A DNA stretch of 64,000 nucleotides from Reyranella sp. (lineage in GTDB: Bacteria; Pseudomonadota; Alphaproteobacteria; Reyranellales; Reyranellaceae). How positions within the stretch are numbered: the stretch's first letter is position 1; each line of letters opens with the position of its first letter. The stretch lies in NCBI RefSeq assembly GCF_004297265.1, contig NZ_SCUT01000007.1, positions 1 to 64,000 on the forward strand, written 5' to 3'. A program made the position numbers and the translations under genes. Positions 1 through 64,000 of this stretch are shown here, piece after piece. Under the pieces are notes generated by a model. That model was given only the letters and a program-made list of their open reading frames with translations, did not search any database and was not told the DNA's origin.

Positions 1-64
1 CTTCAGACAGACGCTCAGACGTGACCGAATAGGGCAGGTTGCCCACAAACAATTTGCGACTCAT
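1..64 (-). CDS. RRM-domain RNA-binding protein, N-terminal fragment (cut by window edge)
   Basis: On the minus strand an ATG at 64-62 opens a frame reading MSRKLFVGNLPYSVTSERL and runs off the left edge. K-L-F-V-G-N-L-P-Y is the RNP-2 strand of an RNA recognition motif, as in the small glycine-rich or cold-induced RNA-binding proteins of bacteria, which are about 80-100 residues long. They bind single-stranded RNA in the cytoplasm. Only 21 codons are visible, so the family call rests on this motif alone. Confidence 0.75.
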   Translation of the reverse strand, partial: MSRKLFVGNLPYSVTSERLSE

Positions 65-353
65 TCAAGGCTCTGGGCTAGAGGAAGGATCGAGCGGAGT
101 CCGGCGCGCGCTTGCTGGACGGATGCGTCCAAGCGTTTCGATGACCTTTGACAGATGACCAAGTAGCTCACGGGAAGACGTTGACCGGTATCGCGCTCCG
201 CGACTGTGGGCCGAGACTCGTGATGATGCTCGTCGGCTAGTGTCGCAATGCAGCACTTATGCGCTGAATCAACGCTTGAGTCCACCTCGTCGCAGGGTTG
301 AGGCATAACGAATCGCGGCACACAATCGCCACTGAATCGGGAGGGATTGCGAA
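65..353. other. Intergenic region between the RRM gene and the NIPSNAP gene
   Basis: These 289 bases separate two divergent genes and should hold both promoters. Short open frames exist on both strands but none has a good ribosome binding site or recognisable product. A purine-rich GGAGGG at 339-344 is the ribosome binding site for the gene starting at 354. I see no clear operator or structured RNA. Confidence 0.5.
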
Positions 354-668
354 ATGATCGTCGACCATCGAACCTACGAACTCCAGCCGGGACGCCTGCG
401 CGACTTCCTCGCGCTCTACGAAAAGGAAGGCCTGCCCGTCCAGTTGAAGCATCTCGGCAATCTCGTCGGCTACTACACGACCGAGATCGGCAACGTGAAC
501 GAGATCGTTCACATCTGGGGCTACGCCGACCTCGCGGATCGCACGAAGCGTCGCGCGGCGATGGCTGCCGATCCTGCGTGGCAGGCTTATTTGCAGAAGA
601 GCCGAGAATATATGAAGACCATGAACAACAAGATATTGGTGCCCACCACCTTCTCACCCACGAAGTAA
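354..668 (+). CDS. NIPSNAP family protein
   Basis: This 104-residue protein begins MIVDHRTYELQPGRLRDFL, the usual opening of NIPSNAP domains, which are ferredoxin-like (dimeric alpha-beta barrel) folds. The I/V-x-x-R-T-Y-x-L-x-P-G strand, the central I-V-H-I-W-G-Y-x-D-L strand and the terminal W-Q-A-Y segment are all present, and the length equals one domain. The ATG at 354 follows GGAGGG at a good distance. It lies 16 bases before a thiamine-diphosphate enzyme, so the two are probably co-transcribed. Bacterial NIPSNAP proteins have no settled function; a role beside the downstream enzyme is inference. Confidence 0.85.
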   Translation: MIVDHRTYELQPGRLRDFLALYEKEGLPVQLKHLGNLVGYYTTEIGNVNEIVHIWGYADLADRTKRRAAMAADPAWQAYLQKSREYMKTMNNKILVPTTFSPTK

Positions 669-684
669 GGGAAAGACGTCCAAC

Positions 685-2373
685 ATGGCTACCGCATACC
701 CGCGCCGCAGCGGCGCGCAGGTTCTGATCGACCAACTGCGTATCCACGGCACCGACACGATCTTCGGTGTGCCCGGTGAAAGCTACCTGGCCGCCCTCGA
801 CGCGCTTTACGCCCAACGCAATTCCATCCGCTATGTGATCTGCCGCCAGGAAGGCGGCGCCTCCTACATGGCGGAGGCCTACGGCAAGCTGACCGGCAAG
901 CCCGGCGTCTGTTTCGTCACGCGCGGGCCCGGCGCCACCAATGCCAGCGTCGGAATGCATACCGGCTTCCAGGATTCGACGCCCATGATTCTGCTGGTCG
1001 GGCAGGTTGCGCGCGAACAGGCCGAGCGCGAGGCGTTCCAGGAAATCGACTACCGGCGCATGTACGGCCAGATGGCCAAGTGGGTGACCCAGATCGAGGA
1101 CGCCCGCCGCATCCCCGAGATCGTGAGCCAGGCCTTCCATCGCGCCATGAACGGCAGGCCCGGTCCGGTGGTCATCGCCCTGCCGGAGGACATGCTGGTC
1201 GACGAGGTCGAGGTCGCCGATGCCGGCCCCTACAAGGTCGCGCGCGGCGCGCCGGCGCCCGAGGACATGGCGACATTCCGCGAACTGCTCGCCGCGGCGA
1301 AGCAGCCGCTCGTCATCCTGGGCGGTGGCGGCTGGGACGCCAAGGCCTGCGCCGACATCAAGGCGTTCGTCGAGGCCAACCACCTGCCGGTGACGACGGC
1401 GTTCCGAAATCAGGACCTGATCGACAACCGTCACGACAATTTCGTCGGTGATCTCGGTCTTGGCGTGAACCCGCCGCTCGGCAAGCGCATCAAGGAGAGC
1501 GACCTCATCATCGCGATCGGTCCACGCCTCGGCGAGGCCACCACCGGCGGCTACACCATGTTCGACCTGCCGGTGCCGGCGCAGAAGATGGTGCACGTGC
1601 ATGCGGGCGCCGAGGAGCTGGGCCGCGTCTATCAGGCGACCCTGCCGATCAACTCGGGCATGGCGCAGTTCGCGGCGGCCGCGAAGGCGATGAAGCCGGT
1701 CGATGTGTCCGCGTGGAAGGCGGGTGTCGCGGCCGCGCGCGCAGACTATCTGAAGAACATCGAGCCGACGCCACAGCCGGGCTCGGCGAATCTCGCGGAG
1801 ATCGTGGGCTGGCTGAACAAGCGCCTGCCCGATGACGTCATCGTCACCAACGGCGCGGGCAACTATGCGGGCTTCGTGCACCGTTTCTTCCAGTATCGCG
1901 GCTTCCGCACCCAGCTCGCGCCGACCAACGGTTCGATGGGCTACGGCGTCCCGTCGGCGGTGGCGGCCAAGATCGCCGCGCCCGGCCGCACCGTCGTGTC
2001 GTTCAGCGGTGACGGCTGCTTCCTGATGAACGGGCAGGAGTTCGCGACCGCCGTCCAGCACGGGGCGAATGTCGTGTTCATCGTGGTCGACAACGGCATG
2101 TACGGCACGATCCGCATGCACCAGGAGCGCGAGTATCCGACGCGCGTCCACGGCACCGAGCTGAAGAACCCCGACTTCGCGGCCTATGCCCGCGCCTTCG
2201 GCGGTCACGGCGAGACGGTCGAGCGCACGGCGGACTTCGAGGCGGCCTTCGAACGAGCCCTCGGCGCCGGCAAGCCCTCGATCATCCATGTGAAGACGGA
2301 CGCGGAGGCGATCACCTCGCGGATCACCATGAGCAAGCTCCGAGAGCAGGCGCTGGCCAAGCAGAAGCACTAG
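685..2373 (+). CDS. Thiamine pyrophosphate-dependent enzyme, acetolactate synthase-like
   Basis: This is a 562-residue cytoplasmic enzyme with the three-domain layout of the acetohydroxyacid synthase/benzoylformate decarboxylase superfamily: N-terminal TPP pyrimidine-binding domain (about 1-170), central domain (about 190-325) and C-terminal TPP diphosphate-binding domain (about 360-540). The conserved glutamate that activates the thiazolium is E56 in R-Q-E-G-G-A. The metal/diphosphate motif is GDG at 442-444 with N470 in V-D-N-G-M-Y. Length and motifs fit a catalytic subunit, but no small regulatory subunit gene is adjacent. Biosynthetic AHAS is therefore unlikely; a 2-oxo-acid decarboxylase or carboligase of unknown substrate is the safer call. 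Confidence 0.85.
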   Translation: MATAYPRRSGAQVLIDQLRIHGTDTIFGVPGESYLAALDALYAQRNSIRYVICRQEGGASYMAEAYGKLTGKPGVCFVTRGPGATNASVGMHTGFQDSTPMILLVGQVAREQAEREAFQEIDYRRMYGQMAKWVTQIEDARRIPEIVSQAFHRAMNGRPGPVVIALPEDMLVDEVEVADAGPYKVARGAPAPEDMATFRELLAAAKQPLVILGGGGWDAKACADIKAFVEANHLPVTTAFRNQDLIDNRHDNFVGDLGLGVNPPLGKRIKESDLIIAIGPRLGEATTGGYTMFDLPVPAQKMVHVHAGAEELGRVYQATLPINSGMAQFAAAAKAMKPVDVSAWKAGVAAARADYLKNIEPTPQPGSANLAEIVGWLNKRLPDDVIVTNGAGNYAGFVHRFFQYRGFRTQLAPTNGSMGYGVPSAVAAKIAAPGRTVVSFSGDGCFLMNGQEFATAVQHGANVVFIVVDNGMYGTIRMHQEREYPTRVHGTELKNPDFAAYARAFGGHGETVERTADFEAAFERALGAGKPSIIHVKTDAEAITSRITMSKLREQALAKQKH

Positions 2374-2391
2374 GCGCAGGCACGCGAAAGA

Positions 2392-2426
2392 CCGGGCGCA
2401 AGTCCTGTAGACGGGCTTGCGTCCGG
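2392..2426 (+). terminator. Hairpin after the TPP enzyme gene
   Basis: CCGGGCGCAAG (2392-2402) and CTTGCGTCCGG (2416-2426) pair with one mismatch in 11 around a 13-base loop, starting 18 bases after the stop codon. There is no T-run, so it is a weak or Rho-assisted terminator candidate, or mainly protects the 3' end. A second hairpin, CCGCCT/AGGCGG (2433-2450), follows. Confidence 0.4.
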
Positions 2427-2445
2427 CCGTTGCCGCCTTTATAGA
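2417..2445 (+). promoter_or_regulatory. Candidate sigma-70 promoter for the SAM-II/metZ transcript
   Basis: TTGCGT (2417-2422) and TATAGA (2440-2445) are separated by exactly 17 bases. They match the -35 and -10 consensus at 3 and 4 of 6 positions. Initiation would fall near 2452, the first base of the riboswitch, which supports the assignment. The -35 box overlaps the hairpin behind the upstream gene. Confidence 0.4.
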
Positions 2446-2451
2446 GGCGGT

Positions 2452-2503
2452 CCGTGGAGATTTGAGCCGACCGGCTTGCGACCACGTTAAACATCGCTAA
2501 AAG
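2452..2503 (+). ncRNA. SAM-II riboswitch (SAM-alpha, metA-type leader)
   Basis: The leader contains the conserved blocks of the alphaproteobacterial SAM-II aptamer in the right order: GTGG (2454-2457), GATTTGAGCC, CGGCTTGC, CCACGTTAAACA (2482-2493) and CGCTAAAAGG (2495-2504). GTGG pairs with CCAC to form P1, GAGCC can pair with GGCTT inside, and the CGCTAAA block is the 3' side of the pseudoknot. SAM-II binds S-adenosylmethionine and lowers expression of methionine-pathway genes in alphaproteobacteria. Here it precedes metZ, a classical target. Identified by recall of the consensus; a covariance search was not run. Confidence 0.9.
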
Positions 2504-2519
2504 GTCGGAGGTGCCCGCA

Positions 2520-2550
2520 AAGCCCCCGTCCTTCCAGGTCGGGGGCTTTT
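2520..2550 (+). terminator. Rho-independent terminator of the SAM-II expression platform
   Basis: AAGCCCCCG (2520-2528) pairs perfectly with CGGGGGCTT (2540-2548) around an 11-base loop and runs into TTTT. It lies 17 bases after the aptamer and 44 bases before the metZ start, so it probably ends leader transcripts when SAM is bound. Downstream of it, GGAG at 2583-2586 is the metZ ribosome binding site. Confidence 0.8.
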
Positions 2551-2593
2551 CGTTTGCGCAGCTGGACGGCGCGCGGCGAGACAGGAGAGTGAG

Positions 2594-3805
2594 ATGGACG
2601 GTTCGATTCCGGCGAAGAAGGCGCAAGCCGACGTTTCGAAATGGCGTACCCAGACCCGCGCGGTGCGCGGCGGCCAGATCCGCAGCAACTTCGACGAGAC
2701 GTCCGAAGCGCTGTTCCTGACCTCGGGTTATGCCTATTCCAGCGCGGAGGAGGCCGAAGCCACCTTCAAGGGCGAGAGCAACCACTACCAGTATTCGCGC
2801 TTCGGCAATCCGACCGTCACCATGTTCGAGAACCGGCTCGCTGCGCTGGAGGGCGCCGAGGCCTGCCGTGCCACCTCGACCGGCATGTCGGCGGTGTTCT
2901 TCGCGCTGCTGGCGCTGCTCAAGTCGGGCGACCGCATCGTCGCTGCGCGCCAGCTGTTCGGCTCCTGCCACTACATCGTGGCCGACCTGCTGCCGAAGTA
3001 CGGCATCCAGAGCGAGCTGGTCGACGGCGGCGATCTCGCGCAGTGGGAGAAGGCGCTCTCCAAGCCGACGCAGGCGGTGCTTTTCGAATCGCCGTCCAAC
3101 CCGATGCTCGACATCGTCGACGTGAAGGCAGTGTGCGATCTCGCCCACAAGGCCGGCGCCAAGGTCGTGCTCGACAATGCCTTCGCCACGCCGATCCTGC
3201 AGCGGCCGCTCGAGTTCGGCGCCGACGTTGTGGTCCACTCCGCCACCAAGTACATCGACGGCCAGGGCCGCACCCTGGGCGGCGCCGTGCTGGGCTCGAA
3301 GGAGTTCATCCTCGACAAGCTGCAGCCGATCATCCGCAACACCGGCCCGTCGCTCAGCCCGTTCAATGCCTGGGTTCTGGTAAAGGGCCTGGAGACGCTC
3401 GGCCTGCGTGTCGAGCGCCATTGCGCCAATGCCCGTCGCATCGCCGACGCGCTGGCCGCGCATCCGGCGATCGGCCGCGTGCTCTATCCCGGCCGTCCCG
3501 ACCATCCGCAGCATGCCCTGGCGGCGAAGCAGATGTCCGACTTCGGCGGCGTCGTGGCGTTCGACGTCAAGGCCGGCAAGCAGGCCGCGTTCGCGGCGTT
3601 GAACCGCCTGCAACTCGTCGACATCTCCAACAATCTCGGCGACGCCAAGAGCCTCGTCACCCATCCGGCGACCACGACGCACATGCGCATCGGCGCCGAG
3701 GAGCGCGCGAAGCTCGGCATCACCGACGGCACAATCCGCATCTCGGTCGGCCTCGAGGATGCCGAGGACATCATCGCCGACCTCATGCAGGCGCTGGGGG
3801 GCTGA
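2594..3805 (+). CDS. metZ: O-succinylhomoserine sulfhydrylase
   Basis: This 403-residue PLP enzyme of the Cys/Met metabolism family makes homocysteine from O-succinylhomoserine and sulfide, the direct sulfhydrylation route to methionine. The PLP lysine is K219 in H-S-A-T-K-Y-I-D-G-Q-G-R. The family blocks Y-S-R-F-G-N-P-T (about 67-74) and N-P-M-L-D-I-V-D-V (about 172-180) are intact. Length and the N-terminus (W-R-x-Q-T-R-A-V-R-G-G) match MetZ rather than cystathionine gamma-synthase or MetY. The upstream SAM-II riboswitch independently supports a methionine role. Its stop codon overlaps the next start (TGATG). Confidence 0.93.
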   Translation: MDGSIPAKKAQADVSKWRTQTRAVRGGQIRSNFDETSEALFLTSGYAYSSAEEAEATFKGESNHYQYSRFGNPTVTMFENRLAALEGAEACRATSTGMSAVFFALLALLKSGDRIVAARQLFGSCHYIVADLLPKYGIQSELVDGGDLAQWEKALSKPTQAVLFESPSNPMLDIVDVKAVCDLAHKAGAKVVLDNAFATPILQRPLEFGADVVVHSATKYIDGQGRTLGGAVLGSKEFILDKLQPIIRNTGPSLSPFNAWVLVKGLETLGLRVERHCANARRIADALAAHPAIGRVLYPGRPDHPQHALAAKQMSDFGGVVAFDVKAGKQAAFAALNRLQLVDISNNLGDAKSLVTHPATTTHMRIGAEERAKLGITDGTIRISVGLEDAEDIIADLMQALGG

Positions 3806-4416
3806 TGCCGCTTTCCGCCGACCTGTGGGCGGCGAATTCGGACCTCGCCTCGCGCATCCTGTCGCACGGTTTCGTGCGCGGGCTGCGTGACGGCTCGCTG
3901 CCGATCGAGTGCTTCAAGGGCTATGTCGCGCAGGACGCCTATTTCCTCGAGGCCTTCGCGCGCGCCTATGCCTTCTGCCTCGCCAATTCGCGCGCGCGCG
4001 AGGACCAGTACGGATTCGCCGGCCTGATTGCGGGCGTGCTGCAGGAGCTGAAGCTGCACAGGGGCTACGCCGAGCGCTGGCGGGTCGACCTCGAAGGAGT
4101 GGCCCCCATCGAGGCGACTCGCGCCTATGTCGACTTCCTTCTCGAGACGGCGCGGCGCGGCAATCTCGGCGAGACGATCGCCGCGATGACGCCGTGCATG
4201 CGGCTCTATGCATTCCTCGGCCGTTCGCTGGCGGCCAACAGCGTGGCCAAGCTCTATTCGGAGTGGGTGAAGACTTACGCCGATCCGGGTTTTGAGGCGC
4301 TGGCCGCCCAGCTCGAAGCCCTGCTCGATCTCCATGCCGAGGATAGCGAAGCGGTGCGCTCCAACTACCGCCGCGCCATGGAACTCGAACTCGGCTTCTT
4401 TGCCGCCCACGTCTAG
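3805..4416 (+). CDS. tenA: TenA family protein (thiaminase II / aminopyrimidine aminohydrolase)
   Basis: This 203-residue helical-bundle protein begins at an ATG overlapping the metZ stop, so translation is coupled. TenA enzymes hydrolyse the amino group of aminomethylpyrimidine derivatives to salvage thiamine pyrimidine, or cleave thiamine. The substrate-binding aspartate is D44 (A-Q-D-A-Y-F-L) and the catalytic cysteine is C131 (M-T-P-C-M-R-L-Y), so this is the Cys-containing TenA class. Length is slightly under the usual 220. Coupling to metZ places a thiamine-salvage gene under SAM control, which is unusual. The stop lies in a CTAG shared with the convergent marR stop. Confidence 0.85.
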   Translation: MPLSADLWAANSDLASRILSHGFVRGLRDGSLPIECFKGYVAQDAYFLEAFARAYAFCLANSRAREDQYGFAGLIAGVLQELKLHRGYAERWRVDLEGVAPIEATRAYVDFLLETARRGNLGETIAAMTPCMRLYAFLGRSLAANSVAKLYSEWVKTYADPGFEALAAQLEALLDLHAEDSEAVRSNYRRAMELELGFFAAHV

Positions 4417-4862
4417 AGCGGCGCCAGTTTCTCCATCGAGCGGTCGAGGGCGCCGTGCAGGTCGGCGGTCAGCTTCGTGCCCATCGCCGTGCGCACCTCC
4501 TGCTCGGCCTCGGCCCACAGCGGCAGTGCGCGCTTGAACAGGGCTCGGCCTGCCGGCGTCGCGACCAACTCGTGCCGGCGCTTGTCGCCCGCGGCGGCGC
4601 GCTCGATCACGCCCGACGTCAGCAGCGGCCGCAGGTTGCGGGTCAGGGTCGTCCTGTCCGTCGCGAGAAGTTCGGACAGTTCGCTGATGCTGACGGGGCC
4701 GCGCGAGATCACGTAACCCAGCAGCGAGAATTGCGAGATGCGCAGGCCAGTCGGCGCCAGGTGCCGGCTGTAGATCTGGGTGACGCGCCGCGCCGCGCTG
4801 CGCACGCGAAAGCAGGTGCACTCGGCGGGCGACAGGCGGACCGCAGGAAAATCGGCTGTCAT
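4413..4862 (-). CDS. MarR family transcriptional regulator
   Basis: This 149-residue winged-helix protein has the MarR layout: N-terminal dimerisation helices, a recognition region around S-I-S-E-L-S-E-L-L-A-T-D-R-T-T-L-T-R (about 62-79), the wing at A-A-A-G-D-K-R-R-H-E-L (D-K-R is the family signature) and C-terminal dimerisation helices. The ATG at 4862 follows GGAG-type bases. It is divergent from a PaaI thioesterase gene with a 16-bp palindrome between them, so it most likely represses that gene and itself in response to a small aromatic or acyl ligand. The ligand cannot be told from sequence. Confidence 0.9.
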   Translation of the reverse strand: MTADFPAVRLSPAECTCFRVRSAARRVTQIYSRHLAPTGLRISQFSLLGYVISRGPVSISELSELLATDRTTLTRNLRPLLTSGVIERAAAGDKRRHELVATPAGRALFKRALPLWAEAEQEVRTAMGTKLTADLHGALDRSMEKLAPL

Positions 4863-4904
4863 GGGAGGGAGATTATCGCCGCTCCTTGCGCCGGCAAAGC
4901 CTGA

Positions 4905-4920
4905 ATGTGTATATGCACAT
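4905..4920. promoter_or_regulatory. Candidate MarR operator
   Basis: ATGTGTATATGCACAT is a palindrome with one mismatch between its two 8-base arms. It sits in the divergent gap between the marR start (4862) and the thioesterase start (about 4941). MarR dimers typically bind 16-20 bp AT-rich palindromes of this form close to the controlled promoter. Base composition is clearly more AT-rich than the flanks. Confidence 0.65.
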
Positions 4921-4940
4921 AAGATCTGATGGAGACGGGC

Positions 4941-5414
4941 ATGGCTGCAGAAGCGGGATTTGGCGTGGTGCCGATCGAGCAGGCGCGCACGCTGGACGGG
5001 CTGGATCTCTTCAAGGGCCTGCTGGAGGGACGCTATCCGGCGCCGCCGATCTCCCGGGCCTTGGGCTTCAATCTGCTGGAAGTCGAAGCCGGGCGCGTTC
5101 TGTTCGGCTATACGCCGGTCTTCGACCATTACAACCCGCTGGGCACGGTCCATGGCGGCATCGCGGCCACCTTGCTCGACTCGGTGATGGGTTGCTGCAT
5201 CCACACGATGCTGAAGGCCGGCAGCGGCTACACCACCGTCGAGATCAAGGTGAACTATGTGCGCGCGATGACCGACAGGACCGGTCCCGTTCGCGCCGAG
5301 GGCAAGGTCATCAATGTCGGCTCCCGCATCGCGACGTCCGAGGGCCGCCTGACCGACGCTTCCGGCAAGCTGCTTGCCCATGGCACCACGACCTGCCTGA
5401 TCTTCCCGATTTAG
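4941..5414 (+). CDS. PaaI family thioesterase (hotdog fold)
   Basis: A single hotdog domain of about 157 residues that hydrolyses acyl- or aryl-CoA thioesters in the cytoplasm. The family motif H-G-G-I-A-A-T-L-L-D-S (about 74-84) is intact, preceded by H-Y-N-P-L-G-T-V, the PaaI-type active-site segment. The C-terminal strand includes G-R-L-T-D-A-S-G-K-L-L-A-H-G-T-T-T-C. The start at 4941 is preferred because GGAG (4931-4934) precedes it by 6 bases; an in-frame ATG at 4929 has no such site. It is divergent from a marR gene whose probable operator lies in its promoter. Confidence 0.87.
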   Translation: MAAEAGFGVVPIEQARTLDGLDLFKGLLEGRYPAPPISRALGFNLLEVEAGRVLFGYTPVFDHYNPLGTVHGGIAATLLDSVMGCCIHTMLKAGSGYTTVEIKVNYVRAMTDRTGPVRAEGKVINVGSRIATSEGRLTDASGKLLAHGTTTCLIFPI

Positions 5415-5428
5415 CCTAGTCTGTCGGC

Positions 5429-6337
5429 ATGCAGAATGCGGCCGCCGAACAAAGGCTCCTGAAACTTTCCATTGCCGTCACCATCGGGGTGTCGGCCTTC
5501 GGCGTGCTGTTCGGCCTGCTGTCGGGGTCGATGTCGATCCTGTTCGACGGCGTGTTTGCCGCTATCGATGCCGCGATGTCGGGTCTGGCGCTGTTCGTGT
5601 CGCGCCTCGTCACCCGCGTCACCGAGAACCGGCGCTTCCAGTTCGGCTACTGGCACATCGAGCCGATGGTGCTGGCCTTCAACGGCGGCACGCTGATGCT
5701 GCTCTGCTTCTATGCCTTCCTGAACGCGGTCGACAGCTTGCTGGCCGGCGGCCGGCAGCTCGACTTCGACTGGGCTTTGGCCTACGCCGTTCTGGTCTGC
5801 GTCGCCTGTTTCGGCATGTACTTCTACGAGCGGCATCTCAATCGCCGGATCGGCTCCGATTTCGTGCGGCTCGATACCCAGAGCTGGCTGATGAGCGGAG
5901 CAATCACCTCGGCCCTGTTCGTGGCTTTCGCCATCGCCGGCATGCTGAAGGGGACGGCATACGAGTATCTTGCGCCGTACGTTGACCCGGCGGTGCTGGC
6001 GCTCCTGACGCTGGTCCTCGTCTTCGTGCCGATCCGCACGGTGCGCAAGGCGTTGCAGGAAATCCTTCTCATCACGCCGCCGGCTCTCGACGCGCGTGTC
6101 CGTGAGGTCATGGACGAAGCGGTCGTCCGGCACGGTTTCAACACCTACACCAGCTATGTCGCCAAGGTGGGGCGCGCCCAGTTCATCGAGATCCACATCG
6201 CCGTCCCGCCGCAAACCCCGATCGACAGTGTGGGAAAGGCCGATGCGATCCGGCGCGAGATTGCGGAGGCGATCGGCGGCGAGGGTCCACACCGCTGGCT
6301 GACGATCGACTTCACCGCCGACCCCAGGTGGCTGTAG
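5429..6337 (+). CDS. Cation diffusion facilitator-like transporter with altered metal site
   Basis: This 302-residue membrane protein has about six hydrophobic segments and a C-terminal cytoplasmic domain, the CDF architecture of divalent-metal/proton antiporters. The S-x-S-I-L and F-G-Y-W-H-I-E-P segments align with E. coli YiiP S-V-A-I-L and F-G-H-G-K-A-E. By hand alignment to YiiP the four transport-site ligands D45, D49, H153 and D157 become F43, D47, D149 and W153, so the classic tetrahedral zinc site is not conserved. An extra D40 lies one turn earlier. It may carry another ion or have lost transport. It follows the thioesterase gene by 14 bases. Confidence 0.8.
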   Translation: MQNAAAEQRLLKLSIAVTIGVSAFGVLFGLLSGSMSILFDGVFAAIDAAMSGLALFVSRLVTRVTENRRFQFGYWHIEPMVLAFNGGTLMLLCFYAFLNAVDSLLAGGRQLDFDWALAYAVLVCVACFGMYFYERHLNRRIGSDFVRLDTQSWLMSGAITSALFVAFAIAGMLKGTAYEYLAPYVDPAVLALLTLVLVFVPIRTVRKALQEILLITPPALDARVREVMDEAVVRHGFNTYTSYVAKVGRAQFIEIHIAVPPQTPIDSVGKADAIRREIAEAIGGEGPHRWLTIDFTADPRWL

Positions 6338-6400
6338 ACGGGTTTGACCTTTTGAACGGAAACTCCCATGTCAGTGGCAGAAGGAATTTGCGCGAGCATG

Positions 6401-6790
6401 TACAAAGCCACCACCCGTGCCATCCAGGTGACGGTCGAGCCGCAATATCTGCCCGACCAGTCGGAGCCCGAGAAGTCACAATATGTCTGGGCCTATACGG
6501 TGCGCATCCGGAACGGTGGCGATGTCGCGGTACAGTTGCGTAGCCGGCACTGGAAGATCACCGACGGCCTCGGCCGCCTCCAGGAGGTCAAGGGCCCCGG
6601 CGTCGTGGGCAAGACACCGTTGCTGCGTCCCGGCGAGGTGTTCGAGTACACTTCCGGTACGCCCCTCTCCACGCCATCCGGCATCATGGGCGGCACGTAT
6701 CAGATGGTGGACGAGGCGGGGGTGAAGTTCGACATCGAGATTCCGACCTTTTCGCTCGATGCGCCGACGGCGCAGCGCAGCCTCAACTAG
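6401..6790 (+). CDS. apaG: ApaG protein (DUF525 domain)
   Basis: This is a single fibronectin-III-like ApaG domain of about 129 residues. Diagnostic parts are M-Y-K-A-T-T-R at the start, [10 protein letters not shown] in the middle, and [15 protein letters not shown] followed by F-E-Y-T-S-G-T-P-L at the core. ApaG has been linked to Co2+/Mg2+ efflux phenotypes in enterobacteria, but its biochemical role is unclear. I place the start at 6401 because most homologues begin M-Y-K/R-A; an in-frame ATG at 6368 would add 11 residues. Neither start has a strong ribosome binding site. It lies between the CDF-like gene and folE. Confidence 0.9.
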
Positions 6791-6816
6791 GTCGCGCCGA
6801 TCATGGGAGAAAGACG

Positions 6817-7443
6817 ATGAACAAGATGGCGAAGCCGCGCGAAATCGTTTCGCTCGCCACCGGCCTGCCCCGGCCCTCGCGCGAGGAGGCCGAGGCAGCC
6901 GTCCGCACGCTGATTCGCTGGGCCGGTGACGATCCCGGCCGCGAGGGGCTGGCCGGCACGCCTGACCGCGTCGTGCGCTCCTACGAGGAGTTCTTCGCGG
7001 GCTACGACCAGGACCCGCGCGACATGCTGCAACGGACCTTCGAGGAGGTCGAGGGCTACGACGAGGTCGTTGCCCTGCGCGACATCCGGCTGGAATCGCA
7101 CTGCGAGCATCACATGGTGCCGATCATCGGCCGGGTCCATGTCGGCTATCTGCCGGACAAGCGCGTGGTGGGCATCAGCAAGCTCGCCCGTGTGGTCGAT
7201 GCCTATGCCCTTCGCCTGCAGATCCAGGAGAAGCTGACGGCGCAGATCGCCAACACGCTACAGGAAGTGCTGCAGCCGCGCGGTGTGGCTGTCGTGATCG
7301 AGGCGGCGCACCAGTGCATGACGACACGCGGCGTTCACAAATCCGATGTTACGATGGTCACCAGCCGCATGCTGGGTGCCTTCCGCGACAATGGCGAGAC
7401 ACGGCGCGAATTCCTGAGCATGATCGGGCGTACGTCGGTGTAG
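6817..7443 (+). CDS. folE: GTP cyclohydrolase I
   Basis: This 208-residue enzyme converts GTP to 7,8-dihydroneopterin triphosphate, the first step of folate (and queuosine-type) biosynthesis, as a cytoplasmic decamer. Zinc ligands are C96 and H99 (S-H-C-E-H-H-M-V-P) and C167 (A-H-Q-C-M-T-T-R-G). The substrate-binding segment [12 protein letters not shown] and the C-terminal L-S-M-I block are present. This is the zinc-dependent FolE1 type. A GGGAGAAAG ribosome binding site precedes the ATG. Confidence 0.95.
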
Positions 7444-7495
7444 CGTCCGCCTCCTCCCTCGGGGAGAGGTCGGAATAGAGTGAACAAGGGACATC

Positions 7496-8665
7496 ATGGC
7501 CGGAGAGAACGTCAATTCCATCGAAATGCTGCGCAGGCTCGTGGCGTTCGACACCACCTCGCGCAATTCCAACCTCGCCCTGATCGAATACGTGCAGGCC
7601 TATCTCAAGGGGCACGGCGTGTCGTCGAAGCTGGTGCCCAACGAGGACGGCTCGAAGGCCAATCTCTTCGCCTCCATCGGTCCGAACGTGCCGGGCGGCG
7701 TCGTCCTGTCGGGCCATACCGATGTCGTGCCGGTCGATGGCCAGCCCTGGGTCACCGATCCATGGACGCTCACGCTGAAGGACGACAAGTATTACGGCCG
7801 CGGCACCTGCGACATGAAGGCGTTCTACGCCATCGGCCTCGCCATGCTGCCGGAGTTCCTGAAGGCGCCGCTCAAGAAGCCGATCCACTTCGCCCTCTCC
7901 TATGACGAGGAGATCGGCTGCTTCGGCGCGCATTCGCTGGCCGCCCGCATGGCGACCGAGGTGCCGAAGCCGCGCGTCATCATCATCGGCGAGCCGACCA
8001 TGATGACCGTGGTGCACGCCCACAAGGGCAGCCAGAGCTACGTTACCAAGTTCACCGGCTTCGAGGCCCATTCCTCGATGACCCATCTCGGTGTCAGCGC
8101 CATCCACTTCGCCGGCGAATTCATCCACTATCTCAACACCGTGCAGGAGGAACTCGAGGCCGCTGCGCCGAAGGACAGCGAGTTCATGCCCGCCGCGGCG
8201 ACCTTCAACGTCGGCACCGTCATCGGCGGCACCGCCGGCAACATCCTGGCGCGCGAATGCGAGGTCCTGTGGGGCTATCGCGAGCTGCCGACGCGGCCGA
8301 TCGAGGAGCTGGGCGAGCGTGCCAAGAAGTGGCTGAAGGACGAGCTGCTGCCGAAGATGAAAGCCAAGCATCCGGCGGCCGCCATCGAGACCGAGCTGCG
8401 CGCCTCGACTCCCGCCTTTTCGCCCGAAGGCAACGACGACGCGAAAGCGCTGGCGGGCAGCTGGTCCGGCTCCAACACGGTCGGCGCGGTGGTCTATGCG
8501 ACCGAAGCCGGCATCTTCCGCAAGGTGCTGGGCGTGCCGACGGTCGTGTGCGGTCCAGGCGACATCGCCCAGGCGCACCAGCCCAACGAATTCATCCTCG
8601 CCTCGCAGATCGATGCCGGCGAGGCATTCATGAAGCGCATGCTGGAGTGGTCCTGCCGGGACTGA
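7496..8665 (+). CDS. argE: Acetylornithine deacetylase (M20 family)
   Basis: This 389-residue di-zinc M20 peptidase-family enzyme releases acetate from N-acetylornithine in arginine synthesis. Metal ligands are visible: H74 and D76 in S-G-H-T-D-V-V-P-V, D106 in G-R-G-T-C-D-M-K, and the catalytic pair E138-E139 in Y-D-E-E-I-G-C. The downstream G-E-P-T segment typical of ArgE is also present. The dimerisation domain lies about residues 180-290. Closely related M20 enzymes (DapE, succinyl-diaminopimelate desuccinylase) are possible, but G-R-G-T-C-D-M-K and the overall length favour ArgE. Confidence 0.88.
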   Translation: MAGENVNSIEMLRRLVAFDTTSRNSNLALIEYVQAYLKGHGVSSKLVPNEDGSKANLFASIGPNVPGGVVLSGHTDVVPVDGQPWVTDPWTLTLKDDKYYGRGTCDMKAFYAIGLAMLPEFLKAPLKKPIHFALSYDEEIGCFGAHSLAARMATEVPKPRVIIIGEPTMMTVVHAHKGSQSYVTKFTGFEAHSSMTHLGVSAIHFAGEFIHYLNTVQEELEAAAPKDSEFMPAAATFNVGTVIGGTAGNILARECEVLWGYRELPTRPIEELGERAKKWLKDELLPKMKAKHPAAAIETELRASTPAFSPEGNDDAKALAGSWSGSNTVGAVVYATEAGIFRKVLGVPTVVCGPGDIAQAHQPNEFILASQIDAGEAFMKRMLEWSCRD

Positions 8666-8770
8666 CGGGTCCGGCACTGCGACCGCAAGTTGTCATTGCG
8701 TCTTCGAAATGGCTAGATTACCCGCCGCATCGGCATGCGCGCGATGCGGGGGTAGTCCATCGTTTCCGCG

Positions 8771-9178
8771 TTGAAAGAGGCTGTCGCGGCCTTCGGCAAG
8801 AGCACCACGGCCAAGCCTTCCAACGTCGCCGTCGATGGCGCTCCCGAGGACCAGCTGCGCGGGCCGTTCGAAGTCCTCATCGCCGAACTCGCGCTCGTTG
8901 CAGGCTTTCCAGCCGGTGCCGTCGGCCTCGTCGGTGAGACGAGCCTCGCCGAGGATCGCACCCGTCCCGACTACGCCGTCACGATGCGGAATGCGCTCGT
9001 CGGCTTCATCGAGGTCAAGGCGCCGGGCAAACGGTCAGGCGACATCGTCCGCCTCGAAGGCGATGTCGAAAGCTCCGGCGACATGATCGAGACCGTGGTC
9101 CCGCAGATGACGCGCTGGCTGCCGGAGGAGGAGGCCGAGCTGATCCGGAAAGCGTTCGGCCAGGCGCTGGCGGTCTGA
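8771..9178 (+). pseudogene. Remnant of a type ISP restriction-modification enzyme (N-terminal part)
   Basis: A 135-residue frame starts at TTG 8771. Residues about 20-85 resemble the N-terminus of type ISP (single-polypeptide) restriction-modification enzymes: G-A-P-E-D-Q-L-R-G-P-F-E-V-L, then a G-E-T-S-L-A-x-D-x-T-R-P-D-Y-A-V strand, then V-G-F-I-E-V-K-A-P-G-K. The P-D...E-x-K pattern is a PD-(D/E)xK nuclease core. Intact enzymes exceed 900 residues and continue with helicase and methylase domains. Here the sequence jumps after about residue 88 to a short acidic tail I do not recognise. It therefore looks like an internally deleted remnant, though a stand-alone nuclease-like protein is possible. 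Confidence 0.6.
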
Positions 9179-9368
9179 CTCCTGGGAGTTCAGCCGCGAG
9201 AGGCATTGTCGCCGATCAGCAGGTGCTCGCTATCGCTCGTGCAATCGTTCGCCGCTCGTCGGACTGCGTGTTGACGGCATGAAAGCGCCGCGATTTGGAC
9301 TAACAAAGCACTCACGATGTATGCGATTATCATGCTCTCGCGATGCTTCGCGGGAGGAGCGGGGAGCG

Positions 9369-9824
9369 ATGCTGCCGAGGATTCGGGCCGTGTTATCGGG
9401 TGTGGCGATGCTCGCTCTGCCGACGGGGACGGCTGAAGCACAGGCACCGAACCCGCAGATACTGGGCTTCCAGGCCGGTTGCTTCATCCGGCACGGCAAC
9501 GCTTACAACATCATCGTCAAGGTTGGGCCGAACACGGCGAGCTACCGATTCATCTTCACCAACGTCGCTAACCAGCAGGTCGCGCACGACCAGGTGATCG
9601 GCCTCCTCCATGCTGGCGAGGAGATACCCTTCAAGCTGCCCAATCCGGGGACCTATTCCTTCACCGTCAAGTATCCGCCGAACATCACCAATCAGACGGC
9701 GGCGACGGCGGCATCCAACCTCACCGTCAAGCCGGTGATGGTGGCGACGGCCAATGGTCAGAAGGTCTGTCGCGAGGCCATGACGCTGGAATCGCCATCG
9801 GGGCAGAAGCCGGCTACCCGTTAA
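9369..9824 (+). CDS. Exported protein of unknown function
   Basis: From ATG 9369, after a GGGAG ribosome binding site, the frame codes for about 151 residues. A signal peptide (M-L-P-R-I-R then a hydrophobic run, predicted cleavage after A-E-A before Q-A-P) leads to a mature beta-rich protein with two cysteines that could form a disulfide. Repeated short strands (Y-N-I-I-V-K-V, S-Y-R-F-I-F-T-N-V, Y-S-F-T-V-K-Y) suggest a small beta-sandwich domain. I do not recognise a family. An upstream in-frame ATG at 9279 would give a poor N-terminus. Another small exported protein follows 22 bases later. Confidence 0.65.
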   Translation: MLPRIRAVLSGVAMLALPTGTAEAQAPNPQILGFQAGCFIRHGNAYNIIVKVGPNTASYRFIFTNVANQQVAHDQVIGLLHAGEEIPFKLPNPGTYSFTVKYPPNITNQTAATAASNLTVKPVMVATANGQKVCREAMTLESPSGQKPATR

Positions 9825-9846
9825 TCGCCCACGAGGAGAGAGCAGC

Positions 9847-10149
9847 ATGCGCAAGGAACTCGGTCTAATCGTGATGGGAGCGGTCGCCTTCGACCTGGGT
9901 ACGGTCGTCGTGCCGGCACAGGCGGCGGACGCGATCTTTCTGAAGATCGACGGTCTTTCCGGTGAATCCAACTACCACAAGTTCAACCCCAGCGATGCCA
10001 AGGCGGCCAACAGCTGCGTCGCCGGCAAGGGGACTTTGGTCGAGTATAAGGGCGACAAGTACTGCCGCACCGACAAAGCCGGGGCATCCACCGCGTTGCC
10101 TTCGTCGGCCGGCCCGGCAACCGCCCTGCCGCAGACCCAGCGGCGTTGA
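9847..10149 (+). CDS. Small exported protein with an Hcp-like first strand
   Basis: This is a 100-residue protein with a signal peptide cleaved after P-A-Q-A. The mature start, A-D-A-I-F-L-K-I-D-G-L-S-G-E-S, closely matches the first beta-strand of type VI secretion Hcp proteins, which are about 160 residues and normally lack a signal peptide. The rest (N-S-C-V-A-G-K-G-T-L-V-E-Y-K-G-D-K-Y-C) has two cysteines, and the tail is rich in A, P and T. It may be an exported protein that reuses one Hcp strand, or a coincidental match. An AGGAGAG site precedes the ATG. Its stop overlaps the next start. Confidence 0.6.
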   Translation: MRKELGLIVMGAVAFDLGTVVVPAQAADAIFLKIDGLSGESNYHKFNPSDAKAANSCVAGKGTLVEYKGDKYCRTDKAGASTALPSSAGPATALPQTQRR

Positions 10150-10946
10150 GCGAAGCAACGCTGCAGCTCGTGGCAGGCGATCCGGCACGCCACGCGCTGG
10201 TCGTCGGGCGGGTTGTGCTGGTCCTGGGCGGGGAGCCGGTCACGGTCGAAATGGCCGTGCCTCCCGACTTGGTCGGCTTCGAGGACATACTGCCGATCCT
10301 CCGCGGGGTGACCGATTTCGTCGTCGATCGGGGCGTCGAGGAGGCGCAAGCGGCGGGGCGTACCGTTTCCTGCCGAGCGGGCTGCGGGGCCTGTTGTCGC
10401 CAGCTCGTGCCGATCTCGCAAGCCGAGGCGCGCGCGCTCGCCGCGCTGATCGCCGCCATGCCCAAGCCGCGGCGCGACGAAATTCGCCGCCGCTTCGATG
10501 CCGCATTGCAAGCGCTTCAGGCCTGCGGCTTGACCGCAGAGATCGATGCCGCAAGACAGGATGTCAGTGAGTCGACCGTCGACCTCGGCATGCGCTACTT
10601 CCGGCAAGGGGTCGCCTGTCCCTTTCTCGAGGACGAGGCGTGCTCGATCCATCCCGACAGGCCGCTCAGTTGCCGGCAATATCTCGTGACGTCGCCCGCG
10701 GCCAATTGTGCATCGCCGACGGCCAACACCATCGAGATGGTCGCGCTGCCGGCACGCCCTTCGCGGGCGTTGCTGCTGGCCGACAGTGAAGATGCGGGCG
10801 TGTCCTGGATGCCGCTTGTCTATGCCCTGCGATACGTCGAGCAGGTCCCTTCACGGGTGCCTGCTCGGACGGCTCCCGATATACTGCGTGACGTCTTCTC
10901 GCGCTTTCAGAGCGCCGACCATACCGACCGTGGGCGAAGTGAATGA
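10146..10946 (+). CDS. YkgJ family cysteine cluster protein
   Basis: This 266-residue protein starts at TTG 10146, overlapping the previous stop in TTGA. The metal-binding cluster C76-x3-C80-x2-C83-C84 (S-C-R-A-G-C-G-A-C-C-R-Q) is the YkgJ/zinc- or iron-chelating signature, and further cysteines occur in A-C-P-F-L-E-D-E-A-C-S-I-H-P and R-P-L-S-C-R-Q-Y. These proteins probably bind Zn or an Fe-S cluster, and their substrates are mostly unknown. The N-terminal 60 residues are extra to the family core. It runs into the dgoK gene with a 17-base overlap. Confidence 0.82.
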   Translation: MSEATLQLVAGDPARHALVVGRVVLVLGGEPVTVEMAVPPDLVGFEDILPILRGVTDFVVDRGVEEAQAAGRTVSCRAGCGACCRQLVPISQAEARALAALIAAMPKPRRDEIRRRFDAALQALQACGLTAEIDAARQDVSESTVDLGMRYFRQGVACPFLEDEACSIHPDRPLSCRQYLVTSPAANCASPTANTIEMVALPARPSRALLLADSEDAGVSWMPLVYALRYVEQVPSRVPARTAPDILRDVFSRFQSADHTDRGRSE

Positions 10947-11817
10947 AGTGCCGTTGATCGCCGTCGACTGGGGCACGAGCTCGCTGCGCGGTGCCCGCCT
11001 CGACGAGGCGGGCCGCGTGCTCGAGGAGAAGAGCGCGCCGCTCGGAATCCTCAACGTGCCCCACGGCGATTTTGCCGGCGTCTTCGACTCGCTGTTCGCC
11101 GACTGGATGAAGCCAGCCGGCAGCGTCTGCCTGATCTCCGGCATGGCCGGCAGCCGGCAGGGTTGGGTCGAGGCACCCTATGCCGCCTGTCCGGCTGGAC
11201 CCGAAGAGCTGAAGCGGTATCTCCACTGGATCGAACCGGGGCGGATCGCGCTGGTGCCTGGGCTCAGTGTCGAGCAGGGCGAGGTGCCCGACGTGATGCG
11301 CGGCGAGGAGGTCCAGATCTTCGGGACGATGCGGCTGGCCGGCCTCACCGACGGGCTGTTCGTGTTGCCCGGCACGCACAGCAAATGGGCCACGGTGCGG
11401 GACGGGCGGGTCACGGGCTTCCGGACCTGCATGACCGGCGAGTTCTACGGTCTGCTCAGCCAGCATTCGATCCTCGCGCGGACCCTCCAGGCCGATGCGC
11501 CGCTCGACGAGGCGATGTTCCTGCGCGGCCTGGCACGCGCCGGCGAAGGGGAAGGGCTCCTGCACACCGCCTTCGGTGTCCGGGCACTCGCTTTGTTCGA
11601 CCGTCTGTCGCTGGCGGAGTCGGCCAGCTATCTCTCTGGCCTGCTGATTGGCGAGGAGCTTCGCAGCCAGGAATTGCCGGCCGGCCGCGAGGTCATCCTC
11701 ATCGGCGCACCGGCGCTGACGGCCCGCTATGCTCTGGCCCTTGGAGCGAAGGGCGCCAGGGTGCGCAGCTTCGGCGCCGAGGCGACATGGGCAGGCTTGA
11801 GGGCTTTGCGGGGATGA
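10930..11817 (+). CDS. dgoK: 2-dehydro-3-deoxygalactonokinase
   Basis: This roughly 295-residue kinase phosphorylates 2-keto-3-deoxygalactonate in the De Ley-Doudoroff pathway. The ATP-binding strand L-I-A-V-D-W-G-T-S-S-L-R near the N-terminus, the central L-P-G-T-H-S-K-W-A block and the C-terminal I-G-A-P-A-L-T-A-R-Y segment are the DgoK signature. GTG at 10930 is the likely start; GTGs at 10939 and 10948 are alternatives. It overlaps the YkgJ gene at its start and dgoA by four bases (ATGA) at its end, so dgoK-dgoA-dehydratase form an operon. Confidence 0.92.
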   Translation: MGEVNEVPLIAVDWGTSSLRGARLDEAGRVLEEKSAPLGILNVPHGDFAGVFDSLFADWMKPAGSVCLISGMAGSRQGWVEAPYAACPAGPEELKRYLHWIEPGRIALVPGLSVEQGEVPDVMRGEEVQIFGTMRLAGLTDGLFVLPGTHSKWATVRDGRVTGFRTCMTGEFYGLLSQHSILARTLQADAPLDEAMFLRGLARAGEGEGLLHTAFGVRALALFDRLSLAESASYLSGLLIGEELRSQELPAGREVILIGAPALTARYALALGAKGARVRSFGAEATWAGLRALRG

Positions 11818-12440
11818 CCACCGTCGACAGGTTCAGGGAAGCGATGCGCGAACTTCCGCTCGTCGCCATCCTGCGAGGATTGAAGCCCGAAGAGGCGCCC
11901 GTGATCGGAGACGTGCTCGTCGAGGCGGGCTTTCGGCTGATCGAAGTGCCGCTCAACTCGCCGCAACCGCTCGACAGTATCGCTGCGCTGCGCAGGCGCT
12001 TCCCTGGCGCCGTGGTCGGCGCGGGCACGGTCCTGACGGCCGCCGAGGTTCGGGATGTGGCTTCGGCGGGCGGCGAGCTGGTCGTCGCGCCGAACTTCGA
12101 TCGCGAAGTCGTCGAGGAGACGGTGCGGCTCGGCATGGCGAGCCTGCCCGGTATCATGACGCCCACGGAAGCCTTCGCGGCCCTGAAGACGGGCGCTCAC
12201 GGATTGAAGCTGTTTCCCGCCGAGCTGGTGTCGCCTGCGGTGGTGAAGGCGTTGCTGGCGGTTCTGCCAAAAGGCACGCCTTTGATACCGGTCGGTGGAA
12301 TCGGGGCGGACAATCTCGATGCTTGGCGTGTGGCCGGCGCGGCGGGCTTCGGTCTCGGTTCGTCGCTCTACAAGCCAGGCGACGACGCGGCGACGGTTAG
12401 GGCCAAGGCGGCTGCCATCGTGTCAGCATGGCGCAAATAA
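11814..12440 (+). CDS. dgoA: 2-dehydro-3-deoxy-6-phosphogalactonate aldolase
   Basis: This is a 208-residue class I aldolase of the KDPG/KDPGal family that splits 2-keto-3-deoxy-6-phosphogalactonate to pyruvate and glyceraldehyde 3-phosphate. It has a TIM barrel with the family blocks A-I-L-R-G-L at the start, V-G-A-G-T-V-L-T (about 63-70), P-G-I-M-T-P-T-E-A and the Schiff-base lysine in H-G-L-K-L-F-P-A-E. The I-L-R-G-L-x-P-E-E-A form and the dgoK neighbour favour the galactonate rather than the gluconate enzyme. Its start overlaps the dgoK stop. Confidence 0.92.
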   Translation: MTTVDRFREAMRELPLVAILRGLKPEEAPVIGDVLVEAGFRLIEVPLNSPQPLDSIAALRRRFPGAVVGAGTVLTAAEVRDVASAGGELVVAPNFDREVVEETVRLGMASLPGIMTPTEAFAALKTGAHGLKLFPAELVSPAVVKALLAVLPKGTPLIPVGGIGADNLDAWRVAGAAGFGLGSSLYKPGDDAATVRAKAAAIVSAWRK

Positions 12441-12461
12441 ACAAAGAAACTGGAGAGGAAC

Positions 12462-13652
12462 ATGAAGATCAAGAGCTACGAGATTTTCCGCTGCGACGCC
12501 GGCTGGCGTCTCTTCTCGTTCCTGAAGCTAGTGACCGACACCGGTCCGGTCGGCTGGTCGGAATACAATGAGAGCTTCGGCAGCCCCGGCCTCTCGGGCG
12601 TCATCGAGGCCCTGATGCCGAGCGTGATCGGAATCGACCCGATGGACATCGAGCTGGTGAATGCCGTGCTGGCCACCAAGTCGACGCAGTCGCGCGGTGG
12701 CGTGGTGCGGCAGGCAATTGCCGCCATCGAGAACGCGCTGCTCGACATCAAGGGCAAGGCTCTGGGCGTGCCGGTCTATCAACTGTTCGGTGGCAAGCTG
12801 CGCGACCGCATTCCCGTCTACTGGTCGCATTGCGGTTCGTACCGCATGCGCAATCCCGATCTCTGCGGCACGCCGGCGGTGCGCTCCTACGACGACATGG
12901 CGCGGACGGGCGAGGAGGTGCGCAAGAAGGGCTTCACCGCCTGCAAGACCAACATCGCCATGGAGGTCGACGGCAAGCTGCGCGCCTATCGTCCGGGCTT
13001 CGTCGTCGGCAAGGGCTTCCCCGAGCGTAACTGGGACGCCTTCATCGCGCGCAGCGCTGCAAAGACCGTCGAGGCGTTCCGCGCCGGTGTCGGTCCCGAT
13101 GTCGGCATCATGCTCGACACCAACTTCCATTTCCGGACGGAGGGCTTCAAGCGCATCGCCGAGGCCGTCGGACCGACCGGCCTCACCTGGCTCGAACTCG
13201 ACATCCACGACCCGAAGTCGATCGCGAAGATCCGCGAACACGCGCCGTGTCCCATTGCTTCGGGCGAGACCCTGTTGGAGCGCCGCGACTTCCGCCCGTA
13301 CCTCGAGGCCTATGCCTTCGACACGGCCATCGTCGACGTGATCTGGAACGGTTTCGCCGAGTCGCTGAAGATCGCCTCGATGGCCGATGTCTACGAGGTG
13401 AACGTAGCGCCGCACAATTTCTACGGCCATCTCGCCAGCGCCATTTCGGCGCATTTCTGTGCCGCCGTGCCGAACTTCCGCATCATGGAGATCGACATCG
13501 ACGGCGTGCCGTGGCGCGACGAGATCGTAGACAATCCACCGCTCTTCGAGAACGGCGACTACATCCTGCCGAAGGGACCCGGATGGGGTGTCGAGCCCGA
13601 CGAAGCGGCGATGGGCCGGCATCCGCCCAGGACTTACGTGGTTGCGCAGTAG
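12462..13652 (+). CDS. Mandelate racemase-like dehydratase (probable galactonate/aldonate dehydratase)
   Basis: This 396-residue enolase-superfamily enzyme has an N-terminal capping domain and a TIM barrel. Metal ligands are D219 (L-D-T-N-F), E245 (W-L-E-L-D) and E269 (S-G-E-T-L). The acid/base residues are K162 (A-C-K-T-N) and H318 (A-P-H-N-F), with D292 a likely partner of the histidine. Being 21 bases behind dgoA, it most likely dehydrates D-galactonate (or a close aldonate) to the keto-deoxy acid used by DgoK. It differs from classical DgoD in the H-N-F-Y-G active-site loop, so the exact substrate is uncertain. A GGAGAGG ribosome binding site precedes it. Confidence 0.85.
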   Translation: MKIKSYEIFRCDAGWRLFSFLKLVTDTGPVGWSEYNESFGSPGLSGVIEALMPSVIGIDPMDIELVNAVLATKSTQSRGGVVRQAIAAIENALLDIKGKALGVPVYQLFGGKLRDRIPVYWSHCGSYRMRNPDLCGTPAVRSYDDMARTGEEVRKKGFTACKTNIAMEVDGKLRAYRPGFVVGKGFPERNWDAFIARSAAKTVEAFRAGVGPDVGIMLDTNFHFRTEGFKRIAEAVGPTGLTWLELDIHDPKSIAKIREHAPCPIASGETLLERRDFRPYLEAYAFDTAIVDVIWNGFAESLKIASMADVYEVNVAPHNFYGHLASAISAHFCAAVPNFRIMEIDIDGVPWRDEIVDNPPLFENGDYILPKGPGWGVEPDEAAMGRHPPRTYVVAQ

Positions 13653-13692
13653 AGGGCCGTCGCGCGATGTTGCGGCTTGAGGGGAGATAATC

Positions 13693-13989
13693 ATGGTTCG
13701 CACGATCTACGGTATGGCGCTCGGTCTGGCTCTGATCGCGACTTCAGCGGAAGCCCAGGTCTATTGCCGCGCGGAAGGTGTGCCGCGTGGCTGTGTCTGG
13801 GCACCGGCCGCCCATCCCGGCGCGGGCGCACCTGGGGTCGGCGTGACCCCGGGAGTCGGTGCGGGCGCGCCCGGCGTCGGCGTGGCGCCCGGCGTCGGTG
13901 TGGGCGCGCCGGGAGCCGGCGTGACTAGGGACGCCGTGGATGGGCCTGCAAACGGCGGTGGTCCGGTCAATCGTGCCGGGCGCCGCTAA
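13693..13989 (+). CDS. Small exported Gly/Pro/Val repeat protein
   Basis: This 98-residue protein has a signal peptide cleaved after A-E-A (about 21) and a short mature domain, Q-V-Y-C-R-A-E-G-V-P-R-G-C-V, whose two cysteines probably pair. A low-complexity region made of 13-residue Gly-Ala-Pro-Val repeats (43-81) and a polar tail follow. Similar Y-C-R-x-x-G-x-P-x-G-C-V proteins are common hypotheticals in rhizobia-like bacteria. No function is known to me. GAGGGGAG upstream serves as ribosome binding site. Confidence 0.7.
   Translation: MVRTIYGMALGLALIATSAEAQVYCRAEGVPRGCVWAPAAHPGAGAPGVGVTPGVGAGAPGVGVAPGVGVGAPGAGVTRDAVDGPANGGGPVNRAGRR
13819..13935 (+). repeat. Three 39-bp tandem repeats inside the small exported protein gene
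   Basis: Three in-frame 39-bp units encode GAGAPGVGVTPGV, GAGAPGVGVAPGV and the degenerate GVGAPGAGVTRDA. Units one and two differ by few bases; the third has drifted. Copy number may vary between strains. Confidence 0.8.
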
Positions 13990-14044
13990 GGGGCTGATTT
14001 TAAATAGAGATTGAGATTGTAACGGAAAAAGACTCCGTCGGGCC

Positions 14045-14073
14045 TTGAATTTAAGAACGACAAAGATATATCT
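14045..14073 (+). promoter_or_regulatory. Promoter and palindrome upstream of the His-rich PadR gene
   Basis: TTGAAT (14045-14050) and TATATC (14067-14072) are spaced 16 bases, each matching the sigma-70 consensus at 4 of 6. The -10 lies inside the perfect palindrome AGATATATCT (14064-14073), a natural place for repressor binding. The whole 13990-14100 stretch is strikingly AT-rich for this genome. Autoregulation by the PadR protein is inferred. Confidence 0.5.
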
Positions 14074-14105
14074 AAAATATGTTTAATCATATCAAAGACC
14101 GATCC

Positions 14106-14696
14106 ATGAGAACGTTCCATCATCACCATCATCGAAACGAAGAGGCCCACCGGCACCATTTCGGCCGGCGAAGCCATGGTCGGCCGGGCCACGGCTGGCA
14201 CGGCGATTCGGACGAAGGCCGAGGCGGGCGTGGCCGCCGGCGGGTCTTCGACTCGGGCGAGCTGCGTCTCGTCCTGCTCAAGCTGATCGCCGACGAACCG
14301 CGGCACGGGTACGAACTCATTCGCGCCATCGAGGAGCTGACCGGCGGGCGCTACGTGCCGAGTCCGGGCATGGTCTATCCGACGCTGACCCTGCTCGACG
14401 AGATGGGCCATATCGCCGAAACCAAGTCGGAAAAGGCCCGCAAGGCCTTTGCGGTCACACCGGACGGCACCACCCATCTGGTCGAGCGCAAGGCCGAAGT
14501 CGACGCGCTGTTCGCGCGGCTGGCGGAGCTCGCCAGCCTGCAGGAGCGCACCGACTCGGCGCCCGTGCGCCGGGCCATGGGCAATCTTCGCGAGGCGTTG
14601 ATCAATCGCCTGAGCCGCGATGGCGTGCAAAAGCAGACGGTCTACGACGCGGCCGCCATCATCGACGAAGCTGCGCAGAAGATCGAACGCCTATGA
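14106..14696 (+). CDS. His-rich PadR family regulator (YqjI/NfeR-like)
   Basis: This roughly 196-residue regulator has an N-terminal metal-binding-like tail (H-H-H-H-H, many further H in the first 35 residues), then a PadR winged helix (G-E-L-R-L-V-L-L-K-L-I-A-D-E-P-R-H-G-Y-E-L-I) with S-P-G-M-V-Y-P-T-L-T-L-L-D-E-M-G, and a C-terminal dimerisation helix. The same layout occurs in E. coli YqjI/NfeR, a metal-responsive repressor of a ferric reductase gene. The start at 14106 leaves room for a leader behind the probable promoter; ATG 14079 is an alternative. Its stop overlaps the DUF2218 start. Confidence 0.85.
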   Translation: MRTFHHHHHRNEEAHRHHFGRRSHGRPGHGWHGDSDEGRGGRGRRRVFDSGELRLVLLKLIADEPRHGYELIRAIEELTGGRYVPSPGMVYPTLTLLDEMGHIAETKSEKARKAFAVTPDGTTHLVERKAEVDALFARLAELASLQERTDSAPVRRAMGNLREALINRLSRDGVQKQTVYDAAAIIDEAAQKIERL

Positions 14697-15013
14697 ACAT
14701 CGCCAGCACCGCGCGCGTGCCGACCGCCAACGGCAGCCGCTACCTCCAGCAGCTCTGCAAGCACTGGAGCCACAATCTCGAGGTCGAGTTCACGCCGGAG
14801 ACGGGCAGGGTGGTGTTCCCGCGCAACGCCCGCGGCGCCGACTGGCCCGGCGATGCGACGCTCCTGCTGGAGGCGCATGCCGACGCCCTGGAATGTCGCC
14901 TCGAGGCGAGCGTGGAAGGACAGCTCGAGGCGCTGAAGGGCGCCGTCTCGCGCCACCTCGATCGTTTTGCCTTCCGCGAGGCGCCGCTCGCCTTCGACTG
15001 GCACGATGCGTGA
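14693..15013 (+). CDS. DUF2218 domain protein
   Basis: This 106-residue protein begins with I-A-S-T-A-R-V-P-T-A-N-G-S-R-Y-L-Q-Q-L-C-K-H-W, typical of DUF2218, and fills a single domain. The conserved H-W-x-H and the C-terminal H-L-D-R-F-A-F-R-E segment are present. DUF2218 genes often sit beside siderophore-interacting (ferric reductase) proteins, so an iron-related role is plausible but unproved. The ATGA overlap with the His-rich padR gene shows translational coupling. Confidence 0.82.
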   Translation: MNIASTARVPTANGSRYLQQLCKHWSHNLEVEFTPETGRVVFPRNARGADWPGDATLLLEAHADALECRLEASVEGQLEALKGAVSRHLDRFAFREAPLAFDWHDA

Positions 15014-15080
15014 CAAGCCGCGCGCTTGTTAACGCAGGGGCGGACTTGCACATTCCGCACGAGTGCAGCCCGAGGACCCC

Positions 15081-15734
15081 ATGTCGACCATTCCTGAAGA
15101 CGTCTTTACCGAGCCCGAGGATTTTTCGCCGGATACGCTGGCCAACCTGGGGCCGCTGGCCCGCCTGGCCGGCGAATGGGAGTCCGACAAGGGGATCGAC
15201 ATCGCGCCCAAGGCGGCGGGCCCCGAGCAGCGCAACTTCCGCGAACATATCCGGATGGAGCCGATCGACCCGCAGCCCAACGGTCCGCAGCTGCTCTACG
15301 GGCTGCGCTACCACATCCATATCAACACCGACGAGGAAGCCATCACCTTCCATGACCAGGTGGGCTACTGGCTGTGGGAGCCGGCCACCGGCATGATCAT
15401 GCAATCGATCGCGATTCCGCGTGGGCAGGTCGTGCTGGCGGGCGGGACGGCGAAGCCGGACGACAAGACGATTTCCGTGGAAGCCAAACGCGGCGACACG
15501 CGCTTCGGCATCTGCTCGACCACCTTCCTCGAGCAGGCGTTCCGCACCGACTACTACCGCATCGACATCACGTTCAACGATGACGGCAGCTGGACCTACG
15601 TGACACGCACCGACCTTGCGGTGCGCGGCAAGACGCCGGCCTTCGACCATCGCGACACGAACACGCTGCGGCGCGTCGCGGCGCCGGCCCAGAACCCGAT
15701 GGTGGACCGGCTGAAGAGCGGCAAGTTCGACTGA
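15081..15734 (+). CDS. Nitrobindin-like heme-binding beta-barrel protein (THAP4-type domain)
   Basis: This roughly 217-residue protein has the block L-G-P-L-A-R-L-A-G-E-W-E-S near residue 30, characteristic of the THAP4/nitrobindin ten-stranded barrel, which binds ferric heme and reacts with NO or peroxynitrite. Strands continue through L-L-Y-G-L-R-Y-H-I-H-I and H-D-Q-V-G-Y-W-L-W-E-P. It is longer than plain nitrobindins (about 160). I could not confidently place the proximal heme histidine. ATG 15081 is preferred because GAGGA lies 4 bases upstream; GTG 15063 is an alternative. It follows the PadR/DUF2218 pair, hinting at a metal/heme stress group. Confidence 0.72.
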   Translation: MSTIPEDVFTEPEDFSPDTLANLGPLARLAGEWESDKGIDIAPKAAGPEQRNFREHIRMEPIDPQPNGPQLLYGLRYHIHINTDEEAITFHDQVGYWLWEPATGMIMQSIAIPRGQVVLAGGTAKPDDKTISVEAKRGDTRFGICSTTFLEQAFRTDYYRIDITFNDDGSWTYVTRTDLAVRGKTPAFDHRDTNTLRRVAAPAQNPMVDRLKSGKFD

Positions 15735-15741
15735 CCGGCGG

Positions 15742-17256
15742 CTATTTCAGTTTCAGGCCGACCACGCGCAGCAGCCCGTCCGGCACCGGCCGGAACCCTT
15801 CGAGCCGGACCGTATGGGTCGCCAGATTCTGCGGGTGGTACAGGTAGAAGATCCAGCCTTTGTCGAGGAAGCGCTCGGTGACCTTGCGATAGATCGCCTT
15901 GCGCGCCTCCAGTTCGGTCGCGGCCCGCGCTTCCTGGTGCCAGCCGTCCAGTTCCTTGTCGCAGTACTTCCCCATGTTCTGCGGCGCGCCGCAGGTCTGG
16001 AAGACCACTGAATTGCCGTCGGGATCGCTGCGGCCGCTCCACGTCAGTGCATAGACCTGGAAGTCGCCATCCTCGCCGGCCTTCAGCGCGGTCGCCACCT
16101 CGACGACGCGCAGCTTCAGGTCGAAGCCCGCCTCGGCGACCAGCGACTGCACGACCTCGGCGATGGCGCGCGACTCCGGCGCGTTGTTGACCATGTAGTC
16201 GAGGGTCAGCTTGCCGGTGATGCCGGCCTCCTTCATCAGCGCCTTCGCCTTGGCGATGTCGCGCTTGGGGATCGGAAAATCCTTCTGATAGTACGGGCTC
16301 TGCGGGCTGACCCACTGGTTGCCCGGCACGAACTCGCCGTTGAACACGACCTGGTTGATGGCGTCGCGATCGAGCGCCAGTTCGAAGGCGCGCCGCACCC
16401 TGGGGTCCTTTCCCAGCGGATTGTTCGACTTCGGTCCATTGTCCTGGTTGATCATCAGGCCGAACCAGGCGAGCGACACCGAGTTGGCGAGCTTGAGTTT
16501 GGGATCGGCGCGCACGGTCGGGATGTCGGTTGCGAGGATGCGCTCGGTGAGGTCGATGCCGCCGGAGCGGAGATTGGCCAGGCGCACGGTCGTATCGACG
16601 ATCGGCAGGTAGGTGATCCTGTCGATGAAGACCTGGTCCTTGTTCCAGTAGTCGGCGAATTTCTCGACGACGATGCGGTCCTGCTGGACCCTCTCCACGA
16701 ACTTGTAGGGGCCGGCGCAGACTGGCTTCAGGCCGAACTTGTCGCCCGCCGCTTCTGCCGCCTTGGGCGAAACCATCATGCCCGACCGGTCGGTGAGCTG
16801 CGCCAGCAGCGGCGAGAAGGGTTGCTTCAGGTTGAGTTTGACGGTCAGCGGGTCGACCACGTCGACGCTCTCGACGATGCCGATCTCGGGTTTGCGGAAC
16901 GAGCCCTTCAGGGTGAGGTGGCGCTCGAGGCTGTACTTGGCCGCCGCCGCGTCGAACGGCTCGCCGTCATGGAACTTCACGCCGGGCCGCAGCTTGATGA
17001 GGACGGTCTTGCCGTCGGCCGAAGTCTCATGACCGAGCGCAAGCTGGGGCACGATCGCCAGCTTCTCGTCGATGTCGAACAGCTTGTCGCAGATCGAGGC
17101 GAAGACGATGCGGCCGGTATAGGTGCGCGACAGGCTGGGATCGAGCACATCGGGATCGTCGCCGATCCCGATCCTGAGATGCCCCTGTGCCGAGGCGGTA
17201 CTCGCTGCCGCACAGAAAGCGACTGCCATGAGAAAACGATGAGCCGTCCGCCGCAT
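15742..17256 (-). CDS. ABC transporter substrate-binding protein, family 5 (peptide/opine type)
   Basis: This is a 504-residue periplasmic binding protein with a signal peptide (M-R-R-T-A-H-R-F-L-M-A-V... cleaved after A-S-A). The SBP family 5 landmarks are visible: D-P-D-V-L-D-P-S near the mature start, V-K-F-H-D-G-E-P-F-D-A (about 85-95), and the D-R-D-A-I-N-Q-V-V-F-N-G block. The ATG at 17256 has GGAGG five bases upstream; longer frames start without one. No permease or ATPase gene adjoins it, so it may serve a transporter encoded elsewhere. It converges with the nitrobindin-like gene and follows the nitroreductase gene on the same strand. Confidence 0.88.
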   Translation of the reverse strand: MRRTAHRFLMAVAFCAAASTASAQGHLRIGIGDDPDVLDPSLSRTYTGRIVFASICDKLFDIDEKLAIVPQLALGHETSADGKTVLIKLRPGVKFHDGEPFDAAAAKYSLERHLTLKGSFRKPEIGIVESVDVVDPLTVKLNLKQPFSPLLAQLTDRSGMMVSPKAAEAAGDKFGLKPVCAGPYKFVERVQQDRIVVEKFADYWNKDQVFIDRITYLPIVDTTVRLANLRSGGIDLTERILATDIPTVRADPKLKLANSVSLAWFGLMINQDNGPKSNNPLGKDPRVRRAFELALDRDAINQVVFNGEFVPGNQWVSPQSPYYQKDFPIPKRDIAKAKALMKEAGITGKLTLDYMVNNAPESRAIAEVVQSLVAEAGFDLKLRVVEVATALKAGEDGDFQVYALTWSGRSDPDGNSVVFQTCGAPQNMGKYCDKELDGWHQEARAATELEARKAIYRKVTERFLDKGWIFYLYHPQNLATHTVRLEGFRPVPDGLLRVVGLKLK

Positions 17257-17305
17257 GTTGCCTCCGTCCTGACCGTCCCGGCACTCCAGCACGCGGCGTG
17301 CCATG

Positions 17306-17326
17306 AGGCCGAGCGAAGCTCGGCCT
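17306..17326. terminator. Perfect hairpin at the nitroreductase stop codon
   Basis: AGGCCGAGC (17306-17314) pairs perfectly with GCTCGGCCT (17318-17326) around a GAA triloop; the far arm includes part of the nitroreductase stop codon. There is no T-run. It may terminate or separate the nitroreductase message from the binding-protein gene, or be a dispersed short palindrome. Confidence 0.45.
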
Positions 17327-18164
17327 ACCGCACCTCGAAACCCATCTTCGCCAGCGCGGCGCGCAGGGTTTCGCGGCCGTTCATCGCCTTGATCGGGCCG
17401 AGGCGATTCAGAACCCGCTGTGTCCAGGTCGCGGCCTGCAGCTCATGGCGGGCCGAGAACTTGCTCATCTCGGCGTCATAGGCGGCGCGCAGAGCCTCTT
17501 CCTTGCTCGCGTCGTAGCGCTCGGTGTGCAGCACGACCGACTGCGGCAGGCGGGGCTTCACCTCGCCTTCGCCCTTTTCGGTCGCGTAGCCGACGCAGAG
17601 GCCGAACACCACCACGGCCTGCGGCGGCAGGCCCAGCAGCTCGGCAACGCGGATGGGATCGTTGCGCATGGCGCCGATATAGACGGTGCGCAGACCCATC
17701 GATTCCGCGGCGACCACCGCGTTCTGGGCCGCCAGCGCCGCGTCGATCGAGGCAACCATGAACGTCTCGAGCCAGGGCATGGTCTCGAATGGCGTCTTCG
17801 TCGCGTTCGAGATGCGCTGGTTGCGCGACATGTCGGCGATCCAGGCGATGAACAGCGGGCACTGCTCGATATGCTTCTGGCCGCCGGCGACTTCGGCCAG
17901 CACCTTCTTCTTGGCGGGATCGGTCACGGCGACGGCCGACCACCACTGCATGTTGGAGCTGGTGGCGGCCGACTGAGCGGCGGCGATCATGCTTTCGAGC
18001 GCGCCGGTCGGCACGGGATCGGGCTTGTAGCTGCGCACCGAGCGATGGTCGAGCATCGTGGCGATGGTCTCGTTCCATGGTCCGGCTGCGGGCAGGACAT
18101 CGGCGCCGTAACGGCGGGCGAGGGCTTCCGTCTTGGGAGAAGTGGCGGGCGTCAGGGAATCCAT
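17325..18164 (-). CDS. Nitroreductase family protein (NfsA-like, FMN)
   Basis: This 279-residue flavoenzyme has the FMN-binding R-S-V-R-S-Y-K-P-D-P-V (about 41-51), the S-A-A-T-S-S-N-M-Q-W-W segment (about 65-75) and the C-terminal G-L-C-V-G-Y-A block that define the NfsA/FRP branch of NADPH-dependent nitro/flavin reductases. It probably reduces quinones, nitro compounds or flavins in the cytoplasm. The start overlaps the stop of the upstream MFS gene by one base, so MFS and nitroreductase are co-expressed. Confidence 0.88.
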   Translation of the reverse strand: MDSLTPATSPKTEALARRYGADVLPAAGPWNETIATMLDHRSVRSYKPDPVPTGALESMIAAAQSAATSSNMQWWSAVAVTDPAKKKVLAEVAGGQKHIEQCPLFIAWIADMSRNQRISNATKTPFETMPWLETFMVASIDAALAAQNAVVAAESMGLRTVYIGAMRNDPIRVAELLGLPPQAVVVFGLCVGYATEKGEGEVKPRLPQSVVLHTERYDASKEEALRAAYDAEMSKFSARHELQAATWTQRVLNRLGPIKAMNGRETLRAALAKMGFEVR

Positions 18165-19408
18165 CAGGCAATGCTCTCGGGTTTGCGGCGGGTGATCGCC
18201 GTCACCAGCGCCAGGAAAATGAAGCCAGTGACGATCATGAAGATGGCGCGCGGCTCGCCATGGTCCATCAGGAAGCCATAGAGCAGCGGGGCGACCATGC
18301 CGCCCAGGTTGAAGCCGGTGCTGACGAAGCCGAACACCTTGCCGAACGAGCCGGGCGGCGTGACGGCGCGCACCATCATGTCGCGCGACGGCTGGATGAT
18401 GCCATTGAGCAGGCCGCCCGCCGACATGACGCCGATCAGCAGAGCGGCGGGCATGTTCACCCAGGCCATCAGGATCGCCATGGTCGAGGTGCAGGCGAAG
18501 CCGACGGCCGCCACGCGCTCATGGTGCGGCGTGCGGTCGGCGATGATGCCGCCCAGCAGCACGCCGCCGGCGCTGAACAGCAGGAAGCCCGACAGCGCGA
18601 TGCTGGCGATGTCGGCAGGCGTTCCGTGGATCTTCGCCATGCCGACGATGGTGTAGGTCTGGATGCCGCCATTGGCCATGGCGAGGCAGAAGAAGAACAG
18701 CAGGTTGCGCAGGATCGGTGCGCTCAGCAGCAGGTCGAGGCCGACCTTCTGCTCGCTCTTCGCGGGTGCCTGACCGGGCTTGTGCGAGATGCGCGGCAGG
18801 ATGCTGCCGGCTACGATCAACACGAAGGCGGTCGCGATCGACAGACCGGCCACGACCAAGAAGGCGCCGCGCCAGCCCCACATCGCCGCGCAGGCCAGCG
18901 CCAGGGCCGGCGTGACGCCCGAGCCGAGATAGCCTGCGAAGGTATGGATCGAGAAGGCCTTGCCGATCCGCTTGTGATCGATGGTGGCCGAGAGGATCGA
19001 ATAGTCGGCCGGGTGATAGACGGTGTTGGCAAGCCCGAGGAAGCCGTAGGCAATGACGAAGAACCAGTAGCCCGGCAGAAGCGCGGCCGCCGTGACCGCG
19101 AGGCCGCCGAGGACGAGGCCGCCGGTCAGCATGGCGCGCGGGCCGACCCTGTCGACCAGGAAACCGGCCGGCGTCTGCAGCAGGGCCGAGGCGGCGTTGA
19201 AGGCCGTCAGCGCCAGGCCGATCTCGACATAGCCGACGCCGAAAGCCTCCTTCACCTCGCCGAACAGAGGCGGCAGCAGCATGATGTGCACGTGGCTCAC
19301 AAAATGCGCCACGGCGATCAGCGCGATCACCTTGAATTCGCGGGCCTTCTTCGCATCGGTGCCGGCGTCGCTGGCCGGCAGGTCGAAAGAGCTACTCGTC
19401 GATGACAT
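18164..19408 (-). CDS. MFS transporter
   Basis: This 414-residue integral membrane protein has about twelve hydrophobic segments and a central polar loop (about 205-220). The loop between TM2 and TM3 carries the MFS motif A form F-L-V-D-R-V-G-P-R. It is a secondary carrier for a small organic solute. Substrate is not evident, though its place in a run with FAH hydrolase, racemase-like and nitroreductase genes suggests an organic acid. Its first 17 bases overlap the end of the FAH gene. Confidence 0.88.
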   Translation of the reverse strand: MSSTSSSFDLPASDAGTDAKKAREFKVIALIAVAHFVSHVHIMLLPPLFGEVKEAFGVGYVEIGLALTAFNAASALLQTPAGFLVDRVGPRAMLTGGLVLGGLAVTAAALLPGYWFFVIAYGFLGLANTVYHPADYSILSATIDHKRIGKAFSIHTFAGYLGSGVTPALALACAAMWGWRGAFLVVAGLSIATAFVLIVAGSILPRISHKPGQAPAKSEQKVGLDLLLSAPILRNLLFFFCLAMANGGIQTYTIVGMAKIHGTPADIASIALSGFLLFSAGGVLLGGIIADRTPHHERVAAVGFACTSTMAILMAWVNMPAALLIGVMSAGGLLNGIIQPSRDMMVRAVTPPGSFGKVFGFVSTGFNLGGMVAPLLYGFLMDHGEPRAIFMIVTGFIFLALVTAITRRKPESIA

Positions 19409-20234
19409 TGACGCCCAAGGTCCCTATGCGTGAGATCTCGACTTCCAGCCTGTCGCCCGCCTTCATCCAGAGTGGCGGTTTGCGGCCGGCGCCGACGCCG
19501 TCGGGCGTGCCGGTCGCGATGATGTCGCCGGGCTCGAGCCAGGTCACGGTCGAGAGATATTCGATGATGGTCGCGACATCGAAGATCATGTGATCGGTCG
19601 TGTCGTGCTGCACCACGGTGCCGTTCAGCCGCGTCGTCAGTTCCAGCCGCTGCGGATTGGCGATCGTATCCGCCGTGACCATCCACGGACCCAGCGGCCC
19701 GGTCGCGGGGAAGTTCTTGCCGGCGAACACCGAATGCTTCTGGAAGTCGCGCACGCTGCCGTCGATGAAACAGGTGTAGCCCGCGATCACGGAGAGGGCG
19801 CGGGCGCGCGGGACGTGCCGGCAGCGTTCGCCGATCACGATGGCGAGTTCACCCTCGTAGTCGAAGTGGGTCGAGGCGCGCGGCCGCACGATGTCGCCGC
19901 CATGGCGCACCAGCGTGTTGTGGAGGCGCAAAAAGGCACTGGGGACCGTCGGCATCTGGCGTCCGACCTCGCCGACATGGCTCGCATAGTTGAGGCCGAC
20001 GCAGAGGATCTTGCCGGGATCGGGAATGACCGGCAGCAACTCGACATCTTCCAGCTTGAGATCGGCTGGCGCACCCGTTGCCGCCGCAGCGAGTTCGCCG
20101 AGCGCCTTCGCGGCGATGACGTCACGCAGGCCGGACCAGCGCCCGCTGGTGCGTGAAGACAAGTCGACGACGCCGCCCTCGACGGCCGCGCCGAATTTGT
20201 TCGCGCCCGCATGGCGAAAGCTGACCAACCGCAT
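19392..20234 (-). CDS. Fumarylacetoacetate hydrolase family protein
   Basis: This 280-residue enzyme has the FAH core: K-I-L-C-V-G-L-N-Y-A-S-H (about 74-85), the metal-binding acidic strand D-Y-E-G-E-L-A-I-V-I-G (about 123-133) and G-D-I-I-A-T-G-T-P-D-G-V-G (about 249-261). FAH-family enzymes hydrolyse or decarboxylate beta-diketo acids or tautomerise oxaloacetate with Mg2+. It resembles the 2-hydroxyhepta-2,4-diene-dioate isomerase/acylpyruvase group, often part of aromatic or keto-acid catabolism. It is co-directional with the racemase-like gene (11-base gap) and the MFS carrier. Confidence 0.88.
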   Translation of the reverse strand: MRLVSFRHAGANKFGAAVEGGVVDLSSRTSGRWSGLRDVIAAKALGELAAAATGAPADLKLEDVELLPVIPDPGKILCVGLNYASHVGEVGRQMPTVPSAFLRLHNTLVRHGGDIVRPRASTHFDYEGELAIVIGERCRHVPRARALSVIAGYTCFIDGSVRDFQKHSVFAGKNFPATGPLGPWMVTADTIANPQRLELTTRLNGTVVQHDTTDHMIFDVATIIEYLSTVTWLEPGDIIATGTPDGVGAGRKPPLWMKAGDRLEVEISRIGTLGVNVIDE

Positions 20235-20245
20235 GGGGATCGACC

Positions 20246-20992
20246 CTAGGGCGATTGCAGCAGCTTCGAAAGACCTTTGGAGAGTTTGATGCTGTCGACG
20301 GCGCCCGGCTTCGCAAGTGCACCATTCCTGGCTTTCGCCGGCTGTTGCAGCGCCAGGCCTTCGGCCATTGAGATGGCGCAGGCGACGCCGTCGAGAAGAG
20401 GGGCGTCGACCATCGGCTTCAGCTTCGCTGCAAGGCCGGCCAGGCCCGCGCCACCCAGGATGACGACGTCGGCGCCGTCCTCCTCGACGCAGGCAGAGCA
20501 GCCTTTTGCCAGCAATTCCATGGCGGCCTTGGGGTTACGGGCGATGTCGGCGCCGGTCGGCGCCACGGTGCGCACGGAGGCGAGGCGAGAGGTGAGTCCG
20601 TGGCCTGCTACGAACTCTTCCAGCATCGACTTCCAGCGCTCGCCGCCGGTGACGATGGAGAACCGATTCCCCATGGCGCAGGCTTGCAGGATCGACGCAT
20701 CAGCCATGCCCACGACCGGCACCGGGCTGACCTCTTTCAGCGCCGCAAGGCCGGGATCGCCGAAGCAGGCCAGCACGACCGCATCCTTCGGGCCGCGATC
20801 GTTGGCATAGGCGTCGAGCGCGGCATGGCTCGCGATGGCGTAGGCCGCGCGCGAGGCGATGTATCGAGGGCCGAAGGAACCGGTGAGGGCCCGCAGGCGC
20901 GTGCCCTTGGAGGCGAAACCTTTCGCCGTCCTGAGGACGAGATCGGTGATCGATTTCGTCGTGTTGGGATTGATCAGCAGGATATTCGTCAT
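20246..20992 (-). CDS. Asp/Glu/hydantoin racemase family protein lacking the second catalytic cysteine
   Basis: This 248-residue protein starts M-T-N-I-L-L-I-N-P-N-T-T, the hallmark of hydantoin/allantoin racemases. C76 in V-L-A-C-F-G-D-P-G is the first catalytic cysteine. The second should lie in I-L-G-C-A-G near residue 181, but this protein reads I-L-G-G-A-G (GGC codon). Two-base racemisation is therefore unlikely; a one-cysteine decarboxylase- or isomerase-like activity, or loss of activity, is possible. The start at 20992 replaces a longer frame whose extension lies over the glycosylase gene. It is followed on the same strand by the FAH gene. Confidence 0.82.
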   Translation of the reverse strand: MTNILLINPNTTKSITDLVLRTAKGFASKGTRLRALTGSFGPRYIASRAAYAIASHAALDAYANDRGPKDAVVLACFGDPGLAALKEVSPVPVVGMADASILQACAMGNRFSIVTGGERWKSMLEEFVAGHGLTSRLASVRTVAPTGADIARNPKAAMELLAKGCSACVEEDGADVVILGGAGLAGLAAKLKPMVDAPLLDGVACAISMAEGLALQQPAKARNGALAKPGAVDSIKLSKGLSKLLQSP

Positions 20993-20994
20993 GG

Positions 20995-21714
20995 TCACGT
21001 CCGCATGTTTTCCGCGAGGCGCGCGGCATCGTGATTCTCGCCGATCGACATCGAGCAGATTCGCGAGATGTGGGTGAGCGGCAGGCCGCTTTCCCTGGCC
21101 CACTCATTGATCTGCGCCTGGGCGAGCCTCTGGTCCTTCTTGTATGTGCCTTTCTCGCTGATCGGTACGCCGGCATCCCGCAGGCACATCATGAGATCGC
21201 CGGTCAGGATGAAGGAATCGCGCCCGAGGAACCGCAGCAGGTACTGGCCTGAGAAGCCCCCCAGGCGGGAGCCGCGCGTGGCGAGGATTTCGAGCAGGCC
21301 GATCTGGTCGTCGGCCGGCCAGGCGGCGAGGAACTTGCCGAAGCTGCCATGCTCCGCCGCGATGTCGGTGACGAACTTCGCATTGTCGCGCACCGACCGG
21401 ATACTGGCCGGGTTGCGCACGATGCGCGTGTCCTGTGTAAGTTTCTCCCAGAATTCGCTGGGCTGGAACAGGAGCCGCTTTGGATTGAAACCGAGGAACG
21501 CCTCCTCGAAGCCCGGCCACTTCTTGTCGATCACGCTCCAGACAAAGCCGGCGCAGAAGACACGCCGCGCCATCTCGGCCAGCACGCGGTCGTCTGTCAG
21601 CTTCGCCAAAGCCTTGTTGTCGCGTTTCTTCGGCAGCAGGGAGGCCAGCACCTTCTCGCCGCCCTTGCGCCTGGCGGCACGCGCCTGGATCGATTTGAAT
21701 CTGACGCGCGCCAC
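20995..21714 (-). CDS. DNA-3-methyladenine glycosylase I-like protein
   Basis: This is a roughly 239-residue helix-hairpin-helix glycosylase-like protein. R-V-F-C-A-G-F-V-W-S-V-I-D-K-K-W-P-G-F-E-E-A-F resembles the Tag core (R-x-x-F-x-x-A-F-x-G-F-x), and I-V-R-N-P-A-S-I-R-S-V-R-D-N-A-K corresponds to the Tag I-I-R-N-x-x-K-I block. The classical zinc-binding ends of Tag are not evident, so it is a divergent member. It would remove alkylated adenines from DNA. GTG 21714 is the likely start, six bases after the stop of the upstream hydrolase gene. Confidence 0.72.
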   Translation of the reverse strand: MARVRFKSIQARAARRKGGEKVLASLLPKKRDNKALAKLTDDRVLAEMARRVFCAGFVWSVIDKKWPGFEEAFLGFNPKRLLFQPSEFWEKLTQDTRIVRNPASIRSVRDNAKFVTDIAAEHGSFGKFLAAWPADDQIGLLEILATRGSRLGGFSGQYLLRFLGRDSFILTGDLMMCLRDAGVPISEKGTYKKDQRLAQAQINEWARESGLPLTHISRICSMSIGENHDAARLAENMRT

Positions 21715-21719
21715 GGCGG

Positions 21720-22484
21720 CTACTCGAGCCAACCATCGAAGAAGTCGAACACGGTCGCCTTGAACATCGGATGGCCGATGCAGGAGAAGTGATCGCAACC
21801 CGGCAGCGTCACGGCCTTGGCGCCTGGAATGGCCTCGGACAGACCTTGCGGCGGGCCGGCCAGCTGGTCGCGCGCGCCGGCGACCACGAGCGTCGGGCGG
21901 CGGATCGCCATCAGCGAATCGCGGGTCAGCGGGAGGCGCGGGCCGCGCGAGCAGGCGGCCAGGGCCAGCCGGTCCTCTTTCTGCTCGTCGGCGAAGTGGC
22001 GGAAACTCTTCAGCATCGGGTCGGCGATATCGTCGGGGTTGTCGGCCTCCATGGCCTCCGCCATCGCGCCCTCGGTGCGAGGCGGATCGAAGAGTTTGCC
22101 GCCGACGCCCGCGACCACGAGATGGTCGATGCGGCCGGGATCGAGCAGGGCCGCCGTGAGGGCGATGTGCGAGCCCATCGAGAAGCCCAGGACATGCGCG
22201 CGCTCGACGCCGGCATGGTCCATTAATGCAAATACATCGCGGGCCATCGCCTCGCGGTCGTAGAGGCTCGGATCGTGCGGCTTGGCGCTCTCGCCGTGGC
22301 CGCGATTGTCGAGCGCGAAGCCGCGAAGCCCCTTGGCGGCGATGGCGTCGTACCAGCCCATGCGCTTCCAGTTCTCGTGGCGGTTCGCGGAGAAGCCGTG
22401 CACCAGCACGATCGCCTTGCGGCCATCGGCGGGACCGAATTCGTCATAGGCGAGGTCGAGCCCATCGGAGGTGAAGTGAGCCAT
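21720..22484 (-). CDS. Alpha/beta hydrolase
   Basis: This 254-residue serine hydrolase has the oxyanion strand L-V-H-G-F-S-A-N (about 27-34), F-A-L-D-N-R-G-H-G-E-S (about 55-65), the nucleophile elbow G-F-S-M-G-S (about 97-102), the acid in V-V-A-G-A-R-D and the base in G-C-D-H-F-S. The start at 22484 follows AGGGAAAG. Family members hydrolyse esters or lactones or act as haloperoxidase-like enzymes; the substrate is unknown. It is divergent from the sulfatase gene and runs with the glycosylase gene downstream. Confidence 0.88.
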   Translation of the reverse strand: MAHFTSDGLDLAYDEFGPADGRKAIVLVHGFSANRHENWKRMGWYDAIAAKGLRGFALDNRGHGESAKPHDPSLYDREAMARDVFALMDHAGVERAHVLGFSMGSHIALTAALLDPGRIDHLVVAGVGGKLFDPPRTEGAMAEAMEADNPDDIADPMLKSFRHFADEQKEDRLALAACSRGPRLPLTRDSLMAIRRPTLVVAGARDQLAGPPQGLSEAIPGAKAVTLPGCDHFSCIGHPMFKATVFDFFDGWLE

Positions 22485-22573
22485 GACTTTCCCTAACAAG
22501 TGGCATGAACTGCGACAAGGTTGATCGCGCTGCCCAAGTGTCGGACAACCGCGGGCAACGAAAGAGGAAGCGC

Positions 22574-24814
22574 ATGACGGGACATCAGGGGAAGATCGGC
22601 AAGACGGTTCAGGAGTCACAGCCCCACTGGCCGGAAGCGCCCAAGCGGCCAAAAGGCGCCCCGAATATCCTGGTCATCCTGTTCGATGATGTCGGCTTCT
22701 CCGACTTCGGCTGCTACGGCTCGCCGATCCACACGCCCGCGATCGATGCCATCGCCAAGCGCGGGCTGCGCTACACCGGCTTTCACACCACCGCCATGTG
22801 CTCGACGACGCGCGCCGCGCTGCTCACCGGCCGCAACCATCATTCGGTCGGCGTCGGCTGCCTCGCCAACTTTGATTCCGGCTATCCCGGCTATCGCGGC
22901 AAGATCAGCCGTGAGGCGGGCACCATCGCCGAGATGCTGCGCCCGCACGGCTATCGCAACTACATGCTGGGCAAGTGGCACGTGACGCCGCTCACGGAGT
23001 CCGGCGCCACCGGCCCGTTCGACGGCTGGCCGCTGGGCCGCGGCTTCGACCGCTATTACGGCTTCATGGATGCCGAGACCGACCAGTACGCGCCCGAGCT
23101 GGTGCGCGACAACACGCCGGTCGATCCGCCGGGCACCTTCGCCACCGGCTATCACCTGACATCGGACCTGGTCGACCAGGCGATCCGCTATCTCGCAGAC
23201 CACACCGCAGACAATGCCGAGATTCCGTGGCTCACCTGGGTCGCTTTTGGTGCCTGCCATGCGCCGCACCAGGCGCCCTTCAACCTCGTCTCCAAGTACG
23301 ATTCGGTATTCGCCGAAGGCTGGGACGTAGAGCGCGAAAAGCGCCTCGCACGGCAGATCGAGATGGGCGTCGTGCCTAAGAGCACGCTGCTTCCGCCGCG
23401 CAACGATTCGGTGCGGGCGTGGGCGGAGGTGGCCGAGCCGGAGCGCCGTATGTTCACGCGGCTGCAGGCCGCCTACGCCGCCATGCTCGACCATGCCGAC
23501 CAGCATATTGGCCGCCTGATGGCCTTCCTCGAAAGCGCCGGCCAGCTCGACGACACCCTGGTCATTGTCATGTCAGACAACGGCGCCAGCCAGGAAGGCG
23601 GCCCGTTCGGCATGATCAACGCCATGGGTCCCTACAACCTTCGCCGCGAATCGCTCGAGGAGAAGATCGCGCGCATCGAGGATATCGGCGGACCCGACAC
23701 CCATTCCAATTTCCCGTGGGGTTGGGCGATGGCGGCCAACACCCCGCTGCGCCGCTACAAGCAGAACACGCATGGCGGCGGCATCCGAGATCCGCTGGTC
23801 ATGGCCTGGGACAAGGGCATCGCCGCGCGCGGCGAGCTGCGCCATCAGTTCTGCCACGCCAGCGACCTGGTGCCGACCCTGCTCGACGTCGTCGGCATCA
23901 AGCCGCCCAAGGTGGTCAACGGGGTGAAGCAGATGCCGCTCGAAGGCACCAGCTTCGCGAAGAGCCTCAAGAACGCGAAGGTGAAGTCGAAGACCAAGCC
24001 GCAGTATTTCGAGATGTTCGGCCATCGCGGCCTGGTGCAGGACGGCTGGAAGGCGGTCTCGTTCCATCCGCCGGGGGCCGACTTCGCCAACGACAAGTGG
24101 GAACTCTACCACCTCGACCAGGATTTCAACGAAACCAACGACCTCGCCGAGAAGGAGCCGGAGCGGTTGAAGGCGATGATCGAGGAATGGTGGCGGCAGG
24201 CCGAGGCGCACAAGGTGCTGCCGCTCGACGACCGCTTCGCGCCGCGCTTCGCCGACAATGCCAAGCGCTTCCACGGCCCGCGCAACCGCTTCGTCTTTCA
24301 CGCCGGCATGGGCCATGTCCCGACTGACGTGGCGCCCGACGTGCGCAACCGCACTTACACGATCGAGGCCGACGTCCATGTCGACGGGCCGATGACCGAG
24401 GGTGTTCTGATCGCCCATGGCGATATGACGACCGGCTATTCGCTCTACATGAAGGACGGCAAGCTCGCCTACGACATGAACATTGGCGGCGAGCATCACC
24501 TGATCGTCTCCGATCGTCCGGTGCCGGCGGGCAACCGCAAGCTGGCGGTGCGCATGCGCCGCAACCAGGGCCGCAATCTCGCCACGATCCTGATCGACGG
24601 CGAGCCGGCGGGCAGCTTCGATACCCAGAACGGCTTCGTGAGCTTCATTTCCTGGTCGGGCCTCGACATCGGCCGCGACCGGTCGAGCCCGGTGTCGCAC
24701 TACGAGGCGCCGTTCGCCTTCACCGGCAAGCTGCGCAAGGTCACCGTGCTGATGGACGACGACCAGGTGCTCGATGCCGAAAAGGCGGCTGCGGCGGCGC
24801 TGGCGCGCGAGTGA
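22574..24814 (+). CDS. Arylsulfatase family protein with CSTTR active-site motif
   Basis: This is a 746-residue type I sulfatase. Metal ligands begin at D38-D39 (I-L-F-D-D-V-G-F-S-D). The residue to be converted to formylglycine is C76 in A-M-C-S-T-T-R-A-A-L-L-T-G-R-N; the usual C-x-P-x-R has T in place of P. Further metal-site residues lie in V-M-S-D-N-G-A-S. A C-terminal extension (about 560-745) is jelly-roll-like. There is no signal peptide, so the enzyme is cytoplasmic. The ATG at 22574 follows GAGGAAG. It overlaps the next MFS gene (GTGA), suggesting uptake and desulfation of an organosulfate. Confidence 0.88.
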   Translation: MTGHQGKIGKTVQESQPHWPEAPKRPKGAPNILVILFDDVGFSDFGCYGSPIHTPAIDAIAKRGLRYTGFHTTAMCSTTRAALLTGRNHHSVGVGCLANFDSGYPGYRGKISREAGTIAEMLRPHGYRNYMLGKWHVTPLTESGATGPFDGWPLGRGFDRYYGFMDAETDQYAPELVRDNTPVDPPGTFATGYHLTSDLVDQAIRYLADHTADNAEIPWLTWVAFGACHAPHQAPFNLVSKYDSVFAEGWDVEREKRLARQIEMGVVPKSTLLPPRNDSVRAWAEVAEPERRMFTRLQAAYAAMLDHADQHIGRLMAFLESAGQLDDTLVIVMSDNGASQEGGPFGMINAMGPYNLRRESLEEKIARIEDIGGPDTHSNFPWGWAMAANTPLRRYKQNTHGGGIRDPLVMAWDKGIAARGELRHQFCHASDLVPTLLDVVGIKPPKVVNGVKQMPLEGTSFAKSLKNAKVKSKTKPQYFEMFGHRGLVQDGWKAVSFHPPGADFANDKWELYHLDQDFNETNDLAEKEPERLKAMIEEWWRQAEAHKVLPLDDRFAPRFADNAKRFHGPRNRFVFHAGMGHVPTDVAPDVRNRTYTIEADVHVDGPMTEGVLIAHGDMTTGYSLYMKDGKLAYDMNIGGEHHLIVSDRPVPAGNRKLAVRMRRNQGRNLATILIDGEPAGSFDTQNGFVSFISWSGLDIGRDRSSPVSHYEAPFAFTGKLRKVTVLMDDDQVLDAEKAAAAALARE

Positions 24815-26031
24815 GCGAAGCCCGCCCGGGGAGGGGCATCGACAGCGCCTATGCGTGGCGGCTGGCGCTGGTGTCGATGGCCTGCGTCGCGCTGGGCGGC
24901 GGCGGCATCTATCTGCCCATGGTCGGCCTCAAGGAGATGGCGGCCGATTTCGGCGACCAGCGCGCCGTGCCGTCCTTCGCCTACATGGTGGGCTTCTTCG
25001 GCATGGGCGTGGGCGGCGTGTTCATGGGCTGGCTCGCCGACCGCACCAGCCCGCGGGTGCCGCTGCTGATCGCCGGCGTCTCGATCGCCCTGGGCGGTTG
25101 GGTCGCCTCGCGCGGTGGTGAGATCGCGCTCTACGCCGGCTACGCGATGCTGCTGGGTTTCTTCGGCAATGCCGGCACCTTCACGCCGGCGATGAACAAC
25201 GTGCAGGGCTGGTTCGAGAAGCGACGCAACATGGCCGTCGCGCTGATCTCGATCGGCCCGGCCGTGGCCGGTTCGGTCTGGCCGCAGGTCTATCGTCTGC
25301 TGCTGCCGGAGATCGGCTGGCGCGATACGTTGCTGGTCTACGGGCTGGTGTCCGGTGTGCTGTTGCTGCTGGGCGCTCTCTACGTCCGTGCGGCACCGAC
25401 CCTGCGCGGGCCGGGCGGGCGGCGGCGCGAGGAGAAAGTGCATCTGCCGCTGCCGTCCTCGACGATCATGGTGCTGCTGTCGGCGGCCGGTTTCTGCTGC
25501 TGCGCCGCCATGGCGATCCCCTTCGTGCACATGGTGGCGTTCTGCGGCGACCTCGGTTATCCGGCGGCGCGTGGCACCGAGGCGGTGTCGCTGGTGCTGG
25601 TCTCGGCCATCGTCGCCACCTTCGTCATGGCGCGCCTCGCCCAGCGCATCGGACCGCTGCCCGTCAGCCTGCTCTGCTCGGTGATCCAGATCGGCTCGCT
25701 GGTCGGCTTCCTCTACGTGCGCGACATCAACGGCATCTACGTGCTGTCGCTGCTGCACGGCATTCCCTTCATCGCCATCGTCCAGGGCTATGCGCTCAAC
25801 CTGCGCTTCCTCTACGGCCCGACCATCGCCGGATGGCGCTTGGGAGTCGTGATGCTGTTCGCCATGGCGGGCATGGCGGCCGGCGGCTGGCTGGGCGGCT
25901 TCATCTTCGACGCGACGCTCTCCTACACCTCGGCCTTTCAGTCGGCGCTCGCCTTCAACCTGCTCAACCTGATGCTGCTGGGCATCCTCTACACGGCTCA
26001 GCGCCGGCGGCAGATGGTCAGTCTGCCTTGA
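24811..26031 (+). CDS. MFS transporter (OFA/monocarboxylate-like)
   Basis: This 406-residue carrier has about twelve hydrophobic segments. The first loop holds G-W-L-A-D-R-T-S-P-R, MFS motif A, and TM5 holds I-G-P-A-V-A-G. The GTG start lies in the GTGA overlap with the sulfatase stop, so the two products are made together. The likely role is import of the sulfatase substrate or export of its product. Its last 14 bases overlap the end of the convergent Bug receptor gene. Confidence 0.87.
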   Translation: MSEARPGRGIDSAYAWRLALVSMACVALGGGGIYLPMVGLKEMAADFGDQRAVPSFAYMVGFFGMGVGGVFMGWLADRTSPRVPLLIAGVSIALGGWVASRGGEIALYAGYAMLLGFFGNAGTFTPAMNNVQGWFEKRRNMAVALISIGPAVAGSVWPQVYRLLLPEIGWRDTLLVYGLVSGVLLLLGALYVRAAPTLRGPGGRRREEKVHLPLPSSTIMVLLSAAGFCCCAAMAIPFVHMVAFCGDLGYPAARGTEAVSLVLVSAIVATFVMARLAQRIGPLPVSLLCSVIQIGSLVGFLYVRDINGIYVLSLLHGIPFIAIVQGYALNLRFLYGPTIAGWRLGVVMLFAMAGMAAGGWLGGFIFDATLSYTSAFQSALAFNLLNLMLLGILYTAQRRRQMVSLP

Positions 26032-26977
26032 TGCCGGACTGGGCGATCACCTTGCTCCAGCGCTGATCCTCGCTCTTCAGGAACGCGGCGAACTGGGCCG
26101 CGTCCATGGCATGCGGAATAGCGCCCACGGCCAGGAACTTCTTCTGGATGTCCGGCAGACCAACCACCTTCACGACAGCGTCCGACAGCCGCCTGACCTT
26201 GTCGGCGGGCGTCTGCGCCGGCAGGAGGACCGCCAGCCACGCACTGGCTTCGAGGCCGGCAAAGCCCTGCTCGGCGATGGTCGGCGTGTCGGGGAAGAAG
26301 GTCAGGCGGTCGAGCGTGCTGACGGCGATCAGGCGCAGGCGACCGGCATCGATATGCGGCCTGGTCACAGTGACGGTATCCATGGCGACCTGCACCGTGC
26401 CGGCGACGAGGTCGTTCATCGCCGGCGGGCTGCCCTGATAGGGCACGTGAAGGATGCGCATGCCGGCCTTTGTCTTCAGCTCCTCCATCGCAACATGGCT
26501 CAAGGTGCCGTTGCCCGACGAGGGATGGCTGAGCTTGTCCGGATTGGCCCTGGCGTAGGCGATCAGCTCGGGCAGCGTCTTCACCGGTAGCGACGGATGC
26601 ACCACCAGCACCATCGGCAGGTCGCAGACGCGCGCCACCGGCTCGAAGCTGGTCAGGCTCCGGTAGGTCACGTTCTTGTAGAGGTGCGGATTGATGGCCA
26701 GGGCAGCGAGCGGCGACAGGACGAAGGTGCTGCCGTCCGGCGTCGCGCGGGCGACCAGGCCGAGCGCGATGCTGCCGCCCTGACCGGGCTTGTTGTCGAC
26801 GATGACGGTCTCGCCCAGCTCGGGCTTCAGCGCCTCGGCGAGCAGCCGGGCGACGATGTCGGTCGCCTGGCCGGCCGGAAAGCCGACCACCAGCTTCGCG
26901 ACCTTCTCGCCCTGCGCATGGGCCGCCGGCGCAGCCAGGGTAGCGATCGAAAGTGCGCCAAACGTACGTCGTAGCAT
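26018..26977 (-). CDS. Bug family tripartite tricarboxylate transporter receptor
   Basis: This 319-residue periplasmic binding protein has a signal peptide cleaved after A-A-H-A. Bug (TctC) landmarks are V-V-G-F-P-A-G-Q-A-T-D-I-V-A-R (ligand-binding P-G loop), V-D-N-K-P-G-Q-G-G-S-I-A, and D-N-P-like strands near the C-terminus. Such proteins deliver carboxylates to TctA/TctB membrane partners, which are absent nearby. It lies downstream of the CoA-transferase gene on the same strand, separated by a 176-base gap with repeats, and may have its own promoter there. Confidence 0.9.
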   Translation of the reverse strand: MLRRTFGALSIATLAAPAAHAQGEKVAKLVVGFPAGQATDIVARLLAEALKPELGETVIVDNKPGQGGSIALGLVARATPDGSTFVLSPLAALAINPHLYKNVTYRSLTSFEPVARVCDLPMVLVVHPSLPVKTLPELIAYARANPDKLSHPSSGNGTLSHVAMEELKTKAGMRILHVPYQGSPPAMNDLVAGTVQVAMDTVTVTRPHIDAGRLRLIAVSTLDRLTFFPDTPTIAEQGFAGLEASAWLAVLLPAQTPADKVRRLSDAVVKVVGLPDIQKKFLAVGAIPHAMDAAQFAAFLKSEDQRWSKVIAQSGIKAD

Positions 26978-27049
26978 CGTGATTCTCCCTGGCAGGCTGC
27001 TGGATTAGGGTTTTTGCAGGCGCCCGGCGAGCAAAATCGGCCCGGCTGC

Positions 27050-27063
27050 GGTACCATGATACC
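27050..27063. promoter_or_regulatory. Candidate operator upstream of the Bug receptor gene
   Basis: GGTACCATGATACC is a 14-bp near-palindrome (one mismatched base pair, arms GGTAC/CATG/TACC) about 73 bases upstream of the Bug start. Its form resembles operators of GntR-type regulators. No such regulator gene is adjacent, so this is tentative. Confidence 0.3.
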
Positions 27064-27089
27064 TGAAGTCGCGTTTTGCTTTTTTCTTT

Positions 27090-27125
27090 CGTTTGATTCG
27101 TTTATTGCGTTTATTTCGTTTATCG
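27090..27125. repeat. Four 9-bp tandem repeats of CGTTTATTN
   Basis: CGTTTGATT, CGTTTATTG, CGTTTATTT and CGTTTATCG follow one another without spacers. They sit in a pyrimidine-rich, AT-rich patch (27070-27125) between the CoA-transferase stop (27154) and the Bug receptor start (26977). In the direction of those genes the unit reads as AATAAACG repeats. It is non-coding; an iterated protein-binding site is one explanation. Confidence 0.75.
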
Positions 27126-27153
27126 GGGTGGACCCGGCCTTTTCGACGGTTCG

Positions 27154-28368
27154 CTAGATGACCTTGCGCGCCCTCAGCGCCGCGATCTCCGCCCCGGACA
27201 GGCCCAGGCCGCCATAGACTTCTTCGTTGTGCTGACCGATCGCCGGACCGGCATGGCGGACGGCGCCCGGCGTTTCGGAGAAGCGCGGCACCACGCCCTG
27301 CATGCGCACCGAGCCCAGCTCCGCGTCCGGCACGCTCACGATCGCCTGGCGGGCCTGGAACTGCGGATCGGCGAAAACGTCGGCGATGTCGTAGATCGGC
27401 GAGAAGCCGACCTCGTGACGGGTGAAGGTCTCGCGCAGCTCGGCGAGGGTCAGCCTGCCGATGGCCGCGCCGACGATCTCGTCCAGCTCACGATAGTGTT
27501 TCACCCGCGCCGGATTGAGGGCGAAGCGCGGATCCTCCAGCAGGTGCTTGAGGTCGAGCGCCGCGCAGAGCCGCACGAAGATGCTCTGGGTCGAGGCCGC
27601 GATCGACGCCCACCTGTCGTCGGCGGTGCGATAGACGTTGCCCGGCGCGGCATACTGGCTGCGATTGCCTGACCGCGTGCGCACGGCGCCGAGCTGGTCG
27701 TACTCGATCGCCAGGAACTCGAGCGTGCGCATCATCGCTTCTGTCGCGGAGCAGTCGATCTCCTGGCCGCGGCGCTCGGGGTTGCGCGCGAGGTCGTGCA
27801 GCGCGGCCAGGATTCCCAGCGCCCCGAACAGGCCCGCAACGGCGTCGGAGATCGGATAGCCGAGATGCAGCGGCCGTCCGTCCTCCTCGCCGCAGATCTG
27901 CGTGAAGCCGCTCATCGCCTCGAAGATGCGCGCGAAGCCCGGACGCCCGGCATAGGGTCCGTCCTGGCCGAAGCCGGTGACCCTTAGAATGGTGAGGCGC
28001 GGATTGAGGCCCTGCAGCCAGGCCCGCGTAATGCCCCAGCCGTCGAGCGTACCCGGGCGGAAGTTCTCGACCAGCACGTCGGCATCGGCGACCAGCTTCG
28101 CGAACAGTTCGCGGCCTTCCGGCAGTCGAAGATCGAGCGTGACACCCTTCTTGTTGCGGTTGGTGACCTTCCACCAGAGCGGTACGCCGTCCTTGTGCGG
28201 CGCCAGCGCGCGCAGCGAATCGCCCACGCCCGGCATCTCGACCTTCACGATCTCGGCGCCGTAATCGCCCAGCAGACCCGCCGCGAACGGGCCGGCCACA
28301 ACCGTCGAGATGTCGACGATGCGCAAACCTTTGAGTGGGCCGGCCGGCTGTACTTCGTTCGTTGTCAT
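27154..28368 (-). CDS. CaiB/BaiF family CoA transferase
   Basis: This 404-residue class III CoA transferase moves CoA between carboxylic acids through an aspartyl-CoA intermediate. The start region G-P-L-K-G-L-R-I-V-D-I-S-T-V-V-A-G-P-F, the V-K-V-E-M-P-G-x-G-D strand, the L-D-L-R-L-P-E-G-R block and the catalytic aspartate in P-I-S-D-A-V-A-G are all present. Adjacent Bug receptor, amidase and SDR genes suggest activation of an imported organic acid for catabolism. It is divergent from the amidase gene across 136 bases. Confidence 0.92.
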   Translation of the reverse strand: MTTNEVQPAGPLKGLRIVDISTVVAGPFAAGLLGDYGAEIVKVEMPGVGDSLRALAPHKDGVPLWWKVTNRNKKGVTLDLRLPEGRELFAKLVADADVLVENFRPGTLDGWGITRAWLQGLNPRLTILRVTGFGQDGPYAGRPGFARIFEAMSGFTQICGEEDGRPLHLGYPISDAVAGLFGALGILAALHDLARNPERRGQEIDCSATEAMMRTLEFLAIEYDQLGAVRTRSGNRSQYAAPGNVYRTADDRWASIAASTQSIFVRLCAALDLKHLLEDPRFALNPARVKHYRELDEIVGAAIGRLTLAELRETFTRHEVGFSPIYDIADVFADPQFQARQAIVSVPDAELGSVRMQGVVPRFSETPGAVRHAGPAIGQHNEEVYGGLGLSGAEIAALRARKVI

Positions 28369-28504
28369 TGTGCGTTTCCTCGGGTGGGCGAGAGCAGGAG
28401 TGCTGCCTCATGCAGAACGGTCAAGCCAGCCAATTCGGTTTGCTGGACAGGGAAGGCAGACAGGCGCCCGCGAAGGCTGGCACACTGCTGGCCGGAGGCA
28501 ATAC

Positions 28505-29956
28505 ATGAGCAACGAACTTTGGCGTCTTACCGCAGTCGAGGCCGTTTCGCGCCTCAGGAAGAAGGAGATTTCGCCCCTCGACCTGGTGGACGCTTCGGCG
28601 GCGCGCATGGCCCAGGTCGAGCCCGCCGTGAACGCCATGCCGACGCTGTGCCTCGACCGCGCGCGCGACCACGCCAAGCGGATCATGGAAGGCAAGGCCA
28701 ACGATGCCGACGGCGAAGCGGGCTGGCTGGCCGGTCTTCCGGTGTCGATCAAGGACCTGACCGACGTGGCGGGCGTGCGCACCACCTACGGCTCCCCGAT
28801 CTTCGCCAACCACGTGCCGGAGAAATCCAATCCGCTGGTCGAGCGCATCGAGCGCAAGGGCGGCATCGTGGTGGGCAAGTCGAATACGCCGGAGTTCGGC
28901 GCGGGCGGCAGCACCTTCAACGAAGTCTTTGGCCGGACGCGCAATCCCTGGAACACCTCGCTCACCTGTGGCGGCTCCACGGGCGGCGGCTCGGTCTCGG
29001 TGGCGACCGGCGAGGTCTGGCTGGCGCATGGCTCCGACCATGGCGGCTCGCTGCGGCGGCCCGGCACCTACTGCTCGACGGTCGGCCTCCGCCCGTCGGC
29101 GGGACGCGTGACGCGCGGCACCTCGAACAATCTCTATTCGCCGCAGTCGGTGCAGGGTCCGATGGCGCGCAACGTCGCCGACCTGGCGCTGTTCCTCGAC
29201 ACGATGGCGGGCTTCTGTCCCCAGGACGCCATGACCTTCGACGCCCCCGCCGTGTCGTTCAGCGCGGCGGTGGCCAATCCCGTGCTGCCGAAGCGGGTGG
29301 CCTTCACGATCGACTTTGGCGGCCGGTTCGAGGTCGACCGCGAGATCCGCGAGATCTGTACGAAGATGGCGCAACGCTTCGAGGAGCTGGGCTGCATCGT
29401 CGAGGAGGTCTCGCCCGATTTCGGGCCGGTCGATGAAGTGTTCATGGCGTTTCGCAGCCAGCAATTCCTCGTCGACCGCGAACTGCAGATCCAGCAGCAC
29501 CGCGACAAGTTCAAGCCCGACATCATCTGGAACACCGAACTCGGCCTGAAGCAGACCACGAGCCAGCTGGCCTGGGCGGAGCGGGAGCGCGCGGCGCTGT
29601 ATCGGCGGATGTTCGCCTTCTTCCAGACCTACGACCTGCTGGTGACGCCCGGCGCGCCGACCGCCGCCTTCGACGTCAACCTGCGGGCGCCGGCGACCAT
29701 CGCCGGCAAGAAGCTCGAAAACTATATGTCGGGCTCGACGCTCAACTCCGCCATCACCGTGACCGGCAGCCCGGCGATCGCCGTTCCCTGCGGCTTCGAC
29801 AGTTTCGGCCGGCCGGTGGGCCTGCAGCTCGTCGGCAAGCCGCGCGGCGAGGCGGCGCTCCTTCAGGCCGCCGCGCTTTACGAGAAAATGGTCGGCTTCG
29901 ATCGACTCCTCCCCATCGACCCCAAGCCGGGAACCGTGCCACCATCCTCCCCATAA
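28505..29956 (+). CDS. Amidase (amidase signature family)
   Basis: This 483-residue Ser-cisSer-Lys hydrolase has catalytic lysine K83 in P-V-S-I-K-D-L-T-D. The glycine/serine loop G-G-S-T-G-G-G-S lies at 156-163 and carries the cis-serine, and the nucleophile is S182 in G-S-D-H-G-G-S-L-R-R-P. Such enzymes hydrolyse amides to acid and ammonia. The ATG at 28505 follows GGAGG. The loop has one extra glycine compared with the common G-G-S-S-G-G-S. It begins a co-directional run with SDR, luciferase-like and cysteine hydrolase genes. Confidence 0.9.
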   Translation: MSNELWRLTAVEAVSRLRKKEISPLDLVDASAARMAQVEPAVNAMPTLCLDRARDHAKRIMEGKANDADGEAGWLAGLPVSIKDLTDVAGVRTTYGSPIFANHVPEKSNPLVERIERKGGIVVGKSNTPEFGAGGSTFNEVFGRTRNPWNTSLTCGGSTGGGSVSVATGEVWLAHGSDHGGSLRRPGTYCSTVGLRPSAGRVTRGTSNNLYSPQSVQGPMARNVADLALFLDTMAGFCPQDAMTFDAPAVSFSAAVANPVLPKRVAFTIDFGGRFEVDREIREICTKMAQRFEELGCIVEEVSPDFGPVDEVFMAFRSQQFLVDRELQIQQHRDKFKPDIIWNTELGLKQTTSQLAWAERERAALYRRMFAFFQTYDLLVTPGAPTAAFDVNLRAPATIAGKKLENYMSGSTLNSAITVTGSPAIAVPCGFDSFGRPVGLQLVGKPRGEAALLQAAALYEKMVGFDRLLPIDPKPGTVPPSSP

Positions 29957-29981
29957 GACGGGCCATAAAGGGGAGGAAACA

Positions 29982-30764
29982 ATGCGGGTCGTCATTACCG
30001 GCGCGAGCCGTGGCATCGGTCGCGCGACCGCCTTGAAACTGGCGGCCGATGGCGCGGAGGCGATGACGCTGTGCGACGTGGCCTATCTCGACGAGCTCGA
30101 GGCGCTGGCCACCAACCTGCGCACCTCGGGCTGCAAGGTGCGTACGCTCAAGGCCGACATGGCCAAGCCGACGGAGCCCGCCAAGGTGATCGCCGCCGCC
30201 GTCAAGTCGATGGGTGGCATCGATGCGCTGGTAGGCAATGCCGGCATCACCGCGCCCGCGAAGCTGGTCGATCTCGACCTTGCGACCTGGAACCGCGTGT
30301 TCGACATCAACCTGCGCGCCAACTGGCTGCTGGCCAAGGCCGCCCACCCGCATCTCAAGCGCTCCCGCGGTGCCATCGTGATGCTGGCCTCGATGGCGGG
30401 CGTCGTGCCGCAGCTTCCGACCGGCGCCTACAGCCCGACCAAGGCGGCGCTGATCATGCTGACCGAGATGATGGCCCAGGAATGGGCGCCCGACGGCATC
30501 CGCGCCAACGCCGTCTGCCCGGGCTTCGTCCATACCTCGATGACGGACGCGATCTACAGCAAGCCCATCCTGGCGCGCGGCCGCGCCAGGATGGTGCCGC
30601 TCGGCAGGGTCGCCAAGCCGGGCGATATCGCCGATGCCATCGCCTTCCTGCTGGGACCGCAGGCCAGCTACATCACCGGGCAATCCTTGCTGGTCGATGG
30701 CGGCCTCGTCCATTCGGTCCTCAACCATGTGCCGGGAGTCGCCGCGACACCGAAGTCGAAGTGA
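29982..30764 (+). CDS. Short-chain dehydrogenase/reductase
   Basis: This 260-residue Rossmann-fold oxidoreductase has the nucleotide-binding T-G-A-S-R-G-I-G at 7-14. The N-A-G-I-T segment is near 86, the active-site serine is in M-L-A-S-M-A-G, and the catalytic Y-x-x-x-K is in A-Y-S-P-T-K. C-terminal G-Q-S-L-L-V-D-G-G is typical. It probably uses NAD(P)H on a hydroxy/keto substrate. A GGGGAGG site precedes the ATG, 25 bases after the amidase stop, so the two are one operon. Confidence 0.92.
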   Translation: MRVVITGASRGIGRATALKLAADGAEAMTLCDVAYLDELEALATNLRTSGCKVRTLKADMAKPTEPAKVIAAAVKSMGGIDALVGNAGITAPAKLVDLDLATWNRVFDINLRANWLLAKAAHPHLKRSRGAIVMLASMAGVVPQLPTGAYSPTKAALIMLTEMMAQEWAPDGIRANAVCPGFVHTSMTDAIYSKPILARGRARMVPLGRVAKPGDIADAIAFLLGPQASYITGQSLLVDGGLVHSVLNHVPGVAATPKSK

Positions 30765-30792
30765 AAAACAAGATGAAGTGAAAGGGAGTGAA

Positions 30793-31956
30793 ATGAAGGC
30801 ATCGCTCTTCTATCTGCCGAGCATCGCCAGCCGGGCGGAGATCGAGACCGGCATGGCCGGCATGCGGCCCGACTTCTACCAGCGCATGCTGAAGGAACTG
30901 TCCGAGCAGATCCGTCTGGCCGACGATCTCGGCTACGATTCGGTGAGCTTCACCGAGCATCACTTCCACATCGAGGGCTTCGAGCTTTCCAACAACCCGG
31001 TCCTGCTCGACCTCTACTTCGCGATGCAGACCAAGCGCATCCGCGTCGGACAGCTGGGAATCGTGCTGCCGGCCTCGAACCCGATCCGCGTGGCCGAGGA
31101 TATCGCCATGCTCGACCATATGACCGGCGGCCGGGCCAATGCGGGCTTCGCACGCGGCTACCAGCGGCGCTGGGTCGACATCATGGCGCAGCAGACGCAC
31201 GGCATTCACGGCGCTTTGCCCAACCAGCACGACGAGATCGACAACGCCAATCGCCTGGCGTTCGAGGAGAATTTCCGCATCGTCAAGAAATGCTGGACAG
31301 AGGAGATGCTCACCCATGACGGCAGGTTCTGGAAGATCCCGGCCGGGCCGACGCCGTGGACGCTGGATACGACCGAGAAATGGGGCAAGGGCGTCGAGAA
31401 CGGCATCCTGAAGTCGGTCGGCGTCGTGCCGAAGCCGCTTCAGAAGCCGCACCCGCCGCTGTTCCAGCCCTTCGCCAGCTCCGAGAACACCGTTCGGTTC
31501 TGTGCGAAGGAGAACGTGACGCCGATCCTGCCGCCGATGCATCCCTTCCACGAGGACAAGCTCTACAGCGTCTATGCCGAGGTCTCGGGCAGGCCCAAGG
31601 GGCAGGGCACCGGCGTGCTGCGCGATGTCATCATCGCCGACACCGACGAGGAGGCGATGGCGCTGTGGCAGGATTCAGGACAGTTCTCCGGCCGCGCCTG
31701 GTTCGAGCCCTTCGGCTTCCGCAAGGGCATGGCCGATCCCAAGACCGGCCGGTTTCCCACACCGGAGGAGGTGATTGCGCAGGGCTACGCCTATGTCGGC
31801 ACGGTCGATACCGTGCTGCGCGGCATGGAAGTGCAGCAGAAGCGGCAGCCTGTCGATTGGGTCTTCTGCTACACCTACAACAGCCTGGTGCCGCATCCGG
31901 TCCTGATGAAGTCGATCGAGACCTTCTGGACCAAGGTGATGCCGCGCTTCCGATAG
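30793..31956 (+). CDS. LLM class flavin-dependent oxidoreductase (luciferase-like)
   Basis: This 387-residue bacterial luciferase-like monooxygenase is a TIM barrel using FMNH2. Family blocks include D-L-G-Y-D-S-V-S-F-T-E-H-H (about 45-57), L-P-A-S-N-P-I-R-V-A-E-D-I-A-M-L-D and S-G-G-R-like M-T-G-G-R-A-N-A-G-F-A-R-G. The E-H-H segment matches alkanal/alkane monooxygenase-type enzymes rather than RutA. The ATG at 30793 follows GGGAG, 28 bases after the SDR stop. It may oxidise an intermediate of the amidase/SDR pathway; substrate unknown. Confidence 0.9.
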   Translation: MKASLFYLPSIASRAEIETGMAGMRPDFYQRMLKELSEQIRLADDLGYDSVSFTEHHFHIEGFELSNNPVLLDLYFAMQTKRIRVGQLGIVLPASNPIRVAEDIAMLDHMTGGRANAGFARGYQRRWVDIMAQQTHGIHGALPNQHDEIDNANRLAFEENFRIVKKCWTEEMLTHDGRFWKIPAGPTPWTLDTTEKWGKGVENGILKSVGVVPKPLQKPHPPLFQPFASSENTVRFCAKENVTPILPPMHPFHEDKLYSVYAEVSGRPKGQGTGVLRDVIIADTDEEAMALWQDSGQFSGRAWFEPFGFRKGMADPKTGRFPTPEEVIAQGYAYVGTVDTVLRGMEVQQKRQPVDWVFCYTYNSLVPHPVLMKSIETFWTKVMPRFR

Positions 31957-31996
31957 ACCTCTGGCGTTCGCGGGCACTGCCGTGGGAGTGTCGGGC

Positions 31997-32692
31997 ATGG
32001 AAACCTCGACCAAGACGGCACGCGAACTCTACGAGGCGCTGAAAGCCGATCCGCAGCGGCGCCGTTTCGGCTTTGGGCGCAAGCCAGCCCTGGTGAACAT
32101 CGATCTCCAGAACGCCTACACGCGGCCTTCCGAGTTCGCGACGGCCTACGAGACCGATCCCCGGCAGATCGAGCATGTGAACAGGCTGGCGCGCCTGCTG
32201 CGCTCCCGCGGCTGCCCGGTCATCTGGACCTTCGTCGCCTATCTCGACTCGGGCGAGGATTGCGGCGTCTGGGGAACGCGCGCCGACATGTCCGAGAGGC
32301 TGCGAAGCATCAAGGCCGGCGACCGGCGGGCCCAACTCGACGATCGCTGCGACGTCGACCGCGACCATGACATCGTCATGAACAAGCGCATGGCATCCGC
32401 CTTCTTCGAGACGAACCTGGGCTCGCTGCTCACCTTTCACCAGGTCGATACGCTGATCGTCACCGGCGGCTCGACGTCGGGCTGCGTGCGCGCCACCGTG
32501 GTCGACAGCCTTTCGCGCAGCTTCCGCACGATCGTTCCCGAGGAATGCGTCTCCGACAAGCACGAGAGCCCGCACTACGCGAACCTCTACGACATGATGG
32601 CCAAATACGCCGATGTCCTGCCGGTGGCCGAAGTGGTCGATTTCCTGGATGGCTATGAGCCTGTGACCGAGAGTTTTCGCGTCTCAGGTTAA
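31997..32692 (+). CDS. Isochorismatase-like cysteine hydrolase
   Basis: This 231-residue hydrolase of the N-carbamoylsarcosine amidase/isochorismatase fold has a complete catalytic triad: Asp in V-N-I-D-L-Q-N-A-Y, Lys in M-N-K-R-M-A-S and the nucleophilic Cys in G-S-T-S-G-C-V-R-A-T, preceded by the usual cis-peptide G-G. Related enzymes hydrolyse N-carbamoyl amino acids, ureidoacrylate or amides. ATG 31997 is chosen because GGAG lies eight bases upstream; GTG 31982 is an alternative. It ends the amidase-SDR-LLM run and faces a convergent dihydropyrimidinase gene, so C-N bond hydrolysis is a common theme. Confidence 0.9.
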   Translation: METSTKTARELYEALKADPQRRRFGFGRKPALVNIDLQNAYTRPSEFATAYETDPRQIEHVNRLARLLRSRGCPVIWTFVAYLDSGEDCGVWGTRADMSERLRSIKAGDRRAQLDDRCDVDRDHDIVMNKRMASAFFETNLGSLLTFHQVDTLIVTGGSTSGCVRATVVDSLSRSFRTIVPEECVSDKHESPHYANLYDMMAKYADVLPVAEVVDFLDGYEPVTESFRVSG

Positions 32693-32697
32693 TCAAA

Positions 32698-32816
32698 CCC
32701 ACCTCATCCTGAGGAGCCACGCGTAGCGTGGCGTCTCGAAGGATGGGCAACAGGCGTGGTGTGTGTAACCCATGCTTCGAGACGGCTGCTGCGCAGCCTC
32801 CTCAGCATGAGGTTGG
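32698..32816. repeat. Cloverleaf-like palindromic intergenic element
   Basis: Outer arms 32698-32716 and 32798-32816 pair at 17 of 19 positions. Inner arms 32732-32747 and 32769-32784 pair at 15 of 16. Between them stand two perfect hairpins with 3-base loops: CCACGC/GCGTGG (32717-32731) and GGCTGC/GCAGCC (32784-32798). This CCTCATCCTGAGGAG...TTCGAGACG form is a dispersed intergenic repeat familiar from alphaproteobacterial genomes. It lies between two convergent genes, where it may also act as a terminator. No coding potential. Confidence 0.85.
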
Positions 32817-32849
32817 TGTTGGGCGAAGCGATTCATCTCTGCAGATGCG

Positions 32850-34295
32850 TCAATCGAAGATCGACGGATCGATCAGCGGCCGGCCGCGGGGGCGGGCGGC
32901 TTCGGGGCGGTCGCACTTCTGGAAGCGGCCACGGCCGGCGGAGCCGCTCATGCGGCCTTCCTCCATCACCACCTCGCCGCGCGAGAGGGTCATCACCGGA
33001 TAGCCGGTGAGCTCGCGCCCCTCGTAGGGCGTGTAGTCGCAATTGTGATGGAGGATCGAGTTGGTGAGGCTCACGCGGCGTTCGGGGTCCCACAGCACGA
33101 TGTCGGCGTCCGAGCCGACCGCGATCGTGCCCTTGCGGGGATGCAGGCCGTAGATCTTGGCGGCGTTGGTCGAACTCAGCGCCACGAACTGCTGCAGGCT
33201 GATGCGGCCCTTGTTGACACCTTCGGAGAAGAGCAGAGGCAGCCGCGTCTCGACCCCGGGCACGCCGTTGGGAATCTTGCGGAAGCTCTGCGCGGCGCCG
33301 GGCAGCTTCTTGCCGCGCACATCGTCGAACTTGAAGGCGGCGTGGTCGGACGAGAGGACCTGGAAGGTGTTGGCCGCGAGCCCGGTCCAGATATGCTCCT
33401 GGTTGTCGGTGCCGCGTGGCGGCGGCGAGCAGACGCACTTGGCGCCCTCGTCGCCGGGCTTCTCGAAATCCTCTTCGCTGAGGAACAGGTATTGCGGGCA
33501 GGTCTCGCCATAGACTCGCAGGCCGCGCGCCTGGGCGCGCTGGATCTCGTGCATCGCCTCCTTGGCCGAGACGTGGACCAGCAGCATCGGCACGTCGAGC
33601 AGCTCGGCCAGCGAGATTGCGCGGTGCGTGGCCTCGCGCTCGACGACGAAGGGCCGCGACGTCGCATGGAACTTCGCGGCCGTCATGCCCTTCAGCTCCA
33701 GCCGCTCGGTCAGCCAGGTGATGCAGTCGGAGTTTTCCGCATGGATCATGAGCATCGCCTGCTCGCGGCGGGCGGCCGCCAGCGCATCGAGCATCTCGCG
33801 ATCGGTCAGCTTCACGTCGTCGTAGGTCATGTAGACCTTGAACGACGTGTAGCCGTCGGCGACCAGGGCGGTGAAATCCTGGCCCATGATCTTCTCGCTG
33901 GCGTCCGACAGGATCACATGGAACGCATAGTCGATCAGCGACTTGCCTTCGGCGCGCGCATGATACTTGTTCACCGCGTCGCGCAGGGGCTGGCCCTTGT
34001 TCTGGTAGGCAAAGGGAATGATGGTCGTGGTTCCGCCGGCCGCAGCGGCACGGCTGCCGCTCTCGAAATCGTCGCAGAAGACCGAGCCGTCTGCCGTGTC
34101 CTGGTCGAAGTGGACATGCGCGTCGATGCCGCCGGGCACGGCGATCAGGCCGGTCGCGTCGATCTCGCGGCGGCCCTTGTCGAGCCGTTCGCCCAGCGCC
34201 ACCACCCGTCCGCCGACGATCCCGATATCGCCCTTCACCACGTCTGAGGCCGTGGCAATCGTCGTGTTGCGGATGACGAGATCGTACTCGGCCAT
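32850..34295 (-). CDS. hydA: Dihydropyrimidinase / D-hydantoinase
   Basis: This 481-residue cyclic amidohydrolase opens dihydropyrimidine or hydantoin rings. Metal-site residues are in G-G-I-D-A-H-V-H-F-D-Q (about 53-63), the carboxylated lysine in T-S-F-K-V-Y-M-T-Y-D (about 145-154), and later histidines in L-L-V-H-V-S-A-K-E and H-A-E-N-S-D. F-D-Q after H-x-H is the hydantoinase/dihydropyrimidinase pattern. The start at 34295 has GGGAGGG upstream; longer frames do not. It is divergent from the nucleoside-salvage operon (gap 132 bases), fitting reductive pyrimidine breakdown, though no dihydropyrimidine dehydrogenase or beta-ureidopropionase gene is adjacent. Confidence 0.92.
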   Translation of the reverse strand: MAEYDLVIRNTTIATASDVVKGDIGIVGGRVVALGERLDKGRREIDATGLIAVPGGIDAHVHFDQDTADGSVFCDDFESGSRAAAAGGTTTIIPFAYQNKGQPLRDAVNKYHARAEGKSLIDYAFHVILSDASEKIMGQDFTALVADGYTSFKVYMTYDDVKLTDREMLDALAAARREQAMLMIHAENSDCITWLTERLELKGMTAAKFHATSRPFVVEREATHRAISLAELLDVPMLLVHVSAKEAMHEIQRAQARGLRVYGETCPQYLFLSEEDFEKPGDEGAKCVCSPPPRGTDNQEHIWTGLAANTFQVLSSDHAAFKFDDVRGKKLPGAAQSFRKIPNGVPGVETRLPLLFSEGVNKGRISLQQFVALSSTNAAKIYGLHPRKGTIAVGSDADIVLWDPERRVSLTNSILHHNCDYTPYEGRELTGYPVMTLSRGEVVMEEGRMSGSAGRGRFQKCDRPEAARPRGRPLIDPSIFD

Positions 34296-34427
34296 TTTCC
34301 CTCCCGTTTGCCGCATTCCCATTTGCCGCACTATAGCAAGTCCCGTGCCCGTCTCCGGTCGCCCCGTCTTCACCTAGACCGGGGGCGCGGCCCGGTCCAA
34401 ACTCTCGCCAGCAACATGGGAATCGCA

Positions 34428-35435
34428 ATGAAACGCTGGGTTGGCTCCCTGATCTCCGTGCTGGCGGCCGTCGGCCTCGGCGCTCTCGCGCAGGCACAGA
34501 CCGTCGCCGTGAAGCCGGCCGTCGTCTTCAGCACCGGCGGCAAGTTCGACAAATCCTTCAACGAGGGAGTCTGGCAGGGCGCCGAGCGCTTCAGGAAGGA
34601 GACGAACATCGCCGTCGCGGAGTTCGAGCCCAGCAACGAGACCCAGTTCGAGCAGGCGTTGCGTCGCTTCGCCCAGCGCGGCCAGGATCCGATCATCGCG
34701 GTCGGCTTTGCGCAGGCGGTCGCTCTCGACAAGGTCGCCCGGGAATTCCCCAACATCCACTTCACCGTGATCGACAGCGTGGTGGACCTGCCCAACGTCC
34801 AGTCGGTCGTGTTCAAGGAGCAGGAAGGCTCCTTCCTCGTCGGCGTGCTGGCGGCAATGGCCTCGAAGACCGGAAAGATCGGCTTCGTGGGCGGCATGGA
34901 CATCCCGCTGGTACGCCGCTTCCAGTGCGGCTTCGAGCAGGGCATCAAATACGCCAGTCCCAATGCCGAGCTGATCACCAACATGACCGGCACGACGCCC
35001 GCCGCCTGGAACGATCCGGGCCGCGGCGCCGAGCTGGCCAAGGGCCAGTTCGATCGCGGCGTGGACGTCGTCTATGCCGCCGCCGGCAGCACCGGCCTGG
35101 GCATCCTCCAGGCGGCCAAGGACCGCGGCAAGCTGGGCATCGGGGTCGACTCCAACCAGAACCACCTGCATCCCGGCAACATGCTGACCTCGATGCTGAA
35201 GCGCGTCGATCTCGCGGCCTACGACAGCTTCAACGCCGCCCGGAACAAGGAGTGGAAGGGGGGCGTACAGGTGCTGGGCCTCAAGGAAGGCGGCGTCGAC
35301 TGGGCGCTCGACAAGGACAACGAAAAGCTCATCACGCCGCAGATGAAAGCCGCGGTCGAGGCGGCCAAAGCCGGCATCATCTCCGGCCAGATCGTCGTCC
35401 ACGACTATATGAGCAACAATTCGTGCAAGAGCTGA
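34428..35435 (+). CDS. BMP family nucleoside-binding protein of an ABC importer
   Basis: This 335-residue periplasmic protein has a signal peptide (M-K-R-W-V-G then a hydrophobic run, cleavage after A-Q-A). Basic membrane protein/PnrA-type features are present: V-F-S-T-G-G-K-F-D-K-S-F-N-E-G (about 31-45), G-K-I-G-F-V-G-G-M-D-I-P, and V-Y-A-A-A-G-S-T-G-L-G. BMP proteins bind purine and pyrimidine nucleosides. There is no lipobox cysteine, as expected for a soluble Gram-negative form. GGGA upstream supports ATG 34428; 34416 is an alternative. It begins the salvage operon and overlaps the ATPase gene. Confidence 0.92.
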   Translation: MKRWVGSLISVLAAVGLGALAQAQTVAVKPAVVFSTGGKFDKSFNEGVWQGAERFRKETNIAVAEFEPSNETQFEQALRRFAQRGQDPIIAVGFAQAVALDKVAREFPNIHFTVIDSVVDLPNVQSVVFKEQEGSFLVGVLAAMASKTGKIGFVGGMDIPLVRRFQCGFEQGIKYASPNAELITNMTGTTPAAWNDPGRGAELAKGQFDRGVDVVYAAAGSTGLGILQAAKDRGKLGIGVDSNQNHLHPGNMLTSMLKRVDLAAYDSFNAARNKEWKGGVQVLGLKEGGVDWALDKDNEKLITPQMKAAVEAAKAGIISGQIVVHDYMSNNSCKS

Positions 35436-36958
35436 CGGCCGACGCTGCCATCGAGCTTCGGCGAATCGACAAGTCGTTCGGCAGCGTGCACGCAGTGCGC
35501 GGTGCGTCGCTTCGGGTGGAACGAGGCAGCATCACCGGCATCGTCGGCGAGAACGGCGCCGGCAAGTCGACCCTGATGAGCATCCTCTACGGACTCCATC
35601 GTGCCGATGCCGGTGAGATCCTGATCGATGGACGTCCGGTCGAGATGGCGAGCCCGCGCGACGCCATCGACCACGGCATCGGCATGGTCCACCAGCATTT
35701 CATGCTGATCGACAGCTTCACCGTGCTGGAGAACCTGATCCTGGGGGCCGAAGGCGGGGCGTTGCTGGCCGGCGGACTGGCGGCGGCTCGGGCCGAACTG
35801 GCGCGGCTCGCCGGTGAATACGGACTGGCCGTCGATCCCGATGCGCGCGTCGCCGACCTGTCGGTGGGCGAACAGCAGCGGGTCGAGATCCTCAAGGTGC
35901 TGCTTCGCGGCGCTCGCATCCTCGTCCTGGACGAGCCCAGTGCCGTGCTCACGCCGCAGGAGACCGACCGGCTGATGCAGATCCTGCGCCTGCTGCGCGA
36001 CCGCGGCGTCACGGTCGTGCTGATCACGCATAAGCTGCGCGAGATCCTGGCGGTGACGGACAAGGTGATCGTCATGCGCCGCGGCGAGGTGGTGGCGGAG
36101 CGGCGGACGACGGAGACCGGGGCCGAGGAACTCGCTGAACTGATGGTCGGCCGCAAGGTGCGCTTCGATCTCGACAAGGCGCCGGCACGGAAAGGCGAGA
36201 CGATGCTGGCAGCGCGGCACCTGTCGCTGGTCGACGGCCGCGGCGTCCGCCTGCTCGACGACATCTCACTCGAGGTGAGGGCGGGGGAGATCGTGGGCAT
36301 CGCCGGCGTTTCCGGCAATGGCCAGACCGAACTGCTGCAGGTCCTCTCCGGCATCCGGCCGCCGACCGGCGGCGAGATGGAAGTGTGCCGGCGCAAGGTC
36401 GATGCTGCCCATCCCGTCGACCCGGCCGAGATGCGGGATCTCGGGGTGGCCCATGTGCCGGAAGACCGGTTGCGGCAGGGACTCGTGCCGGCCTTCCTCG
36501 CCTCCGAGACCTCGATCCTCGGCTATCAGGATCGAGAGCCGTTCTGCCACAACTACCTCATGGACGGTCCGGCCGTCGGCAAGTATTGCTCCGATCTCAT
36601 GGAGCGCTTCGACGTGCGGCCGCGCACACCGGGCCTGCGCTCGGCGAACTTCTCCGGCGGCAACCAGCAGAAGCTGATCCTGGCGCGCGAGATGGCGCGC
36701 AATCCCAGGGTGCTGCTGGTCGGGCAGCCGACGCGCGGCGTCGACATCGGCGCCATCGAGTTCATCCGCCGCGAGCTGGTCAAGAGCCGCGACGCGGGCT
36801 GCGCGGTGCTGGTCGTGTCGGTCGAACTGGAAGAGATCCTGTCGCTGGCCGACCGCATCCTGGTGATGTTTGGCGGGCGCATCGTGGGCGAGGTCGCGGC
36901 CGGCGAGGCGGACGAGCGCGCGCTGGGCCTGATGATGGCGGGCGCACGGGCGGCATGA
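35423..36958 (+). CDS. Double-domain ABC ATPase for nucleoside import
   Basis: This roughly 511-residue protein carries two ABC ATPase domains. The first has Walker A G-E-N-G-A-G-K-S-T (about 39-47), the signature L-S-V-G-E-Q-Q and Walker B I-L-V-L-D-E-P-S. The second has the degenerate Walker A G-V-S-G-N-G-Q-T-E typical of the sugar/nucleoside (CUT2-like) class, and signature F-S-G-G-N-Q-Q-K-L. It powers uptake of ligands delivered by the BMP protein. GTG 35423 is the probable start, inside the BMP gene's last codons; the permease start overlaps its stop (ATGA). Confidence 0.92.
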   Translation: MQELTADAAIELRRIDKSFGSVHAVRGASLRVERGSITGIVGENGAGKSTLMSILYGLHRADAGEILIDGRPVEMASPRDAIDHGIGMVHQHFMLIDSFTVLENLILGAEGGALLAGGLAAARAELARLAGEYGLAVDPDARVADLSVGEQQRVEILKVLLRGARILVLDEPSAVLTPQETDRLMQILRLLRDRGVTVVLITHKLREILAVTDKVIVMRRGEVVAERRTTETGAEELAELMVGRKVRFDLDKAPARKGETMLAARHLSLVDGRGVRLLDDISLEVRAGEIVGIAGVSGNGQTELLQVLSGIRPPTGGEMEVCRRKVDAAHPVDPAEMRDLGVAHVPEDRLRQGLVPAFLASETSILGYQDREPFCHNYLMDGPAVGKYCSDLMERFDVRPRTPGLRSANFSGGNQQKLILAREMARNPRVLLVGQPTRGVDIGAIEFIRRELVKSRDAGCAVLVVSVELEEILSLADRILVMFGGRIVGEVAAGEADERALGLMMAGARAA

Positions 36959-38052
36959 GCGCGTCGCGCCGTCCGCTGCCCGGCTGGGTCGAGATCGGCC
37001 TGCTGCCGCTGGCTAACATCGCGATGGCGTTTCTCCTTGTCGGGCTGATCGTGGCGGTCATCGGCGTCGATCCGTTCCACGCCCTGAAGCTGCTGGTCCT
37101 GGGCGCCGTGGGCTCCTCCGAGTCGATCGGCTACACGCTCTACTACGCCACCAACTTCATTTTCACCGGCCTCGCCGTCGCGGTGGCCTTCCATGCTGGC
37201 CTGTTCAACATCGGCGGTGAAGGGCAGGCCTATATCGGCGGGTTGGGCTGTGGTCTCGCCGTGCTGGCGCTCGATGGCCTCCTGCCGGGGCTGCTGATGG
37301 TCCCGCTTGCCATCCTTGCCTCTGCGGCCTTCGGCGCGGCCTGGGCCGCCATTCCCGCCTGGATGCAGGCGTGGCGCGGCAGCCACATCGTCATCACCAC
37401 CATCATGTTCAACTTCGTGGCCTCGGCCCTGATGGTCTATCTGATGGTCAACGTGCTGATCGCGCCGGGGTCGATGACGCCGCAGAGCCGCGGCTTCGCG
37501 GCCTCCGCTTCGGTGCCGTCGATGCAGGCCGCGCTGCAGTGGATCGGCATCGCCGTCGCGCCGTCGGCGCTCAACCTGTCGCTGCTGCTGGCGCTTCTGG
37601 CTTGCGTCGGAGTCTGGATCTTCCTGTGGCATACGCCCTGGGGCTACGGGCTGCGCACCATGGGGCAGAATCCGGAAGCGGCCCTCTATGCCGGCACCAA
37701 CCTGAAGCGCGCGACCATGCTGGCCATGTGCCTGTCCGGCGCGCTGGCCGGCGGCGTCGCGGTCAACGAGCTGCTGGGCGTTCACCACCGGCTCGTCCTC
37801 GACTTCGCGGCCGGCTATGGCTTCACCGGCATCGCGGTGGCGCTGATGGGGAGGGGCCATCCGCTGGGCATCGTGCTGGCGGCGCTGCTGTTCGGCGCGT
37901 TGCAGCAGGGCGGAGCTGAACTGAACTTCGAGATTCCCAAGATCACCCGCGAGATGGTGGTGGTGATCCAGGGTCTGGTGATCCTGTTTTCGGGTGCGCT
38001 CGTCCATCTGCCGCGGCCGTGGCTGCAGGCGCTGTTCGCGCGAAGAGGTTGA
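36955..38052 (+). CDS. Nucleoside ABC transporter permease 1
   Basis: This 365-residue inner-membrane protein has about nine to ten hydrophobic segments of the branched-chain/CUT2 permease family. F-N-I-G-G-E-G-Q-A-Y-I-G (about 80-91) is the conserved motif of the larger (YufP-like) nucleoside permease, and the E-A-A-L-Y-A-G-x-N cytoplasmic loop contacts the ATPase. It pairs with the second permease just downstream. Start and ATPase stop overlap in ATGA. Confidence 0.92.
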   Translation: MSASRRPLPGWVEIGLLPLANIAMAFLLVGLIVAVIGVDPFHALKLLVLGAVGSSESIGYTLYYATNFIFTGLAVAVAFHAGLFNIGGEGQAYIGGLGCGLAVLALDGLLPGLLMVPLAILASAAFGAAWAAIPAWMQAWRGSHIVITTIMFNFVASALMVYLMVNVLIAPGSMTPQSRGFAASASVPSMQAALQWIGIAVAPSALNLSLLLALLACVGVWIFLWHTPWGYGLRTMGQNPEAALYAGTNLKRATMLAMCLSGALAGGVAVNELLGVHHRLVLDFAAGYGFTGIAVALMGRGHPLGIVLAALLFGALQQGGAELNFEIPKITREMVVVIQGLVILFSGALVHLPRPWLQALFARRG

Positions 38053-38053
38053 C

Positions 38054-38974
38054 GTGGAGGAGGCGCTCACCCTCGTCATCGCGACGCTCGCCGCCACCCT
38101 GCGGGTTGCGACGCCGCTGGTCCTCTGCGCCATGGGCGGGTTGTTCTCCGAGAAGAGCGGCATCATCGATGTCGGGCTCGAGGGCAAGATGCTGATGGCG
38201 GCTTTCTTCGCCGCGGCCACGGCGTCGTTGACCGGTTCCGCCTGGGCCGGGGTCGGCGCTGCGATCCTCGCCGCCGAGGTGCTGGCGCTCCTGCACGGCT
38301 TCGCCTGCATTACCCATCGCGGCAACCAGGTCGTGAGCGGTATCGCGATCAACATCCTGGCCATGGGCCTCACCGTGGTGCTGGGCACGGCGTGGTTCGG
38401 ACGGGGCGGCCAGACGCCGCCGCTGGCCGGGACGGAGCGCCTCAACCCGATCTTCTTCCCGGTCGCCGGCGACAACATCCTGGTTTATGTCGCGCTTCTC
38501 TCCGTGCCCTTTGCCTGGTGGGTGATCGAGCGCACGCGCTTCGGCCTCAGGCTGCGCGCCGTGGGCGAGGTGCCGCTGGCGGTCGATGCCGCCGGTATCT
38601 CGGTGTCGTGGCTGCGCTACCGCGCGGTGCTGATCTGCGGCTTGTTCGCCGGCCTGGCCGGCGCCTACCTGTCGATCGCGCAGAATGCCGGGTTCAGCCG
38701 CGACATGACCGCAGGGCAAGGCTTCATCGCCCTGGCGGCCATCATCTTCGGGCGCTGGCGGCCGGTTCCGGCGTTCGGCGCCTGCCTCGCCTTCGGCCTG
38801 CTCGATGCGATCGCCATCCGCCTGCAGGGCGTGAAGCTGCCTCATGTCGGCGAAGTCCCGGTGCAACTGATCCAGGCTTTGCCCTATCTTCTGACCCTAT
38901 TCCTGTTGGCCGGCTTCATCGGCCGCACCGTCGCGCCGAAGGCGGCCGGCGTGCCCTACGAGAAGGAGCATTGA
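38054..38974 (+). CDS. Nucleoside ABC transporter permease 2
   Basis: This 306-residue partner permease (YufQ-like) opens with L-A-A-T-L-R-V-A-T-P-L-V-L and holds G-L-F-S-E-K-S-G-I-I-D-V-G-L-E-G-K-M-L (about 29-47), the usual motif of the smaller nucleoside permease. The coupling loop has R-A-V-G-E-V-P-L-A-V-D-A-A-G-I. GTG 38054 starts one base after the first permease stop. Together with the BMP protein and ATPase it completes one importer. Confidence 0.91.
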   Translation: MEEALTLVIATLAATLRVATPLVLCAMGGLFSEKSGIIDVGLEGKMLMAAFFAAATASLTGSAWAGVGAAILAAEVLALLHGFACITHRGNQVVSGIAINILAMGLTVVLGTAWFGRGGQTPPLAGTERLNPIFFPVAGDNILVYVALLSVPFAWWVIERTRFGLRLRAVGEVPLAVDAAGISVSWLRYRAVLICGLFAGLAGAYLSIAQNAGFSRDMTAGQGFIALAAIIFGRWRPVPAFGACLAFGLLDAIAIRLQGVKLPHVGEVPVQLIQALPYLLTLFLLAGFIGRTVAPKAAGVPYEKEH

Positions 38975-38975
38975 G

Positions 38976-39365
38976 ATGAACGACCTTCTCCACCTGGCGC
39001 AGCGGATGATGCTGCGCGCCCATGCGCCTTATTCGAAGTTCCATGTCGGCGCCGCCCTGCGCGCCGAGGACGGCTCCATCCATGGCGGCTGCAACGTCGA
39101 GAACGCGGCCTATCCGCAGGGGCTCTGTGCGGAGGCGGGCGCCATCGCCGCTCTCATCGCCTCGGGCAACAAGCGCATCCTGGAATGCGTCGTGGTCGGT
39201 CCCGGTCCTGAAGTCATCACACCCTGCGGCGGTTGCCGGCAGAAGCTGCGCGAGTTCGCGGGAGACGACGTGCCGGTCCATCTCTGCGGCCCCGACGGGC
39301 TGCATCGCACGATGACCTTGGGGCAGCTCCTGCCGATGTCCTTCGGCCCGCAGCATTTCGCCTGA
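38976..39365 (+). CDS. cdd: Cytidine deaminase
   Basis: This 129-residue homotetrameric-type cytidine deaminase converts (deoxy)cytidine to (deoxy)uridine and ammonia. Motifs are A-P-Y-S-K-F-H-V-G-A-A-L (about 15-26), N-V-E-N-A-A-Y-P, the zinc/catalytic C-A-E (about 51-53) and P-C-G-G-C-R-Q. Three zinc cysteines (one in C-A-E, two in P-C-G-G-C) are present. Start codon one base after the permease stop. It begins the enzymatic half of the operon by feeding uridines to the phosphorylase downstream. Confidence 0.95.
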   Translation: MNDLLHLAQRMMLRAHAPYSKFHVGAALRAEDGSIHGGCNVENAAYPQGLCAEAGAIAALIASGNKRILECVVVGPGPEVITPCGGCRQKLREFAGDDVPVHLCGPDGLHRTMTLGQLLPMSFGPQHFA

Positions 39366-39367
39366 CC

Positions 39368-40159
39368 GTGAACGACGTTCTCGAGCGCGCCGCCCCGGGC
39401 TTTAGGCCGAAGGTCGCCTTGATCCTCGGCTCGGGCCTCGGCGGCTTCGTCGAGGAGGTGGCGGAAGTCGCGGCCATTCCCTATGCCGACCTGCCGGGCT
39501 TTCCGCGGCCGACCGTCGGCGGGCATGCGGGGCGGCTGGTGCTGGGCCATGTCGGTTCGACGCCTGTCGCCGTGCTGCAGGGCCGCGCGCACTATTACGA
39601 ACGCGGCAAGGCCGACGAGATGAAGGGGGCCATCGAGGCCCTGGCCGGACTGGGTTGCGAGACCCTGCTGCAGACCAATGCGGCCGGCAGCCTGCGCCTC
39701 GACATGCCGCCGGGGTCGGTGATGGCGATCAGCGATCACATCAATATCGCCGGCATCAATCCGCTGTTCGGCGTGGCAACGGGCGATCGCCGTTTCGTCG
39801 ACATGGTCGATGCCTACGATCCGACATTGCGGTCGAAGCTGCTGGAAGCGGCGAAGGCCGCGAACGTGGTGTGCCACGAGGGCGTCTACATCTTCTTCAG
39901 CGGGCCGAGCTTTGAGACGCCGGCCGAGATCCGCGCGGCGCGCGTGCTGGGCGCGGACGCCGTCGGTATGTCGACGGCTCCCGAGACCATCCTGGCGCGC
40001 CATGCCGGCCTCAAGGTCGCGGCCCTGTCGCTGGTGACGAACTATGCCGCGGGCCTCGTGCCCGGTGCGCTCGCCCATGAGCAGACCCTCTCGGTGGCGG
40101 CCGCGGCGGGCGACAAGGTGCGGCTCGTTCTGCGCACCTTCCTCGAACGCTGCGCCTGA
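39368..40159 (+). CDS. Purine nucleoside phosphorylase (PNP/MTAP family 2)
   Basis: This roughly 263-residue trimeric-type PNP cleaves inosine/guanosine (and deoxy forms) with phosphate. Phosphate site residues lie in I-L-G-S-G-L-G-G-F (about 18-26) and in G-R-A-H-Y-Y-E-R-G (about 67-75). Q-T-N-A-A-G-S-L is present, as is the purine-binding [13 protein letters not shown] with N in [12 protein letters not shown] 39368 follows the cdd stop by two bases; longer frames would run into cdd. It works with adenosine deaminase from the same operon. Confidence 0.93.
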
Positions 40160-40161
40160 GC

Positions 40162-41484
40162 ATGCTGCCCCAGGAAATCATCCGCCGGAAGCGCGACGGG
40201 CACGAACTCTCCGCCGAAGAGATCGCCTTCGTCGTGCGCGGCATCCGCGACGGCAGTTTGAGCGAGGGCCAGGTCGCGGCCTTTGCAATGACCGTGTTCT
40301 TCCGCGGCATGAGCGTGCCGGAGAGGGTTGCGCTGACGCTCGGCCTCGCGCGTTCGGGCATCATGCTCGACTGGCGCGACCTCGCCCTGCCGGGCCCGGT
40401 GATCGACAAGCATTCGAGCGGCGGCGTCGGCGACAAGGTGAGCCTGATGCTGGCGCCCATCGTGGCCGCCTGCGGCGCCTTCGTGCCGATGATTTCCGGT
40501 CGCGGACTCGGCCATACCGGAGGCACGCTCGACAAGCTCTCATCGATCTCCGGCTACGACGTACAGCCCGACATCGACACGTTCCGCCGCGTCGTGCGCG
40601 AGGTCGGCTGCGCCGTGATCGGCCAGACCGACGATCTCGCGCCGGCCGACCGGCGCCTCTATGCAACCCGCGACGTCACCGGCAGCGTAGAATCGATCCC
40701 GCTGCTGGTGAGTTCGATCCTCAGCAAGAAGGTCGCCGAGGGGCTGGACGGGCTTGTGATGGATGTGAAGTGCGGTTCCGGCGCCTTCTGCGACACCGAG
40801 GAGATGGCGCGCGATCTCGCCCAAAGCCTGGTCGATGTCGCCAACCGCGCCGGCCTGCCGACGGTGGCGCTGATCACCGACATGGACCGGGTGCTGGGCC
40901 GCGACGTCGGCAATGCGCTCGAAGTCGCGGAGACCGTCGCCTATCTCACAGGGAGCGGCGTGTGCGAGCCGCGCCTGCACGAGGTCACGATGGCGCTGGC
41001 CGGCGAGATGCTGGCGCTGGGCGGACTGGCGGCGGACGCCGGCGAGGGCCGGGCCAGGGCCGAGAGCGCGCTGGCCGACGGTCGCGCCGCCGAGACCTTC
41101 GCCCGCATGGTCTCGGCACTGGGTGGCCCTGACGATTTCCTCGAACACAGTGCCCGCTATCTCGGCCATGCCCCGGTGGTGAAAGCCTGTACGGCCGAGC
41201 GATCCGGCCATGTCGCCGGCATGGACGCCCGCCAGGTGGGTATCGCCGTCGTCGAACTGGGCGGCGGTCGCCGTCATGCCGACGACGCCATCGATGCATC
41301 GGTCGGCCTCACCGAATTCGTCGATGTCGGCCGGCGGATCCGGAGCGGCGAACCGCTCTGCCTCGTGCATGCCGCCAGCGAGGCCGACGCCGACGCGGCG
41401 ATCGCCTTGATCCGCCGCGCCGTCCGCATCGAGGAGCACGCGCCGCCCGAAAGGCCGGCGATCCTCGAACGGGTCGCGCTGTGA
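40162..41484 (+). CDS. deoA: Thymidine / pyrimidine-nucleoside phosphorylase
   Basis: This 440-residue enzyme splits thymidine, deoxyuridine and perhaps uridine with phosphate. The N-terminal helical domain and the alpha/beta phosphate domain are visible. [10 protein letters not shown] (about 84-93) is the phosphate-binding signature; [15 protein letters not shown] follows. [11 protein letters not shown] is the second substrate loop. ATG follows the PNP stop by two bases; the next gene's GTG overlaps its stop. Confidence 0.95.
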
Positions 41485-42272
41485 TCGACCTCGACGCCTA
41501 CGCGCGCGATGGCTTTGCGGTCCTGCCGGATTTCGTCCCGATCGAGGAGTGCGAAGCCCTCAAGACGCGCGCTGCCGAACTCGCGGCGGGCTTCGACCCG
41601 GGCGCCGCGCCCACGGTTTTCTCGACCGCCGATCAGGCCCATGCAAGCGACCGCTACTTTCGCGAGTCGGGCGGCGCCATCCGCTTCTTCGTCGAGGCCG
41701 AGGCGTCGGACCGGCTGAACAAGATCGGCCATGCGCTGCACGATCTCGATCCGGTGTTCGACCGCTTCTCGCGCCAGCCGCGGCTGGCGGCGCTGGCTGG
41801 CGAACTCGGTCTCGAAGCGCCACTGCTGCTGCAGTCGATGTACCTGTTCAAGCACGCGCATGTCGGCGCCGAGGTCGCCTGGCATCAGGACGCGACCTTC
41901 CTGCGCACCGAGCCGCCCAGCGTCACGGGCTTCTGGATCGCCCTTGACGATGCCGACCGCGACAATGGCTGCCTGGTCGCCCTTCCGGGCGCCCATCGCG
42001 GGCCGTTGCGGCAGTGGTTCGGCTATCGGGACGGTGAACTGGTCAGCCGGACGCTCGACGCCACGCCCTGGCCGGAGGTCGAGCCGGTCGCGCTGGAAGT
42101 CCGGCGTGGCACCCTGATCGTCCTGCATGGACTCCTGCCGCATGCCAGCATGCCCAACCGCTCGCCGCGGCCGCGTCATGCCTACACCTTGCACCTGATC
42201 GACGGTCGGGCCGATTATCCGAAGGACAACTGGCTGCAACGACCCGACCTGCCGCTCCGAGGATTTGCGTGA
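41481..42272 (+). CDS. PHYHD1-like Fe(II)/2-oxoglutarate dioxygenase
   Basis: This 263-residue oxygenase of the phytanoyl-CoA dioxygenase family has iron ligands H135 and D137 (A-W-H-Q-D-A-T-F) and distal H221 (L-L-P-H-A-S), with R230 or R232 for 2-oxoglutarate. It resembles the animal orphan enzyme PHYHD1 along its length: F-S-T near 47-49, [20 protein letters not shown]-x-F-K, T-E-P and D-N-G-C-L. The GTG start overlaps the deoA stop and its stop overlaps add, so it is embedded in the nucleoside operon. The substrate is probably a nucleoside, base or sugar from this pathway, which is inference. Confidence 0.88.
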
Positions 42273-43228
42273 TTCCCAAGGCCGAAATCCACTGCCATCT
42301 CGAAGGCTCGATTCCGCCGAAGCTGGCCGTCGAATTGGCCGAACGAAACGGCCTCATCCTGCCGCCCAACCTGTTTGACGAGAAGGGGCATTACGCCTGG
42401 AAGGACTTCTGGAGTTTCCTCGACTCCTACGACCGCGTCTGCACCGCCCTCAAGAAGGCGCGCGACTTCCGCGACGTGATCTACAGCTACCTCGCCGGGG
42501 CGGCGCGCGAGGGCGCGGTCTATGTCGAGATGTTCTGCTCGCCCGAGCGGCCGGCCGCGCTCGGCATCTCCTACACAAGCTGGCTCGAGGCGCTGGCGCA
42601 GGGCATCGACGACGCGCGCCGCGAGTTCGGTATCGTCGGTCGCATCATCATCATCTGCATCCGCCATCTCGGACCGGAGCGGGCCGAAGCGATGGTCCGC
42701 GCCATGCTGGCCGAGCCGCATCCCTATGTCGTGGGCTTCGGCATGGGCGGCGACGAGGCCAAGTTCGCGCCCGTCGACTTCGCGCCGGCCTACCGTCTCG
42801 CGCACGACAACGGCTATGGCTGCACCGTCCATGCCGGCGAGGTCGTGGGGCCGGAGAGCGTATGGGCCGCGATCCGCGACCTGCCGGTGACGCGCATCGG
42901 CCATGGCGTGCGCTCGGCCGACGATCCGGCGTTGATGGAGGAGCTGGCGCGGCGCGGCGTCGTCCTGGAGGTCTGTCCGGGCAGCAACGTGGCCCTGGGC
43001 CTCTATCCCGACCGGGCCTCGCATCCGCTGCATCGGCTGATCGCGGCAGGCGTCAGGGTCACGCTGAACTCCGACGATCCACCCTTCTTCCACACCACGC
43101 TCGGCGCCGAATACGATCTGGCCGGGCTCGACGAGGGACAATTGGCGGCGATCGCGCGCACCACGATCGAGGCCTCCTTTGCCGACGAGGCGACCAGGCG
43201 GCAACTGCTGGAGAGGATATCGCCATGA
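42269..43228 (+). CDS. add: Adenosine deaminase (adenosine/adenine deaminase family)
   Basis: This 319-residue TIM-barrel zinc deaminase converts adenosine to inosine. Zinc ligands are H8 and H10 (A-E-I-H-C-H-L-E-G-S), a histidine in C-T-V-H-A-G-E with its catalytic glutamate, and aspartates in L-N-S-D-D-P-P-F-F; R-I-G-H-G-V-R is the fourth block. The presence of PNP and deaminase together lets the cell convert purine nucleosides to hypoxanthine. Adenine deaminase is a close alternative; operon context favours adenosine. Start and stop both overlap neighbours. Confidence 0.9.
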   Translation: MIPKAEIHCHLEGSIPPKLAVELAERNGLILPPNLFDEKGHYAWKDFWSFLDSYDRVCTALKKARDFRDVIYSYLAGAAREGAVYVEMFCSPERPAALGISYTSWLEALAQGIDDARREFGIVGRIIIICIRHLGPERAEAMVRAMLAEPHPYVVGFGMGGDEAKFAPVDFAPAYRLAHDNGYGCTVHAGEVVGPESVWAAIRDLPVTRIGHGVRSADDPALMEELARRGVVLEVCPGSNVALGLYPDRASHPLHRLIAAGVRVTLNSDDPPFFHTTLGAEYDLAGLDEGQLAAIARTTIEASFADEATRRQLLERISP

Positions 43229-44079
43229 CCGCACGCACCTCCCTGATCCTTGGTCTTCTGCTCGCCGTCCTCTCCGGGGGCGCGGTCCGTGCCCAGGATG
43301 TCCCGCCAGCGCACGACATGCTGCTGGCGAACCTGTGGATCCAGCGTTCCGTCGAATACAAGGCCAATGCGCTCACCGTGTATGCCCTGGCGCGCCTGCG
43401 GCTCGACGAAGCGCTGGCCGACCGGAGCTGGACGGCGGCGCCGGGCGAGCAGAAAGGCGACTTCCAGAACCTGCCGCCGGCGGTCGTTCTCGATGTCGAC
43501 GAGACGGTGCTCGACAATTCCAAGTACGAGGTCTGGCTGATGCGGGCGGACCAGAGCTTCAGCACGAAGACCTGGAACCAGTTCTGCGCGGCCCGGATTT
43601 CGGCTGCGATCCCGGGTGCCGTCGAGTTCACGAAGTACGCCGAGTCGAAGGGCGTGAAGGTCTTCTACGTCACCAACCGCGGCGCCGAGACCGAGACGGA
43701 TACGCGCGAGAACATGCAGAAGCTCGGCTTTGCCATGGGTGGAAACGTCGACACGTTCCTGATGCAGGGCGAGAAGCCCGAATGGGCCGGCGCCAAGAGC
43801 ACGCGCCGCGCGGCGATCGCGAAGGACTATCGCGTCCTGCTGAACATCGGCGACAACCTGGGCGACTTCGACGACCGCTATCGCAGCAGCGAGGCCGACC
43901 GGATCAAGGCATTCGAGGCCGGCATGCCCTATTGGGGCAAGCAGTGGCTGATGCTGGCCAACCCGACCTATGGTTCGTTCGACACGTCGCCCTACGGTCA
44001 CGACTTCAAGAAGCCGCGCGAGGAGCAGCGCAAGGCGAAGTGGGACGTGCTGGAGTCGTGGAGCGGGCCGACGCCGTAG
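43225..44079 (+). CDS. Exported acid phosphatase / 5'-nucleotidase, e(P4)-like HAD family
   Basis: This 284-residue protein has an N-terminal signal peptide (hydrophobic L-I-L-G-L-L-L-A-V-L, cleavage after V-R-A) and no lipobox. The HAD motif I is V-V-L-D-V-D-E-T-V-L-D-N (about 90-101); motif II is the Y-V-T-N-R block, and the C-terminal acidic motif I-G-D-N-L-G-D-F-D-D is intact. E(P4)/class C enzymes remove phosphate from nucleotides in the periplasm, giving nucleosides that the operon's importer can take up. It is the last gene, starting inside the add stop. Confidence 0.92.
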   Translation: MTARTSLILGLLLAVLSGGAVRAQDVPPAHDMLLANLWIQRSVEYKANALTVYALARLRLDEALADRSWTAAPGEQKGDFQNLPPAVVLDVDETVLDNSKYEVWLMRADQSFSTKTWNQFCAARISAAIPGAVEFTKYAESKGVKVFYVTNRGAETETDTRENMQKLGFAMGGNVDTFLMQGEKPEWAGAKSTRRAAIAKDYRVLLNIGDNLGDFDDRYRSSEADRIKAFEAGMPYWGKQWLMLANPTYGSFDTSPYGHDFKKPREEQRKAKWDVLESWSGPTP

Positions 44080-44098
44080 GCGGGCAAGCGTCCTCATC

Positions 44099-44172
44099 GG
44101 AGCGCGCCACTCCAGTGGCGCTCAAGCGCCGTCGGTCAGCAAGGTATGAGCGCAACTGGAGTTGCGCGCTCC
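44099..44172. repeat. Palindromic intergenic repeat with compensatory changes
   Basis: The two 25-base arms (44099-44123 and 44148-44172) pair at 23 of 25 positions. Each arm is itself a small hairpin: GCCACT-CC-AGTGGC on the left, GCAACT-GG-AGTTGC on the right. The two differences between arms are a matched pair (C-G versus A-T) that preserves both small hairpins. It stands between convergent operons and may end both transcripts. GAGCGCAACTGGAGTTGCGCGC-like elements look like a dispersed family. Confidence 0.85.
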
Positions 44173-44181
44173 CTTGACCAC

Positions 44182-45273
<1,092 letters not shown>

Positions 45274-45279
45274 GATGCG

Positions 45280-46131
45280 CTACCCCTTGACCGAGCCGGT
45301 GAGGCCCGAGACGTAATGTTCGACGAAGAATGAATAGACGATCGCAACCGGGATCGAGCCCAGCAGGGCGCCGGCCATCAGCGGCCCCCAGAAGAACACG
45401 TCGCCACGGATCAGCTCTGACGTGACGCCGACGGGAACGGTCTTCTGGTCCGGCGAGGACAGGAAGACGAGGGCGTAGATGAACTCGTTCCACGAGAGCG
45501 TGAAGGCGATGATTCCCGACGACAGGATGCCGGGCACCGCGACCGGGATGACGATGTAGAGCATCGCCTTCCAGCGCGAGGCGCCGTCGATCCGCGCGCA
45601 CTCCTCCAGCTCCTTCGGGATGGCCTTGAAGTAGCCCATCATCAGCCAGGTACAGAAGGGGATCAGGAAAGTCGGGTAGGTGAGGATCAGCGACCACGGC
45701 GTGTCGCCGAGCTGGAAGTTGCGGATGATCTCCGCCAGCGGAATGAACAGCAGAGTCTGCGGCACCAGGTAGGTGATGAAGATCGCGGTGCCGAGGCCTC
45801 CGGCATAGGGGAAGTTGAGGCGGGCCAGCGCATAGCCCGCCAGCACGCCGCAGAACAGCGAGATCACCGTCGACACCAGTGCGATGAACATGGTGTTGAA
45901 CATCCAGCGCATGAAGCTGGTCTCTTCGAACAGATAGAGGATGTGCTCGATCGTCGGGTTGTTGGTCCAGAACGGCATGTAGTTCGGCGCGTTCCAGGGC
46001 AGGTAGAGTTCGCCGTCGGGCCGGAAGGTCGTCACGATCATCCAGTAGAACGGGAACAGCAGCACGAAGACGAACAGGATCAACGGAATGTTGTAGAAGA
46101 CCCATCGTCTCCAGAGGGCGCCCTCGATCAT
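45280..46131 (-). CDS. Sugar-type ABC transporter permease (MalG-like)
   Basis: This 283-residue inner-membrane protein has six hydrophobic segments. The conserved E-A-A-like loop reads E-E-C-A-R-I-D-G-A-S-R-W (about 186-197), with the invariant G followed nine residues later by I-V-I-P, contacting the ATPase. The N-terminal F-P-F-Y-W-M-I-V-T-T-F-R-P and A-G-Y-A-L-A-R segments are typical of MalG-type permeases. ATG at 46131 fits the family start. Confidence 0.92.
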   Translation of the reverse strand: MIEGALWRRWVFYNIPLILFVFVLLFPFYWMIVTTFRPDGELYLPWNAPNYMPFWTNNPTIEHILYLFEETSFMRWMFNTMFIALVSTVISLFCGVLAGYALARLNFPYAGGLGTAIFITYLVPQTLLFIPLAEIIRNFQLGDTPWSLILTYPTFLIPFCTWLMMGYFKAIPKELEECARIDGASRWKAMLYIVIPVAVPGILSSGIIAFTLSWNEFIYALVFLSSPDQKTVPVGVTSELIRGDVFFWGPLMAGALLGSIPVAIVYSFFVEHYVSGLTGSVKG

Positions 46132-46147
46132 CAGCGGGTCTCCCGGC

Positions 46148-47077
46148 TCATCTGGTTTCCACCCTGCGGATGTAGAGAAGCTGGACCACGACGATGACGA
46201 AGAGGAAAGGGAACATCGCGAGCGAGATCGCGGCGCCCTCCGACAGCAGTCCGGTGCCGATGCCGAGCTGATAGGCATAGGTGGCGAAGAGATGGGTGGC
46301 GTTGGCCGGACCGCCGCCGGTCATGACGTAGACCAGCTGGAAGTCGGCAAAGGTCTGGATGACCGAGAACAGCACCACGACGAGGGTGACGGGCATCAGC
46401 AGTGGCCAGGTCACGTGCCAGAAGCGCGCCCACGGACGGGCGCCATCGATCGCCGCGGCCTCGTGCAGCTCGGGGCTGATGGTCTGCAGGCCGGCCAGCA
46501 GGGTAATTGCGAAGAAGGGGACGCCGCGCCAGATGTTGATGACGATGATCGACGTCATGGCGAGGTCGGGATCGCCCAGCCAGTTGATGCGGGTGGTGAT
46601 GAAACCGAGCTGGAACAGCGTCCAGTTGATGACGCTGAAGGTCGGGTCGAACATCCACTTCCAGGCGAAGGTCGAGAGCACCGTGGGAATGATGAAGGGC
46701 AGCAGGATGAAGGCGCGAACGATCGCCTTGCCCTTGAAATGCCGGTTGAGCAGGATCGCCAGCCACAGGCCCAGCGCCAGCTTGAACACGGTCGTCACCC
46801 CCGTGTACCAGAAGGTGTTCCACACCGTCGTGCGGAAGATGCTGTCGTCCCAGATCTTGTGGAAGTTCTTCAGTCCGACGAAATGGCCGGGATCGCCGAC
46901 GCGCGTGCTGCTGAGCGACAGCAGCACGCCTTCGAAGAAGGGATAGGCGATGAACAGGCCGAGCAGGACCGCGGTCGGGGTCAGGAGCGCCATCGCAAGC
47001 CAGCGCTCGTCCTCGAGCCTGCGCAAGCGCGGGGAGAGGCGTTTGCTCTCCGCCGCCGAAAGTGCCGTCACGGCCAT
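46148..47077 (-). CDS. Sugar-type ABC transporter permease (MalF-like)
   Basis: This 309-residue partner permease has six hydrophobic segments after a cytoplasmic start. The coupling motif is H-E-A-A-A-I-D-G-A-R-P-W-A-R-F-W (about 222-237). A-M-A-L-L-T-P-T-A-V-L-L-G at about 30-42 is the first membrane span, characteristic of this family. It precedes the MalG-like gene by 16 bases and follows the binding-protein gene. Confidence 0.92.
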   Translation of the reverse strand: MAVTALSAAESKRLSPRLRRLEDERWLAMALLTPTAVLLGLFIAYPFFEGVLLSLSSTRVGDPGHFVGLKNFHKIWDDSIFRTTVWNTFWYTGVTTVFKLALGLWLAILLNRHFKGKAIVRAFILLPFIIPTVLSTFAWKWMFDPTFSVINWTLFQLGFITTRINWLGDPDLAMTSIIVINIWRGVPFFAITLLAGLQTISPELHEAAAIDGARPWARFWHVTWPLLMPVTLVVVLFSVIQTFADFQLVYVMTGGGPANATHLFATYAYQLGIGTGLLSEGAAISLAMFPFLFVIVVVQLLYIRRVETR

Positions 47078-47102
47078 GGAAGGTTACCTCGAGCGCGGTT
47101 GT

Positions 47103-48428
47103 TCAGCTTGAGACGTAGACCTTCTTCAGTTCGGCTTCGGCCCACTTCACCGCTTCCTCGGCGGGCATGCCCTGGACAGCCTTCGCGTACATGTCGGTGA
47201 CGATGTACTTCGAGAGGACCTCCTGGGCCTTGGCGTCCGGCGGCCCGGCGTTGCCGATGGCCTGGCCGAGACGGGCCGCCACCTTGAACGGCGCCATGAC
47301 GGGATCGACGTCCCACAGCTTGTCGGTTTCCCATTTGGCGGTGCATGGCGTCGCGAAGCCCTTCTGTGATTCGAAGAACTTCCTGTAGTTCGCCTCGGCG
47401 TGGATCCATTTGAGGAACGCCTTCGAAGCATCCTGGTTCTTGGAGTACTTCATCAGCATGTTCGACTGCAGCAGATGGAAGCCGAACTGTCCCGCCGGGC
47501 CCTTGGGCAGGGGCGCATGCAGGATGTCCTTGTTCATCGGCAGGCCCTTTTCCGTCTTATATTGATCGGGCTTGCGCAGGGTCTCGATATAGATCGAGGC
47601 GCCGTTCAGGGTGGCCGAGATGGTCTGCGACAGGAACGCCCGGTTGTTGTTGGTGTCGTCCCAGGCGAGGCCGCCTTCGTCCATGCCCTCCTTCCACAGG
47701 GCCTGCATGAACTTCACCGACTCGACGGTCTCCTTGCTGTTGATAACCACCTTGCCGCCGGCGTCGATTTCCTTGCCACCCCACGACCAGAGGTAGGGGT
47801 AGGTGAAGCCCGGTGCGTCGCCGAATGTATGACCCAGGGTCTGGCCGAACGGACGGCCCTTGGCCTTCAGTTTCTTGGCGGCATCGCGATAGCCTTCCCA
47901 GGTGTCGGGGAAGGCGGTTACGCCGACTTCCTCGAACCAGGACTTGCGGTAGGCGATCATGCCGCCGATCACGGCCCACGGCATGCCCATGTACATCTTG
48001 CCGTTGCTGCAGATCGCCTTTGCGTACGGGAAGATGCCGCCTTCGCGCTTGCCGACTTCCTCGGCGATCTCACTGACGTCGACGACGCTGTTGGCGTAAA
48101 GGTGGGTGTAGCTGTTGAACGACATGATCAGGTCGGCCCCGGCCCCCGACTGGATGCCAGCCGTGATCCGCGGTTGCAGGTCGTTGCCGTTCACCGTCTC
48201 GAGATTGATCTTGATGCCCAGCGCTTTCTCGGCCTCGGGCATCATCTCCTTTTTCAGGAGCGCATCGGTCGCCGGCACGAAGTCGACCCACTTCAGCCAA
48301 TGAACCGTTCTCTGCTGGGCAAAGGCCGGCATGCGGCCCGTTGCCAGAATAGCGGCCATGCCGCCCATGGACGCAGCGGCAGCGCCGCCGGCAAGCTTAA
48401 GCACGCTACGACGCTTGGTCTTGGCCAT
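47103..48428 (-). CDS. Extracellular solute-binding protein family 1 (sugar type)
   Basis: This 441-residue periplasmic receptor has a long Tat-like signal (M-A-K-T-K-R-R-S-V-L-K-L-A-G-G then alanine-rich), cleavage near A-F-A before Q-Q-R. The twin arginine K-R-R-S-V-L-K suggests Tat export. The mature fold has the SBP1 features G-A-G-A-D-L-I-M-S-F-N and G-K-M-Y-M-G-M-P-W-A-V. GGGAGG lies before the ATG at 48428; longer frames start in less favourable sequence. It is the first gene of the four-gene importer operon. Confidence 0.9.
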   Translation of the reverse strand: MAKTKRRSVLKLAGGAAAASMGGMAAILATGRMPAFAQQRTVHWLKWVDFVPATDALLKKEMMPEAEKALGIKINLETVNGNDLQPRITAGIQSGAGADLIMSFNSYTHLYANSVVDVSEIAEEVGKREGGIFPYAKAICSNGKMYMGMPWAVIGGMIAYRKSWFEEVGVTAFPDTWEGYRDAAKKLKAKGRPFGQTLGHTFGDAPGFTYPYLWSWGGKEIDAGGKVVINSKETVESVKFMQALWKEGMDEGGLAWDDTNNNRAFLSQTISATLNGASIYIETLRKPDQYKTEKGLPMNKDILHAPLPKGPAGQFGFHLLQSNMLMKYSKNQDASKAFLKWIHAEANYRKFFESQKGFATPCTAKWETDKLWDVDPVMAPFKVAARLGQAIGNAGPPDAKAQEVLSKYIVTDMYAKAVQGMPAEEAVKWAEAELKKVYVSS

Positions 48429-48557
48429 GTTGTCCTCCCAGGACTGCCGCCTCATTGGACGGCTTTGTATTGCGGACATCGTAGGCATCCGGGAGGACGT
48501 GGCGCAAGCCGGGATACGGAATTTTTACAGGCGGGATTTAATATCGCCTGTCGAATC

Positions 48558-49040
48558 TTATTCAAGAAGCGAACGCAGCATCCAGGCCGACTGCTCGTGC
48601 ACCGTCAGGCGCTGGGTCAGCAGATCGGCGGTCGGCTCGTCGCCGGCCTTGTCGGCCACCGGGAAGATGCCGCGCGCGGTGCGCGCCACCGCCTCGTGGC
48701 CGGTGACGAGGATGCTGACCATCTCGAGCGCCTTCGGCGGCTTGGCCGGTGCGTCGGCCAGCGAGCTCAGCCTGCCGAACTGGCCGTAGGAGCCGGGAGC
48801 GGGATAGCCCAGAGAGCGGATGCGCTCGGCGATCGGATCGACCGCGTTCCAGAGCTCGGTGTACTGGGTCATGAACATCGTGTGGAGCGACGTGAACATC
48901 GGCCCCGTGACGTTCCAGTGGAAATTGTGCGTCGTGAGATAAAGCGTGTAGGTGTCGGCCAGCAAGTGGCTCAGACCCTCGGCGATCTTCTTACGGTCCA
49001 CTTCCTTGATGCCGATCGAGATGGCGGGTGACTTGGCCAT
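48558..49040 (-). CDS. Dps family ferritin-like protein with an altered ferroxidase ligand
   Basis: This 160-residue four-helix protein of the Dps/bacterioferritin-comigratory family forms 12-mers that store iron and protect DNA. Ferroxidase-site ligands are H41 (N-F-H-W-N-V) and H53 (S-L-H-T-M-F), with D68 and E72 (A-V-D-P-I-A-E-R) from the partner subunit. The ligand normally Asp/Glu four residues after the second His is M57, so the site lacks one carboxylate. An AGGAG site precedes the ATG at 49040. It follows the cyclase gene on the same strand. Confidence 0.9.
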
Positions 49041-49106
49041 GGGCTGCTCCTCTGAAATCAGGCGCGAACGTAGCAGTGCCTGCGATATCGGCAAGCATAC
49101 CAAAGA

Positions 49107-50324
49107 TCAGAGAAGCCCGGGATCGATGGTGAACAGGTCCTGCGCCCTGCCGACGCCGCGCAGCGCGAAGCGGCCGACGGAGACCAGACGGGCGCGTTCC
49201 TCTGCGGGAAGAGCCTCGGCGAAGGTCGACGAGATGAGAACCGGCCGGTCGACCGAGCGGCACATCGAGGCGATGCGGCTGGTCTCGTTGACCGCGGGCC
49301 CCACGACCGTGAAGTCGAGACGGTCGAAGCTGCCGATGTTGCCGTAGAAGACCTCGCCGATATGCAGGCCGATATAGACGTTGGTGATCGGATGCTCCTC
49401 GGCCTGGCGGCGCTCGTTCAGCTCCTTCGTGCGGGCCCGCAGGTTTTCCTCGGCGCGAAGCGCGCACCGGCAGGCCTCGGCCGCGTCGTCGGCGCGGAAG
49501 ACCGCCAGTGTGCCGTCGCCGATCAGTTTCAGCACGTCCCCGCCGGCCTCGTGGATCGAGGTGATCACCGCCTCGGCATAGTCGTTCAGCAGCGGGATGA
49601 TCTCGCTGGGCTTCGCAGTGTCGGTGATGGCGGTGAAGCTGCGCAGGTCGGAGAACCAGAGGGCGGCTTCGACCCGATCGGCGACGCCGCGCTGGATGCT
49701 GCCCTCCAGCACGCGCCGGCCGGCATCGCGTCCCAGGTAAACCTGGACCAGCGTGTCGGCGACGCGTGCCAGCGCGGCGCTTTTGATGGCAAGCGCCAGC
49801 GCCGGCACCAGGCGGCGCAGCGCGACGATGTTGGCGTCGCTGAAGCCCTCGGAATGGCGTGTCGACCACGCCGAATAGACGCCGTCCATGTCGCCGATCT
49901 TGGTGTTCCCGGCAAAGCGATGGATGAAGACGATGTAGTCGGTGTGACCGGCGTCCTTCATTTCCTGGATGATGGGGAAGTCCGGCTCTTCGCCGAAGCC
50001 GATGCGGCGGCGCAGTTCTTCTCCGCCGGTTTCCAGCAGATGAAAGAATGGGCTGCGTTGCCAGGATTCGGCGGCGGGTCCGCCCTGGTCGGTGCGGGCA
50101 TAGTCTGTAGCCGCCTCTTCCTCGATGGAATCGTCGCTCCAGCGGTAGATCCGCCCCTCGTGGACCGGGTGCAGCGTGTCGATGAAGGACAGGGCGCGTG
50201 ACACCATCAGCCCGGCCTCGCGGCACTTCTCGCAGAATTCACGCAGCAACTCGGCCTCGTCGAGACCGTCGAGGCCACGGCGAAGGAGCCAGTCGAGAAG
50301 AATGTCGGTGTCGAGGAGGGTCAT
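49107..50324 (-). CDS. Class III adenylate/guanylate cyclase domain protein
   Basis: This 405-residue protein has an N-terminal sensor-like region (about 1-190) without membrane segments and a C-terminal class III cyclase domain (about 215-400). Metal-binding aspartates are in W-F-S-D-L-R-S-F (about 224-231) and I-G-D-G-T-L-A-V-F (about 268-276), and V-V-G-P-A-V-N-E-T-S-R holds transition-state N and R. It would make cAMP or cGMP in the cytoplasm. It starts 15 bases behind the last gene of the dipeptide importer, on the same strand, suggesting co-transcription. Confidence 0.88.
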   Translation of the reverse strand: MTLLDTDILLDWLLRRGLDGLDEAELLREFCEKCREAGLMVSRALSFIDTLHPVHEGRIYRWSDDSIEEEAATDYARTDQGGPAAESWQRSPFFHLLETGGEELRRRIGFGEEPDFPIIQEMKDAGHTDYIVFIHRFAGNTKIGDMDGVYSAWSTRHSEGFSDANIVALRRLVPALALAIKSAALARVADTLVQVYLGRDAGRRVLEGSIQRGVADRVEAALWFSDLRSFTAITDTAKPSEIIPLLNDYAEAVITSIHEAGGDVLKLIGDGTLAVFRADDAAEACRCALRAEENLRARTKELNERRQAEEHPITNVYIGLHIGEVFYGNIGSFDRLDFTVVGPAVNETSRIASMCRSVDRPVLISSTFAEALPAEERARLVSVGRFALRGVGRAQDLFTIDPGLL

Positions 50325-50339
50325 GGGGCTATTGCCCCA

Positions 50340-51317
50340 TCAACTCACGCGGTCGCGGAAATGACAAGCCGCACGATGGCCCGGAGACACTTCGCCGAAC
50401 GCGGGATACTCCGCCGTGCAGATGTCGGCCTTGAGCGGGCAGCGCGGATGGAAATGGCAACCCGGCGGCGGGTTGAGGGCGCTGGCGATTTCGCCGCGCG
50501 CCTTGGCGTCGGCGCTGATGGCGGCCCGATGGAACGGGTCGGGGATCGCCGCGATCAGTGCGCGCGTATAGGGATGGCGCGGGTTCTCGAAGATCTCCTG
50601 CCAGCCGCCCTGTTCGACGATGCGGCCGAGATACATGACGGCCACGCGGTCGCTGACATGCTCGACCACGCCGAGATCGTGGCTGATCATGATGTAGGCC
50701 AGCCCCATCTCGTCCTTGAGTTCGAGCAGGAGATTGATGATCTGGGCGCGGATCGAGACGTCGAGCGCCGACACCGGCTCGTCGCACAGCACCAGTTTGG
50801 GCTTCAGGATCAGGGCGCGGGCGATGCCGATGCGCTGACGCTGGCCGCCGGAGAATTCGTGCGGATAGCGGTCGGCCTGCTCGGACCGCAGGCCGACCTT
50901 GGCCATCATGTCGATGACCCGCGCCTCGACCTCCGCCTTGTCGGTGACGCCGTGCAGGCGGAGCGGATCGGCGAGCGTGCGCCGCACCGTCTGGCGCGGA
51001 TTGAGCGAGGCGTAGGGGTCCTGGAAGACCATCTGCACCGTGCGCGCCATCCTCATGCGGTCCGGCGGCGTGCTGCCGGAGATCTGCTGGCCGTCGATGC
51101 CGATCGTGCCGCGCGTCGGCGGCAGCAGGCCCATGATGGCGAGCGCAAGCGTGGACTTGCCGCAGCCCGATTCGCCCACCAGTCCCAGGCACTCGCCGGG
51201 CTTCACGTCGAGCGTCACGCCATCGACCGCCTTCAGGGTCTTGATGCCGCCGCCCAGCGCGTTGCCGACCTTGAAATGGACCGCCAGGTCGTCGAGCGAA
51301 AGCAGGCCCTCAGCCAT
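50340..51317 (-). CDS. Dipeptide-type ABC transporter ATPase (DppF/OppF-like)
   Basis: This 325-residue ATPase has Walker [10 protein letters not shown] (about 48-56), signature F-S-G-G-Q-R-Q-R, Walker B L-V-L-C-D-E-P-V-S-A-L-D and the C-terminal oligopeptide/dipeptide extension with its Cys-rich P-P-G-C-H-F-H-P-R-C-P motif that binds an Fe-S cluster or zinc in the family. Its start overlaps the previous ATPase gene by 8 bases. It is the fifth gene of the importer operon 50340-55778. Confidence 0.93.
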   Translation of the reverse strand: MAEGLLSLDDLAVHFKVGNALGGGIKTLKAVDGVTLDVKPGECLGLVGESGCGKSTLALAIMGLLPPTRGTIGIDGQQISGSTPPDRMRMARTVQMVFQDPYASLNPRQTVRRTLADPLRLHGVTDKAEVEARVIDMMAKVGLRSEQADRYPHEFSGGQRQRIGIARALILKPKLVLCDEPVSALDVSIRAQIINLLLELKDEMGLAYIMISHDLGVVEHVSDRVAVMYLGRIVEQGGWQEIFENPRHPYTRALIAAIPDPFHRAAISADAKARGEIASALNPPPGCHFHPRCPLKADICTAEYPAFGEVSPGHRAACHFRDRVS

Positions 51318-52287
51318 GGTGATGGCACCTCACGAATCCTTCGGCCGGCAGGGGTGTCGCCTCGGGCACGACCGACCGGCAGACCTCGGTGACGGCGGGG
51401 CAGCGTGGATTGAAGCGGCAACCGGAGGGATAATTGGCGATCGAGGGCACGACACCCGAGATCTCGCGCAGCTTCTGGCGGCCACGGCGCGCCCGCTCGC
51501 CGAGCCGCGGCAGCGAATCGATCAGGCCCTGCGTATAGGGATGGGTCGGTGTGGCGAAGATCGCGTCGGCCACCTGGCTCTCGACGATGCGGCCGGCATA
51601 CATGACGGCGACCCGCTTGCACATGTTGGCGACCAGCCCGAGATCGTGGCTGATCATCAGGATCGCCGTGCCCTTGGCGGCGCAGAGCTCGGCCATCAGG
51701 TCGATGATCTCGGCCTGCACCGTGACGTCGAGCGCCGTCGTCGGCTCGTCGGCGACCAGCAGGTCGGGGCCGCAGGCGAGCGCGATCGCGATCATCACCC
51801 GCTGCCGCATGCCGCCCGAGAGCTGGTGCGGATAGTCCCTGATGCGCCGCTCGGGCGAGGGGACGCGGACCTGGCGCAGCGCGTCCTCGGCGCGGTCCAT
51901 CGCCTCGTTCCAGTTGGCGCCCTGATGCAGCACGAACATCTCGGCGATCTGCCGGCCGACCGGCGACAGCGGATTGAGGGCCGTCATCGGCTCCTGGAAG
52001 ATCATGGCGATGCGCCTGCCGCGCAGGCGCCGCATCTCGGCCGCGGAGACGTTCTGGATCTCCTGGCCGTCGAGGACGATCTTTCCTCCCGCCAGCGACA
52101 GCGGCCGGCGCAGCAGGCCCATCACCGACAGCGCGGTGATGCTCTTGCCGCAGCCCGATTCGCCCACCAGCCCGAAGGCCTCGCCACGGCCGATCTCGAA
52201 CGAGACATTCTCGACGGCGTTATAGGTGACGCCGTCGCCCGCCAGCGCGATGCGCAGGTTCTCGACCTTCAGAAGGGGCGTGGTCAT
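51310..52287 (-). CDS. Dipeptide-type ABC transporter ATPase (DppD/OppD-like)
   Basis: This 325-residue partner ATPase has Walker [10 protein letters not shown], signature L-S-G-G-M-R-Q-R, Walker [13 protein letters not shown] and the C-terminal [11 protein letters not shown] extension. Two different ATPases with this motif are normal for dipeptide, oligopeptide and related (nickel, opine) importers. It follows the permease gene on the same strand with a 10-base gap. Confidence 0.93.
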
Positions 52288-52297
52288 GCGCGTGTCC

Positions 52298-53152
52298 TCA
52301 TCCGCGCCGCGTCGTCGACTGCGGGTCGAGATAGTCGCGCAGCCCGTCGCCCAGGAGGTTGAGCCCGAGGACGGTGAAGAAGATGGCGAGGCCCGGAAAC
52401 ACCGACAGCCAGGGCGCCGTCGTGATCTGGTCGCGCGCCTCCGACAGCATGCTGCCCCAGCTCGGGAAAGGCGGGCGGATGCCGAGGCCGAGGAAGGACA
52501 GTGCCGCTTCGGCCAGGATGGCGCCGCCCATGCCCAGGGTCGCGATCACGATCAGCGGCCCCAGGATGTTGGGCAGGATCTGCGTGAACATGATGCGCAG
52601 GTCGCCATAGCCCAGGATGCGCGCGGCCTGGATGTACCCCTGGCTCTTCAGCGACAGGACCTGGGCGCGCGCGATGCGGCAGGAATAGGACCAGCTGGTG
52701 AGGCCGAGTGCGATGACGAGGCTGACGAGGCCGGGCCCGAGGATGGCCATGATGGCCAGAGCAAAGACCAGCGACGGGATCGCCAGCATCAGGTTGGTGA
52801 GGCCGCTCACCACATCGTCCCACCAGCCGCCCCAGTAGCCCGCGGTGAGGCCGAGGGTCACGCCGATCAGGCTGTTGCAGATCTGGCTGATGATGCCGAC
52901 GCTCAGCGACACGCGGGCGCCCCAGACGATGCGCGAGTAGATGTCGCGGCCCTGCGCGTCGGTGCCGAAGGGGAACTCCCAGCAGGGCGGGATCTCGGCG
53001 TTCATCAGGTTGGCGTCCAGCACCGGGTCGGTCAGCGCGATCCACGGCGCCAGAATCGCCGAGAGGATGGCGATGGCCACCAGGCCGCCGCCGACCCAGA
53101 GGGAGGCGCCGCCCTTCAGGCGCAGTCGGGGAAGCTTGAGAGCGAGGCTCAT
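52298..53152 (-). CDS. Dipeptide-type ABC transporter permease (DppC-like)
   Basis: This 284-residue inner-membrane protein has about six hydrophobic segments. F-G-T-D-A-Q-G-R-D-I-Y-S-R-I-V-W-G-A-R (about 63-81) is the N-terminal OppC block, and A-R-I-L-G-Y-G-D-L-R-I the ATPase-coupling loop. The start at 53152 overlaps the DppB-like stop by four bases. A longer frame exists but its extension lies inside the other permease gene. Confidence 0.92.
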   Translation of the reverse strand: MSLALKLPRLRLKGGASLWVGGGLVAIAILSAILAPWIALTDPVLDANLMNAEIPPCWEFPFGTDAQGRDIYSRIVWGARVSLSVGIISQICNSLIGVTLGLTAGYWGGWWDDVVSGLTNLMLAIPSLVFALAIMAILGPGLVSLVIALGLTSWSYSCRIARAQVLSLKSQGYIQAARILGYGDLRIMFTQILPNILGPLIVIATLGMGGAILAEAALSFLGLGIRPPFPSWGSMLSEARDQITTAPWLSVFPGLAIFFTVLGLNLLGDGLRDYLDPQSTTRRG

Positions 53153-54084
53153 CGGTACCGGATCCGGGGGTCGATCACGACATAGGCGATGTCGACCAGC
53201 GTGTTGATGACGAGGAAGAACAGCACGATCATCAGGATGCAGCCCTGGACCGTCGGCATGTCGCGCTGGAACACCGAGTCGACCATCAGCGAACCGACGC
53301 CCGGCCAGGCGAACAGCTTCTCGACGACGACCGCCTGTCCCATCAGCGAGCCGAACTGCAGGCCCACGATGGTGATGACGAGGACCAGCGCGTTGCGCAG
53401 CACGTGCCATTCGACGACCCGCCGCTCGCTCATGCCCTTGCTCCGGGCGGTGCGGACGAAGTCGGCGTTGAGCACGTCGAGCACCGCGGCGCGCGTGGTG
53501 CGGGCGAGCAGGGCCATCGGGCCGACGCCCAGCGCAATGGCCGGCAGGATGAGGTTGCGCAGGCCGCCGTCGCCATAGCCGAAGCTCGGCAGCCACTGGA
53601 GCTTCAATGCAAACAGGTACATCAGCATCAGGCCGAACCAGAACTGGCTGAGCGAGAGGCCGGAAATGGCGCCGACCATGGCGGCGGTGTCGATGAGACT
53701 GCCGGGCTTCAGCGCGGCCAGGAAGCCCAGGGTGACGCCGACCAGGATGGCGAAGACCATGGCCGCGAGAACCAGCTTCAGCGACGGCCAGATGCGTCCG
53801 GCCAGCATCTTGGTGACCGGCTCGCGCGTGCGGAACGAGGTGCCGAGGTCACCCGTGGCGGTGGCGGCGACGTATTTGGCGAAGCGCTCGACCAGCGGAT
53901 CGTCGAGGCCCATTTCCTTGCGCATGCGTTCCATGACCGCGGGGTCGATGGTGGAGCGTCCGTCCTCGTTCATGCCGGAGATGAAGCTCCCGGGCAGGAC
54001 GGAGAACAGCAGGAAGACGAGTGCCACGACGGCGAGGAGCGTCGGAATGACGTTGGCGAGGCGGCGGCCGAGGACAAGAAGCAT
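53149..54084 (-). CDS. Dipeptide-type ABC transporter permease (DppB-like)
   Basis: This 311-residue permease has six hydrophobic segments. The DppB family start R-L-A-N-V-I-P-T-L-L-A-V, the periplasmic loop with F-A-K-Y-V-A-A-T-A-T-G-D-L-G-T-S-F-R, and the coupling loop T-A-R-S-K-G-M-S-E-R-R-V (about 211-222) identify it. It follows the binding-protein gene after 98 bases, which contain a hairpin repeat, and overlaps the DppC-like gene. Confidence 0.93.
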   Translation of the reverse strand: MLLVLGRRLANVIPTLLAVVALVFLLFSVLPGSFISGMNEDGRSTIDPAVMERMRKEMGLDDPLVERFAKYVAATATGDLGTSFRTREPVTKMLAGRIWPSLKLVLAAMVFAILVGVTLGFLAALKPGSLIDTAAMVGAISGLSLSQFWFGLMLMYLFALKLQWLPSFGYGDGGLRNLILPAIALGVGPMALLARTTRAAVLDVLNADFVRTARSKGMSERRVVEWHVLRNALVLVITIVGLQFGSLMGQAVVVEKLFAWPGVGSLMVDSVFQRDMPTVQGCILMIVLFFLVINTLVDIAYVVIDPRIRYR

Positions 54085-54119
54085 TGCAGGGATTCTAGAG
54101 GACCCTCGCCACAGCTCTC

Positions 54120-54140
54120 GATGACAGCGCCTTTGTCATC
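54120..54140. repeat. Short hairpin repeat between binding protein and permease genes
   Basis: GATGACA (54120-54126) and TGTCATC (54134-54140) pair perfectly around a 7-base loop. The sequence continues CCGAGCGGCAGCGAGGAATCC, which looks like the TGTCATCCCGAGCG...GAGGAATCC dispersed intergenic repeat. Inside the operon it could protect or attenuate the message between the highly expressed binding protein and the permeases. Confidence 0.55.
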
Positions 54141-54182
54141 CCGAGCGGCAGCGAGGAATCCTTCAGCTTTCTTCGTTCGCCG

Positions 54183-55778
54183 TTATTTCGCCGGCGAGCT
54201 TGCGTCGACCCAGATGTCTTCCGGGTACTGATGCGTGATCTCGGTCGGGTTGGCCTGCAGGCCGTGCACCCACGGCTGGAAGGCCAGGACCGCCTTGTTG
54301 TAGTTGAAGAACCAGACCGGCGCCTCGTCGTAGAGCAGGTTGTTGGCCTTCTTCAGGATCTCGTCGCGCTTGGCCATGTCGCCTTCCTGGGCGGCATCGT
54401 CGAGCAGCTTGTCGAAGTCGGCGTTGTTGAAGCCGGTGTAGTTGCAGGCCGTGCGCGGCGTCTTGGAGTAGTAGCAGCGCAGGGTCGCCAGCGAATCCGG
54501 CCCGGTCAGGCTCGACGCGATCAGCGCCTGGTGGTCGCCCTTCATCAGGAGCTCGGTCAGCACCGTGACCTCGACCAGCTTGGGCTTGGCCTTGATGCCG
54601 ACCTTGGCCAGCATCGGGATCACCGCCTCGACGATCGGCAGGCCCCAGCTCTCGTTCTGGCTGGTCGTCCATTCGAACTCGAAGCCGTTGGGGAAGCCCG
54701 CTTCGGCCAGCAGCTTCTTGGCCTTCTCGGGATCGTAGGGATAGGGCTTCATGGTCTTGTCGAAGGCGGCGGACGACGGCGGCAGCCAGCTCGTGGCGCG
54801 ATAGGCCTTGTCCTTGACCAGGCGCGAGATGATCAGGTTGGAATCGATCGCATAGTTGATCGCCTGACGCACGCGCTTGTCCTGGAACGGCTTGATCGAG
54901 CCGAGATTCATGTGCATGGAGCGCGTGAACATCTCGGCCACTTCCAGGATGCCCTTCGAGAGCTGCGGATCGGCGCGATAGGCGACGTACTGCGCCGGAC
55001 CCAGGATCGAGGTGTCGATCTCCTTGTTGCGGAAGGCGACGTCGCGGGCGGCCGCCTCGGCCATGATCAGCACCTCGAGCTTGTCGAGATAGGGCTTGCC
55101 CGGCTTGTAGAACTTGTCGAAGCGCTCCATCACGACGCGCGAGCCCGGGATGTGCTCCTTGAACTTGAAGGGACCGAGACCGACCGGATTGGAGGCATAA
55201 TTGCCCTTCTCGACCTCTTCCTTGGGCAGGATCGCGGTCGAGCCGCCGAAGAAGTAGTAGCCGGGGTCGACGCGATCGGTGATCGTCATCTCCAGCGTGA
55301 AGTCGTCGATCTTCTTCAGGCCCGAGATTTCCTTGGCCGCGCCCTTCTCGACATCGACCGCGCCCTTGATCAGGCGGACATAGCGGGCGCCCGGATAGCC
55401 CTTGCTGCCATCCATGATGCGGGTGAAGGAGAAGATCACGTCGTCGGCCGTCATCTTGCGGCCGTTATGGAAGAAGGCGTCGTCACGCAGCTTGTAGGTG
55501 TAGGTGAGGCCGTCGGCCGACACCGCCACCGACTTGGCCAGCTCGAGCTCGAGCTTGTTGGCGGCGGTATTCCAGTTGTAGAGCGTGCGGTTCAACGACT
55601 TGCCGACGATGTCGTCCTGGGCCCGGGGCGTCACGTGCGGGTCGAGGCTGCCGAAGCTTGCGGCGTAGGGCGCCGTCATGCGCAGCGTGCCGCCCTTGCG
55701 TGGTGTCTGCTGGGCGTCCGCCGCCCCGGCGCCCATGACGGCGATCGCCGCGGCCGCGAGCCATGCCAGTTTACGCAT
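54183..55778 (-). CDS. Dipeptide-type ABC transporter substrate-binding protein
   Basis: This 531-residue periplasmic receptor of SBP family 5 has a signal peptide (M-R-K-L-A-W-L then alanine-rich, cleavage after A-D-A). Landmarks are G-S-L-D-P-H-V-T-P near 35-45, D-D-A-F-F-H-N-G-R-K-M-T-A-D-D-V-I-F-S and R-V-R-Q-A-I-N-Y-A-I-D. ATG 55778 is chosen because AGGGGA precedes it; ATG 55793 is an alternative. It is the first gene of the importer operon and gives it substrate specificity, which cannot be read from sequence (peptides, opines or glutathione-like). Confidence 0.91.
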   Translation of the reverse strand: MRKLAWLAAAAIAVMGAGAADAQQTPRKGGTLRMTAPYAASFGSLDPHVTPRAQDDIVGKSLNRTLYNWNTAANKLELELAKSVAVSADGLTYTYKLRDDAFFHNGRKMTADDVIFSFTRIMDGSKGYPGARYVRLIKGAVDVEKGAAKEISGLKKIDDFTLEMTITDRVDPGYYFFGGSTAILPKEEVEKGNYASNPVGLGPFKFKEHIPGSRVVMERFDKFYKPGKPYLDKLEVLIMAEAAARDVAFRNKEIDTSILGPAQYVAYRADPQLSKGILEVAEMFTRSMHMNLGSIKPFQDKRVRQAINYAIDSNLIISRLVKDKAYRATSWLPPSSAAFDKTMKPYPYDPEKAKKLLAEAGFPNGFEFEWTTSQNESWGLPIVEAVIPMLAKVGIKAKPKLVEVTVLTELLMKGDHQALIASSLTGPDSLATLRCYYSKTPRTACNYTGFNNADFDKLLDDAAQEGDMAKRDEILKKANNLLYDEAPVWFFNYNKAVLAFQPWVHGLQANPTEITHQYPEDIWVDASSPAK

Positions 55779-55867
55779 CAACCATCCCCTCATGACGTTT
55801 TCGTTGGAACGCATTCCATCGTGCCTTGCGCCTCTGTGCAAGAGGAATGCCTAGGACGGCCGCAACC

Positions 55868-56332
55868 ATGTCTGAAGAGTCGCATTACCCGCTTATGCAG
55901 GTATCCGAGATCATGACCCGCGAGGTCGAGACCATCGCGCCTGACGCCTCTATCCAGGCAGCCGCCGAGGCGATGGAGGCCATCGGCGTCGGTTCGCTGC
56001 CGGTCTGCGACGGAAAGCGTCTGGTCGGCACGATCACGGACCGCGACATCGTCGTGCGCGCCGTGGCGGCCGGCTGGTCGCCGGTCGACGCCCTTGTAAA
56101 GGACTGCATGACCGAGGACGTCGCCTATGCCTTCTGCGACGAGCAGACGGAGGAAGTCCTCGAACGCATGAAGGTGCTGCAGATCAGGCGCCTCGCCGTC
56201 CTCGACCGCGACAAGAACCTCGCCGGCATCGTGGCCCTGGGCGACATCGCCACGGAACCGGACGCGGCAGCGGCGGGTCGTGTCGGCGCCGCCGTGGCCG
56301 AGATTTCCGAGCCGTCGCGGCCGCTCAAGTAG
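55868..56332 (+). CDS. CBS domain protein
   Basis: This 154-residue protein consists of two CBS repeats (about 8-65 and 75-135). The first shows V-S-E-I-M-T-R-E-V-E-T-I and L-V-G-T-I-T-D-R-D-I-V-V-R-A-V, the second C-M-T-E-D-V and L-A-G-I-V-A-L-G-D-I-A. CBS pairs bind adenine nucleotides and regulate partner proteins. There is no other domain, so it is a stand-alone sensor. The T-D-R-D-I form is common in alphaproteobacterial small CBS proteins. The partner is unknown; it stands divergent from the importer operon. Confidence 0.9.
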   Translation: MSEESHYPLMQVSEIMTREVETIAPDASIQAAAEAMEAIGVGSLPVCDGKRLVGTITDRDIVVRAVAAGWSPVDALVKDCMTEDVAYAFCDEQTEEVLERMKVLQIRRLAVLDRDKNLAGIVALGDIATEPDAAAAGRVGAAVAEISEPSRPLK

Positions 56333-56336
56333 CGGC

Positions 56337-57950
56337 TCAGGCCGGAACGCAGTAGCCGTCGCGTCGGGGATCGCAGCCGCCGGCGAAGATGCCGGTTACG
56401 GGGTCGATCGCGACACCCTGCATGCCGCCCACGCTCCAGGTCCATTCCGGACCGGTGGTGACGTCGTGGCCGAGCTTGCGCAGATCGGCATGGACCTCGG
56501 GCGAAAGGCGCGATTCGAGCAGTACCGCGGCGCCGTCGGTGAGACGGCCGCGCGGCGCCTCGATCGCCTGCTGCAGCGGCAGGCCGAAATCGACGTACTG
56601 GACCATGGCCTGCGGCTGGGTCTGCAGGATGCCGTAGCTGCCCGGCGTGCCCAGCGCGAGGATCGGGGCGCCGTCCTTCGTCGAGATCGACGGCGCCATG
56701 CACATCGGCAGCTGGTCGCCCGGCTTCACGCGGTTGGGGCTCTGCGGGTTCACGTCGGCCCAGTAGAGGAAGTTGTTGAGACAGAGGCCGGTGCCGGGGA
56801 CCACGACACCCGACCCGAAGACGCTGCCCAGGCTCTGGGTCAGGCAGATCAGGTTGCCCTCGCTGTCGGCGATCGAGAAGGACGTCGTGTGGCTCTCGTC
56901 GGTGGGCGAGACGGGCTGCTGCGGCGGGGTCCACTGTTCGGTCGGGCCGATCACCGGTTTGCCGTCGCGCACCCGGGCGCGCAGCGTCTCGACATGCGCG
57001 TCCGACAGGATCTCGGCCAGCTTCTGCGGCGCCGGCACGCCCGCCGCGATACGCACGCCGGCGGCGAGCCGGACGGCGCGCAGCACCGTGTCGAGATGCT
57101 CGGTCGAATTGCGCTTCATCGCAGCGAGATCGAAGCCTTCCAGGATGCGTAGGGTCAGCAGGAACTGGAAACCCTCGCAGGGCGGCGGCGGCACGTGGAC
57201 GGTGCGGCCGCGATAGGCGACGGAGACCGGGTCGCGCCAGGTCGCCTTGGCCGCCAGCAGGTCGTCCATGATCATGCAGCCGCCCAGCTCGGTCAGCCGG
57301 TCGAGGATCTTCTGGCCGAGCGCGCCGCCGTAGAGCAGACCCGGGCCTTCGCTCGCCAGCGCCTCGAGCGTGCGCGCGAGGTCGGGCTGCTTCAGCACGA
57401 ACCCCGGTTTCACGGTGCCGGCGCCGCCGGTATAGACCCGCGACCATTCCGGATGCAGTGCCTTGTGGGCCGCGAGGTCGCCCGCGACGGCCTGCATTTC
57501 CTCGAGGTTGAACTCGATCAGCTGGAAGCCGTCGCGCGCGATGGCGATCGCCGGCGCGAACAGTTCCGGCAGCTTCTTCTTGCCGTGGCTGCTGTTCAGC
57601 TCGCACCAGCCGGCGAGATTGCCCGGCGCCCCGACGGCGACCGCGCCGCGCTGCAGTTGCGCGCGGTTGCTGAGCTTGTCGATCGGGAAGTTCTTCGAGA
57701 TCGGGCCGACGAAGTCGAGCGTGCGGACTCGCTTCTCGCTGGCGATGTAGCAGGTGGCGACGCCGCGGCCCGCGAGGCCGGACATATAGGGTTCGACGAC
57801 GTTCAGTGCCGCTGCAGTCGCGACCGCCGCATCGAAGGCGTTGCCGCCGTTCGACAGGATGCGCGCGCCGGCCGCCGCCGCGAGTGGATGGGCCGCCGCC
57901 ACCATGCCGTGCCGCGATGCGATTGTCGGACGCCTGCCGTGTTGCAGCAT
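56337..57950 (-). CDS. Gamma-glutamyltransferase family protein
   Basis: This 537-residue Ntn-hydrolase-type protein, which autocleaves to large and small subunits, has N-G-G-N-A-F-D-A-A-V-A-T (about 35-46) at the start. The predicted cleavage threonine is in D-E-S-H-T-T-S-F-S-I-A-D (about 410-421), where classical enzymes read T-T-H-Y-S-V, so the residue after the Thr pair is S in place of H. The C-terminal L-G-T-P-G-S-Y-G block replaces G-S-P-G-G. There is no signal peptide, so a cytoplasmic amidase/transpeptidase on gamma-glutamyl or acyl amides is more likely. GGGAG precedes the ATG at 57950. It converges on the CBS gene with a four-base gap. Confidence 0.85.
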   Translation of the reverse strand: MLQHGRRPTIASRHGMVAAAHPLAAAAGARILSNGGNAFDAAVATAAALNVVEPYMSGLAGRGVATCYIASEKRVRTLDFVGPISKNFPIDKLSNRAQLQRGAVAVGAPGNLAGWCELNSSHGKKKLPELFAPAIAIARDGFQLIEFNLEEMQAVAGDLAAHKALHPEWSRVYTGGAGTVKPGFVLKQPDLARTLEALASEGPGLLYGGALGQKILDRLTELGGCMIMDDLLAAKATWRDPVSVAYRGRTVHVPPPPCEGFQFLLTLRILEGFDLAAMKRNSTEHLDTVLRAVRLAAGVRIAAGVPAPQKLAEILSDAHVETLRARVRDGKPVIGPTEQWTPPQQPVSPTDESHTTSFSIADSEGNLICLTQSLGSVFGSGVVVPGTGLCLNNFLYWADVNPQSPNRVKPGDQLPMCMAPSISTKDGAPILALGTPGSYGILQTQPQAMVQYVDFGLPLQQAIEAPRGRLTDGAAVLLESRLSPEVHADLRKLGHDVTTGPEWTWSVGGMQGVAIDPVTGIFAGGCDPRRDGYCVPA

Positions 57951-58046
57951 GAGATCTCCCTTTGAGGCGCGCGGATCGTGCCGCCTCTTTCGCGCTTCGA
58001 CCAGCGTCAATTGCGCATCGGTGCTGCCGCTAGCATAAAGGCCGGC

Positions 58047-59012
58047 ATGACAATCGGTCGGCGCCAAGCCCTGACGATCCTCGCCGCAGCGTCCGCAGCT
58101 GCATCTCCCGTACGCGCTCAATCATGGCCGGCAAAGCCGCTCAGCATCGTTGTGCCCTACGCGGCGGGGAGCGCCACCGACACGCTGGCCCGCGTCATGG
58201 CGGAATACCTGGCGCCCAAGCTCGGCCAGCCGGTGATCGTCGACAACAAGGGCGGCGGCAACGGCTCGATCGCTGCCAACTACGTCGCCAAGGCGCCGCC
58301 GGACGGCTACACGCTGATGATCGCGACGGCCGCGACGCATGCCGGCAATCCCAACCTCATGAAGTCGGTGCCGTACGATTCGCTGACGGATTTCGCGCCG
58401 GCCGGCTTCTACGGCTTCATCCAGTTCGTCCTGCTGGTGCGGGCCGATGCCGGCATGGACACGCTCGCCGACTTCATCAAGCGCGCCAAGGCCAGGCCGC
58501 CGCTGACTTCCGGTGCCGGCACACCCTCGGCCCGTGTGATCACGGCGACGCTGGCGGAGCGTCTCGGCACCGACATCACCTACGTGCCCTACAAGTCCGC
58601 GCCGCAGGCGCTGGCCGACCTCCTGTCGGGCCAGATCGACATGACCTTTGCCGACGTGGCCATCGCCGTGCCGCAGGTGAAGGCGGGCAAGGTGAAGGCG
58701 CTGGTGATGGCGTCGGATTCCCGCTCGTCGCTGCTGCCCGAGGTGCCGACCTTCCAGGAAGCGGGGCTCGGCCAGTTCGCGCTCGACGCCTGGTTCGTGA
58801 TCATGGCGCCGTCGAAGACCCCGCCGGAGATCGTGGCGCGCATCGACACGGCGGTGCAGGAGATCGTGACCGATCCCGAGGTGATCAAGCGCCTGCGCGG
58901 CATCTCGTTCCAGCCGCAGCGCAAGGCGCCGGAGGATGTCCGGCCCTTCATCAAGTCCGAGATCGAGAAATGGGGCCGGCTCTCCAAAGCCGCCGGCATC
59001 GAGAAGGAATGA
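58047..59012 (+). CDS. Bug family tripartite tricarboxylate transporter receptor
   Basis: This 321-residue periplasmic binding protein has a signal peptide containing R-R-Q-A-L (M-T-I-G-R-R-Q-A-L-T-I-L, cleavage near V-R-A). Family blocks are I-V-V-P-Y-A-A-G-S-A-T-D-T-L-A-R (about 34-49) and V-D-N-K-G-G-G-N-G-S-I-A. The A-P-D-G-Y-T-L segment is A-P-P-D-G-Y-T-L here. It is followed after two bases by an SsuD-like monooxygenase, so the ligand may be a compound attacked by that enzyme. No TctA/TctB gene is nearby. Confidence 0.92.
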   Translation: MTIGRRQALTILAAASAAASPVRAQSWPAKPLSIVVPYAAGSATDTLARVMAEYLAPKLGQPVIVDNKGGGNGSIAANYVAKAPPDGYTLMIATAATHAGNPNLMKSVPYDSLTDFAPAGFYGFIQFVLLVRADAGMDTLADFIKRAKARPPLTSGAGTPSARVITATLAERLGTDITYVPYKSAPQALADLLSGQIDMTFADVAIAVPQVKAGKVKALVMASDSRSSLLPEVPTFQEAGLGQFALDAWFVIMAPSKTPPEIVARIDTAVQEIVTDPEVIKRLRGISFQPQRKAPEDVRPFIKSEIEKWGRLSKAAGIEKE

Positions 59013-59014
59013 AG

Positions 59015-60103
59015 ATGATGGAGAAGAAGCGCCTCGAATTCGGCTGGTTCCTGCCCACCGCGGGTGACACCACCGCCTATGGACTGCCGAGCGCACAGGT
59101 GCCGCCGTCGCTCGACCTGTTCGACAAGATCGTCGGCGCGGCCGAGGCGGCGGGCTTCGAGTACATGCTGGTGCCGGTCCAGACGGCCTGCTGGGAGGCC
59201 TGGATCACCAGCGCGATGATGGTGGCGCGCTCCAAGTCGATGCGCATGCTGGTGGCGGCGCGGCCGAGCTACATCAACCCCGTGTTGCTCGCGAAGATGA
59301 TCACGGCCTTCGACCAGCTCTCGGGCGGCCGCATCTGCATCAACCTGATCGCCGGCCAGAGCGAGGCCGAGAACGCCTCCGAAGGCATCAAGTGGGGCAA
59401 GGAAGAGCGCTACGAGATCATGGACGAGGAGGTCTCGATCCTGAAGGCGCTGTGGACCACGAAGGGCCCGGTGAATTTCGACGGCAAGTTCTACCAGCTG
59501 AAGGGCGCGCAGATCCGCCCCTATCCGCTGCAGCAGCCGCATCCGCGTTTCTATCTGGGCGGCGGTTCGAAGCAGGCCTGGGAGATTTCGGCGAAGCACT
59601 CCGACGTGCATCTCTTCTGGGGCGACACCTACGAGCGCATCCGCGCCAACATGGCCGAGATCAAGTCGATGGCCGCACGCCATGGGCGCGAGAAGGAGAT
59701 CGGTTTCGGCATGCGCCTGCAGGTCGTCTGCCGCGAGACCGAGAAGGAGGCCTGGGACTTCGCCCACGGGCTGGTCGAGCATGCGAGCGAGGCGCAGAAG
59801 GCCTTCGTGAAGGAACGCTTCGCGACTTCAGAAGCCAACCGCCGCGTGCGCGAGCTGGCGGCGATCGGCGAGACCATCGAGCCGCATCTGTGGACCGGCA
59901 TCACCCAGGTCCGCCCTGGCGCCGGCATCGCCATCGTCGGCGATCCCGAGCAGTGCGCCGACACGCTGCAGAAGTTCATTGACCTCGGCTGCCATTCCTT
60001 CTGCCTGTCGGGCTACTTGCACGACGAGGAGGCGGAGCGGTTCGGCAAATGGATCATGCCGATCCTGCGCGAGCGCAATCGCGAGCGCATGCTGGCGGCG
60101 TAA
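59015..60103 (+). CDS. LLM class flavin-dependent monooxygenase (SsuD-like)
   Basis: This 362-residue luciferase-like enzyme uses FMNH2 and O2. It has the SsuD pattern: F-G-W-F-L-P-T near the start, A-A-G-F-E-Y-M-L-V-P, F-D-Q-L-S-G-G-R-I-C-I-N-L-I-A-G and Y-L-G-G-G-S-K-Q-A-W. Such enzymes desulfonate alkanesulfonates or oxidise related substrates. The start (59015 or 59018) lies two bases after the Bug receptor stop, giving a receptor-enzyme pair. A flavin reductase gene is not adjacent. The LysR gene downstream may regulate it. Confidence 0.9.
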   Translation: MMEKKRLEFGWFLPTAGDTTAYGLPSAQVPPSLDLFDKIVGAAEAAGFEYMLVPVQTACWEAWITSAMMVARSKSMRMLVAARPSYINPVLLAKMITAFDQLSGGRICINLIAGQSEAENASEGIKWGKEERYEIMDEEVSILKALWTTKGPVNFDGKFYQLKGAQIRPYPLQQPHPRFYLGGGSKQAWEISAKHSDVHLFWGDTYERIRANMAEIKSMAARHGREKEIGFGMRLQVVCRETEKEAWDFAHGLVEHASEAQKAFVKERFATSEANRRVRELAAIGETIEPHLWTGITQVRPGAGIAIVGDPEQCADTLQKFIDLGCHSFCLSGYLHDEEAERFGKWIMPILRERNRERMLAA

Positions 60104-60128
60104 CTTCCGTCTGCGTAGGGTGGCGGCC

Positions 60129-61049
60129 ATGGCCCAGCCGACCCTGCCGGATTTCAGCGCCCGCCAACTCGAGGCCGTCCTCGCTGTCGGGGAATATGGC
60201 AGCTTCATCGCCGCGGCGTCGCGGCTGCGCATCTCGCAGCCGGCGCTGACCCGCACGATCAAGCGGATCGAGACGGCCTTGGGCGTGCGCCTGTTCGAGC
60301 GCAGCACGCGGCATGTGCAGATCACGCCGGCCGGTCGCGAGTTCGCGGCGGTGGCGGAGCGCATGCTGAACGACCTGCGCATCACGGTGCGCTCCATCCG
60401 CGAGGTCGCCGAGGAGCAGCGCGGAAGGCTCGCCATCGCCAGCATCATGTCGGTGGCGAGCGGGACGCTGCCGTTGCTGCTTGCGACCTACCGCGCCGAC
60501 AGGCCAGGCATCGAGATCCATGTCCAGGAAGGCGTCCATGGCAGCGTGCTCGAGGCGGTGCGCAGCGGCGCCGCGGATCTCGGCCTCACCTATGTCGACG
60601 AACTGCCCGACGCGATCTCGGGCGAAGCGCTGCAGCGCGAGACTTTCTGCCTGGTCGTGCCGCGCCGCCACCGGTTGGCCGCCCGACGCAACGTCTTGCT
60701 CGCCGACTTGCGCGACGAGCCGTTGGTGGCTCTGCCCAGCGATTCGCGGACCCGCCGCACGGTCGACGCCGCGGCTGCGGTGGCAGGCCTGACCTTGCGC
60801 CAGATCGTCATCGTCAGCCAGTTCGCCACCTTGATGGGCTGCGTCCGGGCCGGCGTCGGCCTCGCCATCGTGCCGACCGGCGCCACCGGCCTCCTCCTGG
60901 GTCGCGATCTGCGCGCCATTCCGCTGGGAGAACCGAAACTCTCGCGCCGTCTCGGCATCGTGCTCCTGAGGGAACGCGAGCCTTCCCCCGCAGCCGCCGG
61001 CTTCCTCGCCCTTGCGCGGCGGTCCTGGCCCAAGGCGGTTCGCCTTTGA
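60129..61049 (+). CDS. LysR family transcriptional regulator
   Basis: This 306-residue regulator has an N-terminal winged helix (about 9-70: F-S-A-R-Q-L-E-A-V-L-A-V then S-F-I-A-A-A-S-R-L-R-I-S-Q-P-A-L-T-R-T-I) and a C-terminal ligand-binding domain (about 95-300). It sits co-directional behind the SsuD-like gene (25 bases) rather than divergent as usual. It may regulate the upstream receptor/monooxygenase pair or the following UGSC cassette. ATG 60129 is preferred; GTG 60120 is an alternative. Confidence 0.93.
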   Translation: MAQPTLPDFSARQLEAVLAVGEYGSFIAAASRLRISQPALTRTIKRIETALGVRLFERSTRHVQITPAGREFAAVAERMLNDLRITVRSIREVAEEQRGRLAIASIMSVASGTLPLLLATYRADRPGIEIHVQEGVHGSVLEAVRSGAADLGLTYVDELPDAISGEALQRETFCLVVPRRHRLAARRNVLLADLRDEPLVALPSDSRTRRTVDAAAAVAGLTLRQIVIVSQFATLMGCVRAGVGLAIVPTGATGLLLGRDLRAIPLGEPKLSRRLGIVLLREREPSPAAAGFLALARRSWPKAVRL

Positions 61050-61162
61050 TGCATCAGGTGGAATAATGCCGGCTATCAGGTTGCGGTTGGCATAGGCGCT
61101 CGGAAGGCTATTCTGGCCGAAAGCCCTCCGGCGTCCCGTGCGCGGAGCGGCGGAGGAACGCC

Positions 61163-62218
61163 ATGCAGTTTGCATCCAGGTCCTATTCGGCCGACAGCAT
61201 TTCGGCGGTCCAGGAACTCTATCATTCCAACGGCTGGACCGACGGCCTGCCCATCGTGCCGCCGACGCGCGAGGCGGTTCAGGAATGCCTCGAATGGGTG
61301 ATGATGCCGCCTGACCAGCTGATCGGCATCGAGCCCGTGCGCGGTCTCGCCATCACAGCCGAGAAGCTCGCGATCAACGCCGTCATGGCGGGCTGCCTGC
61401 CGATGCACTTCCCGGTCGTCGTGACGGCCTGGACCGCCATGATGCAGGAGGAATTCCTGATGCACGGCGCGACGGCGAGCACCGGCGGCTGCGCGGTGCT
61501 GGTCATCCTGAACGGCCCGATTCGCCTGGAGATCGGCGCCAGCGGCTCGTTCAACGCGCTTGCCAACTCCGATCGCGCCACGGCGGTCATCGGACGTGCC
61601 ATCCGGCTCTGCCTGATCAACCTCCTGGACGACCGGCCGGGCGTGATCGACCGCTCGACCCTCGGCCATCCCGGCAAGTTCAGCTACTGCGTCGCGGAGG
61701 ACGAGGAAGATACGACGTGGCTGCCGCTGGCCGAGCATCGCGGCGTGCCGAAGGGCGCATCGTCGGTCACCGTGATGGCGGCGGGCGCGCCGCGCCAGCT
61801 CATGAACGAATGGACCACGAAGCCGGAGGAGATCCTCGAGACCTTCGCGGCCGAGATGCGCGCCAACATGCGCCACTACTCGATCCATCCCGGCAACTAC
61901 GCGCTGATCATTCCCAAGCAGCTGCGCGAGCATCTGCAGGCGGGCGGCTGGACCAAGGCCGACATCGCGACCTTCATCCACGAGCGCGCGCGCATCCATC
62001 GTCGCGAATGGGCCGATGTCGGCAAGGGCGCCGTAGTCCGTGATCGCGGCGACAGCGTCTACACCGCGATGGATTCGCCCGACCAGCTCCTGGTCGTGGC
62101 GGCCGGCGGCCCGGCCGGTGGCTTCGGCGCCGTCATTCCGCCCTGGCTCGGCAACAAGAGCTATGCCGTCACCCTGCCGATCGGCGTGTGCGTCGATTGC
62201 GAACCGCCCAAGAAGTAG
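61163..62218 (+). CDS. Conserved protein paired with the UGSC selenoprotein (function unknown)
   Basis: This 351-residue protein has the recurring pattern N-G-W-T-D-G-L-P-I-V-P-P-T-R (about 23-36), then E-K-L-A-I-N-A-V-M-A-G-C (about 72-83), a glycine/serine-rich T-A-S-T-G-G-C-A, N-G-P-I-R, and G-H-P-G-K-F-S-Y-C-V-A-E. I recall this as a widespread family without known function that is often found beside UGSC-family proteins. No signal peptide or membrane segment. There are several cysteines, including two near the C-terminus (C-V-D-C). It ends 11 bases before the selenoprotein start, so the two are co-transcribed and probably act together. Confidence 0.8.
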   Translation: MQFASRSYSADSISAVQELYHSNGWTDGLPIVPPTREAVQECLEWVMMPPDQLIGIEPVRGLAITAEKLAINAVMAGCLPMHFPVVVTAWTAMMQEEFLMHGATASTGGCAVLVILNGPIRLEIGASGSFNALANSDRATAVIGRAIRLCLINLLDDRPGVIDRSTLGHPGKFSYCVAEDEEDTTWLPLAEHRGVPKGASSVTVMAAGAPRQLMNEWTTKPEEILETFAAEMRANMRHYSIHPGNYALIIPKQLREHLQAGGWTKADIATFIHERARIHRREWADVGKGAVVRDRGDSVYTAMDSPDQLLVVAAGGPAGGFGAVIPPWLGNKSYAVTLPIGVCVDCEPPKK

Positions 62219-62229
62219 GAGGAAACACC

Positions 62230-62757
62230 ATGTTCGAAGTTCTCGACCCCACGCCGGGCACCGCCCCGCCGGCCGGCCGGCTCGCCCCGCGTCTCGACAC
62301 GCTGGAAGGCAAGACGGTCGGCTTCATCTCGAACGGCAAGGAAGGCACCAAGGGCTTCTTCCGGCATCTCGACCAGATCCTGCGCGAGGAGTATGGCGTC
62401 GCCAACGTGGTGAGCCGCACCAAGTCGAACTACAGCGCGCCGGCCGACCCGCACATCGTGGCGGAGATCAAGGGCTGGGATGCCGTCGTCTCCGGCTTGG
62501 GGGATTGAGGGTCCTGCTCATCGTGCAGTCTGCACGACTCAGTTACCGCTGAACGACTGGAAGTTCCTGCTTTCAGCGTGATGACGACCCGGTTTGCCAG
62601 CGCGGCGGAGATGATGAGCCGCGTGCTCGGTATGCCGGGCTATGCCTTCGCCCAGATCGGTCACCCGGTCAGCAGCGCGACCGACGACCAGCTCCGCGAC
62701 ATGGCGCGCACGGCCATCGAGCAGGGCCTGGCGATGCTGGTCCGGCCGAAGGCCTGA
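62230..62757 (+). CDS. UGSC family selenoprotein (in-frame UGA read as selenocysteine)
   Basis: Read through TGA 62506-62508 as selenocysteine, the frame gives 175 residues: ATG 62230 (GGAGG just upstream) to a real TGA at 62755-62757. The motif G-L-G-D-U-G-S-C-S-S-C (Sec93, then C96, C99) is the U-G-S-C signature; homologues can have Cys there. After the UGA, L-G-M-P-G-Y-A-F-A and H-P-V-S-S-A-T-D are typical family blocks. Codons 62581-62754 end in G or C in 54 of 58 cases, so the frame is truly coding. Probably a thiol/selenol redox enzyme; its reaction is unknown. An ordinary gene call stops at 62508. Confidence 0.88.
62509..62547 (+). promoter_or_regulatory. Bacterial SECIS element
   Basis: Directly after the UGA, UCGUGCA (62521-62527) pairs perfectly with UGCACGA (62531-62537) around a GUC loop. 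Lower pairs are CUG/CAG (62514-62516 with 62540-62542) and GGU/ACC (62510-62512 with 62545-62547). The loop begins with G and lies 19 bases after the UGA, as expected for bacterial SECIS hairpins that recruit SelB with Sec-tRNA. Codon choice inside and just behind this element (62509-62580) drops to 13 of 24 ending in G or C, consistent with RNA structure constraint. Confidence 0.85.
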
Positions 62758-62773
62758 ACTCCCCAAAAGGCAA

Positions 62774-62802
62774 CCTCGGGCAGCATTTTGCGTTGCCCGA
62801 GG
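62774..62802 (+). terminator. Hairpin after the selenoprotein gene
   Basis: CCTCGGGCA (62774-62782) pairs perfectly with TGCCCGAGG (62794-62802) around an 11-base loop containing TTTT. It starts 17 bases after the stop at 62757. There is no T-run behind the stem, so termination strength is uncertain. Its position supports 62757, not 62508, as the gene's end. Confidence 0.6.
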
Positions 62803-62826
62803 GAACCAATAACGGGAGTTCACGGC

Positions 62827-63051
62827 ATGAAGCCGATGGCGATTTTGGGTGTTCTTCTGATCGTGATCGGCATTGCCGGTCTGGCGATCGACAATATCTC
62901 CTTCACCGAGCGCAAGACCATCGTCGATGCCGGCCCGCTGAAGGTCACGGCCGACGAACAGCGCACCATCCCCATTCCCACCATCGCCGGCATCGTCGCC
63001 GTGATCGCGGGTGCCGGCCTCCTGTTCATGGGCCGTGCCGCGCGCGGCTGA
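62827..63051 (+). CDS. DUF3185-like small membrane protein
   Basis: This 74-residue protein has two hydrophobic segments: about 4-21 (I-L-G-V-L-L-I-V-I-G-I-A-G-L) and about 51-69 (I-A-G-I-V-A-V-I-A-G-A-G-L-L-F). A polar loop between them contains D-A-G-P-L-K-V-T-A-D-E-Q-R-T-I-P-I-P. This matches small DUF3185-type proteins. GGGAG precedes the ATG. Inner-membrane protein of unknown role; whether it belongs with the selenoprotein is unclear, because a hairpin stands between them. Confidence 0.78.
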   Translation: MKPMAILGVLLIVIGIAGLAIDNISFTERKTIVDAGPLKVTADEQRTIPIPTIAGIVAVIAGAGLLFMGRAARG

Positions 63052-63067
63052 GCGCGCTTTCCCTCCG

Positions 63068-63412
63068 TCAGGGGATCTCCATCCGGACCGCGATGGCGGC
63101 GCTGGCGATCACCGCCGGATCGTTGTTTTCCGGATCGGCGATGTCGAGGCCGCCCTTCACCACCTTCACGGTCACGATGCCGTGGGGCAGGGAGGCCTTG
63201 ACCTTCTCCGCGTCGACTTTGTCGGGTTGCTGCACGCCGATCGTGACGTCGACGAACATGCCGGTCCTGGTGTTGATCTTCAGCGCCCGGATCATGGCGA
63301 GTGAGGAATGGTGCAGGGCGTCCTGCACCGCGCGCAGGGCGGCCTTGGTGTAGTCGCCGCCGTGCAGGTCGTTGCCGGTGCCGAGTTCGAGGATTACGCG
63401 CTTGGCAGTCAT
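63068..63412 (-). CDS. Lin0512 family protein (copy 1)
   Basis: This 114-residue protein has the Lin0512 family features K-R-V-I-L-E-L-G-T-G-N-D-L-H-G-G-D-Y-T-K-A-A (about 4-25) and a central I-G-V-Q-Q-P-D-K-V-D segment. The fold is a small alpha/beta domain of unknown function. It is the second of two tandem paralogues, 13 bases behind copy 2 in transcription order. The two share the L-G/M-G-x-D-x-x-G-G-D-Y-T-K-A-A start but diverge elsewhere, which suggests a heteromer or different ligands. Confidence 0.87.
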   Translation of the reverse strand: MTAKRVILELGTGNDLHGGDYTKAALRAVQDALHHSSLAMIRALKINTRTGMFVDVTIGVQQPDKVDAEKVKASLPHGIVTVKVVKGGLDIADPENNDPAVIASAAIAVRMEIP

Positions 63413-63425
63413 GGTCTTGGTCCTC

Positions 63426-63764
63426 TTACAGGTCCAGGCGGACGATGGCGGCCGCCTGCGCGATCACCGTCTTGTCCGTGCCGGCCTCGTTCTCGATCTC
63501 GAGGCCGCCCTCGAACACCTTCACCGTGCCGGTGCCGTGCGGCAGCACCGCCAGCACCTGCGCCGTGTCGACCTGATCGGGCTTGGGCACGCCGATCAGG
63601 ACCTCGACGACCATGTCGTCGCTCGATTTGCCGAGTGCCGTGGCGATGGTGAGCGAGTTGTGCCACAGCGCGTCCCGCAGGGCGCGGACCGCGGCCTTGG
63701 TGTAGTCGCCGCCCCTGATATCGGTGCCCATGCCGATCTCGAGGGCCACCTTCTTCAACGCCAT
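63426..63764 (-). CDS. Lin0512 family protein (copy 2)
   Basis: This 112-residue paralogue of the adjacent gene has K-K-V-A-L-E-I-G-M-G-T-D-I-R-G-G-D-Y-T-K-A-A at its start and I-G-V-P-K-P-D-Q-V-D in the middle. The conserved pair of glycines and the D-Y-T-K-A-A motif suggest a ligand-binding loop. It precedes copy 1 and follows the Bug receptor gene by 15 bases, so all three are likely one operon and the receptor's cargo is a candidate ligand. Confidence 0.87.
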   Translation of the reverse strand: MALKKVALEIGMGTDIRGGDYTKAAVRALRDALWHNSLTIATALGKSSDDMVVEVLIGVPKPDQVDTAQVLAVLPHGTGTVKVFEGGLEIENEAGTDKTVIAQAAAIVRLDL

Positions 63765-63779
63765 GGCTATGACTCCTTC

Positions 63780-64000
63780 TCAGGACTTCGCGAGGCCCGC
63801 CTTGATGAGCAGCGGCTTCACGTCGACATAATACTTCTCGGCGAAGGCGCGGAACTCGGCGGGATTCTTTTCCCAAGGCACCTGGATGAACTTCGCGAGA
63901 TACTCGATCACCTTCGGCTCGGTCGAGGCCTGCTTGAAGGCCTGGTAGAGCGTGTCGACGATGGCCGGCGGCATGCCCTTGGGGCCGAGCAGGCCGTAGG
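63780..64000 (-). CDS. Bug family tripartite tricarboxylate transporter receptor, C-terminal fragment (cut by window edge)
   Basis: Only about the last 73 codons lie in the window. They read Y-G-L-L-G-P-K-G-M-P-P-A-I-V-D-T-L-Y-Q-A then a helical P-K-V-I-E-Y-L-A-K-F segment, ending in F-A-E-K-Y-Y-V-D-V-K-P-L-L-I-K-A-G-L. The P-K-G-x-P-x-x-I-V-x-x-L block is typical of the C-terminal domain of Bug receptors. It precedes two Lin0512 genes on the same strand. Start and signal peptide are beyond the right edge. Confidence 0.82.
   Translation of the reverse strand, partial: YGLLGPKGMPPAIVDTLYQAFKQASTEPKVIEYLAKFIQVPWEKNPAEFRAFAEKYYVDVKPLLIKAGLAKS

Follow-up and report, generated by a model that had tools for sequence, protein, structure and literature searches.

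A very probable UGSC-family selenoprotein of Reyranella, its near-constant upstream companion and a remote similarity to the selenocysteine region of GrdB

The UGSC family of selenoproteins was in the literature by 2008 at the latest, when it appeared as 'UGSC-containing protein' in an ocean survey, non-marine samples included, whose passages on the family describe it as abundant and count 255 selenocysteine (Sec) sequences (PMC2398784). In its passage on the subject, a 2026 review places UGSC, as NF041046, among the selenoproteins whose functions are largely uncharacterised (PMC13188914). GrdB is protein B of glycine/sarcosine/betaine reductase and, together with PrdB, belongs to PF07355. Glycine reductase is known from anaerobes; Reyranella and the haloarchaea are mostly aerobes. 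According to the relevant passages on monofluoroacetate dehalorespiration, FarB/FarE of Synergistota are described as GrdB/GrdE homologues, not as UGSC, and this pair is proposed to cleave the C-F bond by Sec attack, a proposal showing how far such chemistry might reach (PMC10838667). Our literature search on Reyranella or Reyranellaceae together with selenium found nothing relevant.

We analyzed a window of 64,000 nucleotides from the genome of Reyranella sp. (contig NZ_SCUT01000007.1, positions 1 to 64,000), in which an initial annotation had proposed a UGSC selenoprotein interrupted by an in-frame UGA. The gene and its immediate surroundings comprise the following features:

62230..62757, + strand: predicted UGSC-family selenoprotein gene, 175 codons with the UGA read as Sec, stop at 62755-62757
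62506..62508, + strand: in-frame UGA, predicted Sec93, the opening residue of U-G-S-C (from the sequence and 74 aligned homologues)
62217..62222, + strand: AGGAGG, ribosome-binding-site-like, read directly; overlaps the stop codon of the upstream gene
62521..62537, + strand: bacterial-SECIS-like hairpin with stem 62522-62526 / 62532-62536 (from folding and comparison)
62527-62531, + strand: hairpin loop AGUCU with the conserved GU at 62528-62529
61163..62218, + strand: unclassified gene of 351 amino acids, here called the partner, with an 11-nt gap to the UGSC start

As initially described, the frame opened by ATG 62230 is interrupted solely by TGA 62506-62508 (codon 93), reads D-U-G-S-C-S-S-C across it and ends at TGA 62755-62757 after 175 residues; AGGAGG precedes the ATG at a distance of 7 nt. 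The reported excess of codons ending in G or C (54 of 58) is exact for 62581-62754; over the whole part after the UGA, 67/82 codons end in G or C, compared with 51/81 and 43/81 in the other two frames. Moreover, the dN/dS of this part was 0.11-0.30 in 16 of 16 pairwise comparisons (40 to 73 differences each) with relatives chosen by hand from the collected loci, which shows that the downstream stretch is under selection as a protein.

The proposed family was recovered with Pfam PF24696 at 157.3 bits (cut-off 25), covering residues 3-170 and profile positions 1-170 of 172. With Sec entered as Cys, the NCBIfam equivalog model NF041046 (UGSC_fam) gave 115.1 bits, below its curated cut-off of 125; because Pfam gives the same family, we read this shortfall as a score under NCBI's naming threshold. 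The warning that routine annotation loses such genes does not always apply, since NF041046 exists, but a rule built on the cut-off of 125 could miss this protein at its present score. On an Acidovorax plasmid, a UGSC gene (L194:7983-8498) is annotated merely as a short hypothetical protein, a truncation of the kind feared. Homologues aligned across the UGA, carrying Sec or, in four loci (L035, L193, L195 and L196), Cys. Across the 74 aligned homologues, a set that leaves out four short UGSC pieces and has Sec entered as Cys, columns 93-96 (U-G-S-C, including Cys96) were invariant, as were K37, K65, D103, F122, H145 and P146, and TGA was present in 107/108 distinct 51-mers. Judged by its sequence, the gene adds a member to an already known family, with which it shares the full-length match, U-G-S-C, a hairpin directly after the UGA and a length of ~170 residues; the sub-cut-off NF041046 score aside, it shows no difference in kind.

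The stem-loop that the initial annotation placed 19 bases after the UGA is present; this distance holds for the loop G, whereas the stem itself starts 13 bases after the UGA. Conservation does not extend to the outer U-A pair (62521/62537). Folding z-scores of -1.72 (81 nt), -0.47 (52 nt) and -2.55 (35 nt) are modest evidence by themselves, and an Rfam search of 62200-62800, up to E 1, gave no match, so the case for the hairpin rests on conservation across relatives. The five-pair stem was complete in 103/107 distinct TGA-type sequences, and the loop (NGUNU) had GU at its second and third places in all 107. Synonymous codon redraws (2000 times) gave an expectation of 18.1 for the complete stem (maximum 31) and 19.6 for the loop GU (maximum 33). 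When the 3' arm was slid by 1-3 bases, no sequence paired fully. The four incompletely paired stems had a C-U mismatch (three sequences) or an A-C mismatch (one sequence), and at three of the five pairs the bases varied with pairing preserved (G-C/A-U/G-U/C-G; U-A/A-U/G-U; C-G/G-C/U-G). Some of these paired changes alter amino acids too, as in the paralogue on contig C34, where C-S-L-H becomes W-S-F-H. The four Cys-type homologues had the loop GU in 0/4. Stem pairing alone fails as a discriminator between Sec and Cys types, given that the Cys types keep 4 or 5 of the 5 pairs; the loop alone separates them.

The Sec machinery that the gene was said to imply is present in the 6.02-Mb genome, each component over its cut-off, with a cluster of selA, selB and tRNA-Sec on contig C8 and with selD on C14:

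C8:148425: selA, over the curated cut-off
C8:150519: selB, over the curated cut-off
C8:152834: tRNA-Sec, 71.5 bits with the Rfam model (cut-off 47), ARAGORN in agreement
C14:113039: selD, over the curated cut-off

A second Rfam tRNA-Sec match over the cut-off scored 51.6 bits; the ARAGORN confirmation concerns the 71.5-bit match. The same searches in 14 control genomes returned matches to tRNA-Sec, selB and selD in 14/14 and to selA in 4/14, mostly sub-cut-off, which shows that the cut-offs matter for these calls. Four UGSC genes were identified in the Reyranella genome, with one in-frame TGA apiece, each at the U of U-G-S-C. UGSC matches were found in 75/75 genomes searched of the taxonomic family (Reyranellaceae), with one TGA in every UGSC match listed from them, and in 5/398 sampled genomes of the phylum, with TGA in 8/9 copies and Cys in one (L035); the sequences counted are related and do not represent independent events. 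Both 398-genome phylum samples, for UGSC and for the partner, used E 1e-6 and scored the best few candidates per genome. On these computational signs of Sec decoding, together with the hairpin, the gene very probably encodes a real selenium-containing protein of a known, functionally unexplained family. As far as sequence can show, the initial annotation is supported on this point; of the outcomes it had named as contrary, the absence of selB or selC and the absence of homologues across the UGA were looked for, and neither occurred.

We then considered the partner gene, on which, as on the GrdB similarity described below, the initial annotation is silent. The partner had no Pfam or NCBIfam match, no Pfam family matched more than 3 of 73 partner homologues (best E 0.01, chance-like), and its profile found no solved structure by sequence up to E 10. 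The protein is 100% identical to one from an uncultured Reyranella MAG (L040). Its AlphaFold2 (AF2) model reached a pLDDT of 93.5, and fold matches were weak, with a Foldseek TM by query length of ≤0.26 among the 50 matches listed and a best VIA Z of 6.1. Neither this VIA match nor the best Foldseek match, a fumarate hydratase (1.2e-4, TM 0.24), was used as evidence.

Five partner copies are present in the genome, at least one adjoining each of the four UGSC genes. Among 80 partner loci, which are the best of 582 confirmed and hence close to the query, UGSC with TGA was found in 78, and the remaining two are cut off by a contig edge that falls at the partner or within it. UGSC was located downstream on the same strand, with ≤300 nt between domain ends, in 70 of these best 80 loci, further downstream in 5, upstream in 1 and on the opposite strand in 2. 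The phylum sample of 398 genomes had the partner in exactly the five UGSC-bearing genomes. Furthermore, when 35 loci from other genomes were fetched by UGSC, 34 contained a full partner and the 35th (L133, entered by hand as partner-positive) a piece cut by the contig edge. The partner also adjoined UGSC on 4/4 plasmids examined out of five UGSC-bearing ones (H22 was left out), with Cys-type UGSC in the haloarchaea Natrinema and Halalkalicoccus and the actinomycete Embleya and Sec-type in Acidovorax. Going by the names of the sequence records, the two genes are found together in groups that include Pseudomonadota, Acidimicrobiia, Chloroflexi, a Bacillus and haloarchaea. From this genomic distribution, the upstream gene is a near-constant companion of UGSC in what appears to be an operon-like pairing. 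A passage of the 2008 survey reports UGSC fused to a domain named 'Unknown_1' (PMC2398784), which could be this partner. Other arrangements were also observed: at C34:174351-176742 of this genome, two different copies of the partner follow UGSC in tandem, and in Halalkalicoccus one partner lies on either side of UGSC.

The wider neighborhood contains the following genes, assigned by Pfam:

57978-59012, + strand: TctC-type receptor, upstream of the partner
59979-61049, + strand: LysR regulator, upstream of the partner
63068-63412 and 63426-63764, - strand: tandem Lin0512-family genes (PF09585), just downstream of UGSC

An open frame ending at 60103, between the receptor and the regulator, resembles a luciferase-type monooxygenase by eye, and the Lin0512 cluster recurs in 4/80 partner loci (best 80 of 582). 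A common substrate was not found from the neighboring genes, which vary across the 80 partner loci (best 80 of 582). The commonest neighbor clusters in these loci were the partner (65), TctC-like (12), a shadow frame (12), CoA-transferase (10) and SDR (10); the CoA-transferase and SDR clusters were checked by Pfam and TctC by eye. Acyl-CoA dehydrogenases, TauD, nitronate monooxygenase and amidohydrolase were among the further neighbors. Such variety fits the catabolism of varied organic acids and names no substrate.

We utilized AF2 to predict the structure of UGSC. The model (pLDDT 92.8) has strands and helices alternating in a Rossmann-like arrangement, places Sec93 after strand 85-91 and before helix 94-109, and appears to differ from the thioredoxin-like fold suggested in a passage of the 2008 survey (PMC2398784). 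The structural matches listed include lumazine synthase, PurE, receiver and TIR domains, with no thioredoxin among them. The top VIA match (Z 10.8) is a chain of the methyl-coenzyme M reductase activation complex; because other common folds follow at Z 8-10, we name no fold relative. Two weak matches of the UGSC profile to solved structures, the better being 5dn6_G (0.0096 over residues 24-77), were taken as chance.

A link to thioredoxin was found on the side of the partner. The partners of L035 and L115 have a fused N-terminal CxxC domain (CETC or CPTC) that is weakly thioredoxin-like. At the locus on contig C5 of this genome (L028), a thioredoxin-like CHTC domain immediately precedes the partner and shares its frame, with a stop codon that is not TGA standing between the two where L035 has the fusion. 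In Pfam, the thioredoxin-like domain reaches 4.7e-4 at best, below the curated cut-off, and the best solved-structure match of the C5-locus domain is a thioredoxin (3.8e-4). Thioredoxin also serves the glycine reductase cycle, as a passage of the 2026 review states (PMC13188914).

Profile comparison revealed a remote similarity between UGSC and the Sec region of GrdB. An hhalign comparison of the 74 UGSC proteins with five GrdB-type proteins, including GrdF of Peptoclostridium acidaminophilum and GrdH of Enterococcus gilvus, gave E 8.2e-7 and a probability of 91.6 across 83 columns, the Sec residues of both families falling in one column; this is one pairwise profile comparison, and the similarity is confined to the C-terminal part of GrdB. 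Seven GrdB and PrdB proteins together gave E 9.1e-7, 31 GrdB/PrdB-like proteins (GrdB L152 included, fragment L153 dropped) E 2.9e-4 (probability 40), PrdB alone E 6.3e-4 (probability 28), and the single GrdB L152 E 1.1e-4 (probability 56, 28 columns). Reversed-alignment controls gave E 0.38 in the 31-protein run and 0.086 with the five-protein set. The best of 39 decoy alignments (40 clusters less the UGSC stub itself, some of them shadow frames) reached E 0.01 at probability 4; these decoys were run alongside the 31-protein and L152 comparisons, not with the five-protein set. True GrdB matched the GrdB/PrdB-like set at 7.6e-42 (the sets share one protein), which makes UGSC far more distant, a distant relative at most. 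PF07355 (GRDB) was absent from the Pfam families that a scan up to E 1 listed for the 74 UGSC proteins, a scan in which HMMER filters drop most matches above ~0.1.

The two systems share further traits. Like UGSC, GrdB and PrdB have the Sec of a UxxC at the same profile place, similar flanks and a later HP-x-G-like motif, and in grdG-grdF and prdA-prdB, as in partner-UGSC, the Sec subunit is encoded downstream of its partner. UGSC is, however, much shorter and without the N-terminal part of GrdB, and unlike GrdB/PrdB it is also found on haloarchaeal plasmids, with Cys. When the partner was compared with grdG, a part of an Enterococcus gilvus component B subunit and two partial PrdA proteins (GrdG, GrdI and PrdA types), hhalign probabilities were ≤0.3, so that the substrate-activating subunit of those reductases is without a counterpart by sequence. 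We conclude that UGSC resembles the Sec region of the GrdB system in its profile, and we do not assign it as a GrdB member. Within the passages covered by our search, no paper was found that connects UGSC with either GrdB or the partner.

A second candidate selenoprotein was noted in the same genome, with a PF07355 score of 33.1 bits and a TGA in V-P-V-U-P-A-C-T-R:

L150:1180-1731 and beyond (C36:8511 onward), + strand: PrdB/GrdB-like frame (PF07355)

PF07355 (GrdB/PrdB-like) matches occurred in 23/31 hand-picked partner-locus genomes (E 1e-5), compared with 2/398 phylum genomes (E 1e-6). Of the GrdB/PrdB-like frames collected, loci L152-L181 among them, 29/31 run into a TGA.

With slightly better than even confidence, we favor a model in which UGSC and the partner constitute a two-subunit, GrdB-like selenolate reductase, Sec being read at UGA 62506-62508 via the hairpin. 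SelB and tRNA-Sec would read through this UGA, directed by the hairpin that follows it. UGSC would be co-expressed with the upstream partner, and both would assemble into one two-subunit enzyme; complex formation, the type of reaction and the roles of Cys96 and thioredoxin are what we infer here. UGSC would supply the Rossmann-like domain, with Sec93 between β-strand and helix, as kin to the Sec region of GrdB, and the partner would bind and position a small organic substrate. The Sec93 selenolate would then attack a polarised carbon-heteroatom bond, Cys96 would resolve the selenium as Se-S, and a thioredoxin-like protein would restore Sec93. Several observations weigh against this model: the partner is without similarity to GrdG/GrdI or PrdA and without a convincing fold match, PF07355 was not listed for UGSC, the profile similarity is partial and distant, the thioredoxin-like domain is weak, the neighbors indicate no single substrate, and Reyranella and the haloarchaea live mostly as aerobes, unlike the anaerobes from which glycine reductase is known.

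Other readings of the locus were weighed against this model. The 2008 survey, in its passage on the family, suggested a thioredoxin-type function (PMC2398784): UGSC would be a thiol/selenol-disulfide oxidoreductase or a peroxidase whose UxxC shuttles electrons, with the partner as client or adaptor. The UxxC motif and the two loci in which the partner is fused to a thioredoxin-like domain agree with such a role, which we nevertheless regard as unlikely, at perhaps half the weight of the reductase or less: the AF2 model is Rossmann-like with no thioredoxin among the structural matches listed, the profile similarity is to GrdB, and the invariant K37, K65, D103, F122, H145 and P146 would be more in keeping with a substrate site than with a bare redox center. 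Alternatively, UGSC might employ Sec as the nucleophile of an isomerase, a lyase or a racemase, with no net redox change and with the substrate held by the partner. Sec placed after a strand of a Rossmann-like model would suit this chemistry, as would the fumarate hydratases and cyclic amide hydrolases among the partner's Foldseek matches. We consider it improbable, as the fold matches of the partner are weak (TM ≤0.26 among the 50 listed; best Z 6.1), the thioredoxin link speaks for redox cycling, and an isomerase would have no need of the invariant resolving cysteine, Cys96.

By the letter of the standard code, which is all that favors this reading, the UGA would be a true stop, leaving a 92-residue protein followed by decaying sequence or a sequencing error. 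This is extremely improbable in view of four paralogues each with a single in-frame TGA at the same U, the occurrence of UGSC in all 75 family genomes with TGA in every match listed, the low dN/dS (0.11-0.30) after the UGA, the hairpin fully paired in 103/107 distinct sequences and the Sec machinery in the genome.

Returning to the favored two-subunit reductase, the partner and the GrdB resemblance are points worth following; neither was found in print in the passages searched, with the caveat of 'Unknown_1' (PMC2398784). The partner gene offers something to purify UGSC with, the GrdB similarity provides a testable type of chemistry for a family of no known function, and the Cys-type pair on haloarchaeal plasmids would permit tests without Sec machinery. 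More tentatively, and somewhat short of an even chance, the pair may represent a third branch of the Grd/Prd reductases that has so far gone unrecognised, composed of a stand-alone GrdB-type selenolate domain and a new substrate-binding subunit. If this is true, aerobic bacteria, and haloarchaea with Cys, would reductively cleave C-N, C-S or C-halogen bonds, with small organic acids as targets and thioredoxin as the reductant.
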